Positions 1-64,000 of a stretch of DNA of 64,000 bases are shown one piece after another (position 1 is the first letter of the stretch; every line of letters begins with the position of its first letter). The DNA is from Candidatus Methylacidiphilales bacterium (GTDB lineage Bacteria; Verrucomicrobiota; Verrucomicrobiia; Methylacidiphilales; JAAUTS01), in the NCBI GenBank assembly GCA_028713655.1, contig JAQTNW010000017.1:1-64000 (forward strand), in the 5' to 3' direction. Both the position numbers and the translations under genes were made by a program. The notes under the pieces were generated by a model. The model ran no database searches and was not told the origin of the DNA. It saw only the letters and a program-made list of their open reading frames with translations.

Positions 1-113
1 TCGCCTTCCGCATAAAAGCGGCTGATGAACCGCACCTTGGATAGGATGTCCTCGCAGGTGTAGGAAACAAAGTAGAACCGTGCGTCTTTTTGGCGGATTT
101 GGGTGGCGATCAT
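1..113 (-). CDS. Partial gene, N-terminus only; possibly DGQHR-domain protein
   Basis: An open frame on the minus strand starts with ATG at 111-113 and runs out of the left edge, giving about 37 residues (it begins MIATQIRQKDARFYFVSYTC). No stop occurs in the visible part. The opening, with RFYFVSYT followed by a CEDILSKVRFISRFY stretch, reminds me of the start of DGQHR-domain proteins, a family related to DndB of DNA phosphorothioation systems. This rests on memory of the family's N-terminus and the DGQHR motif itself is not in view, so the function is a weak inference. The gene is divergent from the pyrophosphatase gene to its right. Confidence 0.4.
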   Translation of the reverse strand, partial: MIATQIRQKDARFYFVSYTCEDILSKVRFISRFYAEG

Positions 114-386
114 AACAATCTGATAGCATGCACGAGGACGGCGCTACGTCAATGTTTGAGCCAGCCAATTCCGGGAAAAAAGCATGAATTCTCCTGGGTA
201 AGGAGCGGGAAAGTGGTGGAATCGCGGGTGCAAATGCCGCTGTAACTGCCTCATAGTGTTAAAATTTAGCAACAATAATACTAAATTAATATTAATTTAA
301 TTAATAGTTCTTGCATTATAACATAAGTAGCATGTAGTCTATGATCGGAGCAGTAAGTAAAAATTATCAACATCAAATTAAAGAGT
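114..386. other. Divergent intergenic region upstream of the pyrophosphatase gene
   Basis: There is no gene here. About 255-340 is strongly AT-rich and contains TATAAC at 317-322, a possible -10 box without a convincing -35. At 160-235 lie a small hairpin (CTCC at 193-196 with GGAG further on) and a GC-rich stretch with GGGAA, GGTG and CCGCTGTAACTG that loosely recalls the core of a cobalamin riboswitch. The full riboswitch architecture is not present. Confidence 0.4.
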
Positions 387-2897
387 ATGATCCAATCACC
401 CAATTCCCCCCTTCAAAATCGGCACCGCATGTCTCGAATCAGCCTGCTATTGGCCCTTGTCGTTGTCGCATGGCCTTCTGTCAGCCACGCCGCTGACACC
501 GATCTGGCCTTGCCCACCGTGCGAGATGCCATCTTTCACTTTCCCGGTCTGGCGCTGTCGAGCGAACAAATATTGAGCCTTGGCCTGCTGGTATGTCTGT
601 TGGGGGTCGCTTTTGGTGTTTATGAATATCGCAAGCTCAAGGCATTGCCTGCGCACAAGAGCATGCTGGACATCTCAACGTTGATTTACAGCACCTGCCG
701 CACCTACCTCTTTCAGCAGGGCAAGATGCTTCTTGGCCTGGAGATTTTGATTGGCGCCACCATGGCGTATTATTTCGGATTTTTGAAGGGCCTGCCGGGT
801 TCGACGGTCGCGTTGATTTTGATGTGGTCCGTGATCGGCATCCTCGGTTCGTTTTGCGTTGCCTGGTTTGGGATGCTGATCAACAACGTGGCCAACAGCC
901 GCATGGCGTTCGCGGCCCTGCGCGGAAAGTCGCTCGCGGTTTCCGAGATCCCCACCCGATCCGGCATGAGCATCGGCGTGTTGCTCATCAGCGTCGAACT
1001 GTTTGTCATGCTGGTGGTGTTGAAATTTGTCCCTCCGGCGCTGGCGGGCTCGTGTTTCATCGGATTTGCGATCGGCGAGTCGCTTGGCGCCAGCGTTCTG
1101 CGCATCTGCGGCGGTATTTTCACAAAGATCGCCGACATTGGAAGCGACATGATGAAGATTGTTTTTAAAATCAAGGAGGATGATGCGCGCAATCCTGGCG
1201 TGATTGCCGATTGTGCTGGAGACAACGCGGGCGACAGCGTGGGGCCGACCGCCGATGGTTTTGAAACCTACGGGGTGACCGGTGTGGCGCTGATCAGCTT
1301 CATCTGCCTTGCCGTGGCGCCGGCATTTCAATGGCTTTTCATCGTCTGGATTTTCGCGATGCGTATCGTCATGATTCCGAGCGCGTTGATGGCCTGGAAA
1401 TTGAATTCCATGCTGACGCGCGCGACATGTGGCAAGCGGGACCGCTTTGATTTTGAGCACCCCCTGACCAGCCTGGTCTGGCTGACTTCTGTGCTATGCA
1501 TCGGGGTCACGTATGCGGTGAGTTATTTCATGCTTCCGCAGGCGCAGTTTGGAGATTTGTGGCTGAAGCTGGCCACGATCATCACCTGCGGCACGATCGC
1601 GGGGGCTGTGATTCCGGAACTGACACGGGTTTTCACCAGCACCAACAGCGCGCACTGTCATGAGGTTGTGAATGCGAGCAGCGAAGGCGGTGCGGGTCTG
1701 ACGATTTTATCCGGGTTGGTGGCGGGCAATTTTTCCTGTTTTTGGAAGGGGCTGGCCATCTCCTCGATGATGCTGGCGGCTTATGCCACGAGCACCTATG
1801 GACTGGGTGACTTCATGCAATACCCGTCTGTGTTTGCTTTTGGGTTGGTTGCTTTTGGAATGTTGAGCATGGGGCCGGTCACCATCGCGGTGGACAGTTA
1901 CGGGCCGGTGGCCGACAACGCGCAGTCGGTTTTTGAGCTTTCCATGATTGAATCCATTCCAGGTGTGTCGGGGGAAGTGCAAAAGGATTTCGGGTTCGAT
2001 CCTGATTTCATCCTGGGCAAACAGTTGCTGGAGGAGAATGACGGCGCCGGCAACACATTCAAGGCTACAGCCAAGCCGGTGTTGATCGGTACGGCCGTGG
2101 TGGGCGCCGCCACGATGATTTTTTCCTTGATCCTTATGTTGAAGGAGCATCTGCATTGGAAGGACCTCTCGGCTCTGAGCATTGTGGATCCCAAGATCAT
2201 GCTGGGCTTGATCATGGGTGGAGCGGTTGTTTACTGGTTCTGCGGGGCTTCCCGCCAGGCGGTGACGACAGGCTCCTACCGCGCTGTGGATTACATCAAG
2301 CGCAACATCAAGCTTTCCGGGACGGAGAGGGCGTCGGAAAAAGACAGCAATGAAGTGGTGAAGATTTGCACCCGCTATGCCCAATATGGCATGATCAACA
2401 TCTTTGGCGTGGTTTTCTGCCTGGCGCTTGCGTTTGCGTGTTTTGATCCGGTCTTTTTCTGCGGCTACCTGATTTCGATCGCCATTTTCGGCCTTTTCTC
2501 GGCCATCAACATGGCGAATGCCGGCGGGTGCTGGGACAACGCCAAAAAGATCGTTGAAGTGGAGCTCTTTCGCAAGGGCACGGACCTTCATGCTGCAACG
2601 GTCATAGGCGACATTGTGGGCGATCCGTTCAAGGACACCTCCTCGGTTGCGCTCAATCCGATCATCAAATTTACGACTCTATTCGGCATTCTGGCGGTTG
2701 AGATTGCGGTGAATTCCTCCCGATCCCTTTCGTTGGGCCTGGGTTTTGTCTTTTTTGTTGTGGCGCTGTTTTTTGTGATCCGTTCGTTTTACGGCATGAG
2801 GATTTCGACCCTGAGTCCCAAACGGCACATTGCGAATGCGGAAGCGCGCACTGCGGCGTTGGCGGCGGAGGCCGCGAGGGGAATCTCGCCGATTTGA
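387..2897 (+). CDS. hppA: Membrane-bound cation-translocating pyrophosphatase (divergent HppA)
   Basis: This is a polytopic membrane protein of 836 residues that couples PPi hydrolysis to H+ or Na+ export. Family marks are the acidic run DCAGDNAGDSVG (about 275-286), FETYGVTG just after it, and near the C-terminus CWDNAKK and GDIVGDPFKDTSSVALN, which match the Mg-PPi binding loops. The usual DVGADLVGKVE signature reads DIGSDMMKIVF (250-260), one residue short and without its Gly-Lys-Val-Glu end. The GNTT loop that sets K+ dependence reads GNFSCFWKGLA. It is therefore a divergent member and the pumped ion cannot be read off. The first 36 residues contain a signal-like hydrophobic segment ending SVSHAAD; an internal ATG at 429 would start directly at it. 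The gene appears monocistronic. Confidence 0.9.
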   Translation: MIQSPNSPLQNRHRMSRISLLLALVVVAWPSVSHAADTDLALPTVRDAIFHFPGLALSSEQILSLGLLVCLLGVAFGVYEYRKLKALPAHKSMLDISTLIYSTCRTYLFQQGKMLLGLEILIGATMAYYFGFLKGLPGSTVALILMWSVIGILGSFCVAWFGMLINNVANSRMAFAALRGKSLAVSEIPTRSGMSIGVLLISVELFVMLVVLKFVPPALAGSCFIGFAIGESLGASVLRICGGIFTKIADIGSDMMKIVFKIKEDDARNPGVIADCAGDNAGDSVGPTADGFETYGVTGVALISFICLAVAPAFQWLFIVWIFAMRIVMIPSALMAWKLNSMLTRATCGKRDRFDFEHPLTSLVWLTSVLCIGVTYAVSYFMLPQAQFGDLWLKLATIITCGTIAGAVIPELTRVFTSTNSAHCHEVVNASSEGGAGLTILSGLVAGNFSCFWKGLAISSMMLAAYATSTYGLGDFMQYPSVFAFGLVAFGMLSMGPVTIAVDSYGPVADNAQSVFELSMIESIPGVSGEVQKDFGFDPDFILGKQLLEENDGAGNTFKATAKPVLIGTAVVGAATMIFSLILMLKEHLHWKDLSALSIVDPKIMLGLIMGGAVVYWFCGASRQAVTTGSYRAVDYIKRNIKLSGTERASEKDSNEVVKICTRYAQYGMINIFGVVFCLALAFACFDPVFFCGYLISIAIFGLFSAINMANAGGCWDNAKKIVEVELFRKGTDLHAATVIGDIVGDPFKDTSSVALNPIIKFTTLFGILAVEIAVNSSRSLSLGLGFVFFVVALFFVIRSFYGMRISTLSPKRHIANAEARTAALAAEAARGISPI

Positions 2898-2965
2898 CGC
2901 AATTTTGCGACCGTTCTGCTTCGCAAGCTTGCAGCTTGTGAGATAGTCTCTAGTTTTCGATAACG

Positions 2966-3739
2966 ATGAGTGGGTTTGCTGTTGTGGCTTTGATTCTGGC
3001 GGGCGGCGCTGCGGGGTTTGTCAACGCCATTGCCGGCGGCGGCACACTGGTTACATTCCCCACCCTGATCCTGGCCGGCATGAACTCAATCATGGCCAAT
3101 GCCACCAGCACGGTTGCATTGATTTTTGGAATTACCGGCAGTGTGTATGGCTATCGCAGGCAAATTCCGGCGGTGAAATCCTGGTTGGTGGAATTGACAC
3201 CCTGGAGTGTGGTGGGCGGGTTGATTGGGGGCGTATTGCTGACCGTGACGCCGACCCGGATATTTGACTGGCTCGTTCCGTTTTTGATTTTGTTTGCCAC
3301 GCTCCTGTTTATGGCGCAGGGGCTGATTGCCCGGAGGTTTGCGCCGGATGGAAATTTATTCCGGACCCCAGATGGTCGGACGCACGGGGCGGCGATCTTG
3401 TTTCAATTCCTGATCGCGCTGTATGGAGGTTATTTTGGGGCGGGTATTGGGATTCTCATGCTGGCCACATTGGGCTGGATTGGCTTGCGGGACATCAACC
3501 AAATGAACACAGTCAAAACGATTTTGGGCGGGTTGATCAATATCGTGGCAGCCGTTTATTTTGTGTGGAAAGGGTTGGTGGACTGGGGCAATGTGGGCTT
3601 GTTGACACTGGGAGCCTTGCCGGGTTATTACATAGGCTCCGCTTTCGCGCAAAAAATCGCACCCGCGCGGGTCCGGCAATTGATCGTATGGATTGGGCTG
3701 CTTATGACGGCCTGTTTGTTTTATCAACGCTTCAAGTAA
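2966..3739 (+). CDS. TSUP family (TauE/SafE, DUF81) membrane permease
   Basis: The product has 257 residues and about eight hydrophobic segments. It begins with the typical TSUP opening AGGAAGFVNAIAGGGTLVTF and has a second half-repeat, YGGYFGAGIGILMLATLGWI, at about 152-171, the duplicated layout of the family. TSUP proteins move sulfite, sulfonates or other small organic anions across the inner membrane. No sulfur-metabolism gene lies nearby, so the substrate is unknown. It follows the pyrophosphatase gene by 68 bp on the same strand and ends 59 bp before the glycosyltransferase fusion; co-transcription with either is possible but not shown. Confidence 0.85.
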   Translation: MSGFAVVALILAGGAAGFVNAIAGGGTLVTFPTLILAGMNSIMANATSTVALIFGITGSVYGYRRQIPAVKSWLVELTPWSVVGGLIGGVLLTVTPTRIFDWLVPFLILFATLLFMAQGLIARRFAPDGNLFRTPDGRTHGAAILFQFLIALYGGYFGAGIGILMLATLGWIGLRDINQMNTVKTILGGLINIVAAVYFVWKGLVDWGNVGLLTLGALPGYYIGSAFAQKIAPARVRQLIVWIGLLMTACLFYQRFK

Positions 3740-3798
3740 AACAGCTCCACCGCTTCCAATCATGAAATTCCCCATCATCAGAAAGTGAAGGTAAATGT

Positions 3799-5727
3799 TT
3801 GAAGAGCGTCCTTAAGCACATCGAAATTTTGGGCACTCCCGTGGCATGCGCTACCTATGATACGGCTGTGGAAACCATCCGGACTTTGGCGCAGAAGGAA
3901 GCGGCCAGTGCGGTTTGCGCCTGCAACACGCATATTGTCTCGATGGCCCGCCATGATCGGAAGTTCGGGCGGGTTATGCGCAGTTTCGACCTCATTTTGC
4001 CGGATGGGATGCCGCTGATTTGGGAAATGAACCGCCGCAGCGCCGGTCTGAAGGATCGTGTTTACGGCCCCTATCTTATGCGCCGTGCATTGCAATTGCT
4101 TGGACCGCCGTGGAAACATTTCTTTTTTGGGGGTACGGAAGAGTGCCTGCGGGATTTGGAGGTCCAAGCGCGCCTGCTGTGCCCGAACTTGAAACTCGCA
4201 GGGTCATATTCCCCTCCCTTCCGTCCCTGGACAGAGCTGGATGAGGATGAGTTTGCGCGGATTATCGCAGAAAACGATCCTGATTTTATATGGGTCGCAT
4301 TGGGGGGGGAGCGCCAGGAGCGCTGGATCAGCCGGAATTTGCATCGTTACAGGCGCGGAGTTTTCCTGGCCGTTGGTGATGCGTTCGAATTGCTGGCCCG
4401 TCGCCGTTCCTTTGCGCCCGCCTGGCTGCAACGGATTGGACTAACATGGCTCTACCGCTTGATTCAGGAACCCAAGCGCTTGTGGTTGCGCTATTTGAAG
4501 TTTAACACGCTGTTTCTGTATTATCTCCTGCGGGATGGAGTTCTGAAAAAGAGGGGATTACCAGACCTTGCGCCCGCAGATGTCGGAGCCGCGCCTGTCC
4601 GGATTGCATTCATCGGTTGCCGGGGTGTGCCGGCGCGTTATTCGGGTTTTGAAACCCTGGTGGAGCAACTGGGGGCTCGTCTGGCGAAGCGCGGATATGA
4701 CGTAACGGTTTATAACCGGGACCCCTATTACGACGGAAGGCGGAATGAATGGAGGGGGATGAAAATTGTCTGGCTGCCCACCGTGCCGACCAAAAGCCTG
4801 GACACCATCGTGCACACTTTTTTTTCAATCGTGCATGCTTTGTTTTGCGGATATGACTGGATTTATATCTGCGGTGTGGGCAATGCGCCGCTGGTGAAGA
4901 TCTCCAAGTTATTCGGCTGCTCCCGCTTGATCATTAATGTGGACGGGGCCGATTTTCGCCGCGCGAAATGGAATGGATTTGCCCGCTGGTGGTTGAAATG
5001 GAGCGAACGAAAAGCGGTCAAGCTGGCTGACGTGTTGATAGCTGACAATCATGAAATTGTGAAGCGTTACCAAACGGACTATCAATTCAAGCCGCGCTAT
5101 GTTTCGTACGGGGCAATAACGGCGCAGCCGGAAGTGCGGGCGGGGGAGTTGGAGCGGTGGGGGCTCAAGTCCCGTGAGTACATTCTTTACGTTTCACGCC
5201 TGACGCCCGAAAACGAACCCGACTTGCTTCTTGAGGCCTATGCGTTGGCGGGCGGCCTGCCGCCTCTTGTGATCGCCGGTTCGGCGGGTTATGAACGCAG
5301 CTATTACAAGAGGTTGAAGAGGATGGCCGGTGAGCGCGTTGTTTTTACCGGATCACGCTACGGGGACGTGTATGCCGAGCTCAGCCAGCATTCGCTCTTT
5401 TTTGTGATGCCCGCGGCCATCGAGGCCACCCGCCTGGTGTTACTGGACCAAATGGGATTTGGCGCCGCAATTCTCTATCGTGACGTTCCTGCCACGCGCG
5501 AGGTCGTGGGGGAAACCGGAGTGCCATTTGGTTTCGGCGCCAGTGACAGGGCGATGCTCCTGGAGGCTTTGGCTGGTAAAATGCGGGAGTTGGCCGCACA
5601 TCCGGTTGATTGCCTTGAAATCGGGGCTGCGGCCCGCGCGCGTGCATCGGAGCTTTTTGACTGGGAGCGGGTGGCGGATGAATATGAGGAAATTTTTCGC
5701 CACCAGAAACCCGGTCCTGTGGGATGA
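3799..5727 (+). CDS. Bifunctional glycosyltransferase: WecG/TagA/CpsF domain fused to a GT4/DUF1972-type domain
   Basis: The 642-residue protein has two transferase domains. Residues 1-245 match the WecG/TagA/CpsF family: NTHIVSMARHDRKFG, then LPDGMPLIW with the probable catalytic Asp, then WVALGGERQERWI and AVGDAFELLA. Residues from about 268 start a new Rossmann fold with RIAFIGCRGVPARYSGFETL, the signature of DUF1972/RgpA-like rhamnosyltransferases, and continue with a GT-B C-terminal half (YILYVSRLTPENEPDLLLEA). Such enzymes normally act one after the other in building surface polysaccharide on a lipid carrier, so the fusion would join two sequential steps. The start is TTG at 3799 with AAGGT about 6 nt upstream; the nearby ATG at 3795 is out of frame. 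The stop overlaps the next gene by 4 bp (ATGA). Confidence 0.88.
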   Translation: MKSVLKHIEILGTPVACATYDTAVETIRTLAQKEAASAVCACNTHIVSMARHDRKFGRVMRSFDLILPDGMPLIWEMNRRSAGLKDRVYGPYLMRRALQLLGPPWKHFFFGGTEECLRDLEVQARLLCPNLKLAGSYSPPFRPWTELDEDEFARIIAENDPDFIWVALGGERQERWISRNLHRYRRGVFLAVGDAFELLARRRSFAPAWLQRIGLTWLYRLIQEPKRLWLRYLKFNTLFLYYLLRDGVLKKRGLPDLAPADVGAAPVRIAFIGCRGVPARYSGFETLVEQLGARLAKRGYDVTVYNRDPYYDGRRNEWRGMKIVWLPTVPTKSLDTIVHTFFSIVHALFCGYDWIYICGVGNAPLVKISKLFGCSRLIINVDGADFRRAKWNGFARWWLKWSERKAVKLADVLIADNHEIVKRYQTDYQFKPRYVSYGAITAQPEVRAGELERWGLKSREYILYVSRLTPENEPDLLLEAYALAGGLPPLVIAGSAGYERSYYKRLKRMAGERVVFTGSRYGDVYAELSQHSLFFVMPAAIEATRLVLLDQMGFGAAILYRDVPATREVVGETGVPFGFGASDRAMLLEALAGKMRELAAHPVDCLEIGAAARARASELFDWERVADEYEEIFRHQKPGPVG

Positions 5728-6566
5728 AATTTTCCATTATTACTCCCAGCCTGAACCAGGGCCGCTTTCTGGGCGAATGCCTGGATTCAGTGCGTGCGCA
5801 GCGGGTTTCAAAACCCGAAGGCTGCCTGGAAGTTGAACACATTGTGGCGGACGGCGGATCGACGGATGAATCGTTGCCGCTGTTGAAAAGTTGTCCGGAT
5901 GTGACTTGGATTTCCGAGCCGGATGGGGGGCAGTCCGATGCCATCAACAAGGGTTTGAAACTTTCGAACGGGGAGATTCTGGCTTATTTGTGTGCGGATG
6001 ATTTCTATGAACCCGGAGCTTTGGCCGCGGTGGAACGGGCCTTTGCGGCGCATCCCGAAGCCGATGTGGTTTACGGCGATTATTACTTTATGGAAGGGGC
6101 TTCCCGTTGGAAACGTTTGAAGCGCGCCGGGGTGTTTTCGGTCAAACGGCTGAGAAAGGGAAATTTTTTGGGCCAACCTTCGGTTTTTTGGCGGCGCCGA
6201 GTTTATGAAAAATTCGGGGGATTTGATGCAGGCCTGAAATATTGCATGGATCATGAGTTCTGGCTGCGCATATGTGGAGCAAGTACCTGGCACTATTTGC
6301 AAGAACCTTTGGCAATCTGCCGTCTGCATCTGGACTCCAAGACGAGTTCCCAACTGGTGGCGATGTGGGATGAGGCCGCAGTCATGGGTGAACGTTATGG
6401 TGTCGAGCCCGCGCTTAAACGCCAGGCATGTCGGATGCGGATGGGCGGACAGTGGTATTATTGGGCTAAACGTCGGCTTTTTGAATGGATCGGGAAACGG
6501 ATTCAAAGCCGAGCAAAGAAGAATTTTTTACAGGAAAGACGCGAAGATCGGAAGGCTGATGACTAA
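5724..6566 (+). CDS. GT2-family glycosyltransferase
   Basis: The 280-residue GT-A fold transferase opens with KFSIITPSLNQGRFLGECLD, the nucleotide-sugar binding start of family GT2. It has HIVADGGSTDES at about 37-48 and a metal-binding acidic motif LCADDFYEPGA at about 93. MDHEFWLRICGAS (about 176) is the usual acceptor-side segment containing the catalytic acid. The C-terminus is basic. The gene overlaps the upstream glycosyltransferase fusion by 4 bp, so the two are almost certainly translated together in the same surface-glycan pathway. The sugar it adds cannot be read from sequence. Confidence 0.88.
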   Translation: MKFSIITPSLNQGRFLGECLDSVRAQRVSKPEGCLEVEHIVADGGSTDESLPLLKSCPDVTWISEPDGGQSDAINKGLKLSNGEILAYLCADDFYEPGALAAVERAFAAHPEADVVYGDYYFMEGASRWKRLKRAGVFSVKRLRKGNFLGQPSVFWRRRVYEKFGGFDAGLKYCMDHEFWLRICGASTWHYLQEPLAICRLHLDSKTSSQLVAMWDEAAVMGERYGVEPALKRQACRMRMGGQWYYWAKRRLFEWIGKRIQSRAKKNFLQERREDRKADD

Positions 6567-6611
6567 AACAAACCTAAAACTTTTGCGACTGCTTGCTGGA
6601 AAATAAACACC

Positions 6612-7709
6612 ATGACCCGGACGGAATATTATCTCATCCTGAACAGCCTGCGTCTTATCGGGCCCGTACGCGTCCGACGACTGCTGGATGCGTTTGGCTC
6701 TGTTGAAAACGTTTTTTCACAAAGCACCCGCGCACTGGCGTCAGTGGATGGGATTGGCAAGGCGGCCGCGGAATCCATCAAAAACTGGGAAAATGTTTTC
6801 AATCCGGAGGAGGAGTTGAACCGGGCCGGGGAACTGGGCGTGCAGGTCATTGACCGCGAAGATCCTGCGTATCCCGCACAACTGCTGGAAATTTATGACC
6901 CGCCGCTGGTGCTTTATTACAAGGGAGACCTCGAAGCCGCGAAACGCCGGGGCGTGGCCGTCGTCGGTGCCCGGCATACCTCGCATTACGGCCTCGAGAC
7001 GGCCAAAAAGCTGGCCTATCAAATCGCGTATGCGGGCTTGACTATAAACAGCGGGCTGGCCCGTGGCATCGACACCGCAGCCCATCAGGCCGCGCTGGCG
7101 GCGAAAGGCCGCACGATCGCTGTGCTGGGGTGTTCGCTGGATTTGATGTATCCGCCGGAAAACCGGGCGCTTGCGGAGGCAATTGTGGAAAAAGGCGGCC
7201 TGCTCCTTTCGGAGTTCCCCTTCGGCACGCCTCCCGACAAGCAGACGTTTCCCATGCGCAACCGGGTTGTCAGTGGCTTGAGCGGCGGGGTTCTGGTCGT
7301 TGAGGCTGGGGAAAGCAGTGGCGCGTTGATCACGGCGCGGATGGCCCTCGATCAAGGACGGCTGGTGTTTGCCGTGCCGGGGCGGATTGACAATCCGCAG
7401 GCCAAGGGCTGCCATCGTCTGATCAAGGACGGGGCCAAATTGGTTGAAGGAGTGGAGGACGTCTTGGCCGAGTTTGAATTTTTATTCCCAAAGAATGCAC
7501 TGGCCGAGCCCAGAAAGGCCGCTCCGGCGGATCTTTCGAGCGAAGAAAAGCAGCTTTTTGAACTGTTGACGACGGAGGAAGTCCATCTGGATGAACTGAT
7601 TAGAAAATGCGGGTTGCCATCCTCAACCGTGTCCTCTACGTTGCTCCGCTTGGAAATGAGGAAGCTGGTCCGCCAGCTTCCAGGCAAATATTTTATCAAG
7701 ACGGATTGA
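6612..7709 (+). CDS. dprA: DNA-processing protein DprA
   Basis: The 365-residue protein has the three-part DprA layout. A helix-hairpin-helix region lies at about 1-65, a Rossmann fold at 90-290, and a winged-helix domain at the end (from about 310, EKQLFELLTTEEVHLDELI). The Rossmann core shows GVAVVGARHTSHYG, SGLARGIDTAAHQAAL and FPMRNRVVSGLSGGVLVVEA, all family hallmarks. DprA protects incoming single-stranded DNA and loads RecA during transformation. It stands directly before a type IA topoisomerase gene (1 bp gap), the classic dprA-topA arrangement, and the same window carries comEC, cinA and recA. The start is ATG at 6612. Confidence 0.95.
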   Translation: MTRTEYYLILNSLRLIGPVRVRRLLDAFGSVENVFSQSTRALASVDGIGKAAAESIKNWENVFNPEEELNRAGELGVQVIDREDPAYPAQLLEIYDPPLVLYYKGDLEAAKRRGVAVVGARHTSHYGLETAKKLAYQIAYAGLTINSGLARGIDTAAHQAALAAKGRTIAVLGCSLDLMYPPENRALAEAIVEKGGLLLSEFPFGTPPDKQTFPMRNRVVSGLSGGVLVVEAGESSGALITARMALDQGRLVFAVPGRIDNPQAKGCHRLIKDGAKLVEGVEDVLAEFEFLFPKNALAEPRKAAPADLSSEEKQLFELLTTEEVHLDELIRKCGLPSSTVSSTLLRLEMRKLVRQLPGKYFIKTD

Positions 7710-7710
7710 A

Positions 7711-10293
7711 ATGAGCGCCGACAAGCAAATGGGCAAGTCACTGATTATTGCCGAGAAGCCGAGTGTGGCGGGCGACATCGCCAAGGTTTTGGGCAAGTTC
7801 AAGAAGGAAAAGGACTATTACGAGAATGACCAGTATGTCATTTCCTCGGCCATCGGCCATTTGGTTGAAATCGGCGCGCCGGAGAACGAAGAACCCAAGC
7901 GTGGAAAGTGGAACATTGAAAATCTTCCGGTGATTCCCACCCGCTTTGCCCTCAAGCCCATTGAGAGAACCGAAGCCCGTTTCAAGCTGTTGAAAAAACT
8001 CGCCGCCCGCAAGGATGTGGCCAATTTGATTAACGCCTGTGACGCCGGGCGCGAAGGGGAGCTGATTTTCCGCTATATAGTACAGTTGGCGGAACTGAAG
8101 AAGCCGATCCAACGGCTCTGGCTGCAGTCGATGACTCCAGACTCAATCCGGGACGGCTTCAAGCATCTGCGTTCGGACGAGGAGATGCATCCCCTGGCGG
8201 AGGCGGCGCGTTGCCGTTCGGAGGCAGACTGGCTGGTGGGGATCAACGGCACACGGGCGCTGACTTCGTTCAATTCCAAGGGCGGCGGATTCAACAAGAC
8301 GACGGTGGGCCGGGTGCAGACGCCCACGCTGGCGGTTCTGGTCAAACGCGAGGGACAAATCCAGCGCTTTGAACCGAAACCGTTCTGGGAGGTGCATGCG
8401 CTGTTTGGCGCGCAGGCGGGTACTTATCCGGGTCGCTGGTTCGACGAGACATTCAAAAAAACAGCCGGTGACGACAAAGACGAGGATTCGGAGCGGCGCT
8501 TGGAGAAGGCGGAACGCATCTGGAACCAGGCACAAGCGGATGCGATTGTCGCAACCTGCCGGGGCAAACAGGGCATCGTTGAGGAAAAGAGCAAGCCGAG
8601 CACGCAGCTATCGCCGTTGTTGTTTGACCTGACTTCGTTGCAGCGCGAAGCCAACAGCAAGTTTGGTTTTCCCGCGCGCATGACGCTTTCCATCGCGCAG
8701 TCGCTTTACGAAAAACACAAGGCGTTGACCTACCCGAGGACCGACAGCCGCTATCTCCCAGAAGATTATCCGGCGACGGTGCGTACGACGCTTGGGAAGT
8801 TGAAGGGAGCAGACTCAGCCCTGAACTCGTTCGCGGCAAAAATCCTGGAAAACGACTGGATCAAACCGACCAAACGTATTTTCAACAATGTAAAGGTCTC
8901 GGACCACTTTGCCATTATTCCGACGGCTGAAATTCCCTCCAAGCTGAGCGAGACGGAAGCGAAAATCTACGAGTTGGTGGCCAAGCGGTTCATGGCTGTT
9001 TTTTATCCGGCGGCGGTTTTTGAAGTCACCACCCGCATCACGCGCGTTGAGAGCCATGCGTTCAAGACCGAAGGCAAGGTTTTGAAGGAAGCCGGATGGC
9101 TGGCGATTTACGGGCGGGAAGAGCAGGAGGAAGGCGATGAAGCCAACCAGTCCCTGCCTGCAGTGACGCAGGGCGAAAAGGTGAATACGGAGGAATTGGA
9201 GATCAAGGCGGACATGACGCGCCCTCCCGCGCGTTTCAACGAAGCCACGCTGCTTTCAGCCATGGAAGGCGCGGGCAAGCTGGTCGAGGACGAGGACCTG
9301 CGCGAGGCCATGTCGGAAAAGGGGCTCGGCACCCCGGCAACACGCGCGGCGATCATTGAAAATCTCATCAGCGAAAAATACATCGAGCGATTGGGGCGCG
9401 AATTGAAACCCACGGTCAAGGCGTTCGACCTGCTCGAAACGTTGGAGGTCATCCGCATTCCGTCCCTGTCTTCTCCGGAATTGACAGGGGAGTGGGAATA
9501 CAAGCTCAAGGAGATCGAGCACAAAAAACTTACACGGCCCGAATTCATGCAGGAGATCGAGGGAATGACCCGCGATATGGTGGATCGCATCCGCCAAAAG
9601 GGAGACCCGTCCGAAGTGGTGCTGCATGACACGAGCCTGGTGGACCCGTTTTCGCAGCAACCGATGATCAAGACCTTGAAAGGTTTCCGGACGAAGGACG
9701 GATCATTTGCCGTGGCCAAGGTGATTGCGAGCCGCGTGTTGTCGGAGGCCGAGGTGGCGGAGCTGCTTGAAAAACGAGTGGTGGGACCGCTGGACGATTT
9801 CAGGAGCCGCATGGGCCGTTCCTTTAGCGCTTATGTACGGTTGGGCGATGACAAGGAAGTCACGCTGGACTGGGGAAGCACAAAGAACGAGGACGGAAGC
9901 TTCCAGACGATGAGCTTTGAGGGCCAGGAACCCGTGGGCGTTTGCCCGATCACGGGTCGCCGCGTGTTTGAAACACCGAATTCCTATATGTGCGAATCGG
10001 GAACGGAAGAGAACGGTAAAAAAGCCTTCCGTATTTCGCGAAAAATTTTGGAGCAGGAAATCACGCGGGAACAGGTTGTGAAGATGCTGACGGCCCGCAA
10101 AACCGATTTGCTCACAGGATTTGTCAGCAAAAAGACCCGGCGTCCCTTCAAGGCCTATCTGATTTTGAAGGATGATGGGACAACGGCGTTTGAATTTCCT
10201 CCGCGCGAGCCGCGGGTTCCGAAGGGCAAAGGCAAGGGCAAGAAAGCGCCGCCGACTTCCGAAGAACCGCCTGCAAAGGACGCGGAGTCTTGA
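7711..10293 (+). CDS. topB: Type IA DNA topoisomerase, topoisomerase III-like
   Basis: The enzyme has 860 residues. The TOPRIM domain opens with SLIIAEKPSVAGDIAKVL and has CDAGREGELIFRYI at about 110-123, the topoisomerase III form of the DxD metal site. The active-site tyrosine is Tyr341 in ALTYPRTDSRYLP. Late in the protein are CPITGRRVFETPNSYMCES and a region ending RPFKAYLILKDDGTTAFEFP, which look like topoisomerase C-terminal repeats; the tail is Lys/Pro-rich. It sits where topA usually follows dprA, so it may serve as a general relaxing enzyme rather than a decatenase. A second ATG seven codons in (MGKSL) is an equally good start. Its stop overlaps the next gene in TTGA. Confidence 0.88.
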   Translation: MSADKQMGKSLIIAEKPSVAGDIAKVLGKFKKEKDYYENDQYVISSAIGHLVEIGAPENEEPKRGKWNIENLPVIPTRFALKPIERTEARFKLLKKLAARKDVANLINACDAGREGELIFRYIVQLAELKKPIQRLWLQSMTPDSIRDGFKHLRSDEEMHPLAEAARCRSEADWLVGINGTRALTSFNSKGGGFNKTTVGRVQTPTLAVLVKREGQIQRFEPKPFWEVHALFGAQAGTYPGRWFDETFKKTAGDDKDEDSERRLEKAERIWNQAQADAIVATCRGKQGIVEEKSKPSTQLSPLLFDLTSLQREANSKFGFPARMTLSIAQSLYEKHKALTYPRTDSRYLPEDYPATVRTTLGKLKGADSALNSFAAKILENDWIKPTKRIFNNVKVSDHFAIIPTAEIPSKLSETEAKIYELVAKRFMAVFYPAAVFEVTTRITRVESHAFKTEGKVLKEAGWLAIYGREEQEEGDEANQSLPAVTQGEKVNTEELEIKADMTRPPARFNEATLLSAMEGAGKLVEDEDLREAMSEKGLGTPATRAAIIENLISEKYIERLGRELKPTVKAFDLLETLEVIRIPSLSSPELTGEWEYKLKEIEHKKLTRPEFMQEIEGMTRDMVDRIRQKGDPSEVVLHDTSLVDPFSQQPMIKTLKGFRTKDGSFAVAKVIASRVLSEAEVAELLEKRVVGPLDDFRSRMGRSFSAYVRLGDDKEVTLDWGSTKNEDGSFQTMSFEGQEPVGVCPITGRRVFETPNSYMCESGTEENGKKAFRISRKILEQEITREQVVKMLTARKTDLLTGFVSKKTRRPFKAYLILKDDGTTAFEFPPREPRVPKGKGKGKKAPPTSEEPPAKDAES

Positions 10294-10625
10294 ATCGCGC
10301 TGCCGGTATTTGTGCGGGTTTGATTTTATTTTTGGCGATTGGGGTTGTGCAGTTGCGTGCTGAGCACGATGCCACAATTTGTACGCCTTTCGCATGCGTG
10401 GAATTGACGGTTCCAACAGGGTTCTTCAAAGGCGAGTTGAAAGATCATGCGGATGTAAAACGCGATCTGATGAGTCGCGGAATTAAATTTCCTGTCGGAA
10501 GCGAAGTTCGTTACTGGCCCGGAAGCAAAAAGCTTGTCATCAGGAACGACTCGGAAGAGATTGAAAAGGTGAAAGCCTTGCTGGCAGAGCCTCGGCGGTT
10601 GTCCTATAAAATCGGCACTCGCTGA
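10290..10625 (+). CDS. Small secreted protein with an STN/secretin-like segment
   Basis: The 111-residue product starts with TTG at 10290, overlapping the topoisomerase stop as TTGA. Residues 1-24 form a signal peptide (AGICAGLILFLAIGVVQLRA). The rest includes VKRDLMSRGIKFPVGSEVRY followed by a strand pattern KLVIRNDSEEIEKVKALL. This resembles a short module that precedes secretin domains in many PVC-group proteins (pattern: sequence position, 'RGxxFPxGS', then 'VRNxxxxxxxVxxLL'). No secretin follows here, so it may be a lone periplasmic module. The function is unknown. The TTG start and translational coupling are the main uncertainty. Confidence 0.6.
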   Translation: MNRAAGICAGLILFLAIGVVQLRAEHDATICTPFACVELTVPTGFFKGELKDHADVKRDLMSRGIKFPVGSEVRYWPGSKKLVIRNDSEEIEKVKALLAEPRRLSYKIGTR

Positions 10626-10662
10626 TTCGCGTTTCCGGATGTGAGACGAAGCGGCAATGCTT

Positions 10663-10708
10663 CGTCATTGCGAGGAGTCCGGCTGAACCGGACGACGTGG
10701 CAATCCAG
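10663..10708. repeat. 46-bp dispersed repeat, copy 1
   Basis: The segment begins CGTCATTGCGAGGAG and ends GGCAATCCAG. An inverted copy lies at 39024-39069 with 41 of 46 bases identical by eye. The inner part CCGGCTGAACCGG is itself nearly palindromic. Confidence 0.8.
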
Positions 10709-10734
10709 GACACACCGAAACAAACAAAGAAAAA

Positions 10735-10800
10735 CATCCGCTGCGCAGGATGCGCAGCGGTGCGGGCAGGATGCCCGCGCTCCGGGAGATGCGGGAAATT
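10735..10800. repeat. GC-rich palindromic repeat of the SAGILPA type
   Basis: The stretch holds two short inverted repeats: CCGCTGCGCAGG with its partner GCGCAGCGG, and GCGGGCAGGATGCCCGC. On the minus strand it would read the peptide SAGILPA, a string I associate with repeat-derived false ORFs in Verrucomicrobiota genomes. A related sequence lies at 34460-34500. Confidence 0.55.
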
Positions 10801-10865
10801 AGAGTGACACATGACAAAATCTCTCGTTGCAGCAGCAGCACGCAATGGCGCATGATGGCGCAACG

Positions 10866-11816
10866 ATGGCGGATTCCGGCAACAGCCAATTTCTTGAGCC
10901 CCGGGCTTGGGCGGGTGATTTTTTGGCCCATCTGGGTTCGGACCGGGGTTATTCGCCGAAAACCATCCGCAATTATCACCAGACGCTGCTTGAGGTCAGC
11001 CGCGCTTTTCCCGGCGGCAAATGGTCCGATCTCCAGCCCGGCGACTTTCGAAAGTATCTGTACAAAATTTCCACAGAACAAAAGCTGAGTCCGGCGTCAA
11101 TCCGGTTGCGCTTTTCCGCGCTGCGGTCGTTTTACAAATTTCTGCTGCGTTTGGGCCGTGTGGCGGAAAATCCCATGGAAGATTTCAATCTGCCAGTCCG
11201 GCAGCGGCGCCTGCCGTTGTTTTTGAGCGAGGAGCAGGTGATCCGGTTTTTGAACGCCCCGCTCGAATTGTTGAAGGACGGCAAAAAGAAAAAGCGGGGA
11301 CCGGGCCGCATGTTGCTGGAATGGCAATACCTGCGAGACGCGGCAATTCTGGAGGTTTTGTACAGCACGGGAGTTCGTATTAGCGAATTGACAGGGATGG
11401 AATGGGACGATGTTGATTTTTCCGGCGGGGTCTGCCGGGTGGTGGGCAAGGGGAAGAAGGAGCGCGTGGTGATCCTGGGCGCTCCCTCGCTGGAGGCGAT
11501 CCGGCTTTATCGCGAAGCGCTTCCCGCGAAATTAAACGCGAAGAGCGTGTTTGTGTCGCCGTCGGGCGAAGCGTTATCGTCCCGGGCGGTGCAGTTGCTG
11601 TTCAAGCGCTACCTGGCGCAGGCCGGGCTGGACCCGAAGATTTCGCCGCACAAACTCCGCCATACCTTTGCCACGCATTTGCTGGATCACGGGGCTGATC
11701 TGCGCGGGGTGCAGGAGCTGTTGGGGCACGCGAATCTGGCGACCACCCAGATGTACACCCAGGTCACGGCGGAGCGGCTGAAAAAAAGCTACCGCCAGGC
11801 CCATCCGCGAGCTTGA
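10866..11816 (+). CDS. Tyrosine recombinase of the XerC/XerD type
   Basis: From the ATG at 10866 the protein has 316 residues, the usual length for Xer recombinases. The N-terminal SAM-like domain contains HLGSDRGYSPKTIRNYHQTL. The catalytic domain has Arg in STGVRISELTGMEW, Lys in VGKGKKERVV, the HKLRHTFATHLL box, and LLGHANLATTQMYTQV with the nucleophile Tyr. Xer enzymes resolve chromosome dimers at dif; no dif-like site was recognised here. The frame stays open to a TTG at 10827 and an ATG at 10845, none with a clear ribosome site, so the start is uncertain. Xer copies occur singly or in pairs, and sequence alone does not say whether this is XerC or XerD. Confidence 0.88.
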   Translation: MADSGNSQFLEPRAWAGDFLAHLGSDRGYSPKTIRNYHQTLLEVSRAFPGGKWSDLQPGDFRKYLYKISTEQKLSPASIRLRFSALRSFYKFLLRLGRVAENPMEDFNLPVRQRRLPLFLSEEQVIRFLNAPLELLKDGKKKKRGPGRMLLEWQYLRDAAILEVLYSTGVRISELTGMEWDDVDFSGGVCRVVGKGKKERVVILGAPSLEAIRLYREALPAKLNAKSVFVSPSGEALSSRAVQLLFKRYLAQAGLDPKISPHKLRHTFATHLLDHGADLRGVQELLGHANLATTQMYTQVTAERLKKSYRQAHPRA

Positions 11817-11901
11817 GGAGGAATTTAAGTTTTCCTCTGCGTCCTTCGCGATCTTCCTGTAAAAAAGTGTTCTGGTTTTCCTTGCGCCTTGGCGTTAAGT
11901 G

Positions 11902-12960
11902 CTATTTCAGCCGTTCGGCGACCATTAGATTTGAACTCTTCGGCCTCCATTGGTAGCCAAACCCAAATGTCATCGGCGCCGGATGCGAGTTCGAATACAC
12001 CTCCATAAGGTCCGCCTGATACCGTTCCTTGAACAGCGCGGTCGGCCCGGTGTAAACACCTTCAAAGCGAAGCCTCCACGTTTTCTGGTCGAAATATTTC
12101 AGCGGAATTCCCGAATCATCCTGCACGATGGTTTTGGTGTGGCTGAGCAGGAATTTTCGAATCGTGCTGAATCCGTCGTAATGCATCAGATAGGACGCCG
12201 CCTTCAACAAACTAACACCATCTCCCTGTTTCGCGCAAAAACTCAGGAACTTGGGGTTGATGTCGCCGTCCGCCAGGTTCGTGCTGAAATAATACAGGGT
12301 CTGCTTGCCGCCCGGCCCCGAAAACAGGATCCGAACGCCCATGGCGCCCTCTTGGGCTGGCACAATGTTGCCCGATGCGTCCAAGGTTACAAAATCGACC
12401 GATTGAATCCGGCAATTCTGCCGGGCCAAAAAGACGTACAACACTGGCAAGGTTCCGCTCAACCGGGTCTGCTTGAGATCGATCTTCATGTCCTTGGTGC
12501 GGAAAAAGCTCCAATTGAGCAGGGCGTCCAGGGACTTGCGCAGGTTGGCCAGTTCGTCGGGCAGCCTGTCATCGGGCTTTGTCACATCCGGCAAAGGTCC
12601 GGTCGGCTCCAGCCCGGCCAAAATATATGTCGAAGCGTGCGGGAAAAACGCCGAGGCATAAAGAAAATCAGGCCCGCTGAACATGTAAAACATCGGTCCC
12701 GTCGTGGAAGCCGCTTCCCCCAATACCGAAGAACGGGCAATCGGATCCAGTTGCCTCCGCTGCAGGTTCGTCCAGGCACCGTTAAAAAACGCCGCATGGT
12801 CTCTCCATGCCTTTTCACTTTCGATCTGGCGCAAGGGCGAATCCGAGCCGCAGGGAAGGCCGGCCAAAAATCGCGCGGTGTCGTCGGCTGTGGCGGCTGC
12901 GGCGCGCAAGGACGCGGTTAAAAACAACAACAAAGCAAACAAGGATAATATTCTTTTCAT
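11902..12960 (-). CDS. Secreted protein of unknown function
   Basis: The 352-residue product begins with a clear signal peptide (MKRILSLFALLLFLTASLRA, cleavage near ALA/ATA) and has no later membrane segment, so it should be periplasmic or exported. The mature part is alpha/beta in character with several aromatic-rich stretches, for example GPMFYMFSGPDFLYASAFFP at about 87-106. I do not recognise the family. It lies 19 bp downstream of the APC permease gene on the same strand, so the two may be co-transcribed. The ORF closes just before a spacer with short dispersed repeats. Confidence 0.75.
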   Translation of the reverse strand: MKRILSLFALLLFLTASLRAAAATADDTARFLAGLPCGSDSPLRQIESEKAWRDHAAFFNGAWTNLQRRQLDPIARSSVLGEAASTTGPMFYMFSGPDFLYASAFFPHASTYILAGLEPTGPLPDVTKPDDRLPDELANLRKSLDALLNWSFFRTKDMKIDLKQTRLSGTLPVLYVFLARQNCRIQSVDFVTLDASGNIVPAQEGAMGVRILFSGPGGKQTLYYFSTNLADGDINPKFLSFCAKQGDGVSLLKAASYLMHYDGFSTIRKFLLSHTKTIVQDDSGIPLKYFDQKTWRLRFEGVYTGPTALFKERYQADLMEVYSNSHPAPMTFGFGYQWRPKSSNLMVAERLK

Positions 12961-12979
12961 AAAATGGATAGATTTAGCA

Positions 12980-14338
12980 TCAGGTTAGTTTTGGGTTGGG
13001 ATTGGGTTGGTTCGACATCGCAATCGGATGTGTCGGGGAAATGAAATAAACGGCCAGTCCCACAGCCAAGGTCGCCAGGCCTGCCAGTGATTCCATGGGC
13101 CTGTCGGCGAGAATGTGCCACATCATCCAGGCTGTAATGCCCAGAAAAATCAACGCCGTGAAGGGATAGCCCCACATCCTACATGGCCGGGGTAGTTCCG
13201 GATGCCGCACCCGCAACACGATCACGCCCAGAACCGCAAGAAACGACATCAAGGTCAGGCTGAACTGGATGTATGTCAGTACGGCATCAAACGTGGAGGT
13301 CAGGAGCAGGAGTATCACAATCGCCGATTGCACGATCAAGGCGACCCGCGGCGATCCTTGGGGGCAGCGCTTGGCCAGGAACCGCAAAGCCCGGCAGTCT
13401 TCGCCCATCGTCATGGAGACCCGGGGGCCGATCCAGGTCATTGCGCTGACTGCGGATACCAGTCCGAGCCCGATCAGGCCCGACATGATGTCCCCGCCAA
13501 TCACGCCAAAAATACGTGTCGCGGCGACATGGCCGACGTCAATCCGCCCCGCCAATTCGGTGAGCGGCGCGACATAGAGAAACATCGCGTTAAGTGCCAT
13601 ATAGAGCGCCGTCACGAACACGGTGCCCACCAGCAGCGCAATGGGAGCGGTCCGTGCGGGGTCCCGCATTTCACCCAATATATACACGCACGCGTTCCAT
13701 CCCGAGTAGGCGTACATCACATACACCAAACTTACCGCAAAAGAGTTTCCCGTGATCAATCCTGTGTCCCTGGTGTGCGGCAGGAACGATGCCTGCGAAC
13801 GGCCCACCAGTGAAAAGCCCAACACAATCAGCACCACGATCAATATGATTTTCAGCGAGGTTGCGGTGTCTTGAAAAATACTGCTTAGGCGCAACGTGCC
13901 CAGATGTATCAGGGTCACAGCGACGACAACGCCCACTGACAGCGCGAGAGGCGCCACCCCCGGGAACAGCCCGTTCAGATAGGTTCCAAAAGCCATTGCC
14001 GCCAACGCCACCGGCGCGGCAAATCCGACAGTCGCTGAAATCCAACCCGCAAGAAATCCGACAGCCGGGTGATAAATTTGTGAAAGAAAATGGTACTCGC
14101 CTCCGGAACGCGGCAGGGCCGAGGCCAGCTCCGCATACGCGAGCGCGCCGCACAGGGCGCAGACACCGCCGGTTCCCCACAAAACCATGATGGCGAATGC
14201 CGACGGCAACCCCGTCACTTGAAATCCGAGACTGGTGAAGACACCCGTCCCGATCATGTTCGCCACCACAATGCATGTTGCCGTGAGGGGCGAAATCAAT
14301 CGCAGGCCCGTTCCCCGCTGAGAATCCATCCCGGTCAT
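12980..14338 (-). CDS. APC-family amino acid permease
   Basis: The 452-residue protein has twelve hydrophobic segments. Segment 1 carries VVANMIGTGVFTSLGFQ, the unwound substrate-binding helix of the APC/LeuT fold. Segment 2 carries LCGALAYAELASALPRSGGEYHF, the best conserved APC stretch. Members move amino acids by exchange or proton symport across the inner membrane. The substrate cannot be assigned; SLC7-like exchangers are the closest in feel. The C-terminus ends in an Asn/Pro-rich tail. The secreted protein at 11902-12960 follows at 19 bp. Confidence 0.88.
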   Translation of the reverse strand: MTGMDSQRGTGLRLISPLTATCIVVANMIGTGVFTSLGFQVTGLPSAFAIMVLWGTGGVCALCGALAYAELASALPRSGGEYHFLSQIYHPAVGFLAGWISATVGFAAPVALAAMAFGTYLNGLFPGVAPLALSVGVVVAVTLIHLGTLRLSSIFQDTATSLKIILIVVLIVLGFSLVGRSQASFLPHTRDTGLITGNSFAVSLVYVMYAYSGWNACVYILGEMRDPARTAPIALLVGTVFVTALYMALNAMFLYVAPLTELAGRIDVGHVAATRIFGVIGGDIMSGLIGLGLVSAVSAMTWIGPRVSMTMGEDCRALRFLAKRCPQGSPRVALIVQSAIVILLLLTSTFDAVLTYIQFSLTLMSFLAVLGVIVLRVRHPELPRPCRMWGYPFTALIFLGITAWMMWHILADRPMESLAGLATLAVGLAVYFISPTHPIAMSNQPNPNPKLT

Positions 14339-14402
14339 TCAGCCGGATACGTTAGTCGCTCTCGCAAACTGAGTCACGAGAAATGAGGGGTTGTCGGCGA
14401 AG

Positions 14403-14882
14403 CTATTTGGGTGAGGCGGGGGCCGGTGTTTCGACTTTATCTTCCTCTAGGCTGGCTTTTTCAACCAATGTATCCTGGGCTAGAAAATATTGCGCCCACA
14501 ACGAGGGTTCGCCGACCGGCAGCCAGCGTGGAGGCCAGCTCGTTGAATCAAGCCCGTAATTGCGCCCGTCCGAGCAGTGAAATACCAGGATCGCATGGGT
14601 GCCATGCTCGGGAACCGGCCTGGTTTTGGACCATTCAAAAATAACGACATGGGAAGGAGTCCCGGCAGCATCGAGGATTTTTTTGAGTTCGTGCGCAAAT
14701 AAAAGGTCCTGGCTCGGCTGGTTGCGTCCGGGAACCCTGGCTTTGCGAATCAGGGCAAAGGTCGAGGCGCGATCCGGCATTTCGACGGGCTTGGCAGGAC
14801 TTTCCGCCGGGGTGGCGGCAAATCCGGACTTTAATGCGGCAAACGAAAAAATAACGGCTGCGCAAAAAACGAAAGCCTTCAT
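14403..14882 (-). CDS. Small secreted protein of unknown function
   Basis: The 159-residue product has a signal peptide (MKAFVFCAAVIFSFAALKSG, cleavage near GFA/ATP). The mature part begins with a Pro/Ala-rich linker and then contains a compact domain with HAILVFHCSDGRNYGLDSTS (about 106-125), which could place Cys, His and Asp close together. The C-terminus is acidic and Pro-rich. I do not recognise the family; a Cys-His-Asp peptidase-like fold would be speculation. It is followed by the APC permease gene 64 bp further on the same strand. Confidence 0.65.
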   Translation of the reverse strand: MKAFVFCAAVIFSFAALKSGFAATPAESPAKPVEMPDRASTFALIRKARVPGRNQPSQDLLFAHELKKILDAAGTPSHVVIFEWSKTRPVPEHGTHAILVFHCSDGRNYGLDSTSWPPRWLPVGEPSLWAQYFLAQDTLVEKASLEEDKVETPAPASPK

Positions 14883-15029
14883 GGCGTCAATCTAGCCGAT
14901 TTGCAGCCTCATGACAGTCAAAAAATGCCTTCCTCTGCGCCTCCGCGTCTTTGCGCGAGAAATGCTTTTCCATTAAATCTTTGGGGGATTGCAATTTCAT
15001 GACTACCGCGTTATTTTGAAGGTGTGGCA

Positions 15030-16103
15030 ATGCCAGGCAACGAAAAAGAAACGGATTCCGAAGCGCTTCCGGGGCGGGGCATTGTCATGAGCAGCCGCGT
15101 CCGCCTGGCGCGCAATTTGAAGGACAAGCCTTTTCCCGGATGGTTGAAAAAAAGCCAGCGTGAAGATCTGCTGGGGCTTCTCAAACCGGCGGTCCGCCAC
15201 CTTCCGCAGATGGAGAAAGCCGCAATCGACCAAACGATGGATGCCTTCACTCCTTTGGAAAAGCAGATGCTGGTGGAAGAGCATTTGATCAGCCGCGAGC
15301 ATGCAGCCAAAAATTCCGGCAGCGGGCTGGTGGTCAATGGCGAAAAGACCCTCAGCGTGATGATCAATGAAGAGGATCATCTGCGTCTTCAGGCCATCCT
15401 GCCCGGGCTCAGCCTGGAACAGGCCTGGAGTTGCATTGACGGGATCGACACCCAGCTCGAGAACGAGCTCAATTTTGCCTTTTCGCCGACCCTGGGCTAC
15501 CTCACGGCCTGCCCGACGAATGTCGGCACCGGCATGCGCGCGTCCGTCATGCTGCATCTGCCGGGACTCGTGCTGAGCGAGCAGATCAACCAGGTGATCA
15601 AATCGGTCAACCAGATCGGCCTGGCCGTCCGCGGCCTTTATGGTGAAGGCACCGAGGCGTTAGGGAATCTGTTCCAGGTCTCCAACCAGATGACCCTGGG
15701 CGAAAGCGAGCAGGACATTCTCAACCGGCTGCAAAAAGTCATCAGCCATCTGATTGAGCACGAGCACAACGCGCGCAAGAAGCTGTTGCAGGAAAAGTCC
15801 CGGATGCTGGCCGACCAGTTGGGACGCTCCTACGGGATTCTGCTGCACTCCTATTCGATTTCCTCGAAAGAGGCGCTGAATCTGCTATCTTTACTCATAC
15901 TGGGAGTCGATTTGGGGCTATGGCCGAACAGCCTGAGAGCCAAGATTGACGACCTGTTTATCCAGACCCAGCCGGCCCATCTTCAGAAGGCGGCGGATAA
16001 AAAACTGGGCGCGGAGGAACGGGACGCATTCCGGGCCGACCAGCTTCGGGAGAAGCTCAAGTCAATCCCGGCGCCCAATATAAAAAAAATGAAGAGTGTT
16101 TAA
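15030..16103 (+). CDS. mcsB: Protein arginine kinase McsB
   Basis: The 357-residue phosphagen-kinase-fold enzyme transfers phosphate from ATP to arginines of client proteins, marking them for ClpC. Signatures are SSRVRLARNLKDKPFP near the N-terminus, CPTNVGTGMRASVMLHLPG mid-protein and RGLYGEGTEALGNLFQVSNQ further on, all nearly identical in pattern to Firmicutes McsB. Residues 331-336 read RDAFRA, matching the RDxxRA phospho-arginine allosteric motif described for McsB. ATG at 15030 is preferred over GTG at 15024 because GAAGGT lies 6 nt upstream of it. ClpC follows after 19 bp. Neither a CtsR repressor nor the zinc protein McsA is encoded beside it, unlike the Bacillus operon. Confidence 0.93.
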   Translation: MPGNEKETDSEALPGRGIVMSSRVRLARNLKDKPFPGWLKKSQREDLLGLLKPAVRHLPQMEKAAIDQTMDAFTPLEKQMLVEEHLISREHAAKNSGSGLVVNGEKTLSVMINEEDHLRLQAILPGLSLEQAWSCIDGIDTQLENELNFAFSPTLGYLTACPTNVGTGMRASVMLHLPGLVLSEQINQVIKSVNQIGLAVRGLYGEGTEALGNLFQVSNQMTLGESEQDILNRLQKVISHLIEHEHNARKKLLQEKSRMLADQLGRSYGILLHSYSISSKEALNLLSLLILGVDLGLWPNSLRAKIDDLFIQTQPAHLQKAADKKLGAEERDAFRADQLREKLKSIPAPNIKKMKSV

Positions 16104-16122
16104 AATGGCAGGAGAAGAACCG

Positions 16123-18633
16123 ATGAACAATTTTACGCCCAGAGCCCAGCAGGTACTGGCTCTGGCCCGCAAGGAAGCCGACCGGTTTAACCATAACTAT
16201 GTCGGCACCGAACATCTCTTGCTGGGATTGATCAAGCTCGGCCAGGGTGTCGCGGTCAATGTGCTGCAAAAAATGGGGCTGGACCTGGAGACGGTGCGCA
16301 TGGAAGTCGAGAAACAGGTCGGCTCCGGGCCCGACACAAAAATTTCCGGCAATATTCCCTACACTCCGCGCGTGAAAAAGGTGCTGGCGCTCGCGGGCAA
16401 GGAAGCCAAGAACCTGCATCACAGCTATGTGGGCACGGAGCACATCCTGCTCGGACTCTTGCGCGAAGGGGATGGCGTTGCCGCTCGAGTGTTGAAAACC
16501 CTGGACGTGGATCTGGACCGGGCCCGCAACGAGGTGCTCAGGGAGCTCGACCCGAATTTCGAAGCCTCAGAAGGCGAGGAAGAATTTAATGCGGGAGGGA
16601 CCGGGGGCGAATCCCAGCAGGCCGCCGCTGGCGGGAAAAAGGAAGTCAAGACCCCGGCGCTCAAGGCCTTTGGCCGCGACCTGACGGAGCTGGCGTCAAA
16701 AAACGAGCTCGACCCTGTCATCGGCCGAAAGAACGAAATCGAGCGCGTCATCCAGATTCTTTGCCGCCGCACCAAAAACAATCCGGTGCTGATCGGCGAA
16801 GCCGGGGTTGGCAAGACCGCCATCGTCGAGGGGCTGGCCCAGGAAATCATCGCCGGCAATGTGCCGGAATTGCTTCGCGACAAAAAGGTCATCACGCTCG
16901 ACCTCGCGTTGATGGTCGCCGGTACGAAATATCGCGGCCAGTTTGAGGAGCGCATCAAGGCGGTGATGGAGGAAATCCGCAAGTCCAGGAACATTATTTT
17001 GTTCATCGACGAAATGCACACGATCGTCGGGGCAGGTTCCGCCGAGGGCGCCATGGACGCGTCCAACATCATCAAGCCAGCGCTTTCCCGGGGCGAGCTC
17101 CAGTGCATTGGCGCCACCACGATGAATGAGTACCGCAAGTACATCGAAAAGGATTCAGCGTTGGAACGCCGCTTCCAGAGCGTGAAAGTCGATGCCCCCA
17201 GCGTCGATGAAACCATTCTCATCCTCAAGGGCCTGCGCCCGAAATATGAGCAGCATCACCGCGCCAAGATCAGCGACGAGGCCCTGGATCACGCCGCGCG
17301 TCTGAGCGACCGCTATCTGACCGGTCGTTTCCTGCCGGACAAGGCCATCGATATCATGGACGAGGCCGGCGCCCGCGCCCGCATTCAGGCGACCACGCTT
17401 CCTGCCGAATTGAAGGAGCAGGAGGGGGGCATTGATAAAATCCGGGAGGAAAAAGAGGCCGCCATCAAACACCAGGATTTTGAAAAAGCCGCTTCGCTGC
17501 GCGACAAGGAAAAGGCCGCCAAGAGCAACTTTGAAAACCGCATCGCCGAATGGCGCAAGAAGCGGGATGAGCAGGAAGTGCTCGTGAGCGCAGACGACAT
17601 TCTTTCGGTGGTAGCCAAGTGGACCGGCATTCCGCTGACCCGCCTGGAGTCCAAGGAGATGGCAAAACTTTTGAGTATCGGAGACGAACTCCAGGGCAAG
17701 GTGATCGGCCAGGAAGATGCGGTCAATGCGTTGGCCATGGCGCTCCGCCGGTCTCGTGCCGACCTCAAGGACCCGAACCGGCCGATTGGCTCTTTTATTT
17801 TCCTGGGCCCGACCGGCGTGGGCAAGACTCATCTGGCCAAGTCGCTCGCCGAGCATGTTTTTGGAGAAGCCGATGCGCTGATCCAGCTCGACATGAGCGA
17901 GTACATGGAAAAATTCAATGTTTCGCGCCTGGTCGGTTCCCCTCCAGGATACATCGGATACGAGGAAGGAGGCCAGCTCACGGAAAAAGTCCGCCGCCGC
18001 CCGTATTGCGTGGTGCTGTTCGACGAAATCGAAAAGGCGCACCCCGATGTCTGGAACATTCTCCTGCAGATTCTGGAGGACGGACAGATTACCGACAGTC
18101 TTGGGCGCAAGGTGGATTTCCGCAACACGATCATCATCATGACGTCGAATGCCGGCGCCGAGCTCATGCGCAAGCAGAACACGGTGGGGTTTGGCGTGAA
18201 TACGGATGAACAGGCTTACGAAGCGGTGAAGGAAAAACTCCTGGCCGAAGCCAAGAAAGTCTTCAAGCCGGAGTTTCTCAACCGCCTGACCGATATCATC
18301 GTGTTCCATTCGCTCAATCGCGAACATTTGGGCAAGATCGTCAGTCTGGAAATCGAAAAGGTGCAGAAGCGCCTCAAGGCTCGCAACGTCATACTCAAGC
18401 TGGCGCCTGCAGCCAACGAACTTCTGATCGACAAGGGCTACGATCCCGCTTACGGCGCCCGTCCATTGCGCCGGGCCATCGAACGATATTTGGAAGATCC
18501 GATTGCGGAAGAGTTGATTCGCGGCACAATCAAACCCGACTCCGTCGTGCTGGTGGATGCGAAGGACGACAAGCTGACGTTTACGTCCGAAGTCAAGGCC
18601 GGGCCCGAAGCGCCTGCGGCGTCGAAGGGGTGA
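16123..18633 (+). CDS. clpC: ATP-dependent Clp protease ATPase subunit ClpC
   Basis: The AAA+ unfoldase of about 836 residues feeds substrates to ClpP. It has a double Clp-N repeat (FTPRAQQVLALARKEADRFN and later TPRVKKVLALAGKEAKNLHH), a first AAA domain with Walker [14 protein letters not shown], a UVR segment (IREEKEAAIKHQDFEKAASL) typical of ClpC rather than ClpA or ClpB, and a second AAA domain with [14 protein letters not shown]. The start at 16123 is chosen because GGAGAAG stands 5-9 nt before it; ATG 16105 and GTG 16096 are in frame but lack such a site. It is paired with mcsB, so McsB-tagged proteins are its likely clients. A terminator hairpin follows at 18671. Confidence 0.94.
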   Translation: MNNFTPRAQQVLALARKEADRFNHNYVGTEHLLLGLIKLGQGVAVNVLQKMGLDLETVRMEVEKQVGSGPDTKISGNIPYTPRVKKVLALAGKEAKNLHHSYVGTEHILLGLLREGDGVAARVLKTLDVDLDRARNEVLRELDPNFEASEGEEEFNAGGTGGESQQAAAGGKKEVKTPALKAFGRDLTELASKNELDPVIGRKNEIERVIQILCRRTKNNPVLIGEAGVGKTAIVEGLAQEIIAGNVPELLRDKKVITLDLALMVAGTKYRGQFEERIKAVMEEIRKSRNIILFIDEMHTIVGAGSAEGAMDASNIIKPALSRGELQCIGATTMNEYRKYIEKDSALERRFQSVKVDAPSVDETILILKGLRPKYEQHHRAKISDEALDHAARLSDRYLTGRFLPDKAIDIMDEAGARARIQATTLPAELKEQEGGIDKIREEKEAAIKHQDFEKAASLRDKEKAAKSNFENRIAEWRKKRDEQEVLVSADDILSVVAKWTGIPLTRLESKEMAKLLSIGDELQGKVIGQEDAVNALAMALRRSRADLKDPNRPIGSFIFLGPTGVGKTHLAKSLAEHVFGEADALIQLDMSEYMEKFNVSRLVGSPPGYIGYEEGGQLTEKVRRRPYCVVLFDEIEKAHPDVWNILLQILEDGQITDSLGRKVDFRNTIIIMTSNAGAELMRKQNTVGFGVNTDEQAYEAVKEKLLAEAKKVFKPEFLNRLTDIIVFHSLNREHLGKIVSLEIEKVQKRLKARNVILKLAPAANELLIDKGYDPAYGARPLRRAIERYLEDPIAEELIRGTIKPDSVVLVDAKDDKLTFTSEVKAGPEAPAASKG

Positions 18634-18670
18634 GAGGCGGGATAGAAGGAAGGCGGAATTTAGAATTCAG

Positions 18671-18692
18671 AAGCACCTTCGGTGCTTTTCTT
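18671..18692 (+). terminator. Rho-independent terminator after clpC
   Basis: AAGCACC and GGTGCTT form a 7-bp stem around a TTC loop, followed by TTCTT. It lies 38 bp after the clpC stop and before a possible -10 box for the next gene. Confidence 0.75.
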
Positions 18693-18719
18693 AAGAACTC
18701 GCACTCATTCCCACTTGTG

Positions 18720-18725
18720 TATAAT
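18720..18725 (+). promoter_or_regulatory. Candidate -10 box for the permease gene
   Basis: A perfect TATAAT stands between the clpC terminator and the permease start. No good -35 hexamer is seen at 16-18 bp upstream, so this is a weak call. Confidence 0.35.
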
Positions 18726-18760
18726 GGAGAGCTTAATAGAGGGGATTAGGTCTCGCCAGG

Positions 18761-18780
18761 TTCAAGCAGTTCTGCTTGAA
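18761..18780. promoter_or_regulatory. Perfect inverted repeat just before the permease gene
   Basis: TTCAAGCAGTTCTGCTTGAA is a 9-bp inverted repeat around TT. It ends 8 nt before the permease start codon, where the ribosome site would be, and downstream of a TATAAT. It could be a repressor operator or an mRNA hairpin that shields the start. Confidence 0.5.
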
Positions 18781-18788
18781 CAATACGC

Positions 18789-20330
18789 ATGAAAATTCCT
18801 GGGCTGGTCAAGGGTGATATCGACGGCTTTTTCGGCCTCTTCATCGATAATCTGCTGCAGCTTTTGTTGATCGCCACCCTGTGCCCGCTTATCTGCGGGT
18901 TTCCCGCCGAGTTTGTCACCCACCGCATTTTGCCGGCGGCGGCGCTGTCGATCCTGGTGGGCAATTTGTTTTATTCATGGCAGGCGCGACGTCTGGCGCA
19001 GCGCACGGGCCGCGACGATGTGACGGCGCTGCCGTATGGAATCAATACGGTAACGCTAATCGCGAACATCTTCCTGATCATGGGGCCGATTTACCATGCC
19101 ACCGGTGACTTCCATCTCGCGTGGAAGGCCGGGTTGTTCGCCTGTTTTTGGAGCGGCATCATGGAGATCATCGGCGCGTTTGCAGGGGATTCGCTTCGTC
19201 GCCGCACGCCGAGGGCGGCGATGCTTTCGGCCCTGGCGGGTGTGGCCATCACGTTTATTGCCATGGGCTTCGTATTTCAAATTTTCGCCTCACCCGCCAC
19301 CGCGCTGATCCCGATGTTGTTGATTGTGGGGTTCTATGCCTCGGGCACCAAGTTGCCGCTGGGGATTCCGGGCGGACTGCTGGCTGTCGGCGTGGGTGTG
19401 ATTATTGCATGGGGATTGCGGTTTGCGGGTTTTGAAAGCTTTCATCCGATTTCGGGTGCGCTCCAATTCGGGCTTCATCTACCGGTCCCTGTTTTTGGAG
19501 AGCTGTGGGGTATCCTGACGCAGCCAATCGGGTGGAAATATTTGTCTGTGATCCTGCCGATGGGATTTTTTGGCGTGATTGGATCGTTGCAATGTCTCGA
19601 AAGCGCCGCCGCTGCCGGGGACCATTATGAAACCCGGTCGTCCCTGTTGATGAATGGCGTTGGATCGTTGGTGGCTGCCTGTTTTGGCAGCGCGTTTGCC
19701 ACGACGATTTACATCGGTCATCCCGGCTGGAAAGCCATCGGCGCGCGCCATGCCTATTCCGCGATCAACGGGGCTGTGATTGCCGCGTTGTGCGTAACGG
19801 GCGCGTTGACGGCTATTCTGAAAGTGGTTCCGATGGAGGCGGCGCTCGGCATATTGCTCTGGATCGGCCTGATCATCATGGCTCAGTCGTTTCAGGAAGT
19901 GCCGAGGCAGCACGCATTGGCCGTGGCTTTTGGTTTGGTGCCGGCCCTAGCCGCATGGGCGTTGCTGCTGATCGAAACATCGCTCCGGGTTGCGGGCAGC
20001 AGTTTGTTTGAGGCTGCGCCAAAGTTTGGAAATACGCTTTATATCCACGGCGTGATGGCGCTGAGCCAAGGATTTTTGCTTTCGTCGATGATCTTTGCCG
20101 CGATCCTCGTGTTTACCATGGAGCGGAAATTGATCTCCGCCGGCCTTTGGACATTGGTGGCCTCCGTATTGTCAGGCGTGGGGCTCATTCACGCCTACAC
20201 CCTGGCGCCGGAGGGCGTTCAAAACAAGTTCGGCTGGCTGGCGGCCCCGGATTTTTTCTGGTGCTACCTGGCCGTCGGGCTTGCCTTGCTGGCGCTGGGT
20301 TGGGCGAAAGCCCGGCAGGCGCGGGGGTAG
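18789..20330 (+). CDS. NCS2/AGZA-like xanthine-uracil type permease
   Basis: The 513-residue membrane protein has about 12-14 hydrophobic segments. RTGRDDVTALPYGINTVTLI (about 74-93) matches the conserved loop of the AGZA branch of NCS2 nucleobase transporters (T-A-x-P-x-G-I/M-N). A later QCLESAAAAGDHYETRSSLL is the counterpart of the E-S-A motif in the substrate helix. The classical members take up purines or xanthine with protons, but this sequence is distant and the substrate is uncertain. The gene stands alone between the clpC terminator and the convergent sodA. Confidence 0.8.
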   Translation: MKIPGLVKGDIDGFFGLFIDNLLQLLLIATLCPLICGFPAEFVTHRILPAAALSILVGNLFYSWQARRLAQRTGRDDVTALPYGINTVTLIANIFLIMGPIYHATGDFHLAWKAGLFACFWSGIMEIIGAFAGDSLRRRTPRAAMLSALAGVAITFIAMGFVFQIFASPATALIPMLLIVGFYASGTKLPLGIPGGLLAVGVGVIIAWGLRFAGFESFHPISGALQFGLHLPVPVFGELWGILTQPIGWKYLSVILPMGFFGVIGSLQCLESAAAAGDHYETRSSLLMNGVGSLVAACFGSAFATTIYIGHPGWKAIGARHAYSAINGAVIAALCVTGALTAILKVVPMEAALGILLWIGLIIMAQSFQEVPRQHALAVAFGLVPALAAWALLLIETSLRVAGSSLFEAAPKFGNTLYIHGVMALSQGFLLSSMIFAAILVFTMERKLISAGLWTLVASVLSGVGLIHAYTLAPEGVQNKFGWLAAPDFFWCYLAVGLALLALGWAKARQARG

Positions 20331-20332
20331 GT

Positions 20333-20354
20333 GGGACGACACGGGGGCCGTCCC
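20333..20354. terminator. Hairpin between convergent permease and sodA genes
   Basis: GGGACG (20333-20338) pairs with CGTCCC (20349-20354) in the 39-bp gap between two convergent stops. There is no T-run, so termination here is only suggested by position. Confidence 0.35.
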
Positions 20355-20369
20355 TCCAACCTGCCGCGT

Positions 20370-20984
20370 TTATTTCTTAACCGCGCCGTAGATCTTGCCG
20401 ATCTCGTCCCAGTTTAGAACGTTCCAGATCGCCTTGAGATAATCCGGACGGCGGTTCTGATATTTGAGATAATAGGCGTGCTCCCAGACATCGACGCCGA
20501 AGACCGGCTTGTGGCCGTCCATCAAAGGACTGTCCTGGTTGGCGGTGGAGATGACAGACAATTTTCCGCCGCCGTCCACAATGAGCCAGGCCCAGCCGCT
20601 GCCAAAGCGCGTGGCACCGGCCTTTTCAATGGCTTCTTTCAACGCATCCGTGCTTCCAAACGCTGCCTTAATGTCGTCCGCCAGCTTGCCTTTGGGCTCT
20701 TTGGCACCGCCGGGGGTGAGGATTTTCCAGAACAGGGAGTGGTTGGCATGGCCGCCGCCGTTGTTGCGGACAGCCGTGCGGATGGCTTCCGGCACAGCGG
20801 AGAGATTGCCAATCAAATCTTCAACCGACTTTGACGCCAGTTCCGGGGCCGACTCGAGAGCCTTGTTCAGGTTGGTGACGTAGGCCGCATGGTGCTTGTC
20901 GTGGTGGATTTCCATCGTTTGGGTATCGATGTAGGGTTCCAGCGCATTTTTCGCATACGGTAAATCAGGGAGTGTATAAGCCAT
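20370..20984 (-). CDS. sodA: Superoxide dismutase, Mn/Fe family, probably Mn
   Basis: The 204-residue protein converts superoxide to H2O2 and O2 in the cytoplasm. The metal ligands are visible: His27 in MEIHHDKHH, His82 in [10 protein letters not shown], and Asp165 and His169 in [12 protein letters not shown]. The Gln that hydrogen-bonds the metal-bound water comes from the C-terminal half ([10 protein letters not shown]), as in Mn enzymes, rather than from the N-terminal half as in Fe enzymes. The length is standard. An imperfect 12-13-bp inverted repeat lies in its 5' leader at 21043-21087. The gene is convergent with the permease and divergent from the PHP phosphatase gene. Confidence 0.95.
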
Positions 20985-21042
20985 AACTGTTGCTTTCTTT
21001 GTTGTTGTATTTGGTTTTTACAAAGGTTGAGAAAGCTAAAAT

Positions 21043-21087
21043 AAACCAAAGAACGCAAGCCGCAAGGGGGAAAATCGTTCTTGGTTT
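21043..21087. promoter_or_regulatory. Imperfect inverted repeat in the sodA leader
   Basis: AAACCAAAGAACG (21043-21055) and CGTTCTTGGTTT (21076-21087) pair with one bulged base around a 20-nt loop. The structure lies 59-103 bp upstream of the sodA start and 84 bp before the divergent phosphatase start. Confidence 0.4.
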
Positions 21088-21170
21088 CACGTTCCAGGTT
21101 CTTTGTGGGTTTGAGCTTAAAAATCGATTGCACGATGCGGGTCTAAACTCCAGCTTGATGCCGAATAAAT

Positions 21171-21989
21171 ATGTCAAACCGTCTGCTTTATGAAACCCAC
21201 ATGCACACGCCGCTGTGCAAACACGCGGAAGGATTGCCGGGCGAATATGCCGCCGTGGCCGAAGGCCGCGGTTTAAAAGGCATTATCGTCACCTGCCACA
21301 GCCCCATGCCCGGCGGCTTTTCCGCCTCGGTGCGGATGGAATCGGAACAGTTCAACGAGTATGTCGCGCTGGTTGCGCAAGCCCGGAAGGAATGGGAGGG
21401 ACGCATCGACATCCGCCTGGGGCTCGAGAGCGATTATTTTCCGGGGATGGAGGGCTGGCTTGAAGAACTGCATGGGCGCGCAACATTCCACTACATCCTG
21501 GGGTCCGTGCATCCGCAGATCCGCGAATACCTGGCAAAATTTTTCAAGGGCGACTGGACGGAGTTTTACCGCCAATATTACCGGCATCTGGCCGATGCGG
21601 CGGAAACGGGACTTTTCGATTGTTTGTCGCATCCTGACATTGTGAAAAACCAGGGCGCGGAATTCTGGAATGTGGTGGAGTTGATGCCGGAAATCAAAAA
21701 GGCGCTGGACCGGATCGCCGCCACGGGGATTGCCATGGAACTCAACACCTCGGGCGTGAACAAAAAGGTGGCGGAGATGAATCCCGGCCGGGAAATTTTG
21801 CGCGAGATCCGGGAAAGAGGCATCCCGGTGGTGGTCGGTGGCGACGCGCATGAGCCGGAACGCGCGGGGGACGGATTCATAAAGGCCCTGACAATTCTAA
21901 AAGAGGAGCGGTTCGAATCCGTGAGTTATTTCCTGGACCGCAAACGGGTTGAAATTCCGCTGGATGCGGCCCTGGCGAGTCTGCGATAA
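21171..21989 (+). CDS. PHP-domain histidinol-phosphatase (HisJ/HisK type)
   Basis: The 272-residue TIM-barrel-like PHP protein removes phosphate from histidinol phosphate, the penultimate step of histidine synthesis. The metal site begins with HMHTPLCKHAEG (first PHP motif HxH), and continues with GLESDYFPG, LGSVHPQI, LSHPDIVK and GGDAHEPERAG, covering all PHP metal motifs. The layout fits the bacterial HisK/YtvP group; other PHP phosphoesterases are possible, and no his gene lies nearby. The start at 21171 (MSNRLLYETHMHT) leaves the catalytic motif at residue 10, as in the family. Confidence 0.85.
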   Translation: MSNRLLYETHMHTPLCKHAEGLPGEYAAVAEGRGLKGIIVTCHSPMPGGFSASVRMESEQFNEYVALVAQARKEWEGRIDIRLGLESDYFPGMEGWLEELHGRATFHYILGSVHPQIREYLAKFFKGDWTEFYRQYYRHLADAAETGLFDCLSHPDIVKNQGAEFWNVVELMPEIKKALDRIAATGIAMELNTSGVNKKVAEMNPGREILREIRERGIPVVVGGDAHEPERAGDGFIKALTILKEERFESVSYFLDRKRVEIPLDAALASLR

Positions 21990-22000
21990 TCGCAGGCGTC

Positions 22001-22390
22001 ATGCCACGAGATGATTTTAAAAAACGCTGCCGCAGCCTGGGTGTCAACCCGGCCGATTTCGAGGAATCGTTTTGCCGTTCCTCCGGCCCGGGCGGGCAGA
22101 ATGTAAACAAGGTTTCCACGGCTGTGGAATTCAGGCACAGGCCGAGCGGCCTTGCCGTGTCGGTGCAGGATTCCCGTTTTCAAGCGCAGAACCGCAGGCT
22201 GGCCCGTGAACGATTGCTGGACCTCATTGAAAGCCGTCGGCAGGAACGCACCCAGATGCGATTGGCGGCCCAGGCCAAAGCGCGGCGGCAACGGGCCCGG
22301 AGATCGGCGGGAACCAAGCGCGAACTGGTGGCGGGGAAGCGCGTTCGTTCCGCCATTAAGCAAAATCGCCGCCGTCCGTCCGAGGATTAG
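22001..22390 (+). CDS. RF-1 domain (GGQ) peptidyl-tRNA hydrolase-like protein
   Basis: The 129-residue basic protein holds the catalytic domain of class I release factors alone: CRSSGPGGQNVNKVSTAVEF with the GGQ loop at about 31-33. It has no codon-recognition domain. The tail is rich in Arg, Lys and Gln, as in ArfB and mitochondrial C12orf65, where the tail enters the mRNA channel or contacts rRNA. It should therefore hydrolyse peptidyl-tRNA on stalled ribosomes. The sequence before the GGQ (VNPADFEESF) is closer to the C12orf65-type proteins than to ArfB. It follows the PHP phosphatase gene by 11 bp on the same strand. Confidence 0.87.
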   Translation: MPRDDFKKRCRSLGVNPADFEESFCRSSGPGGQNVNKVSTAVEFRHRPSGLAVSVQDSRFQAQNRRLARERLLDLIESRRQERTQMRLAAQAKARRQRARRSAGTKRELVAGKRVRSAIKQNRRRPSED

Positions 22391-22495
22391 CCCGCCTAAA
22401 GTCAGGGCCGCACGGCCAAACTCTGTTATTAATACAAGCCAGCAACCTGTCATTGCTATTGTTTGTAGGGGAAACTCCATTTAATTTGCACCCAT

Positions 22496-25400
22496 ATGAA
22501 ATCCGGCTCTCATGCCAAACTGCCTGCCAAATCCAGGCCGCCCAGCGCCTCCAGCCCGTCTTTTATTCCCATTAAAAAACTGCTGGTTGCCAACCGCAGC
22601 GAAATCGCCATCCGGATTTTTCGTTCGGCCACCGAGCTCGGATTGCGTACCGTGGCCATTTATGCGGAAGAAGACCGCTTTTCCATGCACCGCTTCAAGG
22701 CGGACGAGGCCTATCAACTGGATAAAAGCAAGGGGCCGGTCGGGGCCTATCTCGACATCAACGGCATCATTGCCCTGGCGGTCGAGAAAGGCGTGGATGC
22801 CATTCATCCCGGCTACGGCTTTCTCTCGGAAAATCCCGCTTTCGCGCGGGCCTGCCAGTCAGCCGGAATTGTTTTCGTCGGGCCCAAACCCGAATTGCTG
22901 GAGTTGATGGGCGACAAAGTGGCGGCGCGCGCGCTGGTTGAAAAGCTCAAGCTCCCGACTTTGCCCGGAACCAAGGATCCGATTTCAAACCGGAAAAAAG
23001 CGCTGCAAGCCGCAAAACAAATCGGCTTTCCGCTCATGATCAAAGCGGCATTCGGCGGCGGTGGCCGCGGCATGCGCGTGGTGCAAAAGGAGTCCGACCT
23101 GGACCGCCTGCTCGACGAAGCCCAAACCGAGGCCGACCGCGCCTTTGGCAATCCCGCCGTTTTTTTGGAAAAATTCATTTCACGGGCGAAACACCTGGAA
23201 GTGCAGATTCTCGGCGACAAGCACGGCAATGTGGTACATCTCTACGAGCGCGATTGCTCGATCCAGCGCCGGCACCAGAAGGCAGTGGAAATAGCGCCCT
23301 CCGTCGGAATCGACGAAAGTATCCGCCAGGAACTGTTTAACGCCTCGGTGGCGATAGCAAGCGAAGTCGGATATGACAACGCGGGAACCATCGAGTTCCT
23401 CTATGACGCGGACCAGAAGGAATGGTTCTTCATCGAAATGAACCCGCGCATCCAGGTGGAGCATACGGTCACGGAAGAAATCACCAACATCGACATCGTC
23501 CGCTCGCAGATTCTCATCGCGCAGGGCCATCCGTTGCACGGAACCGAGGCGGGCATTCCGGCGCAGGAGGAAATCCCCTGCATCGGCAACGCCATCCAGT
23601 GCCGTGTTACGACCGAGGACCCCGGAAACGGGTTCACTCCGGACTATGGCGAGATACTGACCTACCGCTCGGCGGCCGGATTCGGCATCCGCCTTGACGG
23701 AGGAATGGCCACGGCTGGAGCGGTCATCACGCCGTTCTATGATTCGCTCCTGGTGAAAATCACCGCGCATGGAAAAAACTTCCCGATCGTTCTGCAGCGC
23801 ATGGAACGTTCCCTGCGCGAATTCCGCATCCGCGGGGTCAAGACCAACATTCCCTTTTTGGAAAACGTCATTCTCAACGAAACGTTCCGGGCCGGCCAGG
23901 CAACCACGCGGCTCATTGACAGTACGCCCGAACTGTTTGAGTTCAAACCGCGCAAGGACCGGGCGACCCGGTTGCTCGCTTTTTTGGGTGAAGTGATCGT
24001 CAACGGGAACCCGCACGCCAAGGGATTCAAACCGGTAAAAATTCCCGCTGAAGCGATCCTGCCGAAGTTTGACCACAAACAGGAACCGCCGCCCGGCTCC
24101 CGGCAGCGGCTGCTCGAACTCGGCCCCCGGAAATTTTGCGACTGGGTGCTTGCGCAGAAGCAGTTGCTTCTTACCGACACGACATTCCGCGACGCGCATC
24201 AGTCCCTGCTGGCCACCCGGGTCCGGACGTATGACATGGCAGCGGTGGCCGACGCCGTGGCGCGGCTGACGCCACAGTTGTTCAGCCTGGAGATGTGGGG
24301 CGGGGCAACCTTTGACACAGCCATGCGTTTTTTGCATGAAGATCCCTGGGACCGTCTGCGCCTTTTGCGAGCCCGGGTTCCGAACATCTGCTTCCAGATG
24401 CTGTTCCGCGGTTCCAACGCGGTGGGTTATTCCAATTATCCTGACAATGTGGTGGCGGGATTTGTCAAGCATGCGGCGGAGGAAGGCATCGACATCTTCC
24501 GCATCTTCGACTCCCTGAATTACGCTCCCAACCTGAAGGTTGGAATGGAAGCGGCGCTGAAAACGCATGCCATTTGCGAGGCGGCAATCTGTTATACCGG
24601 CAACATCCTGGACCCGAAGAGGGACAAATATCCGCTCAAGTATTATGTGAAGTTTGCGAAGGAGCTGGAGCGCATGGGGGCGCACATGCTGGCCATCAAG
24701 GACATGGCCGGATTGTGCAGGCCGCATGCCGCCTACAAACTGGTCAAGGCCCTCAAGGAAGAAATCGGCATCCCCATTCATTTCCACACGCACGACACCA
24801 GCGGAATCAATGCGGCCTCGATTTTGCAGGCGGCCGAGGCGGGCGTGGACGTCGCGGACGCCGCCATCGCTTCCATGTCCGGCTCCACAAGCCAGCCGAA
24901 TCTCAATTCCATTGTCGCGGCCCTGCAATTCCATCGCAGGGACACCGGGCTGGATTTGGATACCTTGAACGAATTTTCAGACTATTGGGAGCAGATCCGG
25001 ACGTATTACGAGCCTTTCGACACCGCGCCCGGCTCCGGTTCCGCCGAAGTCTATCTGCATGAAATGCCCGGCGGCCAATACACCAACCTGAAGGAGCAGG
25101 CGGCGAGCATGGACATCGCGCATCGCTGGTCCGAGATCGCCCGCTGCTATGCGGACGTGAATAAATTGTTAGGCGACATTGTCAAGGTGACGCCCAGCAG
25201 CAAGGTCGTCGGCGACCTGACCATGTTCCTGATTACGCGCGGCATTCAGCCCAAGGACGTGCCCAATCTGCCGCCCGGAACGGACTTTCCGGAATCGGTA
25301 ATCGACATGCTTGCCGGCGGACTGGGCCAGCCCTTGGGCGGGTGGCCGAAGAAGCTGCAAAAAACCGTCCTGGGCAGCCGCAAGCCGTTGAAAGGCCGTC

Positions 25401-26014
25401 CGGGCGCCTCGGCGCAGGCGGTCAATTTCAAGCAGCTTCGCGAGGAGCTGAAAGGCAAATTGCGGCGCGACCCGTCTGACAGCGATGTGTACAGCCACCT
25501 GATGTACCCCGCTGTGTTTGCCGAATTTGTAAAATTCCAAAAGGACTACGGCGACGTTTCGGTTCTGCCGACCTGCCCCTTCTTTTATGGATTGAAAATC
25601 AACCAGGAAATTTCCGTCCACATCGAGGAGGGAAAAACATTGTTCGTCCGCCTTGTCAATGTGAGCGATGCGGACCAGGAAGGCAAACGGCAGGTGGTGT
25701 TTGATCTCAATGGTTTGCCACGGCATACGACCGTGCAGGACAAATCGATCAAGCCGCAGACCCAACCGCGGCAAAAGGCCGACCCTGCCGATTCCCTGCA
25801 GGTCGCAGCCCCGATTCCGGGCATGGTGACATCGCTGGCTGTTAGTGTGGGCTCGAAGGTGAAACAGGGCGACAAGCTGCTTATCCTTGAGGCCATGAAA
25901 ATGACCACCACACTATCATCGCCGGTGGATGGCGTCGTCGCGGAGCTTCATGTCAAGGTGGGCGAGACGGTTGAAAGCAAAGACCTGATCCTCAAGCTGC
26001 GCGCGGAGAAATAG
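22496..26014 (+). CDS. pyc: Pyruvate carboxylase
   Basis: The 1172-residue single-chain enzyme carboxylates pyruvate to oxaloacetate using biotin, ATP and bicarbonate. The biotin carboxylase domain spans about 25-480 (KKLLVANRSEIAIRIFRSAT; GGGGRGMRVV; FIEMNPRIQVEHTVTEE). The carboxyltransferase domain follows (LLTDTTFRDAHQSLLATRVR; HFHTHDTSG), then the pyruvate carboxylase linker, then the biotinyl domain with EAMKMTTTL; the biotin Lys is Lys1135. About 25 extra residues precede the first domain. It stands alone and would feed the TCA cycle together with citrate synthase encoded at 59.2-60.5 kb. Confidence 0.96.
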   Translation: MKSGSHAKLPAKSRPPSASSPSFIPIKKLLVANRSEIAIRIFRSATELGLRTVAIYAEEDRFSMHRFKADEAYQLDKSKGPVGAYLDINGIIALAVEKGVDAIHPGYGFLSENPAFARACQSAGIVFVGPKPELLELMGDKVAARALVEKLKLPTLPGTKDPISNRKKALQAAKQIGFPLMIKAAFGGGGRGMRVVQKESDLDRLLDEAQTEADRAFGNPAVFLEKFISRAKHLEVQILGDKHGNVVHLYERDCSIQRRHQKAVEIAPSVGIDESIRQELFNASVAIASEVGYDNAGTIEFLYDADQKEWFFIEMNPRIQVEHTVTEEITNIDIVRSQILIAQGHPLHGTEAGIPAQEEIPCIGNAIQCRVTTEDPGNGFTPDYGEILTYRSAAGFGIRLDGGMATAGAVITPFYDSLLVKITAHGKNFPIVLQRMERSLREFRIRGVKTNIPFLENVILNETFRAGQATTRLIDSTPELFEFKPRKDRATRLLAFLGEVIVNGNPHAKGFKPVKIPAEAILPKFDHKQEPPPGSRQRLLELGPRKFCDWVLAQKQLLLTDTTFRDAHQSLLATRVRTYDMAAVADAVARLTPQLFSLEMWGGATFDTAMRFLHEDPWDRLRLLRARVPNICFQMLFRGSNAVGYSNYPDNVVAGFVKHAAEEGIDIFRIFDSLNYAPNLKVGMEAALKTHAICEAAICYTGNILDPKRDKYPLKYYVKFAKELERMGAHMLAIKDMAGLCRPHAAYKLVKALKEEIGIPIHFHTHDTSGINAASILQAAEAGVDVADAAIASMSGSTSQPNLNSIVAALQFHRRDTGLDLDTLNEFSDYWEQIRTYYEPFDTAPGSGSAEVYLHEMPGGQYTNLKEQAASMDIAHRWSEIARCYADVNKLLGDIVKVTPSSKVVGDLTMFLITRGIQPKDVPNLPPGTDFPESVIDMLAGGLGQPLGGWPKKLQKTVLGSRKPLKGRPGASAQAVNFKQLREELKGKLRRDPSDSDVYSHLMYPAVFAEFVKFQKDYGDVSVLPTCPFFYGLKINQEISVHIEEGKTLFVRLVNVSDADQEGKRQVVFDLNGLPRHTTVQDKSIKPQTQPRQKADPADSLQVAAPIPGMVTSLAVSVGSKVKQGDKLLILEAMKMTTTLSSPVDGVVAELHVKVGETVESKDLILKLRAEK

Positions 26015-26022
26015 AGAGCACG

Positions 26023-26150
26023 ATCCCCCTGACAATGGGGAAGTGAAAGGGGTTGTATTTCCCGCGAACTCCGACATTTGTCGCGAGCGGGAAGACGCGA
26101 AAGTAACAAAGATTTTAACCGCAGATGAACGCAGATAATCGCTGATGGAA
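26023..26150. repeat. Cluster of dispersed spacer repeats after pyc
   Basis: Three short repeats stand in a row. 26023-26041 is identical to the reverse complement of 58853-58871. 26062-26090 matches 34352-34380 at 27 of 29 positions (core GAACTCCGACAT, then GTCGCGAGCGG). 26113-26150 belongs to the TTTTAACCGCAGATGAACGC family also seen near 34.2, 34.4, 35.3 and 47.4 kb. Confidence 0.7.
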
Positions 26151-26212
26151 ACGACAAATCGCATTTAAAACCTCGAAACACATTTGGGCAGGCAGGATTT
26201 ACAGGATCGACA

Positions 26213-26566
26213 TTATGCTTTGCCAGAGGCCTGCTTTTTCGTCCGATAGGCTGCGGACTTTTCGGCCACATGGCAGGTTGTGACTGGGCTAAAGCTGACG
26301 TGTACCCGGGCATGAAGGACATCGGCCACCCTGCGGAGCATGGACAACGAATGGCCTTCATAACTCGGAGACTCCAGCCGGCTGACCTGTTGCTGGGAGG
26401 TGCTCAACCGACGCGCGAGTTCCGCCTGGCTGAGGCCTGCCATTTTGCGGAGGTTCGTAATTTGAAGTGCAACGTCCCAGGCTTCTCCCGCGCGTTTGAA
26501 TCGCGCTTCGAAGGCGGGATCTTTGTGCTGCTCTTCTAAATACCTGTCAAAATTGGTTTTTTTCAT
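26213..26566 (-). CDS. HTH XRE-family antitoxin (HigA-like)
   Basis: From ATG 26564-26566 the protein has 117 residues. Residues around 40-80 form a Cro/C1-type helix-turn-helix: LRKMAGLSQAELARRLSTSQ then QVSRLESPSYEGHSL. It should bind and neutralise the toxin encoded just upstream and repress the pair's promoter. This start, not the upstream in-frame ATG at 26590, is chosen because GGAGG stands 8 nt before it and it overlaps the toxin stop as ATGA. The toxin-first order is that of HigBA systems. Confidence 0.85.
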   Translation of the reverse strand: MKKTNFDRYLEEQHKDPAFEARFKRAGEAWDVALQITNLRKMAGLSQAELARRLSTSQQQVSRLESPSYEGHSLSMLRRVADVLHARVHVSFSPVTTCHVAEKSAAYRTKKQASGKA

Positions 26567-26919
26567 CTTGTTGCCTCCCGTTCCATCCAATCCTTCATTC
26601 GTGCCAAAGCGGTTTCTTTATCCGACACTGGAATCTTCCAGGCTTTGTTCCTAATTCCATGAACAAGAATGATTCTGCGTCCCTTGGTAAAAAACCATAG
26701 AACCCGGGTGTTCAGCTTCCCAATATGCCGAAGTTCATAAAGGTTATCCCCGATATCCTTGGAGAGGGGTTCCCGATGACATTGGCGATTTTTCAACTTG
26801 TTCAAGCCCGCCATCACAGCGGCATGGTCATCTGGATTGGTTTCCTTTAGCTCCTCCAAAAATTCGAGAACCGGTTTTTTCCCGGTCTCCGATTCATAAA
26901 ACTCTACAGTGAATTCCAT
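26563..26919 (-). CDS. RelE/HigB-like toxin (Gp49 family)
   Basis: The 118-residue protein fits the phage-derived Gp49/HigB-like branch of the RelE superfamily: VEFYESETGKKPVLEFLEEL at the start, then DIGDNLYELRHIGKLNTRVL and WFFTKGRRIILVHGIRNKAW. These are the strands carrying basic residues in mRNA-cutting toxins. It overlaps the antitoxin start by 4 bp. The gene pair and the genes beyond it to 29.4 kb are AT-richer than their surroundings, which fits recent acquisition. Confidence 0.85.
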   Translation of the reverse strand: MEFTVEFYESETGKKPVLEFLEELKETNPDDHAAVMAGLNKLKNRQCHREPLSKDIGDNLYELRHIGKLNTRVLWFFTKGRRIILVHGIRNKAWKIPVSDKETALARMKDWMEREATR

Positions 26920-27246
26920 GGGCAGTCAACATCAATATTGATGTATAACCTTTTAGCTCTTCCAAAGAGGATTGTGCGGCGCAACCCAAGGCTTTTCTTT
27001 GTCGCTTGTGTGAAAAACGCGTTTCGATTATTGCCTCTGAAAATCCATGCCAATCCGTGGATCAAACGGCGCCCGTTCTTTTACCCTTGTCTCACGTTCG
27101 CTGAAGCATTTAGCCCGGATTTTTCACCTGCTTCTGAAAACCCCTGCAAAGTGTCCAGCCAAATGGGCGGGCAAAATCAGGGATGCATTCACATCCGGGC
27201 TATAAACAAAACCGCCTGAATTGGATTTTTTTGAATTGGAAACGCC
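26920..27246. other. Non-coding spacer between DUF1287 gene and toxin gene
   Basis: No gene is supported. A short forward frame at 26938-27219 has no ribosome site and no recognisable content. The only structure is the small element at 27111-27202 with 10-bp inverted ends. Confidence 0.5.
27111..27202. repeat. 92-bp element with 10-bp perfect inverted ends
   Basis: TAGCCCGGAT at 27111-27120 is the exact inverse of ATCCGGGCTA at 27193-27202. No target-site duplication is evident. It could be a MITE-like remnant or a folded RNA; only one copy is in this window. Confidence 0.4.
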
Positions 27247-27951
27247 TTATTTTGAGGCGGTTTTGCAATAACCTGCATAGGCGTAGTGCGTGTCTTTCCA
27301 CGGTCGCGTCACAGCGCAAATAGGTTGATCATTAAAATGAGTGTGAAATATGCAGGTTAGCGCAATCGGCTTGATTCTGTAGTGGCCGGTAATCTTGAAC
27401 TCGAACAACCGGTCTTCTTCCTGCGCGCCACCGCCAATGTTATGAATGACAAGGGGGCAGCCCGCCGCATCGCTGCGGTCGCTGACGATCATGATGTGGG
27501 GAAGATTCTGGGGCACAATGCACGTGACGAGATCGCCCGCTTTATAGTCCGCGGGATTTGTCGAAACGGGCAGTTCGTATCCCTTGCGCTTGAAATAAAT
27601 CTGCAGATTAGGGACGCGCCGATGGTCAATGTTTTTATCAGGTTGCCTGAGTCCCCACTGCTGGGGATAACTTGAAAAATGCTGCGTCATGTCTTCATGG
27701 ACTAATTTCTGAAGATCCATGCCCATGCTTGCGCGCAAGGCGCGCACAACCACATCAGAGCATACTCCGCCTGCAATTGGTACATCCCCGCCGGGATAAT
27801 CCAATTTTTGGTAGCTGGGATCATAACGCAGTGTGCAGCCGATCTGGCAGCGGGCGGCGCTGACAATGTTCACTGGGGCCGCCTCACCGGCAGCCTTAAG
27901 CGACAGTGGCAGAGTCAGCAGCCAAAGCGTGATCATTGCCGGAATTTTCAT
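27247..27951 (-). CDS. DUF1287 family secreted protein
   Basis: The 234-residue protein has a signal peptide (MKIPAMITLWLLTLPLSLKA). The mature part matches DUF1287: YPGGDVPIAGGVCSDVVVRA, then LQKLVHEDM, then DKNIDHRRVPNLQIYFKRKG and PHIMIVSDR. The family resembles NlpC/P60-type cysteine peptidases; here Cys64 in GVCSD and a later His (LPHIMIV or VIHNIGGG) are the possible catalytic pair. About 40 residues follow the normal end of the domain (after KITGHYRI). It lies 14 bp downstream of the radical SAM gene and is probably in one unit with it. Confidence 0.85.
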   Translation of the reverse strand: MKIPAMITLWLLTLPLSLKAAGEAAPVNIVSAARCQIGCTLRYDPSYQKLDYPGGDVPIAGGVCSDVVVRALRASMGMDLQKLVHEDMTQHFSSYPQQWGLRQPDKNIDHRRVPNLQIYFKRKGYELPVSTNPADYKAGDLVTCIVPQNLPHIMIVSDRSDAAGCPLVIHNIGGGAQEEDRLFEFKITGHYRIKPIALTCIFHTHFNDQPICAVTRPWKDTHYAYAGYCKTASK

Positions 27952-27965
27952 TATGGGATTGAATG

Positions 27966-29381
27966 TTAAATTTCAGACACTGTGCGCAGAGGAACTGTCT
28001 GTGCAGAATTGTTATGCATTTGTTTTGTCACCTTCGAAAGCACGCCTTCGAGAAGCGGCGTCATCAGGTTCAGTTTCTTTAACTGAATCACGGTGTTCCA
28101 CAGCGGCTCGAATTTCTTCCATCCGCTCGTGTAAAAGAAATGTTTCAGTTGATGTTTAAGCGCGCCATGAGACAAACTGCTCTGGAAGATTGAACTCCAC
28201 TTGTAGAATTCGCGATACGACCGGTCATATCCGTCTTTCAGTTGCGCGGCGCTTATTTGCGTGGGCATGAATGTAACATGGCGGGTGTCGTATAGGTCCC
28301 AATTATCGGTCATGATGCGGTTTGCATCCTTCATCTTCTGATAAAATGCGGTTCCAGGATAGGGTGTGGCAATATGAAAGGTGGCGGTTGTAATTCCGGA
28401 CTCGACCGCCCATGAAACCGTCCTTTCAAATACTTCATGGTCGTCGCCATCCAAGCCAAAAACAAAACTCCCGTTTATCATAATCCCCAGTTCATGCAAC
28501 CTATTGACGGCATTGCGATAATTTCTGCCCAGATTTTGCCGTTTATTGCTCTGCCTCAGATTTGATGAATCCAAACTCTCAAATCCCACAAAAATGCTCC
28601 TCAGGCCGGCATCCGCAGCCGATTCAATCAGGTCGCCATCCAGTATGGAGTCCACTGTGGCCGCGCCTTGAAAAATTCTCTTCATGCCCCTCATTCCATT
28701 GAATAAATCACGGGCAAATTGTTTATGTCCGAGCAAGTGGTCGTCTAAAAAGTAAAGATGTCGTCCGGGGAGCCGCTCGATCTCGCTCAAGGCTTCCTCC
28801 ACATTCTGGGTATAAAAGGGCCTCCCTCCCTTGAAAAAGGCGTCCTTGTAACAAAACTCGCAATGGTGGGGACAACCTCTGGTAACCACGATTGAGTTTG
28901 GAACCAAATATAACTCCCGCTGAATCAGGTCCCTGCGAATAGGCGGGACTCCCTTCAATGTCCTGTTTTTCGAAGTATATTCTTTTTGTAGTGTCTTGTT
29001 TTTAAAGTCTTTTAAAAATGCGGGAAACGACTCTTCAGCAGGTCCGATAAAAATAGCGTCCGCATGCACAGACGCCTCTTGTGGCAGTGATGTCACATGC
29101 AATCCTCCCAGGATTACAAACACGCCCTTTTTGCGATAGTGGTCAGCAGTCCGGTATGCCCGGTAGGCATTGGTTATATAAACTTGGATAACAACAATGT
29201 CCGGTTCATCATCCAGGTACAATTTCTGCACATGCTCATCGATGATTTCCGCGTTGTCGGATGGCGATAAATAACCGGCAAGCGTTGCCAATCCAAGAGG
29301 GGGGAAAAGCGAATACTTAATCGGCCGCCAAAAGGGGCCCTCGGCTTCTGTTAAGGCCGGCAGTATGAATTTTATCTTCAT
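27966..29381 (-). CDS. B12-binding domain radical SAM protein
   Basis: The 471-residue protein has an N-terminal cobalamin-binding-like Rossmann domain (about 1-150; FPPLGLATLAGYLSP, then IIDEHVQKL in place of the strict DxHxxG) and a radical SAM domain whose Fe4S4 cysteines are in TRGCPHHCEFCYKD (CxxxCxxC, about 186-199). IFVGFESLDSSNLRQSNKRQ and SFVFGLDGDD are later SAM-binding motifs. A C-terminal region of about 110 residues is Lys/His-rich and unassigned. Such enzymes typically methylate or rearrange unreactive carbons, for example in hopanoid or natural-product pathways. No partner gene reveals the substrate. The gene is AT-richer than the surroundings. Confidence 0.87.
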   Translation of the reverse strand: MKIKFILPALTEAEGPFWRPIKYSLFPPLGLATLAGYLSPSDNAEIIDEHVQKLYLDDEPDIVVIQVYITNAYRAYRTADHYRKKGVFVILGGLHVTSLPQEASVHADAIFIGPAEESFPAFLKDFKNKTLQKEYTSKNRTLKGVPPIRRDLIQRELYLVPNSIVVTRGCPHHCEFCYKDAFFKGGRPFYTQNVEEALSEIERLPGRHLYFLDDHLLGHKQFARDLFNGMRGMKRIFQGAATVDSILDGDLIESAADAGLRSIFVGFESLDSSNLRQSNKRQNLGRNYRNAVNRLHELGIMINGSFVFGLDGDDHEVFERTVSWAVESGITTATFHIATPYPGTAFYQKMKDANRIMTDNWDLYDTRHVTFMPTQISAAQLKDGYDRSYREFYKWSSIFQSSLSHGALKHQLKHFFYTSGWKKFEPLWNTVIQLKKLNLMTPLLEGVLSKVTKQMHNNSAQTVPLRTVSEI

Positions 29382-29414
29382 TCAAACAATTCTCCGATGG
29401 CCCGGCCCTAAAGG

Positions 29415-30353
29415 TTACTTCGGACTTTTTTCCGGCGCGGGCGGCCTGGGCGGGGGAGGCAACGCCTTATAAGCTCCAGAGACTTGCAAATCAATGCTGT
29501 AAAGGGAGGTTCGGGCGGTGACAAACAGGGTTTTATGGTTCTTGCCCCCAAACGTCACATTCGAGGGCTGTTCCGGGAATTGGATGCATTCAAGCAGCAC
29601 GCCTTCCGGCGAATAAATGGCCACTTTTTTCCCGGCCATATAAACATTGCCGTTATCATCCAAAGTCATCCCGTCGCAATCCTGTTCGGCAAAAAGCCGT
29701 TTGTTTCTCAGATTGCCGCCCCGGACGATGGTGTACACCCAGACCCGTTTGGCGCCTTCATCGGAGATGTACAGTTTTTTACCGTCCGGTGTGCCGGCCA
29801 GGCCGTTGGGCTTTATCAAATCATCGGTGACCCGCCTCAGCTTCCCGTCCTTGGGCAGGTAATAGACATGCATGCCGTCCTGTTCGAGGTCATCGGTCTT
29901 GCCGTAGCGGGGATCGCTGAAATAAATCCCGCCCGCGGGGTCAACCCAGAGGTCGTTCGGGCTGTTGAGCTTTTTCCCCTCGTAACTGTCCGCCAGCGGG
30001 GTCAATTGGCCGTTGAGATTGTCACGGATCAGGCGGCGTCCGGCGCCTTCGCAGACGAGCAGGCTCCCGTCCGAATCGAAGTACAGCCCGTTGGCGGCGT
30101 TGGATTTTTCCCGGTACAGCTTCAGGTCGCCATTGAGGGTCCAGATGTAGATCCGGTTGTTGGGTATGTCGCTGAAATAAAGGTTGCCGCCCGAATCGCA
30201 GGCGGGGCCTTCCGCAAAGCGGAACCCGCCGGCGAGATACCGGATTTCCGCGCCGGGTTGGATCAGGCCCGGGTCGTGTGCCGACACAGGGTTCTGGGAG
30301 ATTGCGAGCAGTGCAAAGGACAATGCAAAATGGAGCAGGGAGCGTGGATTCAT
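29415..30353 (-). CDS. SMP-30/gluconolactonase-family secreted lactonase
   Basis: From ATG 30351-30353 the product has 312 residues with a signal peptide (MNPRSLLHFALSFALLAISQ, cleavage near VSA/HDP). The six-bladed propeller carries the metal-binding Glu in FRFAEGPACDSGGNLYFSDI, Asn in LNSPNDLWVDPAGGIYFSDP, and Asp in KLYISDEGAKRVWV. The family hydrolyses sugar lactones or related esters. Here the protein is exported, so it acts in the periplasm. The C-terminus is Pro-rich. An upstream in-frame ATG at 30380 would place nine polar residues before the signal peptide and is less likely. Confidence 0.87.
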   Translation of the reverse strand: MNPRSLLHFALSFALLAISQNPVSAHDPGLIQPGAEIRYLAGGFRFAEGPACDSGGNLYFSDIPNNRIYIWTLNGDLKLYREKSNAANGLYFDSDGSLLVCEGAGRRLIRDNLNGQLTPLADSYEGKKLNSPNDLWVDPAGGIYFSDPRYGKTDDLEQDGMHVYYLPKDGKLRRVTDDLIKPNGLAGTPDGKKLYISDEGAKRVWVYTIVRGGNLRNKRLFAEQDCDGMTLDDNGNVYMAGKKVAIYSPEGVLLECIQFPEQPSNVTFGGKNHKTLFVTARTSLYSIDLQVSGAYKALPPPPRPPAPEKSPK

Positions 30354-30480
30354 AATCTGAAGTCGGTTTATCCGGATCATGATACAGATTTACGCAGAAG
30401 AAAAAAGCAGCTTTTCAAGCAGCCTGCCCCGATGACTATCGGGGATGGAAGAACCCACTTGGTCACAGCGTGAGCCCATT

Positions 30481-30921
30481 TCATGGCTCGCCTTGTGTTT
30501 CGGCAATGAACTTCTGGAGAAAAGACAAATAGTTCCTCGACCCGGGAATATCGCTCCTATGGGTGTCGATTGAGTGTTGCACAGTCTCGATTGCTTTGAG
30601 CCAGTCAGATATTTCAAGCGGGCTCTCAATAAGGCTTCCATCGGCATCATTGGATTGCTCCATGATATCGTCTGGCGCGAGGTAAATGCTCCTGGCAAGC
30701 CCCGTCAAAATGCGATCCCGCTCTGTTGCTTCAGGCAAATTTGGCTGTGCGCCTTGAACGAGCTTGCGGGCCTTTATGATTGTGGACCGGACTTGAGAAT
30801 CGGTTAGCTCGCATCCAGACGTTTGGGCAAGCGTGTCAGCCGCGCAGATCATCTGCTCGATATGGAACATCAGGCCTGCAAAGAAGGCGTTCTTCATTCG
30901 ATTTGTTGGGTTGGATTTCAT
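30481..30921 (-). CDS. Hypothetical protein, second gene of a two-gene unit
   Basis: The 146-residue product is mostly helical, with no signal peptide or membrane segment. It opens NRMKNAFFAGLMFHIEQMIC and has a long middle helix pair. I do not recognise the family. Its ATG overlaps the stop of the upstream secreted protein gene by 4 bp (ATGA), so the two are translationally coupled. An immunity or chaperone role for its exported partner would be speculation. Confidence 0.65.
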   Translation of the reverse strand: MKSNPTNRMKNAFFAGLMFHIEQMICAADTLAQTSGCELTDSQVRSTIIKARKLVQGAQPNLPEATERDRILTGLARSIYLAPDDIMEQSNDADGSLIESPLEISDWLKAIETVQHSIDTHRSDIPGSRNYLSFLQKFIAETQGEP

Positions 30922-31736
30922 TTGTTATTCCGATACGTCAGGCAACGTTCTGTCCAGCCTTCGAGCCAGCGTTTTTCGTCCCGTTCCGGCGGTGAGTTGG
31001 CCACACGGCGTTTCAGCATCCGGATTGCTGCGGCCGAAAATTCAACCAAAGCGGGATTGCCCGGCGCGGTGTTTTTCATGCTCTGCAAAACCTGGAGCAG
31101 GCCCCAGCCTTCGCCTTTGTAACGCTCGGTTTCCTTGATGCCTTCGCCCTTGAAGTTGACGTAATCGATCAGCGCATACAGGCCGTGAGGGGTTGCGGCA
31201 ACCCGGTAAAATTTATCCCGGATCGGACCGGTCTCGGCGGGCGGCAGGGTTTCCAAAATCCGGGGCAGGGCCTGTTCGAGTCTCTGGGCTGCGAATTGGG
31301 CCTGGAGTTCAATCGTGTCGCGCAGAAAAATCCGCAGCGAGTTCATTTCCGGGCTGTTTTGTTCCGTAAGGAATTTCTCGCGCGAGTTCCAGGGACATTC
31401 ACGGTATTTCAACAGGACTTCGGGGAGCTTGGCGCCGCGGGATTGGATGTAAGCCCGCACCAGGGGAAAACTTTCCTCAAACGGGCCCCGGTAATTTTTG
31501 GGATACCAGATGAAATGGCAGATGCCGAGCGAGGCGAAGTTTTCGCCCTCGTTCCAGGACGTGAGGCCCTCGATGGTGCCGTCGCATTCGTTCCGCCAGA
31601 TTTTTTTGCCGATTTCGAGCGCCTGCTCGCGCGTGACTTGGACCTCGGCCCGGCCGGACGATGTTGCCAGCGCCAGGAAGATGCATAGAAGCGGAAGAAT
31701 GGGTCGCCATAGGGCAATTTTGGACTGCGGTGGCAT
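30918..31736 (-). CDS. Secreted protein of unknown function, start supplied by a dispersed repeat
   Basis: From ATG 31734-31736 the protein has 272 residues with a signal peptide (residues 8-28, ALWRPILPLLCIFLALATSS). The mature part opens ALEIGKKIWRNECDGTIEGL, then TSWNEGENFASLGICHFIWY; the spaced Glu and Asp residues near an aromatic-rich stretch recall glycan hydrolases, but I cannot name a family. The start codon and first codons (MPPQSKI) come from the end of an 87-bp palindromic repeat at 31719-31805. The open frame continues through the repeat to 31889, but that part is repeat sequence and has no signal-peptide logic. It overlaps the next gene by 4 bp. Confidence 0.75.
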   Translation of the reverse strand: MPPQSKIALWRPILPLLCIFLALATSSGRAEVQVTREQALEIGKKIWRNECDGTIEGLTSWNEGENFASLGICHFIWYPKNYRGPFEESFPLVRAYIQSRGAKLPEVLLKYRECPWNSREKFLTEQNSPEMNSLRIFLRDTIELQAQFAAQRLEQALPRILETLPPAETGPIRDKFYRVAATPHGLYALIDYVNFKGEGIKETERYKGEGWGLLQVLQSMKNTAPGNPALVEFSAAAIRMLKRRVANSPPERDEKRWLEGWTERCLTYRNNK

Positions 31737-31805
31737 GACACCGCTTTTCATTACGGGCGACATGTCGCCCGTTTCCAAAGCGCAGACATGTCTGCGCACT
31801 CCAAA
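31719..31805 (-). repeat. 87-bp triple-palindrome repeat, copy B
   Basis: The element is bounded by TTTGGA and TCCAAA and holds three palindromes in a row: a GCGGTG...CACCGC-type hairpin, ACGGGCGACATGTCGCCCGT and GCGCAGACATGTCTGCGC. It is the inverse of the copy at 56613-56699, same length, and its end forms the start of the secreted protein gene to its left. Confidence 0.88.
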
Positions 31806-31885
31806 GTCGGACTTGCGATGACGCCGGGCGACGCGGCAGTATTCAGGGCCGCCTTGGCTTAATAATCCAGATGTGATTGTTCGGA

Positions 31886-32599
31886 TCATAATGGCGGAAA
31901 CTCCTCTCCACTGTTCAGGCGTTCGTATTCTTCAAGCGTGCCGACATTGAACCAGTACCCTTGATTGAGCGGCATGCCGAAAAGCGGGCCGTGTTCCCGG
32001 GCCATCTGCGACCAGATGGCGGCGAGCCCGCGGGGATTGGAATCGGGAATGCGCCGCAGGAAGGCCGGTTCAATGACGGCGACATTGGCGTAGTCGTGAT
32101 AGGCAAGATCGGAGCGCGACGCGAATCGCCCCACATCGCCTATGCGGCCATCCGGATCAATGCCGACAGTCTCTATGCCGGGGCGCGTGCGCAGCGCGAG
32201 ACTGATTTCGGAGTCATGAGCGCGATGAAAATCCAGGAGGGCGTCGATGGGCAGGTCGCTAAGCACATCTCCGCTGTGCAAAAGAATCGTTTCATCGCCC
32301 AGCAGGTCCTCGACGTTTTTGAGCCCGCCGGCCGTGCCAAGCAAGAGCGGTTCATGGCGCAATACAAGTGGCAGGCCGTGCCAGGTGTTGTCCGGAAAAG
32401 CCGCGGCGTAAACTGCGGCGCAATGATGGGTGTTGATGATAAAGCGCCGGATGCCAGCCCGGGCCAGATGCTCGAAAACGTATGTGATCATCGGACGACC
32501 GCAGACGGGCAGGAGGGGTTTGGGGCAGGCGTCGGTCAACGGCTTGAGCCGGGTTCCCAGACCCGCGCCCAAAATAAAAGCTGTCGTGACTTTTTTCAA
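31886..32599 (-). CDS. murU: Nucleotidyltransferase, MurU-like (MurNAc-1-phosphate uridylyltransferase)
   Basis: The product (about 237 residues from TTG 32597-32599) is a sugar-1-phosphate nucleotidyltransferase with the start TAFILGAGLGTRLKPLTDAC and PKPLLPVCGRPMI, the NTP-binding loop and Lys of the family. LLHSGDVLSDLPIDALLDFH supplies the metal-binding Asp. It is short and without the left-handed helix tail, as in MurU. It is divergent from an AmgK-like kinase gene; AmgK and MurU together turn MurNAc into UDP-MurNAc in Pseudomonas wall recycling, which supports the name. The frame stays open to ATG 32677, but that would overlap the kinase start, and homology begins at KKVTTAFI. Confidence 0.78.
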   Translation of the reverse strand: MKKVTTAFILGAGLGTRLKPLTDACPKPLLPVCGRPMITYVFEHLARAGIRRFIINTHHCAAVYAAAFPDNTWHGLPLVLRHEPLLLGTAGGLKNVEDLLGDETILLHSGDVLSDLPIDALLDFHRAHDSEISLALRTRPGIETVGIDPDGRIGDVGRFASRSDLAYHDYANVAVIEPAFLRRIPDSNPRGLAAIWSQMAREHGPLFGMPLNQGYWFNVGTLEEYERLNSGEEFPPL

Positions 32600-32636
32600 A
32601 ACCGCATCACTCTTACCGAATTCAAAACGCGTGTAA

Positions 32637-33674
32637 ATGATGCATACAACAAACTTTGAACCGTTGCGGGAGGCCACGATCCGGGCTTTATCCCTGGACC
32701 CGTCCGAACCGCTGGAATTCGACCCGCTCCTGAAGGGGGGCTCCGACCGGCATTTTTACCGGTTGAAGGCCGGTGGGGGACGTTCCTGGATTGCCGTGTG
32801 TTATGGCACCGAACGGGCGGAAAACGCGCTTTATACGGACATTGCCCGTTTCCTGGAAAAGATCGGGGTGCCGGTACCGCGCATTGTGGCCGAGGATGCG
32901 GCAGGCCGCATGCTCTGGCTGGAAGATCTGGGTGGCGAGGATTTGTATTTTTATCGCAGCGCAGCGTGGGATCAAAAGTTGGAATTGTACGGAAAGGCAA
33001 TCCGCGCAGCGTCCGTGTTGCATGGCAGCGGATGGGAACGGGCCCAGGCTCTGAAACTGGAGTTGATGCCGGGGTTTGACGAAAAACTCTACGCCTGGGA
33101 GCGAAACTATTTTTATGACGAATTTTTGGCCGGGGTTTGCCGCGATCCGCTCGACACCGGCGCGCGTGAAAAGATAGAGGCTGACTTCCAGCCCGTTGCC
33201 CGCCGCTTTTCGGAAGCCGCGCCCGAACTGGTACACCGCGATTTTCAATCGCAGAACATCATGGTGCGGGGCGGGGATGTGGTCCTGATCGATTTTCAAG
33301 GCATGCGCCGCGGGGTGCGGCATTACGACCTGGCCTCGCTGATTTTTGATCCCTATGTGGTTTTCACAACGGGAGAACGGGAAAAGTTGATAGGGCTGGC
33401 CTTTTCCCTGGATGGCGGCGGGCAGAGCCCCGCGGATTTTCGGCGGGACCTGCTGGCCGCCGCCACGCAGCGGTTGATGCAGGCGCTTGGCGCTTATGGA
33501 TTGCTGGGCTTGAAAAAGGAAAAAACCGCGTTTTTGCGCCACATTCCGCATGCGCTTGAAAATCTGGGATGGGTGCTGCGCGCCGGTGGGATTTCAACAG
33601 CGCTGTTGGAGCGCGTGGAAAAACATCTGCCTGTGTGCAAAGAAAAATATGCCGCAACGAAACCCGGTGCTTGA
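32637..33674 (+). CDS. amgK: Anomeric sugar kinase AmgK-like (aminoglycoside phosphotransferase family)
   Basis: The 345-residue kinase has the APH fold. A Gly-rich opening LLKGGSDRHFYRLKAGGGRS lies at about 27-46. The catalytic loop LVHRDFQSQNIMV carries Asp and Asn, and the metal Asp stands in VVLIDFQGMRRGVRHYDLAS. AmgK phosphorylates the anomeric hydroxyl of MurNAc and GlcNAc, supplying MurU. Only 37 bp separate its ATG from the preferred murU start, so both promoters must lie in a tiny shared space or within coding sequence. The following Nudix gene overlaps its 3' end by 26 bp. Confidence 0.82.
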   Translation: MMHTTNFEPLREATIRALSLDPSEPLEFDPLLKGGSDRHFYRLKAGGGRSWIAVCYGTERAENALYTDIARFLEKIGVPVPRIVAEDAAGRMLWLEDLGGEDLYFYRSAAWDQKLELYGKAIRAASVLHGSGWERAQALKLELMPGFDEKLYAWERNYFYDEFLAGVCRDPLDTGAREKIEADFQPVARRFSEAAPELVHRDFQSQNIMVRGGDVVLIDFQGMRRGVRHYDLASLIFDPYVVFTTGEREKLIGLAFSLDGGGQSPADFRRDLLAAATQRLMQALGAYGLLGLKKEKTAFLRHIPHALENLGWVLRAGGISTALLERVEKHLPVCKEKYAATKPGA

Positions 33675-34185
33675 ATTGCTGGCGGGATACAAGGCCTTCG
33701 ACGGAAACGAAGCCGCTTTGTTGGAGCGGATTCTGGAGTTTGTTCGCAGGGAACCCGCCTGCTTTGAGCGCTCAACGCAGGAAGGGCATTTGACCGGCTC
33801 GGCCTGGGTTCTGGACCCGGCTGCAAAAAAAGTGCTTCTACTGCACCACGCCAAGCTCGGAAAATGGCTGCAGCCGGGAGGCCATGCCGATGGAGATCCG
33901 GATCTCGAACGGGTTGCCAGGCGCGAGGTATTCGAGGAAACCGGCCTTGAAGGCCTGGAATTGTCCGGCAACGGAATTTTTGATGTGGATGCGCATTGGA
34001 TACCGGCGTGGAAGGATGATCCCGGCCATTGGCATTTTGACGTGCGGTTTTGTTTTTTGGCGGACAGCAATGCGCCGTTGCGTGTTAATGCGGAGTCGCA
34101 CGAGCTGGCCTGGGTGCCGCTGGATCGGGTGGGGGAATATACGCAGGAAGAATCGGTGCGGCGGATGGTGCGGAAAAGCGGATAA
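33649..34185 (+). CDS. Nudix hydrolase
   Basis: From ATG 33649 the protein has 178 residues. The Nudix box is in WLQPGGHADGDPDLERVARR followed by EVFEETGLEG; the REVFEETGL part is perfect, while the first Glu of the consensus (after GxxxxxE) is a Pro here. The family cleaves nucleoside diphosphates linked to other groups. The gene overlaps amgK by 26 bp, so it is translationally linked, and could act on a nucleotide-sugar or damaged nucleotide linked to the recycling route. The substrate is not deducible. A longer open frame upstream lies wholly inside amgK. Confidence 0.85.
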   Translation: MPQRNPVLELLAGYKAFDGNEAALLERILEFVRREPACFERSTQEGHLTGSAWVLDPAAKKVLLLHHAKLGKWLQPGGHADGDPDLERVARREVFEETGLEGLELSGNGIFDVDAHWIPAWKDDPGHWHFDVRFCFLADSNAPLRVNAESHELAWVPLDRVGEYTQEESVRRMVRKSG

Positions 34186-34568
34186 AAACAAGTTTTCGCG
34201 CCAAGTTCGCAAAGAAACGCCAAGGGAAACAAATTTTAACCGCGGATAAACGCTGATTTCCGCAGATGGAAAACAAGCGCATTCCTCACGCAAAGGCGCG
34301 AAGCCGCAATGAAAAGCACTTAAACCACTAAAATCACGAACAAAGGATTGGCCGCGAACTCCGACATCCGTCGCGAGCGGAGGGACGCGAAGGAAAATAA
34401 TTTTGAACCACGGATAAACACGGATTTGGAACGGAGTGGCTATTGAGTTATTTAAAGGGAGCGCAGGCGTCCCGCCTGCACCGAGAGGCATCCTACCTCT
34501 CGGCTGTTTATAATGAGATCAGAAAAGGACATTCTTGCACCCTGGTTTTGAGATCGTAGGGTTTTAAC
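34186..34568. repeat. Repeat-rich spacer between the Nudix gene and hicB
   Basis: No gene is visible. The spacer is a patchwork of short dispersed repeats: 34234-34269 and 34401-34429 (AACCGCGGATAAACGCTGAT family), 34352-34380 (match to 26062-26090), and 34460-34500 (GGAGCGCAGGCGTCCCGCCT, related to 10765-10795). Confidence 0.7.
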
Positions 34569-34775
34569 ATGCACTATACCGCCATAATTAAGCAGGATGG
34601 AGATTGGTGGATTGGTTGGGTCGGGGAAGTTTCGGGAGTTAATGCACAGGAAAAGAGCAAGGCGGAATTAATTTCCTCACTACGGGGGCTTCTTATGGAA
34701 GCGCTTGAGTTTAACCGGGCAGAAGCACGCTTTGCAGCAGAAGCAAATTACACTGAGGAACTGCTATCAATATGA
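34569..34775 (+). CDS. hicB: HicB-like antitoxin (short form)
   Basis: The 68-residue protein matches the degenerate RNase H-like fold of HicB: MHYTAIIKQDGDWWIGWVGE then SGVNAQEKSKAELISSLRGL. It lacks the C-terminal DNA-binding domain of larger HicB proteins. It overlaps the hicA-like gene by 4 bp. The antitoxin-first order is the less common arrangement but well known. Confidence 0.75.
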   Translation: MHYTAIIKQDGDWWIGWVGEVSGVNAQEKSKAELISSLRGLLMEALEFNRAEARFAAEANYTEELLSI

Positions 34776-35146
34776 AGCGCAGCGATTTCGTGCACCATCT
34801 TGATCTGCACAGATGCACCCTCGTCAGGGAAGGGGGTAATCATCCCTGGTGCGTTAACCGCTCAAAAAACAGAAGATCTAGCGTTCCTCCTCATGACGAA
34901 ATCTCTGATATACTAGCTCGAAAAATTTGTAGGGATTTGGACATACAGGAAACCCCGCGTCCGCAGCCTTCCGGGAGAAAAACAAGACTTTTTGAAATAT
35001 GTATTGATGACGATTCCCCTCAAGAACTGAAGGATTATGTAAAGCGGATGCGAGGCTCTGATTATAAGCCAACGCCTGAAGATCAGGTTATCTTTGAGAA
35101 ATACGCGGTTGAAAAAACACCCGATTCCGGATTGCCACATCCATGA
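34772..35146 (+). CDS. hicA: HicA-like toxin with a C-terminal extension
   Basis: Residues 1-60 match HicA, an mRNA interferase with a double-stranded RNA-binding fold: MKRSDFVHHLDLHRCTLVRE, then GGNHPWCVNR with the catalytic His, then PPHDEISDILARKICRDLDI. HicA usually ends there. This protein continues for another 64 residues (QETPRPQPSGRKTRLFEICI and on) without a stop or frameshift. The extension contains an acidic middle and a KRMRGSDYKPTPEDQ segment that I do not recognise. The gene is AT-richer than its neighbours. Confidence 0.78.
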   Translation: MKRSDFVHHLDLHRCTLVREGGNHPWCVNRSKNRRSSVPPHDEISDILARKICRDLDIQETPRPQPSGRKTRLFEICIDDDSPQELKDYVKRMRGSDYKPTPEDQVIFEKYAVEKTPDSGLPHP

Positions 35147-35434
35147 TCAAATTCGCCGCATTTTTTGCTTACCCTGTCGCTGAGCTGCGGCGGGCGAGGA
35201 TGTTTCACGAGGGGATTCCCGGGCTCACCACGCGTAATCCACGGCTTCTCAATATCCGCGACCATCCGTGTTTATCCGTGGTTCAATTCGAGTTTTGAGT
35301 TCCCCGTTTCAAGCGGGCTTCGCGATCTTCCTGTGAATATCAAGTTTTAAGTCTTAAGTTTGTAAGTTGTAAGCGGTTCCCATTCCCGATGATTTATTTG
35401 CTGCTATCCCGACGATGGCTGGCATAATGGCATC
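35147..35434. other. Spacer with dispersed repeats before the Rsm22-like gene
   Basis: No gene is supported. 35262-35285 is an inverted copy of the AACCACGGATAAACACGGAT family. 35318-35334 (CTTCGCGATCTTCCTGT) is identical to 11844-11860 and nearly so to the inverse of 50231-50247. Confidence 0.6.
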
Positions 35435-36616
35435 ATGGAAGCGTGTGTGTATCCTGAAGATCTTGAAGAGTGGTGGGGAAGACAGGCTCTCAACCATTTT
35501 CATCTGCGCGATCTGAAGGTTGCGGCCCAAAAGCTGGCTCTGCAGGCCGGGAAATTAAGCGATGCCTTCACCACGGAACGATCTGCGAAATTTGCCGGTT
35601 GTTATGAAACCCCGTTGGATTGGATTACTTACGGCAATTTCTTTTTCCCCCAGACTTACGCCAGGACACAGCTTGCCCTGTCCGAGCTGACGCAATTCAG
35701 GGGCTGGAAGCCGGCAGGCAACCGCCCGCTGAAAATTCTGGATGTGGGGGGAGGCAGCGGCGCCGCATTGATCGCAGCCGTGGACACCCTGGCCGCTCAA
35801 TCGGAAAATCTGAATTTTGAGGCGACGTTGCTGGACCAATCCGAACTGGCATTGAAATATTATCGCGCGCTTTCGCGGGACCGCCGCAAACGTTCCCTTT
35901 TCAAAACGACGATCCAGCAAGCGAGCCTGGCCGAGCCGGAGAAATGGCAGAATACAGCCTCGAAATTCGATCTGATCCTCGTGAGCTTTTCGCTGGGCGA
36001 GGCTTTTCACGAAAAGCCCGGCACGGAAGTCTTGGCATGGTTGGATCGAATGGAAGACTTGCTGGAAGTGGGCGGAATTCTTCTGATTCTGGAACCTGCG
36101 TTGAAGGAAACCAGCGAGCGGTTGGAGCGCCTGCGCAATCACGCCGCCGCAACCCCGTCCTGGCATATCTGGGGGCCCTGCCTGCACCGCCATCATTGCC
36201 CGCTGCTGGAAGGAAAAAAATTCTGGTGCCATGAGGTCCGGCATTGGCAGGTGCCGCCCATGGTCAACCGCATCAACACCGGCCTCAAACGCTCCGTCTG
36301 GGACCTCAAGTTCAGCTTTCTCGCGCTTGGAAATACGGAGCCATCCCGCCACTACAACGGTTCGGAATATCTGCGTCTGCTCTCTCCCGTCGCCAAGGGG
36401 CACGGACGCCTGCTGTTGTCAGGCTGCAACGCCGCCGGCGCGCATGCAGAATACGACATCCTCAAACGCCATTTGTCGAAAGAGCAAACGGCCAAAATTG
36501 AAACTCTCGAGCGGGGTGATATTATTTCCCTGGGAACTTTGGAAACGCTCGGTGGCACGGGCCAGTTCCGCATCGTGAACCCGGATCAAATCCAGCGGGT
36601 CCTTTTGAATTCATGA
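35435..36616 (+). CDS. Rsm22-like SAM-dependent methyltransferase
   Basis: The 393-residue protein has a Rossmann methyltransferase core with SAM motif ILDVGGGSGAALIAAVDTLA (about 105-124). It then has a cluster CLHRHHCPLLEGKKFWCHEV (about 248-267) whose three Cys and two or three His resemble the Cys-rich metal site that marks the Rsm22 family (mitochondrial ribosomal small-subunit proteins and bacterial relatives). The target in bacteria is not known. It overlaps cinA by 4 bp, so it is the first gene of an rsm22-cinA-recA unit. Confidence 0.8.
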   Translation: MEACVYPEDLEEWWGRQALNHFHLRDLKVAAQKLALQAGKLSDAFTTERSAKFAGCYETPLDWITYGNFFFPQTYARTQLALSELTQFRGWKPAGNRPLKILDVGGGSGAALIAAVDTLAAQSENLNFEATLLDQSELALKYYRALSRDRRKRSLFKTTIQQASLAEPEKWQNTASKFDLILVSFSLGEAFHEKPGTEVLAWLDRMEDLLEVGGILLILEPALKETSERLERLRNHAAATPSWHIWGPCLHRHHCPLLEGKKFWCHEVRHWQVPPMVNRINTGLKRSVWDLKFSFLALGNTEPSRHYNGSEYLRLLSPVAKGHGRLLLSGCNAAGAHAEYDILKRHLSKEQTAKIETLERGDIISLGTLETLGGTGQFRIVNPDQIQRVLLNS

Positions 36617-37854
36617 TCGTCGAAGTCATCAACACCGGCAGTGAGCTGCTTCTGGGGCATACCCTCAACACGCATCTGGGTTATCTTTCCAGCCGGTTGC
36701 TGCCGCTGGGCCTGCAAATTCAACGGCAACAAACCGTGCCGGATGGTCCGGAGATCGAGCACGCCCTGCGCGAAGCGCTTTCCCGTTCCGAGATTATTAT
36801 TGTGACCGGCGGTTTGGGGCCGACTTCGGACGATCTCACGCGCGACATCGCGGCGCGTTTGTTCCAGGCCCCGCTTGAATTTCATCCGGAGATCCTGGAA
36901 ATAATCCTGGGTCGTTTTGCCCGGCGCAAGATATGTCCTCCCGACATGGTGCGAGTGCAGGCATTTGTTCCCAAAGGCGCCGCTGTTTTGCCCAATGAGC
37001 ATGGCACCGCGCCTGGGCTTTATTTTGAGCGTGACGGGAAACACATTTTTTTTCTGCCCGGTCCTCCGAACGAACTGCATCCCATGTTCGAGGATTCCGT
37101 CCTGCCGCGATTGCGCGGCCTGTCTGCCGGGCGGGCGGCTATATTGAGCAAAACCCTGCGCGTTTACGGACAGGGCGAATCCTTCGTGCAGGAAGCGGTT
37201 GAAAAGCCTGTCAAGAAACTGGGCGCTATCGAAGTTGGTTATTGCGCGCGCGCCGGGGAAGTGGATTTGAGGCTTATGGCGCAGGACCCGGATCTGTTGG
37301 CCCGCGCCGCCGATCTCGCCCGGCATTTGTTGGGGCACTCTGTTTATGCCGAGGATGAGGCCGGGATGGAAGAAACGGTGGTGCATCTTGCAACCCAAAA
37401 AAATTGTACGCTTGCCACAGCCGAGTCCTGTACCGGCGGGCTTGTTGCCCATCGCCTGACCAACGTGCCCGGCGCTTCAGCCGTGTTCCTGCGCGGATGG
37501 GTCACTTACAGCAACCTGTCCAAAATTGAGGAATTGGGGGTCCGCGAGGAAACGCTTCGAGCGCATGGGGCGGTCAGTGCTGAGACAGCTTCCGAAATGG
37601 CGCGGGGCGCCCTTCAAAAGAGCAAAGCGGCGCTGGCCGTGGCGGTGACGGGCATTGCCGGGCCCGGGGGAGGGACTGCTGAAAAGCCGGTGGGTACGAC
37701 TTTCTTTGCTTTGGCGCAGCTAAATTTTAACACAAATGATATAAAAGTTGCCACATACGCAAAACATCTTGTTCCCCAGCGTGAAGTCTTTAAAACTATG
37801 GCCTCGCAATTTGCGCTCGACCTCTTGCGGCGGGCCTTGCTTGCTCTAAACTGA
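36613..37854 (+). CDS. cinA: CinA: nicotinamide-nucleotide amidase/competence-induced protein
   Basis: The 413-residue protein has both CinA domains. The N-terminal MoCF-like part (1-170) opens [20 protein letters not shown] and has [14 protein letters not shown]. The C-terminal amidase (from about 250) has [20 protein letters not shown] and [20 protein letters not shown]. CinA hydrolyses NMN to NaMN and ADP-ribose-type pyrophosphates, recycling pyridine nucleotides. It is followed by recA after 19 bp, the classic cinA-recA pair of transformable bacteria. Its ATG overlaps the upstream stop. Confidence 0.95.
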
Positions 37855-37873
37855 ACAACAAACACATAAATCT

Positions 37874-38980
37874 ATGCCACCAAAAGCCGAAAAATCCGAA
37901 CCCAAAACAGAACCGAAAGCCGCCACAGCCGATAAGGACCGTAAAAATCTGGATCTCGCCATCCAGTCCATTGTCAAACAATACGGCGACAACTCCATCA
38001 TGCGCCTGGGGGACGAGCGGGCGAAGTTGAAAATCGATGTGATTCCGACCGGCGCGGTTGTGATTGATCGCGCGCTTGGCGTGGGCGGGTTCCCGAGAGG
38101 CCGCATCATTGAAATCTACGGGCCGGAATCTTCAGGTAAAACCACCCTCACGCTGACCGTGATTGCCCAGGCCCAGAAAATGGGCGGCACGGCCGCATTT
38201 ATCGACGTGGAGCACGCCCTGGATCCAAGCTACGCGCGCAAGCTTGGCGTCAACATGAACGAGCTGCTGGTTTCCCAGCCTGACTCGGGCGAGGAAGCCC
38301 TTACCATCACCGAAACCCTGGTACGCTCAAACGCGATTGATGTCATCGTGGTCGATTCCGTGGCCGCGCTGGTCACAAAATCCGAACTGGAAGGCCAGAT
38401 GGGCGACGCGGTCGTCGGCTCACAAGCGCGACTGATGAGTCAGGCCATGCGCAAGCTCACCGCGCTGATCAGCAGGGCCCGGACCATCTGTATTTTTACC
38501 AACCAGATGCGCGAAAAAATCGGCGTCATGTTTGGCAGTCCGGAAACCACGCCGGGAGGGAAGGCGCTCAAGTTTTATGCGAGCGTGCGCGTGGACATCC
38601 GCCGCATCGGCGCGATCAAGTCGGCTGACGGAACCGTTCTGGGGAATCGCACCCGCGTCAAGCTGGTCAAGAACAAGGTGGCCCCTCCGTTTACCGAGGC
38701 CGAATTCGACATCATGTATGACGAAGGCATCTCCAAGACCGGGTCGTTGCTGGATCTGGCCATCGAAATCAACATCCTGGAAAAGAAGGGCGCTTGGATT
38801 TCATTTGAAGGCACCCAGATTGCCAACGGCCGGGATGCCGCCAAGGAGGAGCTCAAGAAAAGCCCTGAGCTCTATGCCCGGATTGAAAAGGCCGTGCTGG
38901 CCAAACTCAACGAGGTTCCCCTGCCCATCGGCAAAGCGGATAAGGCGGATAAGCCGGATGGCGGCGCGGCGGCTGAATAA
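37874..38980 (+). CDS. recA: Recombinase A
   Basis: The 368-residue protein carries out strand exchange and triggers LexA cleavage. Walker A is [12 protein letters not shown], followed by [36 protein letters not shown] is the Walker B region and loop L1. [20 protein letters not shown] covers loop L2. The N-terminus has about 22 extra Lys/Glu/Pro-rich residues ([20 protein letters not shown]) and the tail is rich in Lys, Asp and Ala. It is third in the rsm22-cinA-recA unit. No LexA box was recognised in the short gap before it. Confidence 0.97.
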
Positions 38981-39023
38981 GTAAGAGGCCATGAGCCAGG
39001 ACGGAGTTGACGATCCGCGATCT

Positions 39024-39069
39024 CTGGATTGCCGCGTCGTCCGGCTGAGCCGTTCTCCTCGCAATGACG
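39024..39069. repeat. 46-bp dispersed repeat, copy 2 (inverted)
   Basis: This segment begins CTGGATTGCC and ends CGCAATGACG. It is the inverse of 10663-10708 with 41 of 46 identical bases. Confidence 0.8.
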
Positions 39070-39150
39070 TTGTCGTGTACTTCGTCATCGCGAGAACCCA
39101 AACCTTTCAAAAAAGGTGTTTTGAGCGGGAATGAACGTGGGTTCGTGAGA

Positions 39151-39346
39151 GAAGCACCAAAGGTGCGGCCCATACCAGCCTGGGGCAACGCCCCAGGAAT
39201 ACGAATAGTATAAAATCTCAAGCACTGAAGGTGCGCTCTAACGTATGTCGAGCTCTGGGTCGCTCCTTCAGAGCTCGATACATTTTTATACGTCCACACC
39301 TAGGGCTTCGCCCCAGGCTGGTATAGGGCGGACCTTCGGCCCTCAT
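39151..39346. repeat. About 200-bp nested imperfect palindrome
   Basis: The outer arms are CATACCAGCCTGGGGC (39171-39186) and GCCCCAGGCTGGTAT (39310-39324). Each arm carries its own small hairpin (CTGGGGCAACGCCCCAG on the left, TAGGGCTTCGCCCCA on the right). The centre has GAGCTCTG (39250-39257) and CAGAGCTC (39269-39276). GCACC-AAA-GGTGC and similar triads flank it. The whole can fold into one long branched hairpin. Confidence 0.8.
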
Positions 39347-39480
39347 GAAGCACACAAAATATCTAAGGTATTCTATCTTAACATCTTGTAGCAAAAAAAC
39401 AGTCACAGAGCGGCTCTAAAATAGGGTTAAAAATCATTGTGAATAACTGCCTTGGAAAAAGCTTGTGCCGTTGACTTAAA

Positions 39481-39525
39481 GTGTGCCTGACCGAAGCTAA
39501 CGTCAGGTCATGAAAGCAGGCACAC
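39481..39525 (+). promoter_or_regulatory. Mutually exclusive hairpins across a start codon
   Basis: GTGTGCCTG (39481-39489) pairs with CAGGCACAC (39517-39525). CCTGAC (39486-39491) pairs with GTCAGG (39502-39507). The two share CCTG, so only one can form. The ATG of the small frame at 39510 lies inside the longer one. Confidence 0.4.
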
Positions 39526-39701
39526 TCAACTACGCTTTAGGAAAAGAATATCGGACAACCCATGCCGACGCGCGCTACCGGCGTTATTTGCTGGCTCTTC
39601 TTGCGTCCGTGCTCGTGGCGTTGGCCGCGTTGCTTGGCACCTGGAAAAGCGCCCCCCACCACGGGCACAATTCTCCGGTTGAACTTATCAGCGGGGGATA
39701 A
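39510..39701 (+). CDS. Possible small membrane protein
   Basis: The 63-residue frame starts at ATG 39510, directly after the alternative hairpins. It has a basic N-terminal part, one strong transmembrane segment (RYLLALLASVLVALAALLGT) and a His-rich end (APHHGHNS). No family is known to me. Upstream lies TTGACT (39471-39476). The hydrophobic segment and local structure argue for a gene; the short length and repeat-rich surroundings argue against. Confidence 0.4.
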   Translation: MKAGTLNYALGKEYRTTHADARYRRYLLALLASVLVALAALLGTWKSAPHHGHNSPVELISGG

Positions 39702-39783
39702 GCCGGCCGCGCAGCGCGGTTTTCTTTTCCGGCATTCGTAATAAAAAGGTTGTCGCCAGACAGTATAGGCATAAACTGCGGCG

Positions 39784-40584
39784 ATGGCTAACAAGGCAGT
39801 GCTAGCAGCTCTCACGATTGCCGGCTCCGACAACAGCGGCGGAGCGGGCATCCAGGCCGATCTCAAAACATTCACCACACTGGGCGTATTTGGCGCGGCA
39901 GCGGTTACTTGTGTCGTTGCGGAGCATCCCGGCCGCGTGGAATCCATTCATCCGGTGCCGCCAAAAGAGGTGGCCCGCCAGATAGCCCTGGTATTCGAAG
40001 CATTTCCGGTTGGCGCGGCCAAAACCGGCATGCTGTATTCGAAGGCGATCATCGAGGTGGTCGCCCGCGAGCTTGAACTGTTGCCCCGGAAGAAGCGCCC
40101 TCCGCTGGTGGTCGATCCGGTTATGGTGGCAAGCAGCGGCGCGCTTTTGATGAAAAAGGAAGCCGTGCGCGCTTTGATGAATCGGCTGCTGCCTCTCGCG
40201 GCATTGGTTACGCCGAATCTCAATGAGGCCGAGGTTTTGTTGGGGCGCAGGATTCGCAACGTGGATGAGGCTGAATCGGCGGCTGTCGATTGCTTCCAGA
40301 TTTGGGGGGTGCCCTTTTTGATCAAAGGCGGGCACTTGCAGGGGAGCGAGGCGGTGGATTTTTTATACGACGGCAGGAGGATGATGTCCCTGAACGCGGC
40401 CCGTGTTCCACGGGTGAAGACGCATGGCACCGGCTGCACCTATTCCAGCGCCATCACGGCCTGCCTTGCGCGGAGGCAGACGTTGTCGGAATCGGTTTGG
40501 ACCGGCAAGGAATTTGTCACGCGGGCCATCCGGGATCATTTCAGATTGGGGCGCTATCAGTTGTTAAACCAATTGCCGGAGTGA
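39784..40584 (+). CDS. thiD: Hydroxymethylpyrimidine/phosphomethylpyrimidine kinase
   Basis: The 266-residue ribokinase-fold enzyme phosphorylates HMP and then HMP-P for thiamine synthesis. The N-terminal TIAGSDNSGGAGIQADLKTF is the hallmark, with GVFGAAAVTCVVAEHP after it. VTPNLNEAEVLLGR and KTHGTGCTYSSAITACLARR (anion hole and catalytic region) follow. No other thi genes or TPP riboswitch are seen nearby. It precedes comEC by 18 bp and may share its transcript. Confidence 0.94.
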   Translation: MANKAVLAALTIAGSDNSGGAGIQADLKTFTTLGVFGAAAVTCVVAEHPGRVESIHPVPPKEVARQIALVFEAFPVGAAKTGMLYSKAIIEVVARELELLPRKKRPPLVVDPVMVASSGALLMKKEAVRALMNRLLPLAALVTPNLNEAEVLLGRRIRNVDEAESAAVDCFQIWGVPFLIKGGHLQGSEAVDFLYDGRRMMSLNAARVPRVKTHGTGCTYSSAITACLARRQTLSESVWTGKEFVTRAIRDHFRLGRYQLLNQLPE

Positions 40585-40602
40585 GGTATCTGGGGAGCCG
40601 TC

Positions 40603-42906
40603 ATGAAAGAACATTCGCAGCAAGCCGGAGCGTTGTTCTGGCTGGGGTTGGCCGCTTGCGCCGGAGTGTTTGCAGGCCGGGCGTGGCTGATGCCACCGTG
40701 GATTATCCCCGTCCTGTTTCTTTTCAGCGCCGGGCTTGTGCTTGGGACGAAAAAATGGCCCAGAGCCGTTTTCGCATTGTGCGCGGCGTTTTTTGCCTTT
40801 GCCTGTTACAGCAACGCGTTGTTGCATTATTATCCGCCGGAACACCTGCTGCGCACGATTGGCGAGGCGGGACAAACACAAAGGCTGAGGCTGTTGATTG
40901 CCGATGAACCCGGGAAAACATCCGACTCAAGCGGGCGGGCCCGCTGTGATTTTCTTGCGGAAGCCCGGGAGGCTTGGTCGGAAGCGGGTTGGCAAAAAAT
41001 TTCCGGAAAAATCCGGGTGCGGATTTCCGGCGCCCCGATGCCGGACTTGCATTACGGCGATGTGGTGGAAACGGCGGGTTATGTCCGGTTCCCGTCAAGC
41101 CCCCGTAATCCCGGCGAATTTGATCTTCGCTCCTACCTGGCCGCAAAGAACATTTATTACGAGTGCCGTGCCGATGCCGGTGAGACGGTGGTGCTGCGCA
41201 GGGGCGAAGGACGGTGGCTGGAGGTGCAGGCGTACCGGTTGAGGGAACACATGTTGCGGACACTCGGCATCGGGCTTCAGGATGACCCGCAAATCTCCGC
41301 CCTGATGGCGGGAATGCTGTTTGGTTATCGCGACGGGATTGCGGAGGAAGTGACGGAGGCGTTTCGCAATACCGGGACGCTGCATTTGTTTGCCGTCAGC
41401 GGGCAAAATGTGGCGGAGATCCTCGGAATTTTGCTGGTGACTTTGCAACTGACCGGCGTGGTAAAGTGGCGCTACGCGTGGCTGGCATTGCCCGCGTTGT
41501 TGGTCTTTTGCCTGGCCACCGGGATGCAGGCCAGCGCGGCGCGCGCTTTCGTCATGGCCGCCTTTATTCTGGCGGGATGGGCCATCTGCCGTCCCGTGCA
41601 GGTGTTGAATTTGCTGGGGGCGGCGGCCTTGTTTCTGTTGGTCTGGGAGCCGAGGCAGATGTTCGACTGCGGGTTTCAACTTTCATTTCTGGCGGTGATG
41701 GGCCTGGCAACTGGCAGTCGCCCCGTGTCTTTATGGTGTTACCAGTGGGGAAAGCCGGATCCCTGGATTCCGAAGCGTCTGCTTTCCCGTTCGCGGAAGC
41801 TGATGGACCGGATTTACTACGGAGTTTGCGGGCTTGCGGCAGCTTCAATTTCGGCCTGGGTGGCCACACTCTGGATTTTGATCCTGCAATTTCATGTGCT
41901 GTCGCCTGTGACCCTGCTGGCGAACCTGGTGGTGGTTCCGTTGGCGGGACTGGTTGTAACGGTGGCGACGCTGTCTGTTTTTTGCGGATGGATATGGACG
42001 GGAATTTCCCTGCTCTTGAACCAGGTAAACTGGCTGTTGCTTAAGGCCATCCTGTGTTGCGTCATGTTGCTGTCAAAAGTGCCCGGCGGTTCTTTTTATG
42101 TCGGTTGGGATTCTCCCCCGCAGGAGCACGCCCGGTTTACTTTTTTCCAGGCCGGCCAGGCGGCGCCGGGTTTGTTGGAGTACGCCGGCAGGCGATGGCT
42201 GATTGATACCGGAACGGAGCAGGCTTGGAAATATACATTGGATCCCTGCCGCCGCAGCTTGGGTGTGAACCGGTTGGATGGCTTGATTTTGACGCAGGAC
42301 GCCACCGCACATCTGGGTGGAGCGCCGGATCTGGCCCGGCATCTGCCGGTGCAGTTTTGGGTGGAAAGCGGATACCAGAGCCGGGCGGCGGCGCAGCATC
42401 GATTGTTGGATACATTACAACGGATGGGATTGGGAAAGCGCTTCTGGCGGCGTGGTGAAGTGCATGATCTGGCGGAACATTTGCGGGTACGGGTACTCTG
42501 GCCGCCGGGCTCGGAAACTTTTCCCCGGCAGGAGGACAACGGGTTGGTGTTGCAGTTTTGCATGCCTGGGGGCCGGCTGCTCTATGCCGGTGATATTTCG
42601 GAGGAGGTGGAAGGCCGACTTGCGGCGGAGGAACCGGATTTGAGGTCCGATTGCCTGGTGGAAGGGGAGCATTCAGCCGTTCGGAATCTGTCCCGGACCT
42701 GGCTCGAAAAAGTGCATCCGCGTTATGTGGTGCGTCCGGCCCGCGGTTACCAGCCTGACCGTTCCCTGACGCCCGATTTCTGGGAACGTGCGTCCGCAGG
42801 GGGGATCGAGGTGTTGCGCATGGAAAAAACCGGTGCGGTTTTCTTTGAAATTCAGCCGGAAGGCTGCCATATTGCCCCCTATCTTTGGGAGACCGGTTGG
42901 AAATAG
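40603..42906 (+). CDS. comEC: ComEC/Rec2-type DNA uptake protein with a degenerate metallo-beta-lactamase domain
   Basis: The 767-residue protein has N-terminal membrane segments, a DUF4131-like soluble part, and the Competence channel domain (about 220-490: LMAGMLFGYRDGIAEEVTEA, LHLFAVSGQNVAEILGILLV). The C-terminal domain aligns with the ComEC metallo-beta-lactamase domain but is altered. Where DVGQGDA is expected it reads QAGQAAP (516-522), and where THxDxDHxGG is expected it reads TQDATAHLGG (564-573), so three metal ligands are gone. The fold (LIDTGTE; YAGDISEEVE) is kept. It probably forms the transport channel while the nuclease is inactive. GGGGAG precedes the ATG by 6 nt. Confidence 0.9.
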   Translation: MKEHSQQAGALFWLGLAACAGVFAGRAWLMPPWIIPVLFLFSAGLVLGTKKWPRAVFALCAAFFAFACYSNALLHYYPPEHLLRTIGEAGQTQRLRLLIADEPGKTSDSSGRARCDFLAEAREAWSEAGWQKISGKIRVRISGAPMPDLHYGDVVETAGYVRFPSSPRNPGEFDLRSYLAAKNIYYECRADAGETVVLRRGEGRWLEVQAYRLREHMLRTLGIGLQDDPQISALMAGMLFGYRDGIAEEVTEAFRNTGTLHLFAVSGQNVAEILGILLVTLQLTGVVKWRYAWLALPALLVFCLATGMQASAARAFVMAAFILAGWAICRPVQVLNLLGAAALFLLVWEPRQMFDCGFQLSFLAVMGLATGSRPVSLWCYQWGKPDPWIPKRLLSRSRKLMDRIYYGVCGLAAASISAWVATLWILILQFHVLSPVTLLANLVVVPLAGLVVTVATLSVFCGWIWTGISLLLNQVNWLLLKAILCCVMLLSKVPGGSFYVGWDSPPQEHARFTFFQAGQAAPGLLEYAGRRWLIDTGTEQAWKYTLDPCRRSLGVNRLDGLILTQDATAHLGGAPDLARHLPVQFWVESGYQSRAAAQHRLLDTLQRMGLGKRFWRRGEVHDLAEHLRVRVLWPPGSETFPRQEDNGLVLQFCMPGGRLLYAGDISEEVEGRLAAEEPDLRSDCLVEGEHSAVRNLSRTWLEKVHPRYVVRPARGYQPDRSLTPDFWERASAGGIEVLRMEKTGAVFFEIQPEGCHIAPYLWETGWK

Positions 42907-42928
42907 TGGAAAGGCTTGTGGGATTGCG

Positions 42929-43837
42929 ATGCGTGCGAAGCTGATATCGGGGACGGAAAAATGGGGCTTTGAGCAGCCAAGGGTTACTCTTGGGCGTTCC
43001 AGCCGCTGTGATATTAATGTGTCAGATCCTTCCGCCTCGCGCGTTCATGTCCAACTGAGGTATGATCTTTTGGGCCGTTACATGGTCATGGATTGCGGCA
43101 GCCGCAATGGGACCCTGTTGAATAACGAGCTTATTTTGGGGCCCACACTTCTCAAAAACGACGACGTGATCCGCATCGGCCAGCAGGAATTCATTTTTCA
43201 AGGCAATACCGGGTTGCCTGAATCCGGTACCGGAAAAATCGGCGCCAAGGTCGAAGCGCTTGAAAAATTCCCCATGATCATGGTGGCGGTCCGCTTGAGA
43301 GAGGATTCCTCGGCCCTGGTGCGCGAGCCATTGGCGTATAGCAATGTGTTTGGCCAATGGTTTGACGCCCATGAAAAATCGGTGGTAAAACATGAGGGCA
43401 TTTTTGACAGCATCGATCAACGCGGTTTTTTCGCCTACTGGCCGACCGAGGAAAAAATTGTGCGGGAATCCATGAAGCAGGTTCTGGCCTTTGTGAAGGA
43501 AAGCCGGAAAACGACGGCCCGGCTTGTTGAGGAATTGCGCGAAGCCATTCCAGGCGCCCAATCGCAGCCGTTTCTTGCCTCGGGCATCGGGCTTCATTTT
43601 GGCATTGGGCACGGACGCAGAATGTCCAGCGGCGAGGCTGAATATTACCTGATGTGCGGCGAGGATGTGGAACTGGCGATTGACCTGTCATCGAAGGCGA
43701 TTCAGAACGTGGACTTGGTGGTCTGCGATGAGAAAACCCAATCCATGCTGCCGGACCTTTCCCTTGCAACGCCGTTTGTGATGGGCGTGGTGGGCCCGCG
43801 CCGCCAGGCCATGCTGCTTCACAAATTGAAGATTTGA
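42929..43837 (+). CDS. FHA-domain protein with a degenerate class III cyclase-like domain
   Basis: From ATG 42929 the protein has 302 residues. Residues 20-95 form an FHA domain that would bind phosphothreonine: RVTLGRSSRCDINVSDPSAS then RVHVQL and DCGSRNGTLLNN. From about 110 to the end the pattern follows a class III nucleotide cyclase: MIMVAVRLRED (for FxDIRGF), KHEGIFDSIDQRGFFAYWPT (for HGGxxDKFxGDGxMAxF), and GIGLHFGIGHGRRMS (for GIGIHxG). Both metal aspartates are missing, so catalysis is not expected. It starts 22 bp after comEC and ends 9 bp from the convergent zwf. A longer upstream frame is inside comEC. Confidence 0.85.
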   Translation: MRAKLISGTEKWGFEQPRVTLGRSSRCDINVSDPSASRVHVQLRYDLLGRYMVMDCGSRNGTLLNNELILGPTLLKNDDVIRIGQQEFIFQGNTGLPESGTGKIGAKVEALEKFPMIMVAVRLREDSSALVREPLAYSNVFGQWFDAHEKSVVKHEGIFDSIDQRGFFAYWPTEEKIVRESMKQVLAFVKESRKTTARLVEELREAIPGAQSQPFLASGIGLHFGIGHGRRMSSGEAEYYLMCGEDVELAIDLSSKAIQNVDLVVCDEKTQSMLPDLSLATPFVMGVVGPRRQAMLLHKLKI

Positions 43838-43846
43838 GGCGGCTTT

Positions 43847-45334
43847 TTATTCGCCCTTTTGATCCAGCGGAATCCAACTGTTGCCATCCCGTTTGAGCAG
43901 GTAGTTGGCCTCGGTGGGCCCCCAGTCGCCCTGCCGGTAGATGGCCACGGGGCTGTCCTGCCAGCCTTTTGAAATCGCATCCACAATCCGCCAGGCTTCG
44001 AGCACCTCATCCGACCGCGTGAAAAGTGTGGAATCACCCACGATAAAATCATGCAGCAAGCGCTCATAGGCCTCCGGGGAATAGGAGCCGAAACGGTTCT
44101 TGTAGGCGAAATCCATATCGACTGATCCCATGGCGCTTTTGCCCGGCACCTTGGCGTTGAATTGCAGGTGAATGCCTTCGTCCGGCTGGAGGCGGATGTG
44201 CAGGCGGTTCCGGTGCATTTGTTCCCGGTCCGTGGCGTGGAAAAGCGTCAGGGGCGGGCGGCGGAAGACAACAATGATTTCACTGGCGCGGGTGCGCAGG
44301 AATTTGCCGGTGCGCAGGTAGAAAGGCACGCCCGCCCAGCGCCAGTTGTCGATCATCAGCTTGAGCGCCACATAGGTTTCCGTGCTGGACGCCGGATTCA
44401 CACGGTCCGACTGCCTGTAGCCCTCGTATTGGGCGCGAACCACGATGTTTTCCAGATTGGCCGACGACGGCGTCGGAATGGATTTCAGCACTTTTACTTT
44501 TTCATCGCGAATCGCCTCGGAATTGAGGGTCCCAGGAGGCTCCATCGACGTGATAGTCAAAAGCTGCATCAGGTGGTTTTGCACCATGTCCCGCAGGGCG
44601 CCGACCTGGTCGTAGTACGCGCCGCGGGTGCCGACGCCTTCATCCTCCGCCACGGTGATCTGGACATGGTCAATCAGCGAACGGTTCCAGATGGGTTCGT
44701 AAATCGAGTTTGCAAACCGGAAATACAGGAGGTTTTGAACCGTTTCCTTGCCGAGATAGTGGTCGATGCGGTAGAGGCAGGACTCACTGATGCAGCTTTG
44801 CAGGGAAGAAACCAGTTCCTTGGCCGATTGGTAATCGTGGCCGAAAGGTTTTTCGATTACGACGCGTGAGCGGCATTGGGGAGAAACGAGCCCGCAGCCG
44901 TGCAGGTGTTGCATGACGCTGGTGAAGCATTCCGGCGCAGTGGAGAGATAATAGAGCTCCTGCTGGAGTGATTTTTCCTGTTTCAGGCGGGCAACCCGCT
45001 CGGACAGGCTTTGGTAGGCGGCGGCATCGTCAAAGTTTCCGATATGATAGGAAAGGTGGGGGGCGAAGGCGTTCCAGTCCGCATCAGAAATCGGGGAAAA
45101 ACGGGAATATTTTTTAATGCCTTCCAACATTTCTTCACGAAAGGCATCTTCGGTTTTTTCCCGGCGCGCGAATCCGATGATTTGGAATTGGTCGGGCAGG
45201 CTTTTTTCCTTGAACAGGCCGAAAAGCGCGGGGATCAGCTTGCGCCGGGTCAAATCGCCGCTTGCGCCAAAGATGACGAGAACAAAGGGCTTGGCGGTGC
45301 GCCCGGAAGGCAGGGATGAAAGATCCTGAAGCAT
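43847..45334 (-). CDS. zwf: Glucose-6-phosphate 1-dehydrogenase
   Basis: The 495-residue enzyme makes 6-phosphogluconolactone and NADPH. The nucleotide loop is VIFGASGDLTRRKLIPALFG. The substrate and catalytic motif is RIDHYLGKETVQNLLYFRFA with the catalytic His in it. It lies 65 bp downstream of pgl on the same strand, so the first two steps of the oxidative pentose phosphate route form one unit. The third step, gnd, is at 57.1-58.6 kb. Confidence 0.97.
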   Translation of the reverse strand: MLQDLSSLPSGRTAKPFVLVIFGASGDLTRRKLIPALFGLFKEKSLPDQFQIIGFARREKTEDAFREEMLEGIKKYSRFSPISDADWNAFAPHLSYHIGNFDDAAAYQSLSERVARLKQEKSLQQELYYLSTAPECFTSVMQHLHGCGLVSPQCRSRVVIEKPFGHDYQSAKELVSSLQSCISESCLYRIDHYLGKETVQNLLYFRFANSIYEPIWNRSLIDHVQITVAEDEGVGTRGAYYDQVGALRDMVQNHLMQLLTITSMEPPGTLNSEAIRDEKVKVLKSIPTPSSANLENIVVRAQYEGYRQSDRVNPASSTETYVALKLMIDNWRWAGVPFYLRTGKFLRTRASEIIVVFRRPPLTLFHATDREQMHRNRLHIRLQPDEGIHLQFNAKVPGKSAMGSVDMDFAYKNRFGSYSPEAYERLLHDFIVGDSTLFTRSDEVLEAWRIVDAISKGWQDSPVAIYRQGDWGPTEANYLLKRDGNSWIPLDQKGE

Positions 45335-45399
45335 AAGAACCGTAACGTTATCCGACTTTTAGCTAATTTCCAGTGCAACCTCGCATTTTTTCATTGCTC

Positions 45400-46074
45400 C
45401 TAAACGGTACAATTAAATATCCGGATTTCTCCAGAGTCACAGGCAATGCGGCCCGCCGGGAAGTCCGCGCCCTGGCCCTGCGCCATTTTTTCGATCCAGG
45501 GTTGTTTTTCGGCGCCCTTGGATACAAACCAAATTTCGCGGGCAAGCTTGAACAGCGGATAGGTGAGGGTCAGGCGCATGGCATCGGCTTGGGGAACCCA
45601 ATTTGCCACCGCAAGTTTTGAGTTTTCTTCCAGAGCTTTTGTGCCGGGGAAAAGGGACGCGGTATGTCCGTCATTGCCGATTCCCAGCAGCACCAGATCG
45701 AAGCGCGTGGGGTGGGAGAGTTCCTTGTGCAGGCGCCTTTCGTAATCAGATGCCGCGTCCTCGGGTTTTTGCAGTTCGGTTTTCCAGCGTTCCAGCCTGA
45801 CGTTGCGGGGATAAAAAGATTCATAAATCATGTGATAATTGCTGTCCTTGTGGTCCGCCGGCACCCAGCGTTCGTCGCCGATAAAAAGCTGGGTGGAAGA
45901 CCAGGGCCACTCGATTTTGCTCAAGGCCTTGTAAAAGCTTTCAGGGCTGGAGCCGCCGGAAAGCGAAACGGTAAAATTACCGCGCTTTTGCAGGGCATTG
46001 CTGCCGGCCTGCTGCCAGGCTTTGATCAGGGCTTCGATCCAACTGTTTTCCGATTCAAACCGCAAGTGGGTCAT
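45400..46074 (-). CDS. pgl: 6-phosphogluconolactonase
   Basis: The 224-residue protein is of the DevB/Pgl type: FTVSLSGGSSPESFYKALSK near the N-terminus, then FIGDERWVPADHKDSNYHMI and DLVLLGIGNDGHTASLFPGT, all family motifs. It hydrolyses the lactone made by Zwf. It precedes zwf by 65 bp and is divergent from the PPK2 gene, with 96 bp between starts. Confidence 0.94.
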   Translation of the reverse strand: MTHLRFESENSWIEALIKAWQQAGSNALQKRGNFTVSLSGGSSPESFYKALSKIEWPWSSTQLFIGDERWVPADHKDSNYHMIYESFYPRNVRLERWKTELQKPEDAASDYERRLHKELSHPTRFDLVLLGIGNDGHTASLFPGTKALEENSKLAVANWVPQADAMRLTLTYPLFKLAREIWFVSKGAEKQPWIEKMAQGQGADFPAGRIACDSGEIRIFNCTV

Positions 46075-46170
46075 TCGCGCACATAATAGAACGGCCGCGG
46101 GAACTGGCTACAAAGAAAAAACCGGTTTTTGGTCTTTTCTCAGGCGGGCGTTCGGCTTTAATCGGGCGGC

Positions 46171-46893
46171 ATGGGCCCGCTCGACGAACTGGATCTCAGC
46201 AAGCAGATTGAGAGCAAGGCGAAGTACAAGGAGAAGCTGGAAAAGTACCAGTTGGAACTGCTGCATCTTCAGCGGATGCTCCAGCAATCCCGCCGCAACC
46301 TGATCCTGGTGTTCGAGGGCCCGGATGCGGCCGGCAAGGGAGGAGTCATCAAGCGTACCGTCGAGATCCTGGACCCGCGCAATATTCGCGTCTATTCGAT
46401 TGTTAAGCCAACGCCGGAGGAATACAAACACCACTACATGTGGCGGTTTTGGAACAAGCTGCCGGCCTATGGCGACATCGCCATTTTCGACAGGAGCTGG
46501 TATGGCCGCGTCCTGGTGGAACGGGTGGAGGGTTTTGCAACCAAATCCGAATGGAAGCGGGCTTACGAGGAAATCAACAATTTTGAACGGGTGTTGGTGG
46601 ACGATGGTTCGATCCTCATGAAATTCTACCTGCACATCACGAAGGAAGAACAACTGCTCCGTTTCAAGAAACGGGAGGGCGATCCCTACAAACATTGGAA
46701 GATCAACGCGGAAGATTGGCGCAACCGCGAAAAGTGGAACCAGCACAACGAAGCGGCGGAAGACATGTTTGCCAACACCAACACCAAATACGCGCCCTGG
46801 ATGCTCGTGGAGGCCAACTTTAAATGGTATGCCCGTCTCAAGGTTTTGAAAGCCGTCGCCCGGAAACTGGAAAGCGAGCTGCCGCCCGAATGA
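46171..46893 (+). CDS. ppk2: PPK2-family polyphosphate kinase, first copy
   Basis: The 240-residue single-domain PPK2 enzyme transfers phosphate between polyphosphate and nucleotides. Walker A is FEGPDAAGKGGVIKR. After it come the lid and base region: EEYKHHYMWRFWNKLPAYGD and IAIFDRSWYGRVLVERVEGF, as in class I/II enzymes. Whether it prefers NDP or NMP cannot be read reliably. The thioesterase gene overlaps its stop by 4 bp. A second, more distant PPK2 is encoded at 51829-52749. Confidence 0.92.
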   Translation: MGPLDELDLSKQIESKAKYKEKLEKYQLELLHLQRMLQQSRRNLILVFEGPDAAGKGGVIKRTVEILDPRNIRVYSIVKPTPEEYKHHYMWRFWNKLPAYGDIAIFDRSWYGRVLVERVEGFATKSEWKRAYEEINNFERVLVDDGSILMKFYLHITKEEQLLRFKKREGDPYKHWKINAEDWRNREKWNQHNEAAEDMFANTNTKYAPWMLVEANFKWYARLKVLKAVARKLESELPPE

Positions 46894-47339
46894 ATTCCCC
46901 CTCACTTCCCGACATACCGGAAGCAACCGTCAAGGTCCGGGTTTATTTTTTCGACACCGATGCCGGCGGGGTGGTGCATAATATCGCCTACCTGCGCATG
47001 ATCGAGATTGCCCGCTCCGAACTGGCGGCTTCCCTCGGCTGGTCTCTGGATCAAATGACCACCGGCAACCGGGAATGCCCTGTCGTGGCGCGGACGGAAA
47101 TCGATTATCTCAAACCCGCGCGCCTGGGCGACGATCTGCAGATTCATGCCTGGCTGGCCGGAATGGAAAAAATCAGATTTTACATTGAGTTTGTGGTGTC
47201 GCGCACCTCCGATGGCGCGGTCATCAGCCGTTGCCGCCAGACCATGGTGACCGTGGCACTGGACACCGGACGCCCGCGGCCGCTGCGCGAGGATTGGCGG
47301 GCCAAATGGCCGGCCCTGGAACAAAAAGCGCAAGCTTGA
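46890..47339 (+). CDS. Acyl-CoA thioesterase, YbgC/4HBT family
   Basis: From ATG 46890 the protein has 149 residues with a single hotdog domain. RVYFFDTDAGGVVHNIAYLR carries the catalytic Asp, and the helix MIEIARSEL follows. YbgC-type enzymes hydrolyse short-chain acyl-CoA and sit with tol-pal genes in other bacteria; here it is coupled to ppk2 by a 4-bp overlap (ATGA), and no tol-pal genes are present. The substrate is uncertain. Confidence 0.87.
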   Translation: MNSPSLPDIPEATVKVRVYFFDTDAGGVVHNIAYLRMIEIARSELAASLGWSLDQMTTGNRECPVVARTEIDYLKPARLGDDLQIHAWLAGMEKIRFYIEFVVSRTSDGAVISRCRQTMVTVALDTGRPRPLREDWRAKWPALEQKAQA

Positions 47340-47370
47340 GATTTTTTCCACCGCAGAGAATGCAGCGGCA

Positions 47371-47406
47371 TTTTAACCACGGATGAACACGAATAGACGC
47401 AGATGG
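47371..47406. repeat. Dispersed spacer repeat (ACCACGGATGAACAC family)
   Basis: This copy reads TTTTAACCACGGATGAACAC and on. Related copies lie at 26113, 34234, 34401 and, inverted, at 35262. Confidence 0.7.
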
Positions 47407-47487
47407 GGAAACCAACATAAAATACGTTTTTTGAAAAACCCATGGCAAAAATGCCCTTGTTCCCTGACATCTTTTGTGTAAAATGTA

Positions 47488-49152
47488 ATGCCAATGCGCT
47501 ATGCGATAAAGATCAATTACCCTCTTGCGTTGATCTGGCTTGCAGCCGCATTTCTCCTTGCCCCGCTCCCTACGCAGGCCGACGGCTGTTATATTGCTTC
47601 CCAGAAAGCCTACAAAAAAATCCCAGGTATTCCGGCACAACGGGCTTTGTTGAAATGGGAAAACGGCAATGAGACACTGATCATATCCTCGACCCTTGAT
47701 TCGGAATCGCAGAAACTCGGGTGGATTATCCCGCTTCCATCCACGCCAACGGAAATCACGAAAGCCGACCCGGGTGGCTTGAAAACATTGAGTTTTCTCG
47801 TGCAGCCGGAGATCACACATCTTGAGGGGTTCCCCATAACAGCCACTTTCTTCAGCCTGATTACGGTTCTGTTGGTTGCCACATTTCTGTTCAAACGGCC
47901 CAGGTTTGTCGAATTACTCGCATTCCTGTTCATTGTGCTGATTCTTGCCGGGTTGGCGGTGCCGGCAGTCTCAACCAGCATGGGTTCTGTAAATGTTGCA
48001 TCCTCAGCACTTCGTGTTGAAAAAACTGCCAGAGTCGGTTCCTATGAAATCGCGGTACTCCACTCCAAGGATATAGCCGATCTAAATGTATGGCTGGGAG
48101 CAAATGACTTCGGCCCTTTTCCCGAAGCCGCAAATCCAATAGTCATTAATTATATTAAAAAAGGCTGGGTGTTTGCGGCCATTAAACTTGCCAGGGAGGA
48201 GCCGGGGGAAAACACGCCTCATCCCCTCAAAATAGCCTTCAAATCCAACAAAGCCGTTTATCCACTGCAACTAACAGCTTTGGCAGAAGGCGCGCCCATG
48301 TTTGAACTCTTTGTCTTGGGCAATGGCCGTGCCAGCTCGGAATTGCTCAAAACTGAATTCTGCGACCGGTATAATGAAAAGAAGGTTGCGCCGCCTGAGG
48401 AATATAACAGCTACTTTTCAGGTGAGAAATTTTACGAAAAAATCGGGCATCCCGACATCTGCAATCTTATGTGGAATGGCTGTGTGCTGACCAAATTATC
48501 GGGCGCGATCTCCGCAAGCAAAATGTCACGCGATCTTGATATTGCATGGTCGGATTATCAACCCTATCGGCGGCATTTTTATACGATAACTGGGGCTAAA
48601 ACGGCCGGCTACATCCTATTCATCCTGTTACTTGGCGGTTATGTGTCCGTCTCGATGATTTTAAATCGCAACCCAATACGAATACCGCGCGGATTCGGAA
48701 ACTGGCTGGCTCACAAAGTGGCCCCAGGAGTTTTGCTTTGTGGATTGGCAGCGCTGATTTTGTACCAGACAGTTCCAAAAATTCCTGCCGACGAAACATT
48801 GACTACAAGCCGTTTGTATCAAGCTTGGTTCCCACACCAGCTAGCTGAGGTTAGTAGTATCCCATTTTCAGAAAACCCGCCAATTTTTCAAAAGTCCGAG
48901 ACGGAAATCGCTCAAGCCATCCTGGCGGAATTTGATAGGTCTCGCAAAAATTCAGCTTGGAACAAAACAAAAGACTCCAACCTCCTCTTTGGAGGCAACG
49001 TGACGGTTGAATCCACCCCTGGGAATTTTACAGTTGAGAAGCAAGGCTCGATAGTCATCGTGAACATTTATGACGCTATTGGATGTCGTCGAACATCATA
49101 CCAATACGATCCGATTTCTACTTCTTTAAAAAAGCCTCAACGCGCGAATTGA
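47488..49152 (+). CDS. DUF2330-like membrane-anchored protein
   Basis: The 554-residue protein has a signal peptide (LALIWLAAAFLLAPLPTQAD, then GCYI) and an N-terminal part matching DUF2330: Cys after the signal, IPAQRALLKWENGNETLIIS and LGWIIPLPSTPTEI. Two adjacent membrane segments interrupt it at about 117-158 (TATFFSLITVLLVATFLFK and VELLAFLFIVLILAGLAVPA), and the exported domain resumes after them. Two more membrane segments are near 375 and 415, followed by a C-terminal soluble part. DUF2330 has no known function. The gene is AT-richer than its neighbours. A bidirectional terminator separates it from the next, convergent gene. Confidence 0.72.
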   Translation: MPMRYAIKINYPLALIWLAAAFLLAPLPTQADGCYIASQKAYKKIPGIPAQRALLKWENGNETLIISSTLDSESQKLGWIIPLPSTPTEITKADPGGLKTLSFLVQPEITHLEGFPITATFFSLITVLLVATFLFKRPRFVELLAFLFIVLILAGLAVPAVSTSMGSVNVASSALRVEKTARVGSYEIAVLHSKDIADLNVWLGANDFGPFPEAANPIVINYIKKGWVFAAIKLAREEPGENTPHPLKIAFKSNKAVYPLQLTALAEGAPMFELFVLGNGRASSELLKTEFCDRYNEKKVAPPEEYNSYFSGEKFYEKIGHPDICNLMWNGCVLTKLSGAISASKMSRDLDIAWSDYQPYRRHFYTITGAKTAGYILFILLLGGYVSVSMILNRNPIRIPRGFGNWLAHKVAPGVLLCGLAALILYQTVPKIPADETLTTSRLYQAWFPHQLAEVSSIPFSENPPIFQKSETEIAQAILAEFDRSRKNSAWNKTKDSNLLFGGNVTVESTPGNFTVEKQGSIVIVNIYDAIGCRRTSYQYDPISTSLKKPQRAN

Positions 49153-49293
49153 TATTTTTTTTGTGGTTTTACTTCTTTGTTGCACTTCTGACGAATCCGT
49201 CCCCGTCCTTTGGCCAACGTAAGAAATATATTGCAGGATGCAAAATCGGGCGCAGCAAGCTGGCCTCTCCATTTCCTATGCGGAGAATAGGAT

Positions 49294-49321
49294 AAAAATG
49301 GGCTCGCTTCAGCCCATTTTT
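49294..49321. terminator. Bidirectional rho-independent terminator
   Basis: AAAAATGGGCT (49294-49304) and AGCCCATTTTT (49311-49321) form an 11-bp stem with flanking A- and T-runs, so it can stop transcription from both sides. It separates two convergent genes. Confidence 0.88.
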
Positions 49322-50168
49322 ACATCAAACCCTGCTGCCCTTCGGAAAGTTTCGGGCGGACTTTTTTCTCCTGGGGTATAATGCCGCCAACTAATTGTAC
49401 CGTGCCGTCTGCTGCTTTTGCCAGTGTCGGCTTGGTATCGCCAACGGTCCGGTCTTCTTGTTTCAAGATTTTGCCTTTGGAGTTGGCCATTGTGTAACGG
49501 GAGGTTTTTGCCCCTACTGTATGCACGATGTGGATGTTCTGGTCCTTGTCAAATTCCACGACTGGATCAGCATAAGCGGTCAACTTTCCAAGCCGGATGG
49601 TCGTGTAAACCGTGTTGATATCCGGATCTTCCACGCGCAGGTACAGGTTGGAGTCGTTGTTTTCCAGGAAGCGGATCAGGGAATAAACCCGTTTGGTGCC
49701 CTCATTGTATAATTCCTTCTTCCATACGACGTCGCCCTTGCCGACGCTGAAATAAAGTTCGGATGTCAGGAGGGGGCGGCGGCCCGGGATATTGACCACG
49801 GCTTGGACGGTGTAGGATCCGGTCGAGCGAATTGCGAAATACGGAGTGACATTGATGGGGACCTTCAGGGTTTCGCCGGGTGGAATGGTTGAAGCGGGAA
49901 CTGTCAGAGTATTTTCCGAATGAATTTTTTCCTTGTTCACTGTGAAAATCATAAAATTGAGCCAGTCTTCATCGCTGCCGGGGTCGCGGCTCAAAACTAT
50001 GGATTCATCGGTCGTGTTGGTGAGTGAAACCGTGAATTCCATGGGCTCATAGAGGAGATAGACCGTCCGGTCCTGGGAAAGTTTGATTTGCAACTGGGCG
50101 AATAATGCCGAGTTGGTGGCTGTCAGCAGCAACCCGGCCAGGAGGATTGGGGAAAATCGCATGAACAA
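49320..50168 (-). CDS. Secreted protein of unknown function
   Basis: The 282-residue protein has a signal peptide (FSPILLAGLLLTATNSALFA, then Q). Residues 28-145 look like an Ig-like beta domain (MEFTVSLTNTTDESIVLSRD, with ETLKVPINVTPYFAIRSTGS). The C-terminal half has repeated beta strands, including DPVVEFDKDQNIHIVHTVGA, and could be part of a propeller. I do not know the family. An in-frame ATG two codons in (50162) is an equal start. The gene is alone. Confidence 0.72.
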   Translation of the reverse strand: MFMRFSPILLAGLLLTATNSALFAQLQIKLSQDRTVYLLYEPMEFTVSLTNTTDESIVLSRDPGSDEDWLNFMIFTVNKEKIHSENTLTVPASTIPPGETLKVPINVTPYFAIRSTGSYTVQAVVNIPGRRPLLTSELYFSVGKGDVVWKKELYNEGTKRVYSLIRFLENNDSNLYLRVEDPDINTVYTTIRLGKLTAYADPVVEFDKDQNIHIVHTVGAKTSRYTMANSKGKILKQEDRTVGDTKPTLAKAADGTVQLVGGIIPQEKKVRPKLSEGQQGLM

Positions 50169-50320
50169 CCTCTAGCGCAGAAAATTGCCGTTGACAAGCC
50201 GGGTAAACATGCAAGCACGGAGTTTTTTTAACAGGAAGATCGCAAAGGACATTTTACAAAAAAAGGGCACGGAGACGGGGAAAAGTCAGAGGTTTGAATT
50301 AAGAAATGTTTTTCCCGCGT

Positions 50321-51727
50321 TTATTCAAAATTTCCGCCCAGGGCGAGATGCAGATTCACGCGCTGGGTCAAGCGGCCTCCCTTGGCGCTTATCAAACTGC
50401 TAAGAGCCTGCAATTCCTGCCGTTGCGCGAGAAGGACGCTCGCCAGGTCCGTCGCGCCTTCCTTGTAGCGCAGTTCGGCTGTTTTCCGCGCTTCGCCATA
50501 GTTGCTTGCGGCTTCGGAGAACTGGGCTTCCTGCTTTGCCAGCGAGTCTTCGTTATCGAGCGCATTCTCCACTTCCTGAAAGGCATTCAGCGCCGCCTTC
50601 GTGTATTGGGCGACTGCTTCCTTTTGCGCCCCTTGGGCCCGGTCAAATTCCGCCCTTCTCAATCCGCCGTCGAAAAGCGGCTGGAAAAGGTTGGCTGCAA
50701 AATTTGCCACCACCTGCCTGGGATCGATGAGGCTTTTCAGCGCATTCCCGCTGACTCCAATTTCCGGAGTCAGCGAAATCCGGGGCAGCCGCGCGGCCTG
50801 GGCTTCTTTGGTAAAATGAAAAGCCGCCGCCACTTCGCGTTCGGCGGAAATGATGTCCGGGCGCCGTTCCAGGATTTGTGAAGGCAGGCCGGCCGGTATT
50901 GGTGGCGGGAGCGCCTGCAACTCTTTGACTGTTTCGAGTTCATTGGACGGATACCGGCCCAGCAGGGTTTCCAGGCTGCGGTTGGCTTCATTGAATGCGG
51001 TTTCCGCCGCTTGCGCGGATTGCCGGGAGGTGGCCAGGTCCCCCTTGGCATTGGCCAGGTCCTGCCGGGTCACGTTCCCCGCATCAAACTGCGCCTGCAC
51101 GATCTGCAAAATATCCTGAAAGTTGCCCGTCAGTTTCCGGTTCAAATCGCGCTGCAGCCGGGTTTGGACCGACAGGAAATAGGCTTTCGCAACCTGGGCG
51201 GCGAGTGATTGCCGCGCGAAATCGTAATCGGCCTGGGAGGCATGAAATTGTTCCAATGCGCCGCGATGCGCCTCGCGCAGGCGGCCCCAAATATCCAGTT
51301 CCCAACTCAGTTGCAAAGATGCGCCCAAAACCGTGCTGTCGCTTTGATGGAGTGGATTGTTATCTGGTTTGAGTTGGTCGGTCTTTGTCCAGCCGGCATT
51401 AAAGTCCAGCTCGGGTACAAGCGCGGCGCCGGCTTTTCTGGCTTCCGCCTGGGCTTGGTCGAGCTTGGCCGAGGCGATCAGCAGGTTGGGATTTTTTTCC
51501 ATGCTTTCTGCGATCAGTTGTACCAGGAGGGGATCGCCGAAGTTTGAAATCCAGCCGTTTCTGACTTCACCCGGGATTGCGCCGCTTTTCCAGGAAGATG
51601 GGGCGAGCGCCGCCATGTTTTTTTGAGCCTCGGGCGCCGGCCCGCTGGAACACGACAGAAGCATCCCGCACAGAACCAGGAGGCTGAACCCCATGAATGC
51701 GGCTTGTCTTTGAGTTTCAAGTTTCAA
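50321..51727 (-). CDS. Outer-membrane efflux lipoprotein (TolC/NodT family)
   Basis: The 468-residue protein has a lipoprotein signal (LLVLCGMLLSC, Cys at about 26). It has the two-repeat TolC layout: NPNLLIASAKLDQAQAEARK, then SWELDIWGRLREAHRGALEQ, then LLGRYPSNELETVKELQALP, and ERRPDIISAEREVAAAF. These are NodT-branch marks. Such proteins are the outer channel for RND or MFS pumps. No pump or adaptor gene is adjacent, so the partner is encoded elsewhere. The start could also be ATG 51694. Confidence 0.9.
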   Translation of the reverse strand: MKLETQRQAAFMGFSLLVLCGMLLSCSSGPAPEAQKNMAALAPSSWKSGAIPGEVRNGWISNFGDPLLVQLIAESMEKNPNLLIASAKLDQAQAEARKAGAALVPELDFNAGWTKTDQLKPDNNPLHQSDSTVLGASLQLSWELDIWGRLREAHRGALEQFHASQADYDFARQSLAAQVAKAYFLSVQTRLQRDLNRKLTGNFQDILQIVQAQFDAGNVTRQDLANAKGDLATSRQSAQAAETAFNEANRSLETLLGRYPSNELETVKELQALPPPIPAGLPSQILERRPDIISAEREVAAAFHFTKEAQAARLPRISLTPEIGVSGNALKSLIDPRQVVANFAANLFQPLFDGGLRRAEFDRAQGAQKEAVAQYTKAALNAFQEVENALDNEDSLAKQEAQFSEAASNYGEARKTAELRYKEGATDLASVLLAQRQELQALSSLISAKGGRLTQRVNLHLALGGNFE

Positions 51728-51828
51728 GTTCGCGCCCGCTGAATCCGTCCACTGGCGGATTTGTAAGTTTTAAGCACCTCTGCGCCTTTGCGGCTCTGCG
51801 CGAGACCATGTGTTGGCTTTCATTCGTG

Positions 51829-52749
51829 TCATTCCTGGTCCAGATCTTTGCCATCGGCCAGCAACTTCCGCGCCCGGAGCAGCTCTTCCCGTTGTTCCTT
51901 CCCAACCTCGGGATACTCAAGTCCGAGGGATTCCAGCGTTTCGATCACCACCGAGGACACCACCATGCGCGTGAACCATTTGTTGTCCGCCGGCACCACA
52001 TGCCACGGGGCATGGCCCGTCGCGGTGTTCCGGATCATGTCCTCATACGCCTTCATGTAATCATCCCAACGCGCGCGCTCCCGGGAATCGGCCGTGGAGA
52101 ATTTCCAGTTCTTTTCCGGATTGTCCAGCCGCGCAAGGAAACGTTTTTTTTGCTCCTTTTTTGAGAGGTTCAGGAAAAATTTGCGGATGACCACCCCGTT
52201 GCGCGTGAGATAACGCTCGAAGTTCCGGATGTCCTCGTATCGTTCGTCCCAGATTTTTTTGGTGACAAGTTCTTCCGGGATTTTTTCATTTTTCAGGTAT
52301 TCCGGGTGCACGCGCACGACGAGCGTTTCCTCATAATAGCTGCGGTTAAAGATGCCAATCCGCCCCCGCTCGGGCAGGCACTTCATGCAGCGCCACAGGT
52401 AGTCGTGATTGAGTTCTTCCGACGACGGGCTTTTGAAGGAAAAAACCTGGCAGCCCTGGGGGTTGATTCCCGACATCACATGCTTGATGACGCCGTCTTT
52501 GCCGGCGGCATCCATCGCCTGGAAAATCAGGAGGATGGACCAGCGGTCCTGCGCGTAGAGGACATCCTGAAAATCCGCCAGCGTTTCAATGCCGCTTTGC
52601 AGGATTTCTCCGGCCTCCTGCTTGCTGGCGGCGCCAAGCCCGTTTGTGTCGCCGGGATCAAAGTCCTTCAGCGAAAATTTATGCCCTTTTGTGATCTGGT
52701 AGAGCTTCGCAAATTTCCGCGCCTTGTGAAGGACTTCCTTGGTTTTCAT
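51829..52749 (-). CDS. PPK2-family polyphosphate kinase, second copy
   Basis: The 306-residue protein has the longer PPK2 form: a leader FSLKDFDPGDTNGLGAASKQ, Walker A FQAMDAAGKDGVIKHVMSGI, and IGIFNRSYYEETLVVRVHPE. The leader and the NRSxYE motif resemble class III enzymes, which phosphorylate both NMP and NDP, but that is a judgement by eye. It is distinct from the copy at 46171 (which has DRSWYGRVL). The gene stands alone; the small Cys-rich protein gene lies upstream on the same strand. Confidence 0.9.
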   Translation of the reverse strand: MKTKEVLHKARKFAKLYQITKGHKFSLKDFDPGDTNGLGAASKQEAGEILQSGIETLADFQDVLYAQDRWSILLIFQAMDAAGKDGVIKHVMSGINPQGCQVFSFKSPSSEELNHDYLWRCMKCLPERGRIGIFNRSYYEETLVVRVHPEYLKNEKIPEELVTKKIWDERYEDIRNFERYLTRNGVVIRKFFLNLSKKEQKKRFLARLDNPEKNWKFSTADSRERARWDDYMKAYEDMIRNTATGHAPWHVVPADNKWFTRMVVSSVVIETLESLGLEYPEVGKEQREELLRARKLLADGKDLDQE

Positions 52750-52798
52750 GTTTTAGATGGCGGCGGCGCGGGTCATTTCATTAATTTAGGCATCCGGG

Positions 52799-53032
52799 CT
52801 AGCCGTACACCTTTACAAATTTTTCGCCCTTTTTAAGTTTGCCGCCGCTGCTCCATTTGACCCCGTTGTAATTCTGGCGGAATTCCTCGCTGATGTTCCG
52901 TGGTGCCGAGCCTTTGCCGTTTTGAATTCCCGCAGCCTTTGTGGAAGGCGTCTTGGATTCCGTGCTCTTCGTCGCACATGTCCCGTGGCTTTTGCCGCAG
53001 CCGCAACCGCCGCTCGATTTTGCTTCACTCAT
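52799..53032 (-). CDS. Small Cys-rich protein of unknown function
   Basis: From ATG 53030-53032, with GGAG 8-11 nt upstream, the protein has 77 residues. The N-terminus is SGGCGCGKSHGTCATKS, with four Cys that could bind metal, then a Ser/Thr/Lys-rich linker, then RNISEEFRQNYNGVKWSSGG and a Lys-rich end. I do not know the family. It sits between ppk2 and hsp20 on the same strand. Confidence 0.6.
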   Translation of the reverse strand: MSEAKSSGGCGCGKSHGTCATKSTESKTPSTKAAGIQNGKGSAPRNISEEFRQNYNGVKWSSGGKLKKGEKFVKVYG

Positions 53033-53141
53033 TGCTTGTCTCCTTTTGAAAAATGGGGGGATACCGCTCCCCCTCGTTCCGCGTGCAAACACGGCGGAAC
53101 TGGGAACTATGTTCCAAGCTCCGCCGCTCTGCGAACATTTT

Positions 53142-53594
53142 TTACGCGACTTTTACGTCAATTTGCAGGGGTTTGGCTTTTTCGCTCTTTGCCACCCGCA
53201 CGTTCAAAACGCCGTTCTTGAAGTCCGCGGCGATTTTCGACGCGTCGGTATCTTCCGGTAGTGTGAAGCTGCGGGTAAAACTTCCGTAGCTCCGCTCCAC
53301 GCGATGATACTTTTTGCCTTTGTCTTCCTTCTCGAACTTGCGTTCGCCGGTGATGACCAGTACGCCCCGGTTGACCGAAACCTTGACGTTTTCCTTTTCA
53401 ACTTCAGGGAGTTCGGCCTTGATGACGTACTCTTTTTCGTCCTCGGTAATATCGACCAAGGGTGTCCAGGTACCGGCAGTCAGCCATTCGTTTTCCGCGT
53501 CTGCCCGTGTCGGGCTGGTGCTGAAGAACGAGGTGAGTCGATTCTGGAAGTCATCCAGTTCTCTCAATGGATCCCATTTTGTAATGCTTCTCAT
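53142..53594 (-). CDS. Small heat shock protein Hsp20
   Basis: From ATG 53592-53594, preceded by AAGGAAAT, the protein has 150 residues. The alpha-crystallin domain spans about 40-145: WTPLVDITEDEKEYVIKAEL, then VSVNRGVLVITGERK and YGSFTRSFTLPEDTDASKIA with DFKNGVLNVRV. It holds unfolding proteins for ClpB and other chaperones. It is divergent from clpB, the two sharing a 333-bp regulatory gap. Confidence 0.92.
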   Translation of the reverse strand: MRSITKWDPLRELDDFQNRLTSFFSTSPTRADAENEWLTAGTWTPLVDITEDEKEYVIKAELPEVEKENVKVSVNRGVLVITGERKFEKEDKGKKYHRVERSYGSFTRSFTLPEDTDASKIAADFKNGVLNVRVAKSEKAKPLQIDVKVA

Positions 53595-53927
53595 GGTAAT
53601 TATTTCCTTTCCACCTTCATAACTGCACATTCCATGCCAGCCTTTTTGGAAGGCAGCGCAATTTATAAGCCATTCATAAAAAGGAACTTATGGATTACGA
53701 AAAGCCGATATTTTTAATCAAGTAGTGACATATTGTCGCATTACAAAATTACAAAATTTCAAAATGTGTCATTCTGTCGCTTTTTGTCAAAGCCTCTCTT
53801 CTCGACTTAACCATTTAGGTCAGCTACAATCCGTTCACAGTGAAGCGGTTATCCGCATTCAGAAATTAATATTCCACCCAAGCCGAACTGGAATAAGACC
53901 TGCACTTATTCAGTTGAGAGTAAAATT
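53595..53927. other. Shared upstream region of hsp20 and clpB
   Basis: No gene is supported. It is AT-rich with GACATATTGTC (a GACA/TGTC palindrome, 53727-53737) and a TGTCATTCTGTCGC echo about 40 bp on. Between them TTACAAAATTACAAAATTTC repeats a short unit. No CIRCE or HAIR element is present, so the heat-shock control used here is not evident. Confidence 0.4.
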
Positions 53928-56543
53928 ATGGATTTAAACAAATTCACAGAAAAGGCCCAGCAAGCCCTCGCCGAAGCCCAGCAGACCGCCGCCCGGCTCG
54001 GCCACCAAAATGTCGATGTTGAGCACCTGCTCATGGCCTTGATCGAACAGGAAAACGGCCTCGCAGCGCGTTTGGTGGAAAAATGCCGGATCTCGCTCGA
54101 ACTCCTGCTTTCCAAGCTGGAAGGCGAACTCGGCAAAATCCCGCGTGTCAGCCATTCAGGCACCCAGCCGGGGAACCTCTACATAACCCAACGTCTCAAC
54201 GCCCTGTTGGCAAAAGCCCAGGACGAAGCCAAGCGCCTGAAAGACGAGTACGTCAGCGTCGAGCATCTCATTCTCCCAATGTTCGACGAACCGCGCGACA
54301 GCGGCGTCGGCAAGGTGTTTGCCGATCTCTTTTTCCGGAAGGAAGATTTTCTCAAGGCCCTGACTGAAGTCCGCGGCCATCAGCGTGTCACAAGCGCCAA
54401 TCCGGAATCCACCTACGAAGCCCTTGAAAAATACGGGCGCGACCTGACGCGCCTCGCGCAGCAAAACAAACTCGACCCCGTCATCGGGCGCGATGCCGAA
54501 ATCCGCCGCGCCATCCAGGTGTTGTCGCGCCGCACCAAAAACAACCCGGTGCTCATCGGCGAACCGGGCGTCGGGAAAACCGCAATCGTTGAAGGTTTGG
54601 CGCGCCGCATCGTGGCCGGCGATGTGCCGGAGAGCTTGAAGGAAAAACGCATCGTTACGCTCGATCTGGGTTCGTTGATTGCCGGCGCAAAATTCCGCGG
54701 CGAGTTTGAGGAACGCCTCAAGGCGGTGCTGCAGGAAGTTTCAAAGGCCGCGGGGCAGATCATTCTCTTCATTGACGAAATTCACACCATGGTCGGCGCG
54801 GGCAAGGCCGAAGGCGCCATGGATGCGGGCAACATGCTCAAGCCGATGCTCGCGCGCGGTGAATTGCATTGCATCGGCGCCACCACCCTCGACGAATACC
54901 GAAAATACATCGAAAAAGACGCCGCGCTTGAACGGCGCTTCCAGCCCGTCATGGTCAACGAACCGAGCGTCGAAGACACCATTTCCATCCTGCGCGGCCT
55001 GCGTGAGCGTTACGAACTGCATCACGGAGTCCGAATTCAGGACGCCGCCCTCGTGGCTGCAGCGACCCTTTCACATCGCTATATTTCCGACCGCTTTTTG
55101 CCAGACAAGGCCATCGACCTGATGGATGAGTCCGCCGCGAAATTGCGCACGGAAATGGAGTCCATGCCGGAGGAACTGGAATCCCTCGAGCGGCGCGTCA
55201 TGCAATTGGAAATCGAACGCGAGGCGCTGAAAAAAGAAAAAGACAAGGCGTCCAAGAGTCGGCTGGCCGATCTCGAAAAGGAACTGGCCAATTTAAAATC
55301 CGAGCGCGACACGCTTAAAGCCCAGTGGACTGCTGAAAAGGGCTCTCTTGAAAACGTACGGGCGTTGCGCGAACAGTTGGAAGCCCTGCGCCATCAGATG
55401 GAGGTCGCCCAGCGCAATCTGGACAACAGCAAGGCCGCCGAACTCAAATATGGAAAAATTCCGGACCTCGAGAAAAAAATCAAGGAAGCCGAGGGCAAAT
55501 CCGCAGGCAAAAAAGGTGCTCCGCAGCTTTTGCAGGAGGAAGTCACCGCCGATGAAATCGCCGAGGTGGTCTCGCGCTGGACCGGCGTGCCGGTTTCCCG
55601 GCTGCTCGAAGGCGAGAAAGACAAGCTTTTGCGACTCGACCAGATTTTGCACGAACGTGTCATTGGACAGGACGAAGCCGTCCAGTCCGTGGCCGACGCC
55701 GTCATCCGCGCGCGTTCGGGTTTGAAAGATCCGAAGCGTCCAATTGGTTCCTTTATTTTCCTGGGCCCGACCGGTGTTGGCAAAACAGAGCTCGCGCGCG
55801 CGCTGGCCGAATCCCTTTTCGATTCGGAAGACAACATCATCCGGATCGACATGAGCGAATACATGGAAAAGCACGCGGTCGCGCGGCTGGTCGGCGCGCC
55901 TCCGGGCTATGTCGGCTACGAGGAAGGCGGTCAACTGACCGAAGCAGTCCGGCGAAAGCCCTATGCTGTCATCCTCTTTGATGAAATCGAAAAAGCGCAT
56001 CACGATGTGTTCAACATCATGCTGCAAATTCTGGATGATGGTCGCCTGACCGACAGCCAGGGCCGGACGGTGGATTTCAAGAATTCGCTCATCATCATGA
56101 CGTCGAATATCGGAAGCCCGTATCTGATTGAAAACAGCGGCGACTCCGGAATCATCGACGACAAGACGCGCTCAAAAGTCATGGGCGAGTTGCGACAGCA
56201 TTTCCGCCCGGAATTTTTGAATCGCGTGGACGACGTGGTGCTCTTCAAGCCGCTGACGCTGCCTGAGATCAAACAGATTGTGGATTTGCTGTTGGGCCAG
56301 TTGCGGGGCCGCCTGAAAGATCGCGGGATTGAGTTGGAACTGAGCGATGCCGCGCGTGAACATATTGCCCGCAGCGGTTACGATCCGGTGTATGGCGCGC
56401 GTCCGCTCAAACGTTTCCTCCAGCGCGAGCTGGAGACCGGCCTCTCGCGGAAACTGCTGGCTGGAGAAGTGACCGACAACAGCAAGGTACACATCGATTT
56501 CAAAAATGACGCGCTGAGCTATACCTCGAAAGCGCGGGGTTAG
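53928..56543 (+). CDS. clpB: Chaperone ClpB (disaggregase)
   Basis: The 871-residue AAA+ protein pulls apart aggregates with DnaK. The Clp-N domain (1-150) precedes the first AAA domain (Walker [27 protein letters not shown]). The long coiled-coil middle domain (about 410-525; [20 protein letters not shown] and [20 protein letters not shown]) separates ClpB from ClpC. The second AAA domain has [14 protein letters not shown] and [20 protein letters not shown]. It is divergent from hsp20; a hairpin follows at 56577. Confidence 0.96.
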
Positions 56544-56576
56544 AGAAAATATATTTCACCACAACCTATTGATTAA

Positions 56577-56593
56577 AAACGGCAAGGCCGTTT
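56577..56593 (+). terminator. Possible terminator after clpB
   Basis: AAACGGC and GCCGTTT form a perfect 7-bp stem around AAG, 34 bp after the clpB stop. The T-run is only three long. Confidence 0.5.
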
Positions 56594-56612
56594 CGTCCTT
56601 CAGTGCAAACAT

Positions 56613-56699
56613 TTTGGAGTGCGCAGACATGTCTGCGCTTTGGAAACGGGCGACATGTCGCCCGTGATGGAAAGCGGCGTCGTGCCGCCGCAGTCCAAA
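56613..56699 (+). repeat. 87-bp triple-palindrome repeat, copy A
   Basis: The element is bounded by TTTGGA and TCCAAA. It contains GCGCAGACATGTCTGCGC, then ACGGGCGACATGTCGCCCGT, then GCGGCGTCGTGCCGC. It is the inverse of copy B at 31719-31805 (also 87 bp), with a diverged copy at 62354-62441. Confidence 0.9.
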
Positions 56700-56729
56700 C
56701 TAGTCTCGTGGCGATCTATCCTGTTGGTG

Positions 56730-56957
56730 TTACGCGAAGTTAATGTTGCCCGAGATGCCGTTTTCCACGGCGCGGTCCAATAACTGAACCAAAGCTGCAC
56801 GCTCAACCGCGCGACTTTTACGGCGGATGGGAATAATGATTCCGTCATACACCTGTGCCTTGGTGATGTCAGGGAAGCATTGCGGGGAGCAGTCCGAGTC
56901 CACCGTTTCCCCGTTCTGAAGAAGACCAATCACGTCATGCACTCCGATGCGGCTGCC
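56730..56957 (-). pseudogene. Broken DUF433 gene fragment
   Basis: The minus-strand reading (from 56957) runs GSRIGVHDVIGLLQNGETVD and then FPDITKAQVYDG, which matches the middle and end of DUF433 (VapB-like antitoxin family: GTRIPV..., VLGLLxxGxS, YPDLT). The codon just upstream is TAG and the expected N-terminus is missing. After KAQVYDG the sequence leaves the family (IIIPIRRKS), which suggests a frameshift. It is a decayed gene. The ATG at 56942 only opens the fragment. Confidence 0.6.
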
Positions 56958-57103
56958 CTAGAGTCGAGTTCAATTCAGATTGTGGAGCAAGTGAGCCTGT
57001 CTCGACCCGCTATTTTTGGATGTGATCCGCCAGAGGTGAGACAGCCAAGTGCAGCCCTGCATGAAAAGCCTTGGGCGGGACGCCCAGGCTACTTTGGAAC
57101 GAA

Positions 57104-58600
57104 TCACGCGTCGTATTGTTTGTGATCGCCGACCCAATCGAGGTGGAATTTTTTCCCCTTGGGCTGGTCGATCCGCTCATAGGTGTGCGAGCCGAAATAA
57201 TCGCGCTGCGCTTGCAGGAGATTGGCAGGCGACTGCTCGCTGCGGTAGCTGTCGAAATACGCCAGCGAGGCGCTGAAGGCCGGCGCCGCGATGCCCGACA
57301 GGGCGGATTCGGCCACAATCTTCCGCCAGTTGTGCTGGGTTTTTTCGATGATCTCCTTGAAATAAGGGTCCAGCAACAGGTTGGTTAGTGCCGGGTCCTT
57401 GTCATAGGCGTCCTTGATCCGCTGCAGGAAGCGGGCGCGAATGATGCAGCCGCCGCGGAAGATCATGGCGATTTCACCGTAGTGCAGGTTCCAGTTGTAT
57501 TGCTGCGAGGCGGCCCGCATCAGGGCAAAGCCCTGGGCATAGGAACAAATCTTCGAGGCATAAAGGGAGTCGCGCACCGCCTGGATCAATTCATCCTTCC
57601 CGCCGCTGAAAGCAAGCTTCGGACCTTTTAAAATCCGGGAGGCTGCCACACGCTCTTCCTTCAGCGCGGAGAGGCAGCGGGCGAATACCGCCTCGGACAT
57701 CGTCGAGGCCGGGATGCCCATGTCCAAAGCGGAGTTGATGGTCCATTTGCCCGTCCCTTTTTGGCCCGCCCGATCCATGATGACATCGACCATCGGCTGT
57801 CCGGTGGCGGGGTCCTGAAATCCGAGAATTTTGCCCGTGATTTCAATCAGGAAGGAGTCCAGATCTCCTTCGTTCCATTCGGTGAATGTTTTCTGCAATT
57901 CCGAAATGCCCAGACCGATGCCGTGCCGCAGGATGTTGTAGGCTTCGCAAATGAGCTGCATGTCGCCGTACTCGATGCCGTTGTGCACCATCTTGACATA
58001 ATGGCCCGCGCCGTCCGGGCCGATATAAGCCGTGCAGGGCACGCCACCCTCGACCGGCTTGCCAGGCTTCGCGCCTTCGATGGGCTTGCCAGTGGTCGCA
58101 TCGACCTTGGCGGCCACCGCCTTCCAAATGGGTTCCAGTTCCTTCCAGGATTCCGGATCGCCGCCGGGCATCAGGCTGGGGCCGAAGCGGGCGCCTTCTT
58201 CGCCGCCGGAAACGCCGGAGCCGATGAAACGCAGGCCTTTTTCCCTGAGATCCTTTTCACGACGGATGGTGTCTTCGTAAAGTGAGTTGCCGCCGTCGAT
58301 CAGGATGTCGTCTTTTGCGAGCAGCGGGACCAGCCCGTCGATGACCGCGTCGGTTGCCTTGCCGGCCTGGACCAGGATCACAATTTTACGCGGGGCGGAA
58401 AGGGATTGGACAAATTCCTCCAGGGTTTTCGCGCCGATCAGCCCGCCGGGCGTACCGGGATTTTCGGAAACGAAGGCTTCTGTTTTGGAGGTGGTGCGGT
58501 TGTAAACGGAAATTTGGAAGCCATGATCCGCGATGTTGAGGGCGAGATTCTGGCCCATGACCGCCAGACCGATGAGACCGATGTCCGATTTTTGCTTCAT
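57104..58600 (-). CDS. gnd: 6-phosphogluconate dehydrogenase, decarboxylating
   Basis: The 498-residue enzyme makes ribulose-5-phosphate, CO2 and [25 protein letters not shown] is the nucleotide loop. [40 protein letters not shown] and [17 protein letters not shown] complete the catalytic set. It is longer than usual because a stretch of about 17 residues ([19 protein letters not shown]) is inserted before [12 protein letters not shown]; the insert looks like a tandem duplication (GKPIEGA, GKPVEGG). It completes the pathway begun by pgl-zwf at 43.8-46.1 kb. Confidence 0.95.
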
Positions 58601-58922
58601 AGAGGGTATTTGAAAGGAGCCGACATTATGAGTTGAAACAAAACCTGTCCAATCGTTTTCTGCCGGTATTTGGCAGGCGCGGATTGAGGCGTTGCCTCAC
58701 GCGGATTAACAAGTTCGACAGGATGCTGGATGAGGTGCAGATCCATATCGAGTGCGGTGGCAAGCCCGTGGGCGCGCCGCCGCTTTGGGTTTCCTGGAAA
58801 AGACAAATCCGACATACATCGCGAGTAAAAAGCGCCGGAAACCCCCTTGTCCTCCCCATTGTCAGGGGGATGGCGAAAGCTTTGCTGGCGCAAGAGCGTG
58901 CGACGTCAGCTTTGTTCCTGAT
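58601..58922. other. Spacer between the small lipoprotein-like gene and gnd
   Basis: No gene is supported on either strand. 58853-58871 is an exact inverse copy of 26023-26041. Nothing else is recognisable. Confidence 0.55.
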
Positions 58923-59195
58923 TCAAGCCAGGACGAATTCGAATTCTTCGGCGTTGAATTCTTCGCCTTCGATCAGGATCCGGTTTTCCTGGGCGTCAAA
59001 GGTGCCGTATTCGCCGAGGGACCAGCCGGGGCCGCCGATGATTTTGACCAAGTGGCAGCCGTTTCGGAAATTGGGGCGCAGGCTGGCGCGGAGGGCCCTG
59101 GCCTTTTTAATATCGTGGTGCCGTTTGATGGAAAGGGCGGCGCAGCCGGTGATGATGCCCACCGCTGTCAGTAACAAGGCCGTTTTTTTGTCCAT
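58923..59195 (-). CDS. Small membrane-anchored or lipoprotein of unknown function
   Basis: The 90-residue protein starts with a hydrophobic segment ending in a possible lipobox (TAVGIITGC, Cys18), then a basic HHDIKKARALRASLRP linker, then a small beta-rich domain (VKIIGGPGWSLGEYGTFDAQ; RILIEGEEFNAEEFEFVLA). I do not recognise it. It lies between gltA and gnd on the same strand. Confidence 0.6.
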   Translation of the reverse strand: MDKKTALLLTAVGIITGCAALSIKRHHDIKKARALRASLRPNFRNGCHLVKIIGGPGWSLGEYGTFDAQENRILIEGEEFNAEEFEFVLA

Positions 59196-59235
59196 GGGAA
59201 AAAATGAGCGAAGCGCCCGTTAAAATCAATCCATA

Positions 59236-60534
59236 TCAGGCTTTGCGTTTTTCAATGGGTATGAACGGGCGGCGTTTGGGTCCGATGTAAATCTGGCGCG
59301 GGCGGTGAATGGGGGACTTGCCAGTGGCCAGTTCACGCCATTGCGCGATCCAGCCTGGCATGCGTCCGATGGAGAACATGACGGTGAACATATCCACCGG
59401 AATACCGATGGCGCGCATGATGATGCCGCTGTAGAAATCGACATTCGGATAAAGTTTGCGTGACAGGAAGTATTCGTCGCGCAGGGCGATTTCTTCGAGT
59501 TTGAGGGCGATGTCCAGCAGCGGATCTTTCTTGCCCATATTGGCCATGACTTTGTTGGAGATTTCCTTGAGGATTTTGGCCCGGGGATCGTAATTCTTAT
59601 ACACGCGGTGGCCAAAGCCCATCAGGCGGCTGTTGCGCTCGCCCTTTCTTGCGGCGGCGACGAAACGCGAACCGTCATCGCCGTCCTTGTGGATTTCTTC
59701 CAACATCTGGATGACGGCCATATTGGCGCCGCCATGGGCGGGCCCCCAAAGGGCGCAGACGCCGGCGGCCACGGACGCGAAAAGGTTGGCTCCACCGGAT
59801 GCAACCATGCGCACGGTCGAGGTGCTGCAATTTTGCTCGTGGTCGGCGTGCAGCAGCAGGATGAGGTTGAGAGCGCGGTCCACTTCCGAGCGCGCGATGT
59901 ATTCCGCATAAGGTTCGGAAAACATCATGTGCAGGAAGTTGGAGCAGTAGGAGAGCTGGTATTTGGGGTGAATGAACGGTCGGCCGTGCTTCATGCGGTA
60001 GGACATGGCGGCCAGGGTGCGCACCTTGGAGATGAGAATGGTCGCGGCATGGTCGAAGTGCTCCAAGTCGTGCTCGCGGTTGTTGCTGGCCATCTCGGGA
60101 TAATAACAACCCAGGGAGTTCAGCATGGCGGAAAGCATGGCCATGGGGTGCGAGTGGCTGGGGAAGGCCTCGAAGAAATGGAACATGCCCTGGTGGATTG
60201 CGGCGTTGCCCAGCACCAGATTGCGGAAGTTTTGAAGCTGTTGGGTGGTCGGAAGTTCGCCGTAAATGATGAGGTAGGAAACTTCCAGGAAATTGGAATG
60301 CTCGGCCAGTTCCTCGATGTCGTAGCCCCGGTAACGCAGGATGCCGGTTTCCCCGTCGATAAAGGTGATGGCGCTCAGGCATGAGCCGGTGTTGCCGTAG
60401 CCTTCGTCATAGGTGATATAGCCGGTGTCTGCGCGAAGATTGTGGGTATCAATCGCTTTTTCCTGCTCGGTTCCGACAATGACGGGGTACTCGTGCGCCT
60501 TGCCGCCAATGGTTATTTTTACGGTTTCAGACAT
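59236..60534 (-). CDS. gltA: Citrate synthase, type II
   Basis: From ATG 60532-60534 the protein has 432 residues. Key motifs are [17 protein letters not shown] (His), [14 protein letters not shown] (catalytic His) and [17 protein letters not shown] (catalytic Asp). Long N-terminal strands ([20 protein letters not shown]) and the length are those of the hexameric, NADH-inhibited Gram-negative type. It condenses oxaloacetate with acetyl-CoA. The upstream ATG at 60579 adds 15 unrelated residues and is unlikely. Confidence 0.95.
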
Positions 60535-60795
60535 GACAATCTCTTTTCTATCAGTTCCATCAAAAACTTGCAGGATCAAGCTAATCCAACTTTTTTATTT
60601 GGGCAGCAAAAACTTTTAAAAAGTTGCGGGTATCCCCTCCGGGGGTTTTGCATTATAATCCGACGATTATGCCCCTTGATTGAGGGGATTGGCCCTTGTC
60701 CAGCATGGCTTTCCCGGCCACCCCACCCAGATAAGGCATTTTCATGGCTTGTATTAGCTGCCGGATGAATTTAAGGTGCGGGGAGCGCCTTCGGG

Positions 60796-62328
60796 ATGCC
60801 ATCCATGTACTGTTTAAGATTTCTCAAAATTGTAATGATCGGAATGCTAGTGATTGCCAGTCCGAGGGCATTCGCCGTCGCCTACATCCCAGCCACGGGG
60901 CAGCCTCCCAATCCACCACGCGAGTTCCGGGGCGTCTGGGTTGCCTCTGTCTATAATATTGACTGGCCCTCGAGCCCGGGCTTGTCCGTGTCCGAACAAA
61001 AGCGGGAGTTGTTGAAACTGCTGGATCGGGCCGCTGATTTGCGCCTGAATGCAGTCCTTTTGCAGGTGAGGCCGGCTTGCGACGCCTTGTATGCCTCTCC
61101 ATACGAACCCTGGTCCTATTATCTGACGGGCACCATGGGTCGTTCGCCCGACCCGTTTTATGATCCGCTCAAGTTTGCCGTCGAAGAAGCGCATAAACGC
61201 GGCTTGGAGTTGCATGCCTGGTTCAATCCATTCCGGGCGAAAGCAGGCGACGACTATTCCGCCTGCCCGCGACACATTACACGGGAACGCCCGGATTTGG
61301 TGGTCAGCTATGGGACCGTGAAGTGGCTCGACCCCGGTGAGCCGGAAGCGCGCGCGCTTGCAAGGAAGGTGATCCTGGACGTGGTGCGGCGTTATGATGT
61401 GGATGGAGTTCATCTCGACGATTATTTTTATCCGTATCCGATCCTGACAAGATCCGGCCGTAAAGTGGATTTCCCCGATGATAAAAGCTGGTGGAAGTAT
61501 GGAAGCGCGAGCGGTATGAGCCGCAGTGCGTGGCGCCAGGCCAATATCAATTCCTTTGTTCACGACCTCTATTCTTCAATTAAAACAGCCAAGCCGTGGG
61601 TCAAATTCGGCATCAGTCCTTTCGGCATTTGGAAATCTGGAATGCCCGAGCACACCATGGCTTATATCGATTCCCGTGATGATATTCATGCGGATTCGCG
61701 GCTTTGGCTGCAAAAAGGCTGGGTGGATTATTTTTCGCCCCAGCTCTATTGGGAGATTGAATCCCCGAAACAATCCTTCACCCGTCTTCTGGGTTGGTGG
61801 AGGCAGCAAAATGTGTTGGGCCGCAATCTTTGGCCCGGCCTGGCCATCGACCGGGTTGGCCCGGATCGCAAGCCACAGGAAATTATCAATGAAATCCGCC
61901 TGACCCGCAACAACTCGGAAAGTTCCGGGCACATTCATTGGAGCATGAAGGAACTCATGCGGAATCGGCGCACGGTTTCCGACATGCTGAAAGACCAGCT
62001 TTTTACATCGGAAGTTTTGATCCCGGCCTATCCCTGGCTGGGGAAAGAACCGATGGCAACCCCGGCGCTGGATGTCCACGAGCGGGAAGGTTCGTTGAAG
62101 CTGGCTTGGGCCCTGCCCAAGGGCGGAAGGCAGCCTGCGCACTGGGTCTTGCAGGATTATACCAGGCAAGCATGGAGAACGGAGATCCTGGCGGGAAGCA
62201 AGCGGGGCGCGGAATTGGTTCTATCGAATGGATATCCAGACGCCATTTACATCCGCCCGGCGGACCGCAATGGGAACCTCGGGCCCGTTGTGGGGTTGAA
62301 GGCCGTGAAGCAAGTCGCGGAACGCTGA
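60796..62328 (+). CDS. Secreted glycoside-hydrolase-like protein (GHL10 family)
   Basis: The 510-residue protein has a signal peptide (FLKIVMIGMLVIASPRAFAV). The body is the GHL10 TIM barrel: PPREFRGVWVASVYNIDWPS, then LNAVLLQVRPACDALYASPY, LELHAWFNPFRAK and YDVDGVHLDDYFYPYPI. The paired Asp in HLDDYF and further acidic residues suggest a glycoside hydrolase, but no GHL10 substrate can be assigned here. A C-terminal beta domain of about 90 residues follows. The start could also be ATG 60805 or 60835. Confidence 0.88.
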   Translation: MPSMYCLRFLKIVMIGMLVIASPRAFAVAYIPATGQPPNPPREFRGVWVASVYNIDWPSSPGLSVSEQKRELLKLLDRAADLRLNAVLLQVRPACDALYASPYEPWSYYLTGTMGRSPDPFYDPLKFAVEEAHKRGLELHAWFNPFRAKAGDDYSACPRHITRERPDLVVSYGTVKWLDPGEPEARALARKVILDVVRRYDVDGVHLDDYFYPYPILTRSGRKVDFPDDKSWWKYGSASGMSRSAWRQANINSFVHDLYSSIKTAKPWVKFGISPFGIWKSGMPEHTMAYIDSRDDIHADSRLWLQKGWVDYFSPQLYWEIESPKQSFTRLLGWWRQQNVLGRNLWPGLAIDRVGPDRKPQEIINEIRLTRNNSESSGHIHWSMKELMRNRRTVSDMLKDQLFTSEVLIPAYPWLGKEPMATPALDVHEREGSLKLAWALPKGGRQPAHWVLQDYTRQAWRTEILAGSKRGAELVLSNGYPDAIYIRPADRNGNLGPVVGLKAVKQVAER

Positions 62329-62353
62329 CCTGCTTCTCGTCCGCGTCGCGGAC

Positions 62354-62441
62354 CTTGGAGTGCGTCCGCCACGGCGGACGCTTTGCATCAAAAACATGTC
62401 GCCCGCAGTATAAAAGCGGCGTCGTGCCGCCGCAGTCCAAA
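62354..62441 (+). repeat. 88-bp triple-palindrome repeat, copy C (diverged)
   Basis: It ends like copy A (GCGGCGTCGTGCCGCCGCAG, then TCCAAA), but the first palindrome is GCGTCCGCCACGGCGGACGC and the second is decayed (ACATGTCGCCCG only). Its position after the GHL10 gene stop is like that of copy A after clpB. Confidence 0.75.
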
Positions 62442-62502
62442 ATAAACCCGAGCTGCCATCACATTTTGTGAGGCGTTTTCAGAAATGTGTGAAACATCCA
62501 GG

Positions 62503-63273
62503 TTAACGTATGATCCCGCGGCTGCTTTCCCGTGCGAACTGGATCAGGACTTGGACTTCGTTGTGTTGGCCAAATTCTTCTTCCAACGCCGCCAGGGCTT
62601 GCGAGGTGTTGAATTTTAAATTATACAGGATCCTTAACGCTTTGCGCAGGACTTTGATTTGTTCCTCTGAAAACCCGCGGCGCTTGAGCCCCACTTCATT
62701 GACGGCCCTCACCGCAGCCGGGTTGCCGTCGGCAATAAAATAGGGCGGGACATCCTGCACGATTTTTGTGCAGCCGCCGACCAGCGCGTGAAGCCCGATG
62801 CGGCAGAATTGGTGTACGGCGCCCAGGCCGCTGACGATCGCGTAATCCGCCAGGGTGACGTGCCCGCCCAAGGTTCCGTTATTTGACAAAATGCAGTGGT
62901 TGCCGACGACGCAATCGTGGGCCACATGGCTGTAGGTGAGAAACAGATTGTCGGAGCCGATGACGGTTTTTTCATCCGGGTTGGTGCCGCGGTTGACGCT
63001 GGTGAATTCACGGAACTCGTTGTTGTCGCCCACTTCCAGACAAGTCGGCTCGCCCTTGTATTTCAGGTCCTGGGTTTTTCCGCCGATGCTGCAAAACGGG
63101 TGGAAGAGGTTGTTTTTTCCGAAGGTGGCGGGCCCTTGCAGGCTGGCATGGTTCATGAGGACGCAGCCTTCGCCGAGCGTGACGTCGGGACCCACGACGC
63201 AATAGGGGCCTATTTCCACATTTTCGGGCAGCCGGGCCCGGGATGCAATGACAGCGGTGGGATGAATGGGCAT
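62503..63273 (-). CDS. lpxA: UDP-N-acetylglucosamine O-acyltransferase LpxA
   Basis: The 256-residue protein makes the first committed acyl transfer of lipid A synthesis. Hexapeptide repeats of the left-handed beta-helix fill most of it (IHPTAVIASRARLPENVEIG, NSLQGPATFG-type repeats, HDCVVGNHCILSNNGTLGG with the catalytic His). The C-terminal helical part closes with the family-type LKRRGFSEEQIKVLRKALRI. It lies 12 bp downstream of the lpxC-fabZ fusion, forming one unit for outer-membrane lipid A. Confidence 0.95.
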   Translation of the reverse strand: MPIHPTAVIASRARLPENVEIGPYCVVGPDVTLGEGCVLMNHASLQGPATFGKNNLFHPFCSIGGKTQDLKYKGEPTCLEVGDNNEFREFTSVNRGTNPDEKTVIGSDNLFLTYSHVAHDCVVGNHCILSNNGTLGGHVTLADYAIVSGLGAVHQFCRIGLHALVGGCTKIVQDVPPYFIADGNPAAVRAVNEVGLKRRGFSEEQIKVLRKALRILYNLKFNTSQALAALEEEFGQHNEVQVLIQFARESSRGIIR

Positions 63274-63285
63274 TTTTAAGAAAAA

Positions 63286-64000
63286 TTATTGGACCACAAA
63301 ACTGAGTTCGCCTTCCGAGACAAGTTCGCCGTTGACGGTGCACTGGCCGACCGCCTTGCCGATTTTTCCGCGCATTTTGACAAGCTCCACCTGAATGATA
63401 AGAGTGTCGCCCGGCACGACGGGCTTCCGGAACTTGACCTTGTCGGCGCTCATGAAAAATCCGATCCGGCCGACGTTGTCCGCGCGGCGCAGGAGGAGAA
63501 GGCTGGCCACCTGGGCCATGGCTTCCAATTGCAGGACTCCCGGCATGAGCGGATGGCCGGGAAAGTGGCCCTGAAAAAAGGGTTCGTTGATCGACACGTT
63601 TTTGCAGCCGGTGGCGCGGCTGTCGCCCTCGAATTTCAGAATCCGGTCCACCATGAGGAAGGGGTAGCGGTGCGGCAGGATATTCATCACCTCCTGGATG
63701 TCCAGGGCGCCTTCGCCGACCGGGATGTACTCGATCGGCATCAATTGGTTGAGGTAGCGCTTGTATTCCTTCGCGATGGCCTTGGCCAGTTCGACGTTGA
63801 GGGCGTGGCTGGGCTTGGCGGCGATAATGTGCGCCTTGAGATGGATCGGGAACAGGGAAAGATCCCCGATGACGTCCAGAATCTTGTGCCTGACAAATTC
63901 TTCGCGATAACGCAGCGGGTCCTTGCTCAGGATGCTTTCGCCGCGGATGACAATGGCGTTTTCCAGGCTGCCGCCCTTGATGAGGCCTTTTTCGAGCAGG
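63286..64000 (-). CDS. lpxC-fabZ: LpxC-FabZ fusion protein (C-terminal part, 5' end outside the window)
   Basis: The frame enters from the right edge. About the first 85 visible residues are the end of LpxC, the deacetylase of lipid A synthesis: LLEKGLIKGGSLENAIVIRG, then YREEFVRHKILDVIGDLSLF and AAKPSHALNVELAKAI with the catalytic His. After a short linker (KEYKRYLNQLMPIEYIP) comes a complete FabZ dehydratase: MNILPHRYPFLMVDRIL with the active His, and PFFQGHFPGHPLMPGVLQLE with the active Glu. The two share one frame without a stop. An internal TTG at 63744 could give FabZ alone. It is joined to lpxA in one unit. Confidence 0.93.
   Translation of the reverse strand, partial: LLEKGLIKGGSLENAIVIRGESILSKDPLRYREEFVRHKILDVIGDLSLFPIHLKAHIIAAKPSHALNVELAKAIAKEYKRYLNQLMPIEYIPVGEGALDIQEVMNILPHRYPFLMVDRILKFEGDSRATGCKNVSINEPFFQGHFPGHPLMPGVLQLEAMAQVASLLLLRRADNVGRIGFFMSADKVKFRKPVVPGDTLIIQVELVKMRGKIGKAVGQCTVNGELVSEGELSFVVQ

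Follow-up and report, generated by a model that had tools for sequence, protein, structure and literature searches.

A ComEC with a predicted catalytically dead nuclease domain, maintained by selection, in a Methylacidiphilales-like order of Verrucomicrobiota

Results and discussion

The ComEC protein encoded in the window, by which we mean the whole stretch of 64,000 nucleotides analysed here, ends in a metallo-β-lactamase (MBL) domain that we interpret, with moderate confidence, as a folded pseudo-nuclease that selection has retained for a non-catalytic function, either structural or in guiding DNA. According to this interpretation, the MBL domain could no longer hold two Mn ions or use a general base, and would instead act as a structural lid or as a DNA guide or wedge next to the OB fold and the mouth of the channel. 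Pulling and displacement would then separate the strands during import, or else another nuclease would remove the other strand.

The comEC gene and its domains

The comEC gene is one open frame (40603..42906, +) coding for 767 amino acids in the usual three-domain architecture. A DUF4131/OB-fold region (residues 30-194; 40690..41184, +; Pfam PF13567, 92.1 bits with a cut-off of 31.6) is followed by the Competence or channel domain (residues 238-503; 41314..42111, +; PF03772, 168.3 bits with a cut-off of 23) and by the MBL-fold C-terminal domain, in which the catalytic residues are gone (residues 507-767; 42121..42903, +; delimited by the structure model and its PDB match). The Pfam Lactamase_B model matches this last domain weakly, at residues 523-673 with 24.2 bits, just above the cut-off of 22.7. 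Among the NCBIfam models, the domain model TIGR00360 scored above its cut-off, and the equivalog model TIGR00361 reached 121.1 bits against a cut-off of 190.05. The genome holds a single PF03772 match, which makes comEC the sole Competence-domain gene found and rules out a second ComEC. A thiD-like gene (39784..40584, +) lies directly upstream, and the neighbour comparison showed the same adjacency in the sister family f60 and in family f63. Directly downstream, an FHA-domain protein (42788-43837, +) overlaps the end of comEC in its longest reading; its only other Pfam match above the reporting limit is to the related YscD-type domain.

Loss of the metal ligands

The Mn-coordinating residues of Moorella glycerini ComEC are H598, D600, D602, H603 and D700 (PMC12455585). 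We aligned the window ComEC with the Moorella domain, whose reference motifs read STHPDADHIGG and LLSADI in the alignment. Two of the five ligands are kept (H603 as H570 and D700 as D664), and H598, D600 and D602 are replaced by Q565, A567 and A569, which bears out the original prediction that a His and two Asp of the active site are missing. The letters and positions given there also held: QAGQAAP stands in place of DVGQGDA at the motif I position (residues 516-522; 42148..42168, +), and TQDATAHLGG in place of THPDADHIGG, or THxDxDHxGG in its general form, at the motif II position (residues 564-573; 42292..42321, +). Other marks of the fold stay, as had likewise been noticed, namely LIDTGT at residues 533-538 and YAGDISEE at the motif IV position (residues 661-668; 42583..42606, +), which contains the bridging Asp, D664. 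At the motif V position, the PHHGS region, the sequence is LVEGEHSA (residues 685-692; 42655..42678, +; register within one residue), in which PHHGS reads GEHSA and the HHGS substrate motif is absent. We rejected chance and a frame or reading error as the source of these changes, because comEC is one open frame and the loss is common to its relatives.

Single ligand mutants of the Moorella enzyme are virtually inactive, with D600A about 5-fold down, and analogous ligand changes in Legionella abolish transformation (PMC12455585). The DADA mutant of Moorella thermoacetica ComEC, a double Asp-to-Ala replacement, shows no Mn stabilisation and has lost phosphodiesterase activity with the fold kept (PMC8579336). 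Both motif II Asp residues are Ala in the natural protein studied here (A567 and A569), the same double change as in that mutant. Given the lost ligands together with the replacement known from the inactive DADA mutant, the C-terminal domain is very probably no nuclease, and we predict with very high confidence that it is catalytically dead. Three PDB chains (9vc6, 9vc9 and 9vcb) carry an HxAxAH version of motif II (THGAEAH, SHGANAH and SHSANAH, respectively) and are probably engineered mutants of the DADA type.

It could be argued that the domain is still a metalloenzyme, as the window ComEC still has H570, D664 and H690, which could in principle hold one metal. These residues, however, are not conserved in the family. 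No His or Cys of the MBL domain is conserved across the window's own family f1, its sister family f60 and family f63, which led us to discard a rebuilt metal site, one of the outcomes that the original prediction had named as fatal to it; the only well-conserved acids across the three families are E588, E670 and D719. A metal motif elsewhere in the protein, the other such outcome, was also discarded, since a pattern scan of all 767 residues found no HxHxDH, HxDxDH or HH. A domain retaining one functional metal seems to us very improbable, the geometry of the metal site having been judged from sequence.

Predicted fold of the MBL domain

The full-length AlphaFold model of ComEC had a mean pLDDT of 90.6 and a pTM of 0.87, and the model of the MBL domain (residues 498-767) a pLDDT of 93.4 and a pTM of 0.92. 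The top PDB match of the domain model was the MBL domain of Moorella glycerini ComEC (9ic4; E-value of 1.5e-19, TM-score of 0.83, 26% identity). The structural modelling that had been proposed as a check thus predicts that the MBL fold is intact despite the ligand loss. The matches listed for a structure search with the full-length ComEC were isolated MBL proteins, and the full-length ComEC entries, which we found by sequence, were not among them.

Spread of the loss across Verrucomicrobiota

We searched 241 genomes from across the phylum and 62 genomes of the order for ComEC. The order is Methylacidiphilales-like, and strain LP2A and MAGs of "Verrucomicrobia subdivision 6" are among its named ComEC matches. 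The resulting sample of 212 ComECs comprised 132 sequences from those genomes and 80 organism-named loci from a second collection; 195 of the 212 were distinct over the last 200 residues. In the 197 C-terminal regions that could be counted, none of the ligands was kept in 83, one in 24, two in 14, three in 9, four in 66 and all five in 1, which are not phylum-wide rates because the 80 named loci were picked by similarity to this order, and in which the ligand columns of strongly diverged sequences may be misaligned. All 66 four-ligand ComECs lack D602, the proposed general base. A few sequences have D602 but not H598 (family f18), which suggests several independent losses and not one.

The HxDxDH pattern was found in 1 of the 212 Verrucomicrobiota ComECs, and HHGS/T also in 1. 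The same patterns applied to ten control ComECs from other phyla (E. coli, Klebsiella, Proteus, Aeromonas, Xanthomonas, Acinetobacter, Bacillus, Collinsella, Magnetococcus and Enterococcus) recovered HxDxDH in 9/10, the exception being Magnetococcus with HLQSDH, and HHGS in 10/10; these controls were drawn from E. coli and plasmid-labelled records, with Planctomycetota and Chlamydiota not in the sample. The only sampled Verrucomicrobiota ComEC with all five ligands, and the one with HxDxDH, is encoded at locus L204 (3147-5546, +), where motif II reads THGDIDHIGE and HHGS is altered.

In the FastTree tree of the channel domain (n=132), all 51 ComECs of the order formed one supported clade, no member of which keeps more than two ligands, and all of which were scored dead save one contig fragment without the region. 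In the five same-family genomes whose site can be read, none of the five ligands is left, not even those kept by the window ComEC. Elsewhere in the phylum, four-ligand, dead, scarcely recognisable and fully absent MBL domains alternate; some members of family f2 have no recognisable domain, and it is missing in f6, f4, f11, f13, f14 and others. In the aligned sequences, the ligand loss is confirmed as clade-wide, covering the order and, in a graded form, nearly the phylum.

A few loci in the sample deserve separate mention. Locus L147 (JASGCJ010000037.1) is labelled Candidatus Paceibacterota, and its ComEC is 38% identical to the query and resembles subdivision 6 ComECs; it is probably a mis-binned contig. 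In one same-family genome (G248:C137, L079), comEC is split into frames by one TGA, and the comEC of G121:C1 has two in-frame TAG codons. Each of these broken genes may be a pseudogene, an assembly error or a case of recoding.

Selection on the predicted inactive domain

We compared 15 close pairs from the order and obtained ω values well below 1 in all three ComEC domains (0.11-0.39 for the C-terminal domain and 0.03-0.32 for the channel). The dead MBL domain is maintained by selection, a conclusion that we draw with high confidence. The ratio of MBL to channel divergence was 1.31 in f1/f60, within the 0.92-1.43 given by four-ligand families. Families f62 and f63 had higher ratios (1.56 and 2.47), and as their MBL domain diverges faster than the channel, it is under a partly relaxed constraint in these families. 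Four-ligand relatives show full conservation in the columns of H598, D600, H603 and D700, as compared with a conservation of 0.50-0.74 in f1/f60/f63, in which W542, W586, G590, N695, L696, W700, R711, D719, S721 and L722 are invariant. The channel is strongly conserved. Conservation has moved off the metal site to other residues, in the manner of a pseudo-enzyme under changed constraint. Among the three readings that the original prediction offered, namely degradation by another enzyme, entry of double-stranded DNA or a domain that has become structural, the last fits best, with its fold predicted to be intact and under purifying selection.

Competence genes in the genome

The window also contains dprA, a competence and recombination gene (6612..7709, +; PF02481, 266 bits), cinA (36613..37854, +; PF02464) and recA (37874..38980, +; recognised from the translated sequence). 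Seven T2SSE-family ATPases, pilus and secretion types counted together, were matched in the genome outside the window. Such ATPases typically serve type IV pili and type II secretion. No ComEA scored over the cut-off in the assembly, which comprises 90 contigs at 95% completeness; two weak HHH_3 matches were rejected as ComEA and read as GspK-like and DnaE-like proteins. We regard it as possible, if somewhat doubtful, that the cell actually performs natural transformation.

One explanation would be that the clade no longer transforms, that ComEC has decayed or been repurposed in the membrane, and that the MBL domain is drifting to deletion. The missing ComEA is in line with this explanation, as are the same-family relatives with more ligands gone and the families with an unrecognisable or absent domain. 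The low ω in all three domains and the strong conservation of the channel speak against it, as does the presence of DprA and of the pilus or secretion ATPases, and the absence of ComEA may reflect the incomplete assembly or a different receptor. We consider such a loss of transformation quite unlikely.

Fate of the second strand

Since almost every sampled relative in the phylum shows the ligand loss in some form, the second strand is probably handled differently or the channel is used otherwise. What happens to this strand in bacteria without a working ComEC nuclease has been posed as an open question (PMC8579336). The original prediction had suggested that another enzyme degrades it, possibly one encoded beside the com genes. 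In such a division of labour, a separate secreted nuclease would have taken over the degradation of the strand, after the manner of EndA in Streptococcus pneumoniae, and the dead domain would persist as a scaffold. At the level of the phylum, there are indications of this kind. Proteins of the EndA type (PF01223) occur in 93/241 genomes, more often in those whose ComEC is without an MBL domain (46/78 against 42/146 genomes; family-level p of 0.0035, with MBL presence judged in most cases by the length of the open frame and relatedness allowed for only through counts of families). This enrichment suggests a division of labour in some Verrucomicrobiota lineages. A genome of the sister family f60 (G245) encodes a 310-residue SNase with a C-terminal ComEA-like HhH and an apparent signal peptide (L228:1156-2085, +), and long matches to the fusion were found in several further families of the phylum; it is a candidate DNA-receptor nuclease. 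The genome of the window itself, however, gave no support to the suggestion. At 95% completeness, it contains no match to EndA-type PF01223, and no SNase, endonuclease I or relative of the SNase-HhH fusion was found in it; no nuclease adjoins comEC, either among the scanned window genes or in the neighbour comparison. We also considered a detached, active MBL of the ComEC type and rejected it, since the six remaining PF00753 proteins, which retain HxHxDH, resemble other hydrolases on visual inspection (GloB-, YycJ-, RNase J-, PhnP- and UlaG-like). For the window ComEC, a nuclease that has taken over the work seems rather unlikely.

A possible role in guiding DNA

The reading of the MBL domain as a selected, non-catalytic pseudo-nuclease leaves its job to be specified, and we hold a DNA-guide or wedge role to be an even bet. 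Loop 2 of Legionella ComEC was proposed to melt the duplex and to guide the strands (PMC12455585). The segment aligned with this proposed strand-separating pin is RPARGYQPDRSL (residues 711-722; 42733..42768, +), in which R711, D719, S721 and L722 are the residues invariant in f1/f60/f63, and two aromatics essential in Legionella are not kept. The loss of these pin-loop aromatics weakens the wedge idea to a mere suggestion. Moreover, with neither ComEA nor a known transformation nuclease found in the genome, DNA import itself is only putative. The broadest version of this idea, namely that nearly the whole of Verrucomicrobiota imports DNA through a ComEC with a nuclease naturally disabled by the loss of D602 or of more ligands, whose dead domain is a strand-separating guide, and that the strand is displaced and not degraded by ComEC, is an unlikely proposition.

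Comparison with known ComEC systems

In a phylum that shows all stages, from four ligands through none to an absent domain, the catalytic and the structural role of the MBL domain can be told apart, and Verrucomicrobiota ComECs offer natural test proteins, as selection still acts on the dead versions. Counts of ComECs in which Pfam reports Lactamase_B as present overstate the number of nuclease ComECs. We found no description of ligand loss in Verrucomicrobiota ComEC in the literature searched, outside which most subscription journals lie.

The window ComEC shares its three domains and the MBL fold with the active ComECs of Moorella, Bacillus subtilis and Legionella (TM-score of 0.83 to 9ic4 of Moorella), and differs from them in the loss of three of the five metal ligands and of HHGS, with predicted inactivity. 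It shares the replacement of both motif II Asp by Ala with the DADA laboratory mutant, made in Moorella thermoacetica and B. subtilis (PMC8579336), but it is natural, has further losses (His to Gln, and a changed HHGS), and its gene has been kept by the lineage. About half of all ComECs have no MBL domain. Like the Helicobacter pylori type of ComEC without this domain, the window ComEC has no working nuclease of its own by prediction and no EndA was found; unlike that type, it still has a folded MBL domain under selection. The precedent is Streptococcus pneumoniae, in which a full-length ComEC has naturally lost the metal ligands of its MBL domain and EndA does the work (PMC5031224, PMC8579336). 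The natural ligand loss in a full-length MBL domain is the same, whereas EndA is present in S. pneumoniae and no PF01223 match was found in the 95% complete genome of the window, and the loss here is order-wide and graded across the phylum. Natural ligand loss was thus already known from S. pneumoniae, and what is new is an unusually broad, clade-wide pseudo-nuclease ComEC that is still under selection.
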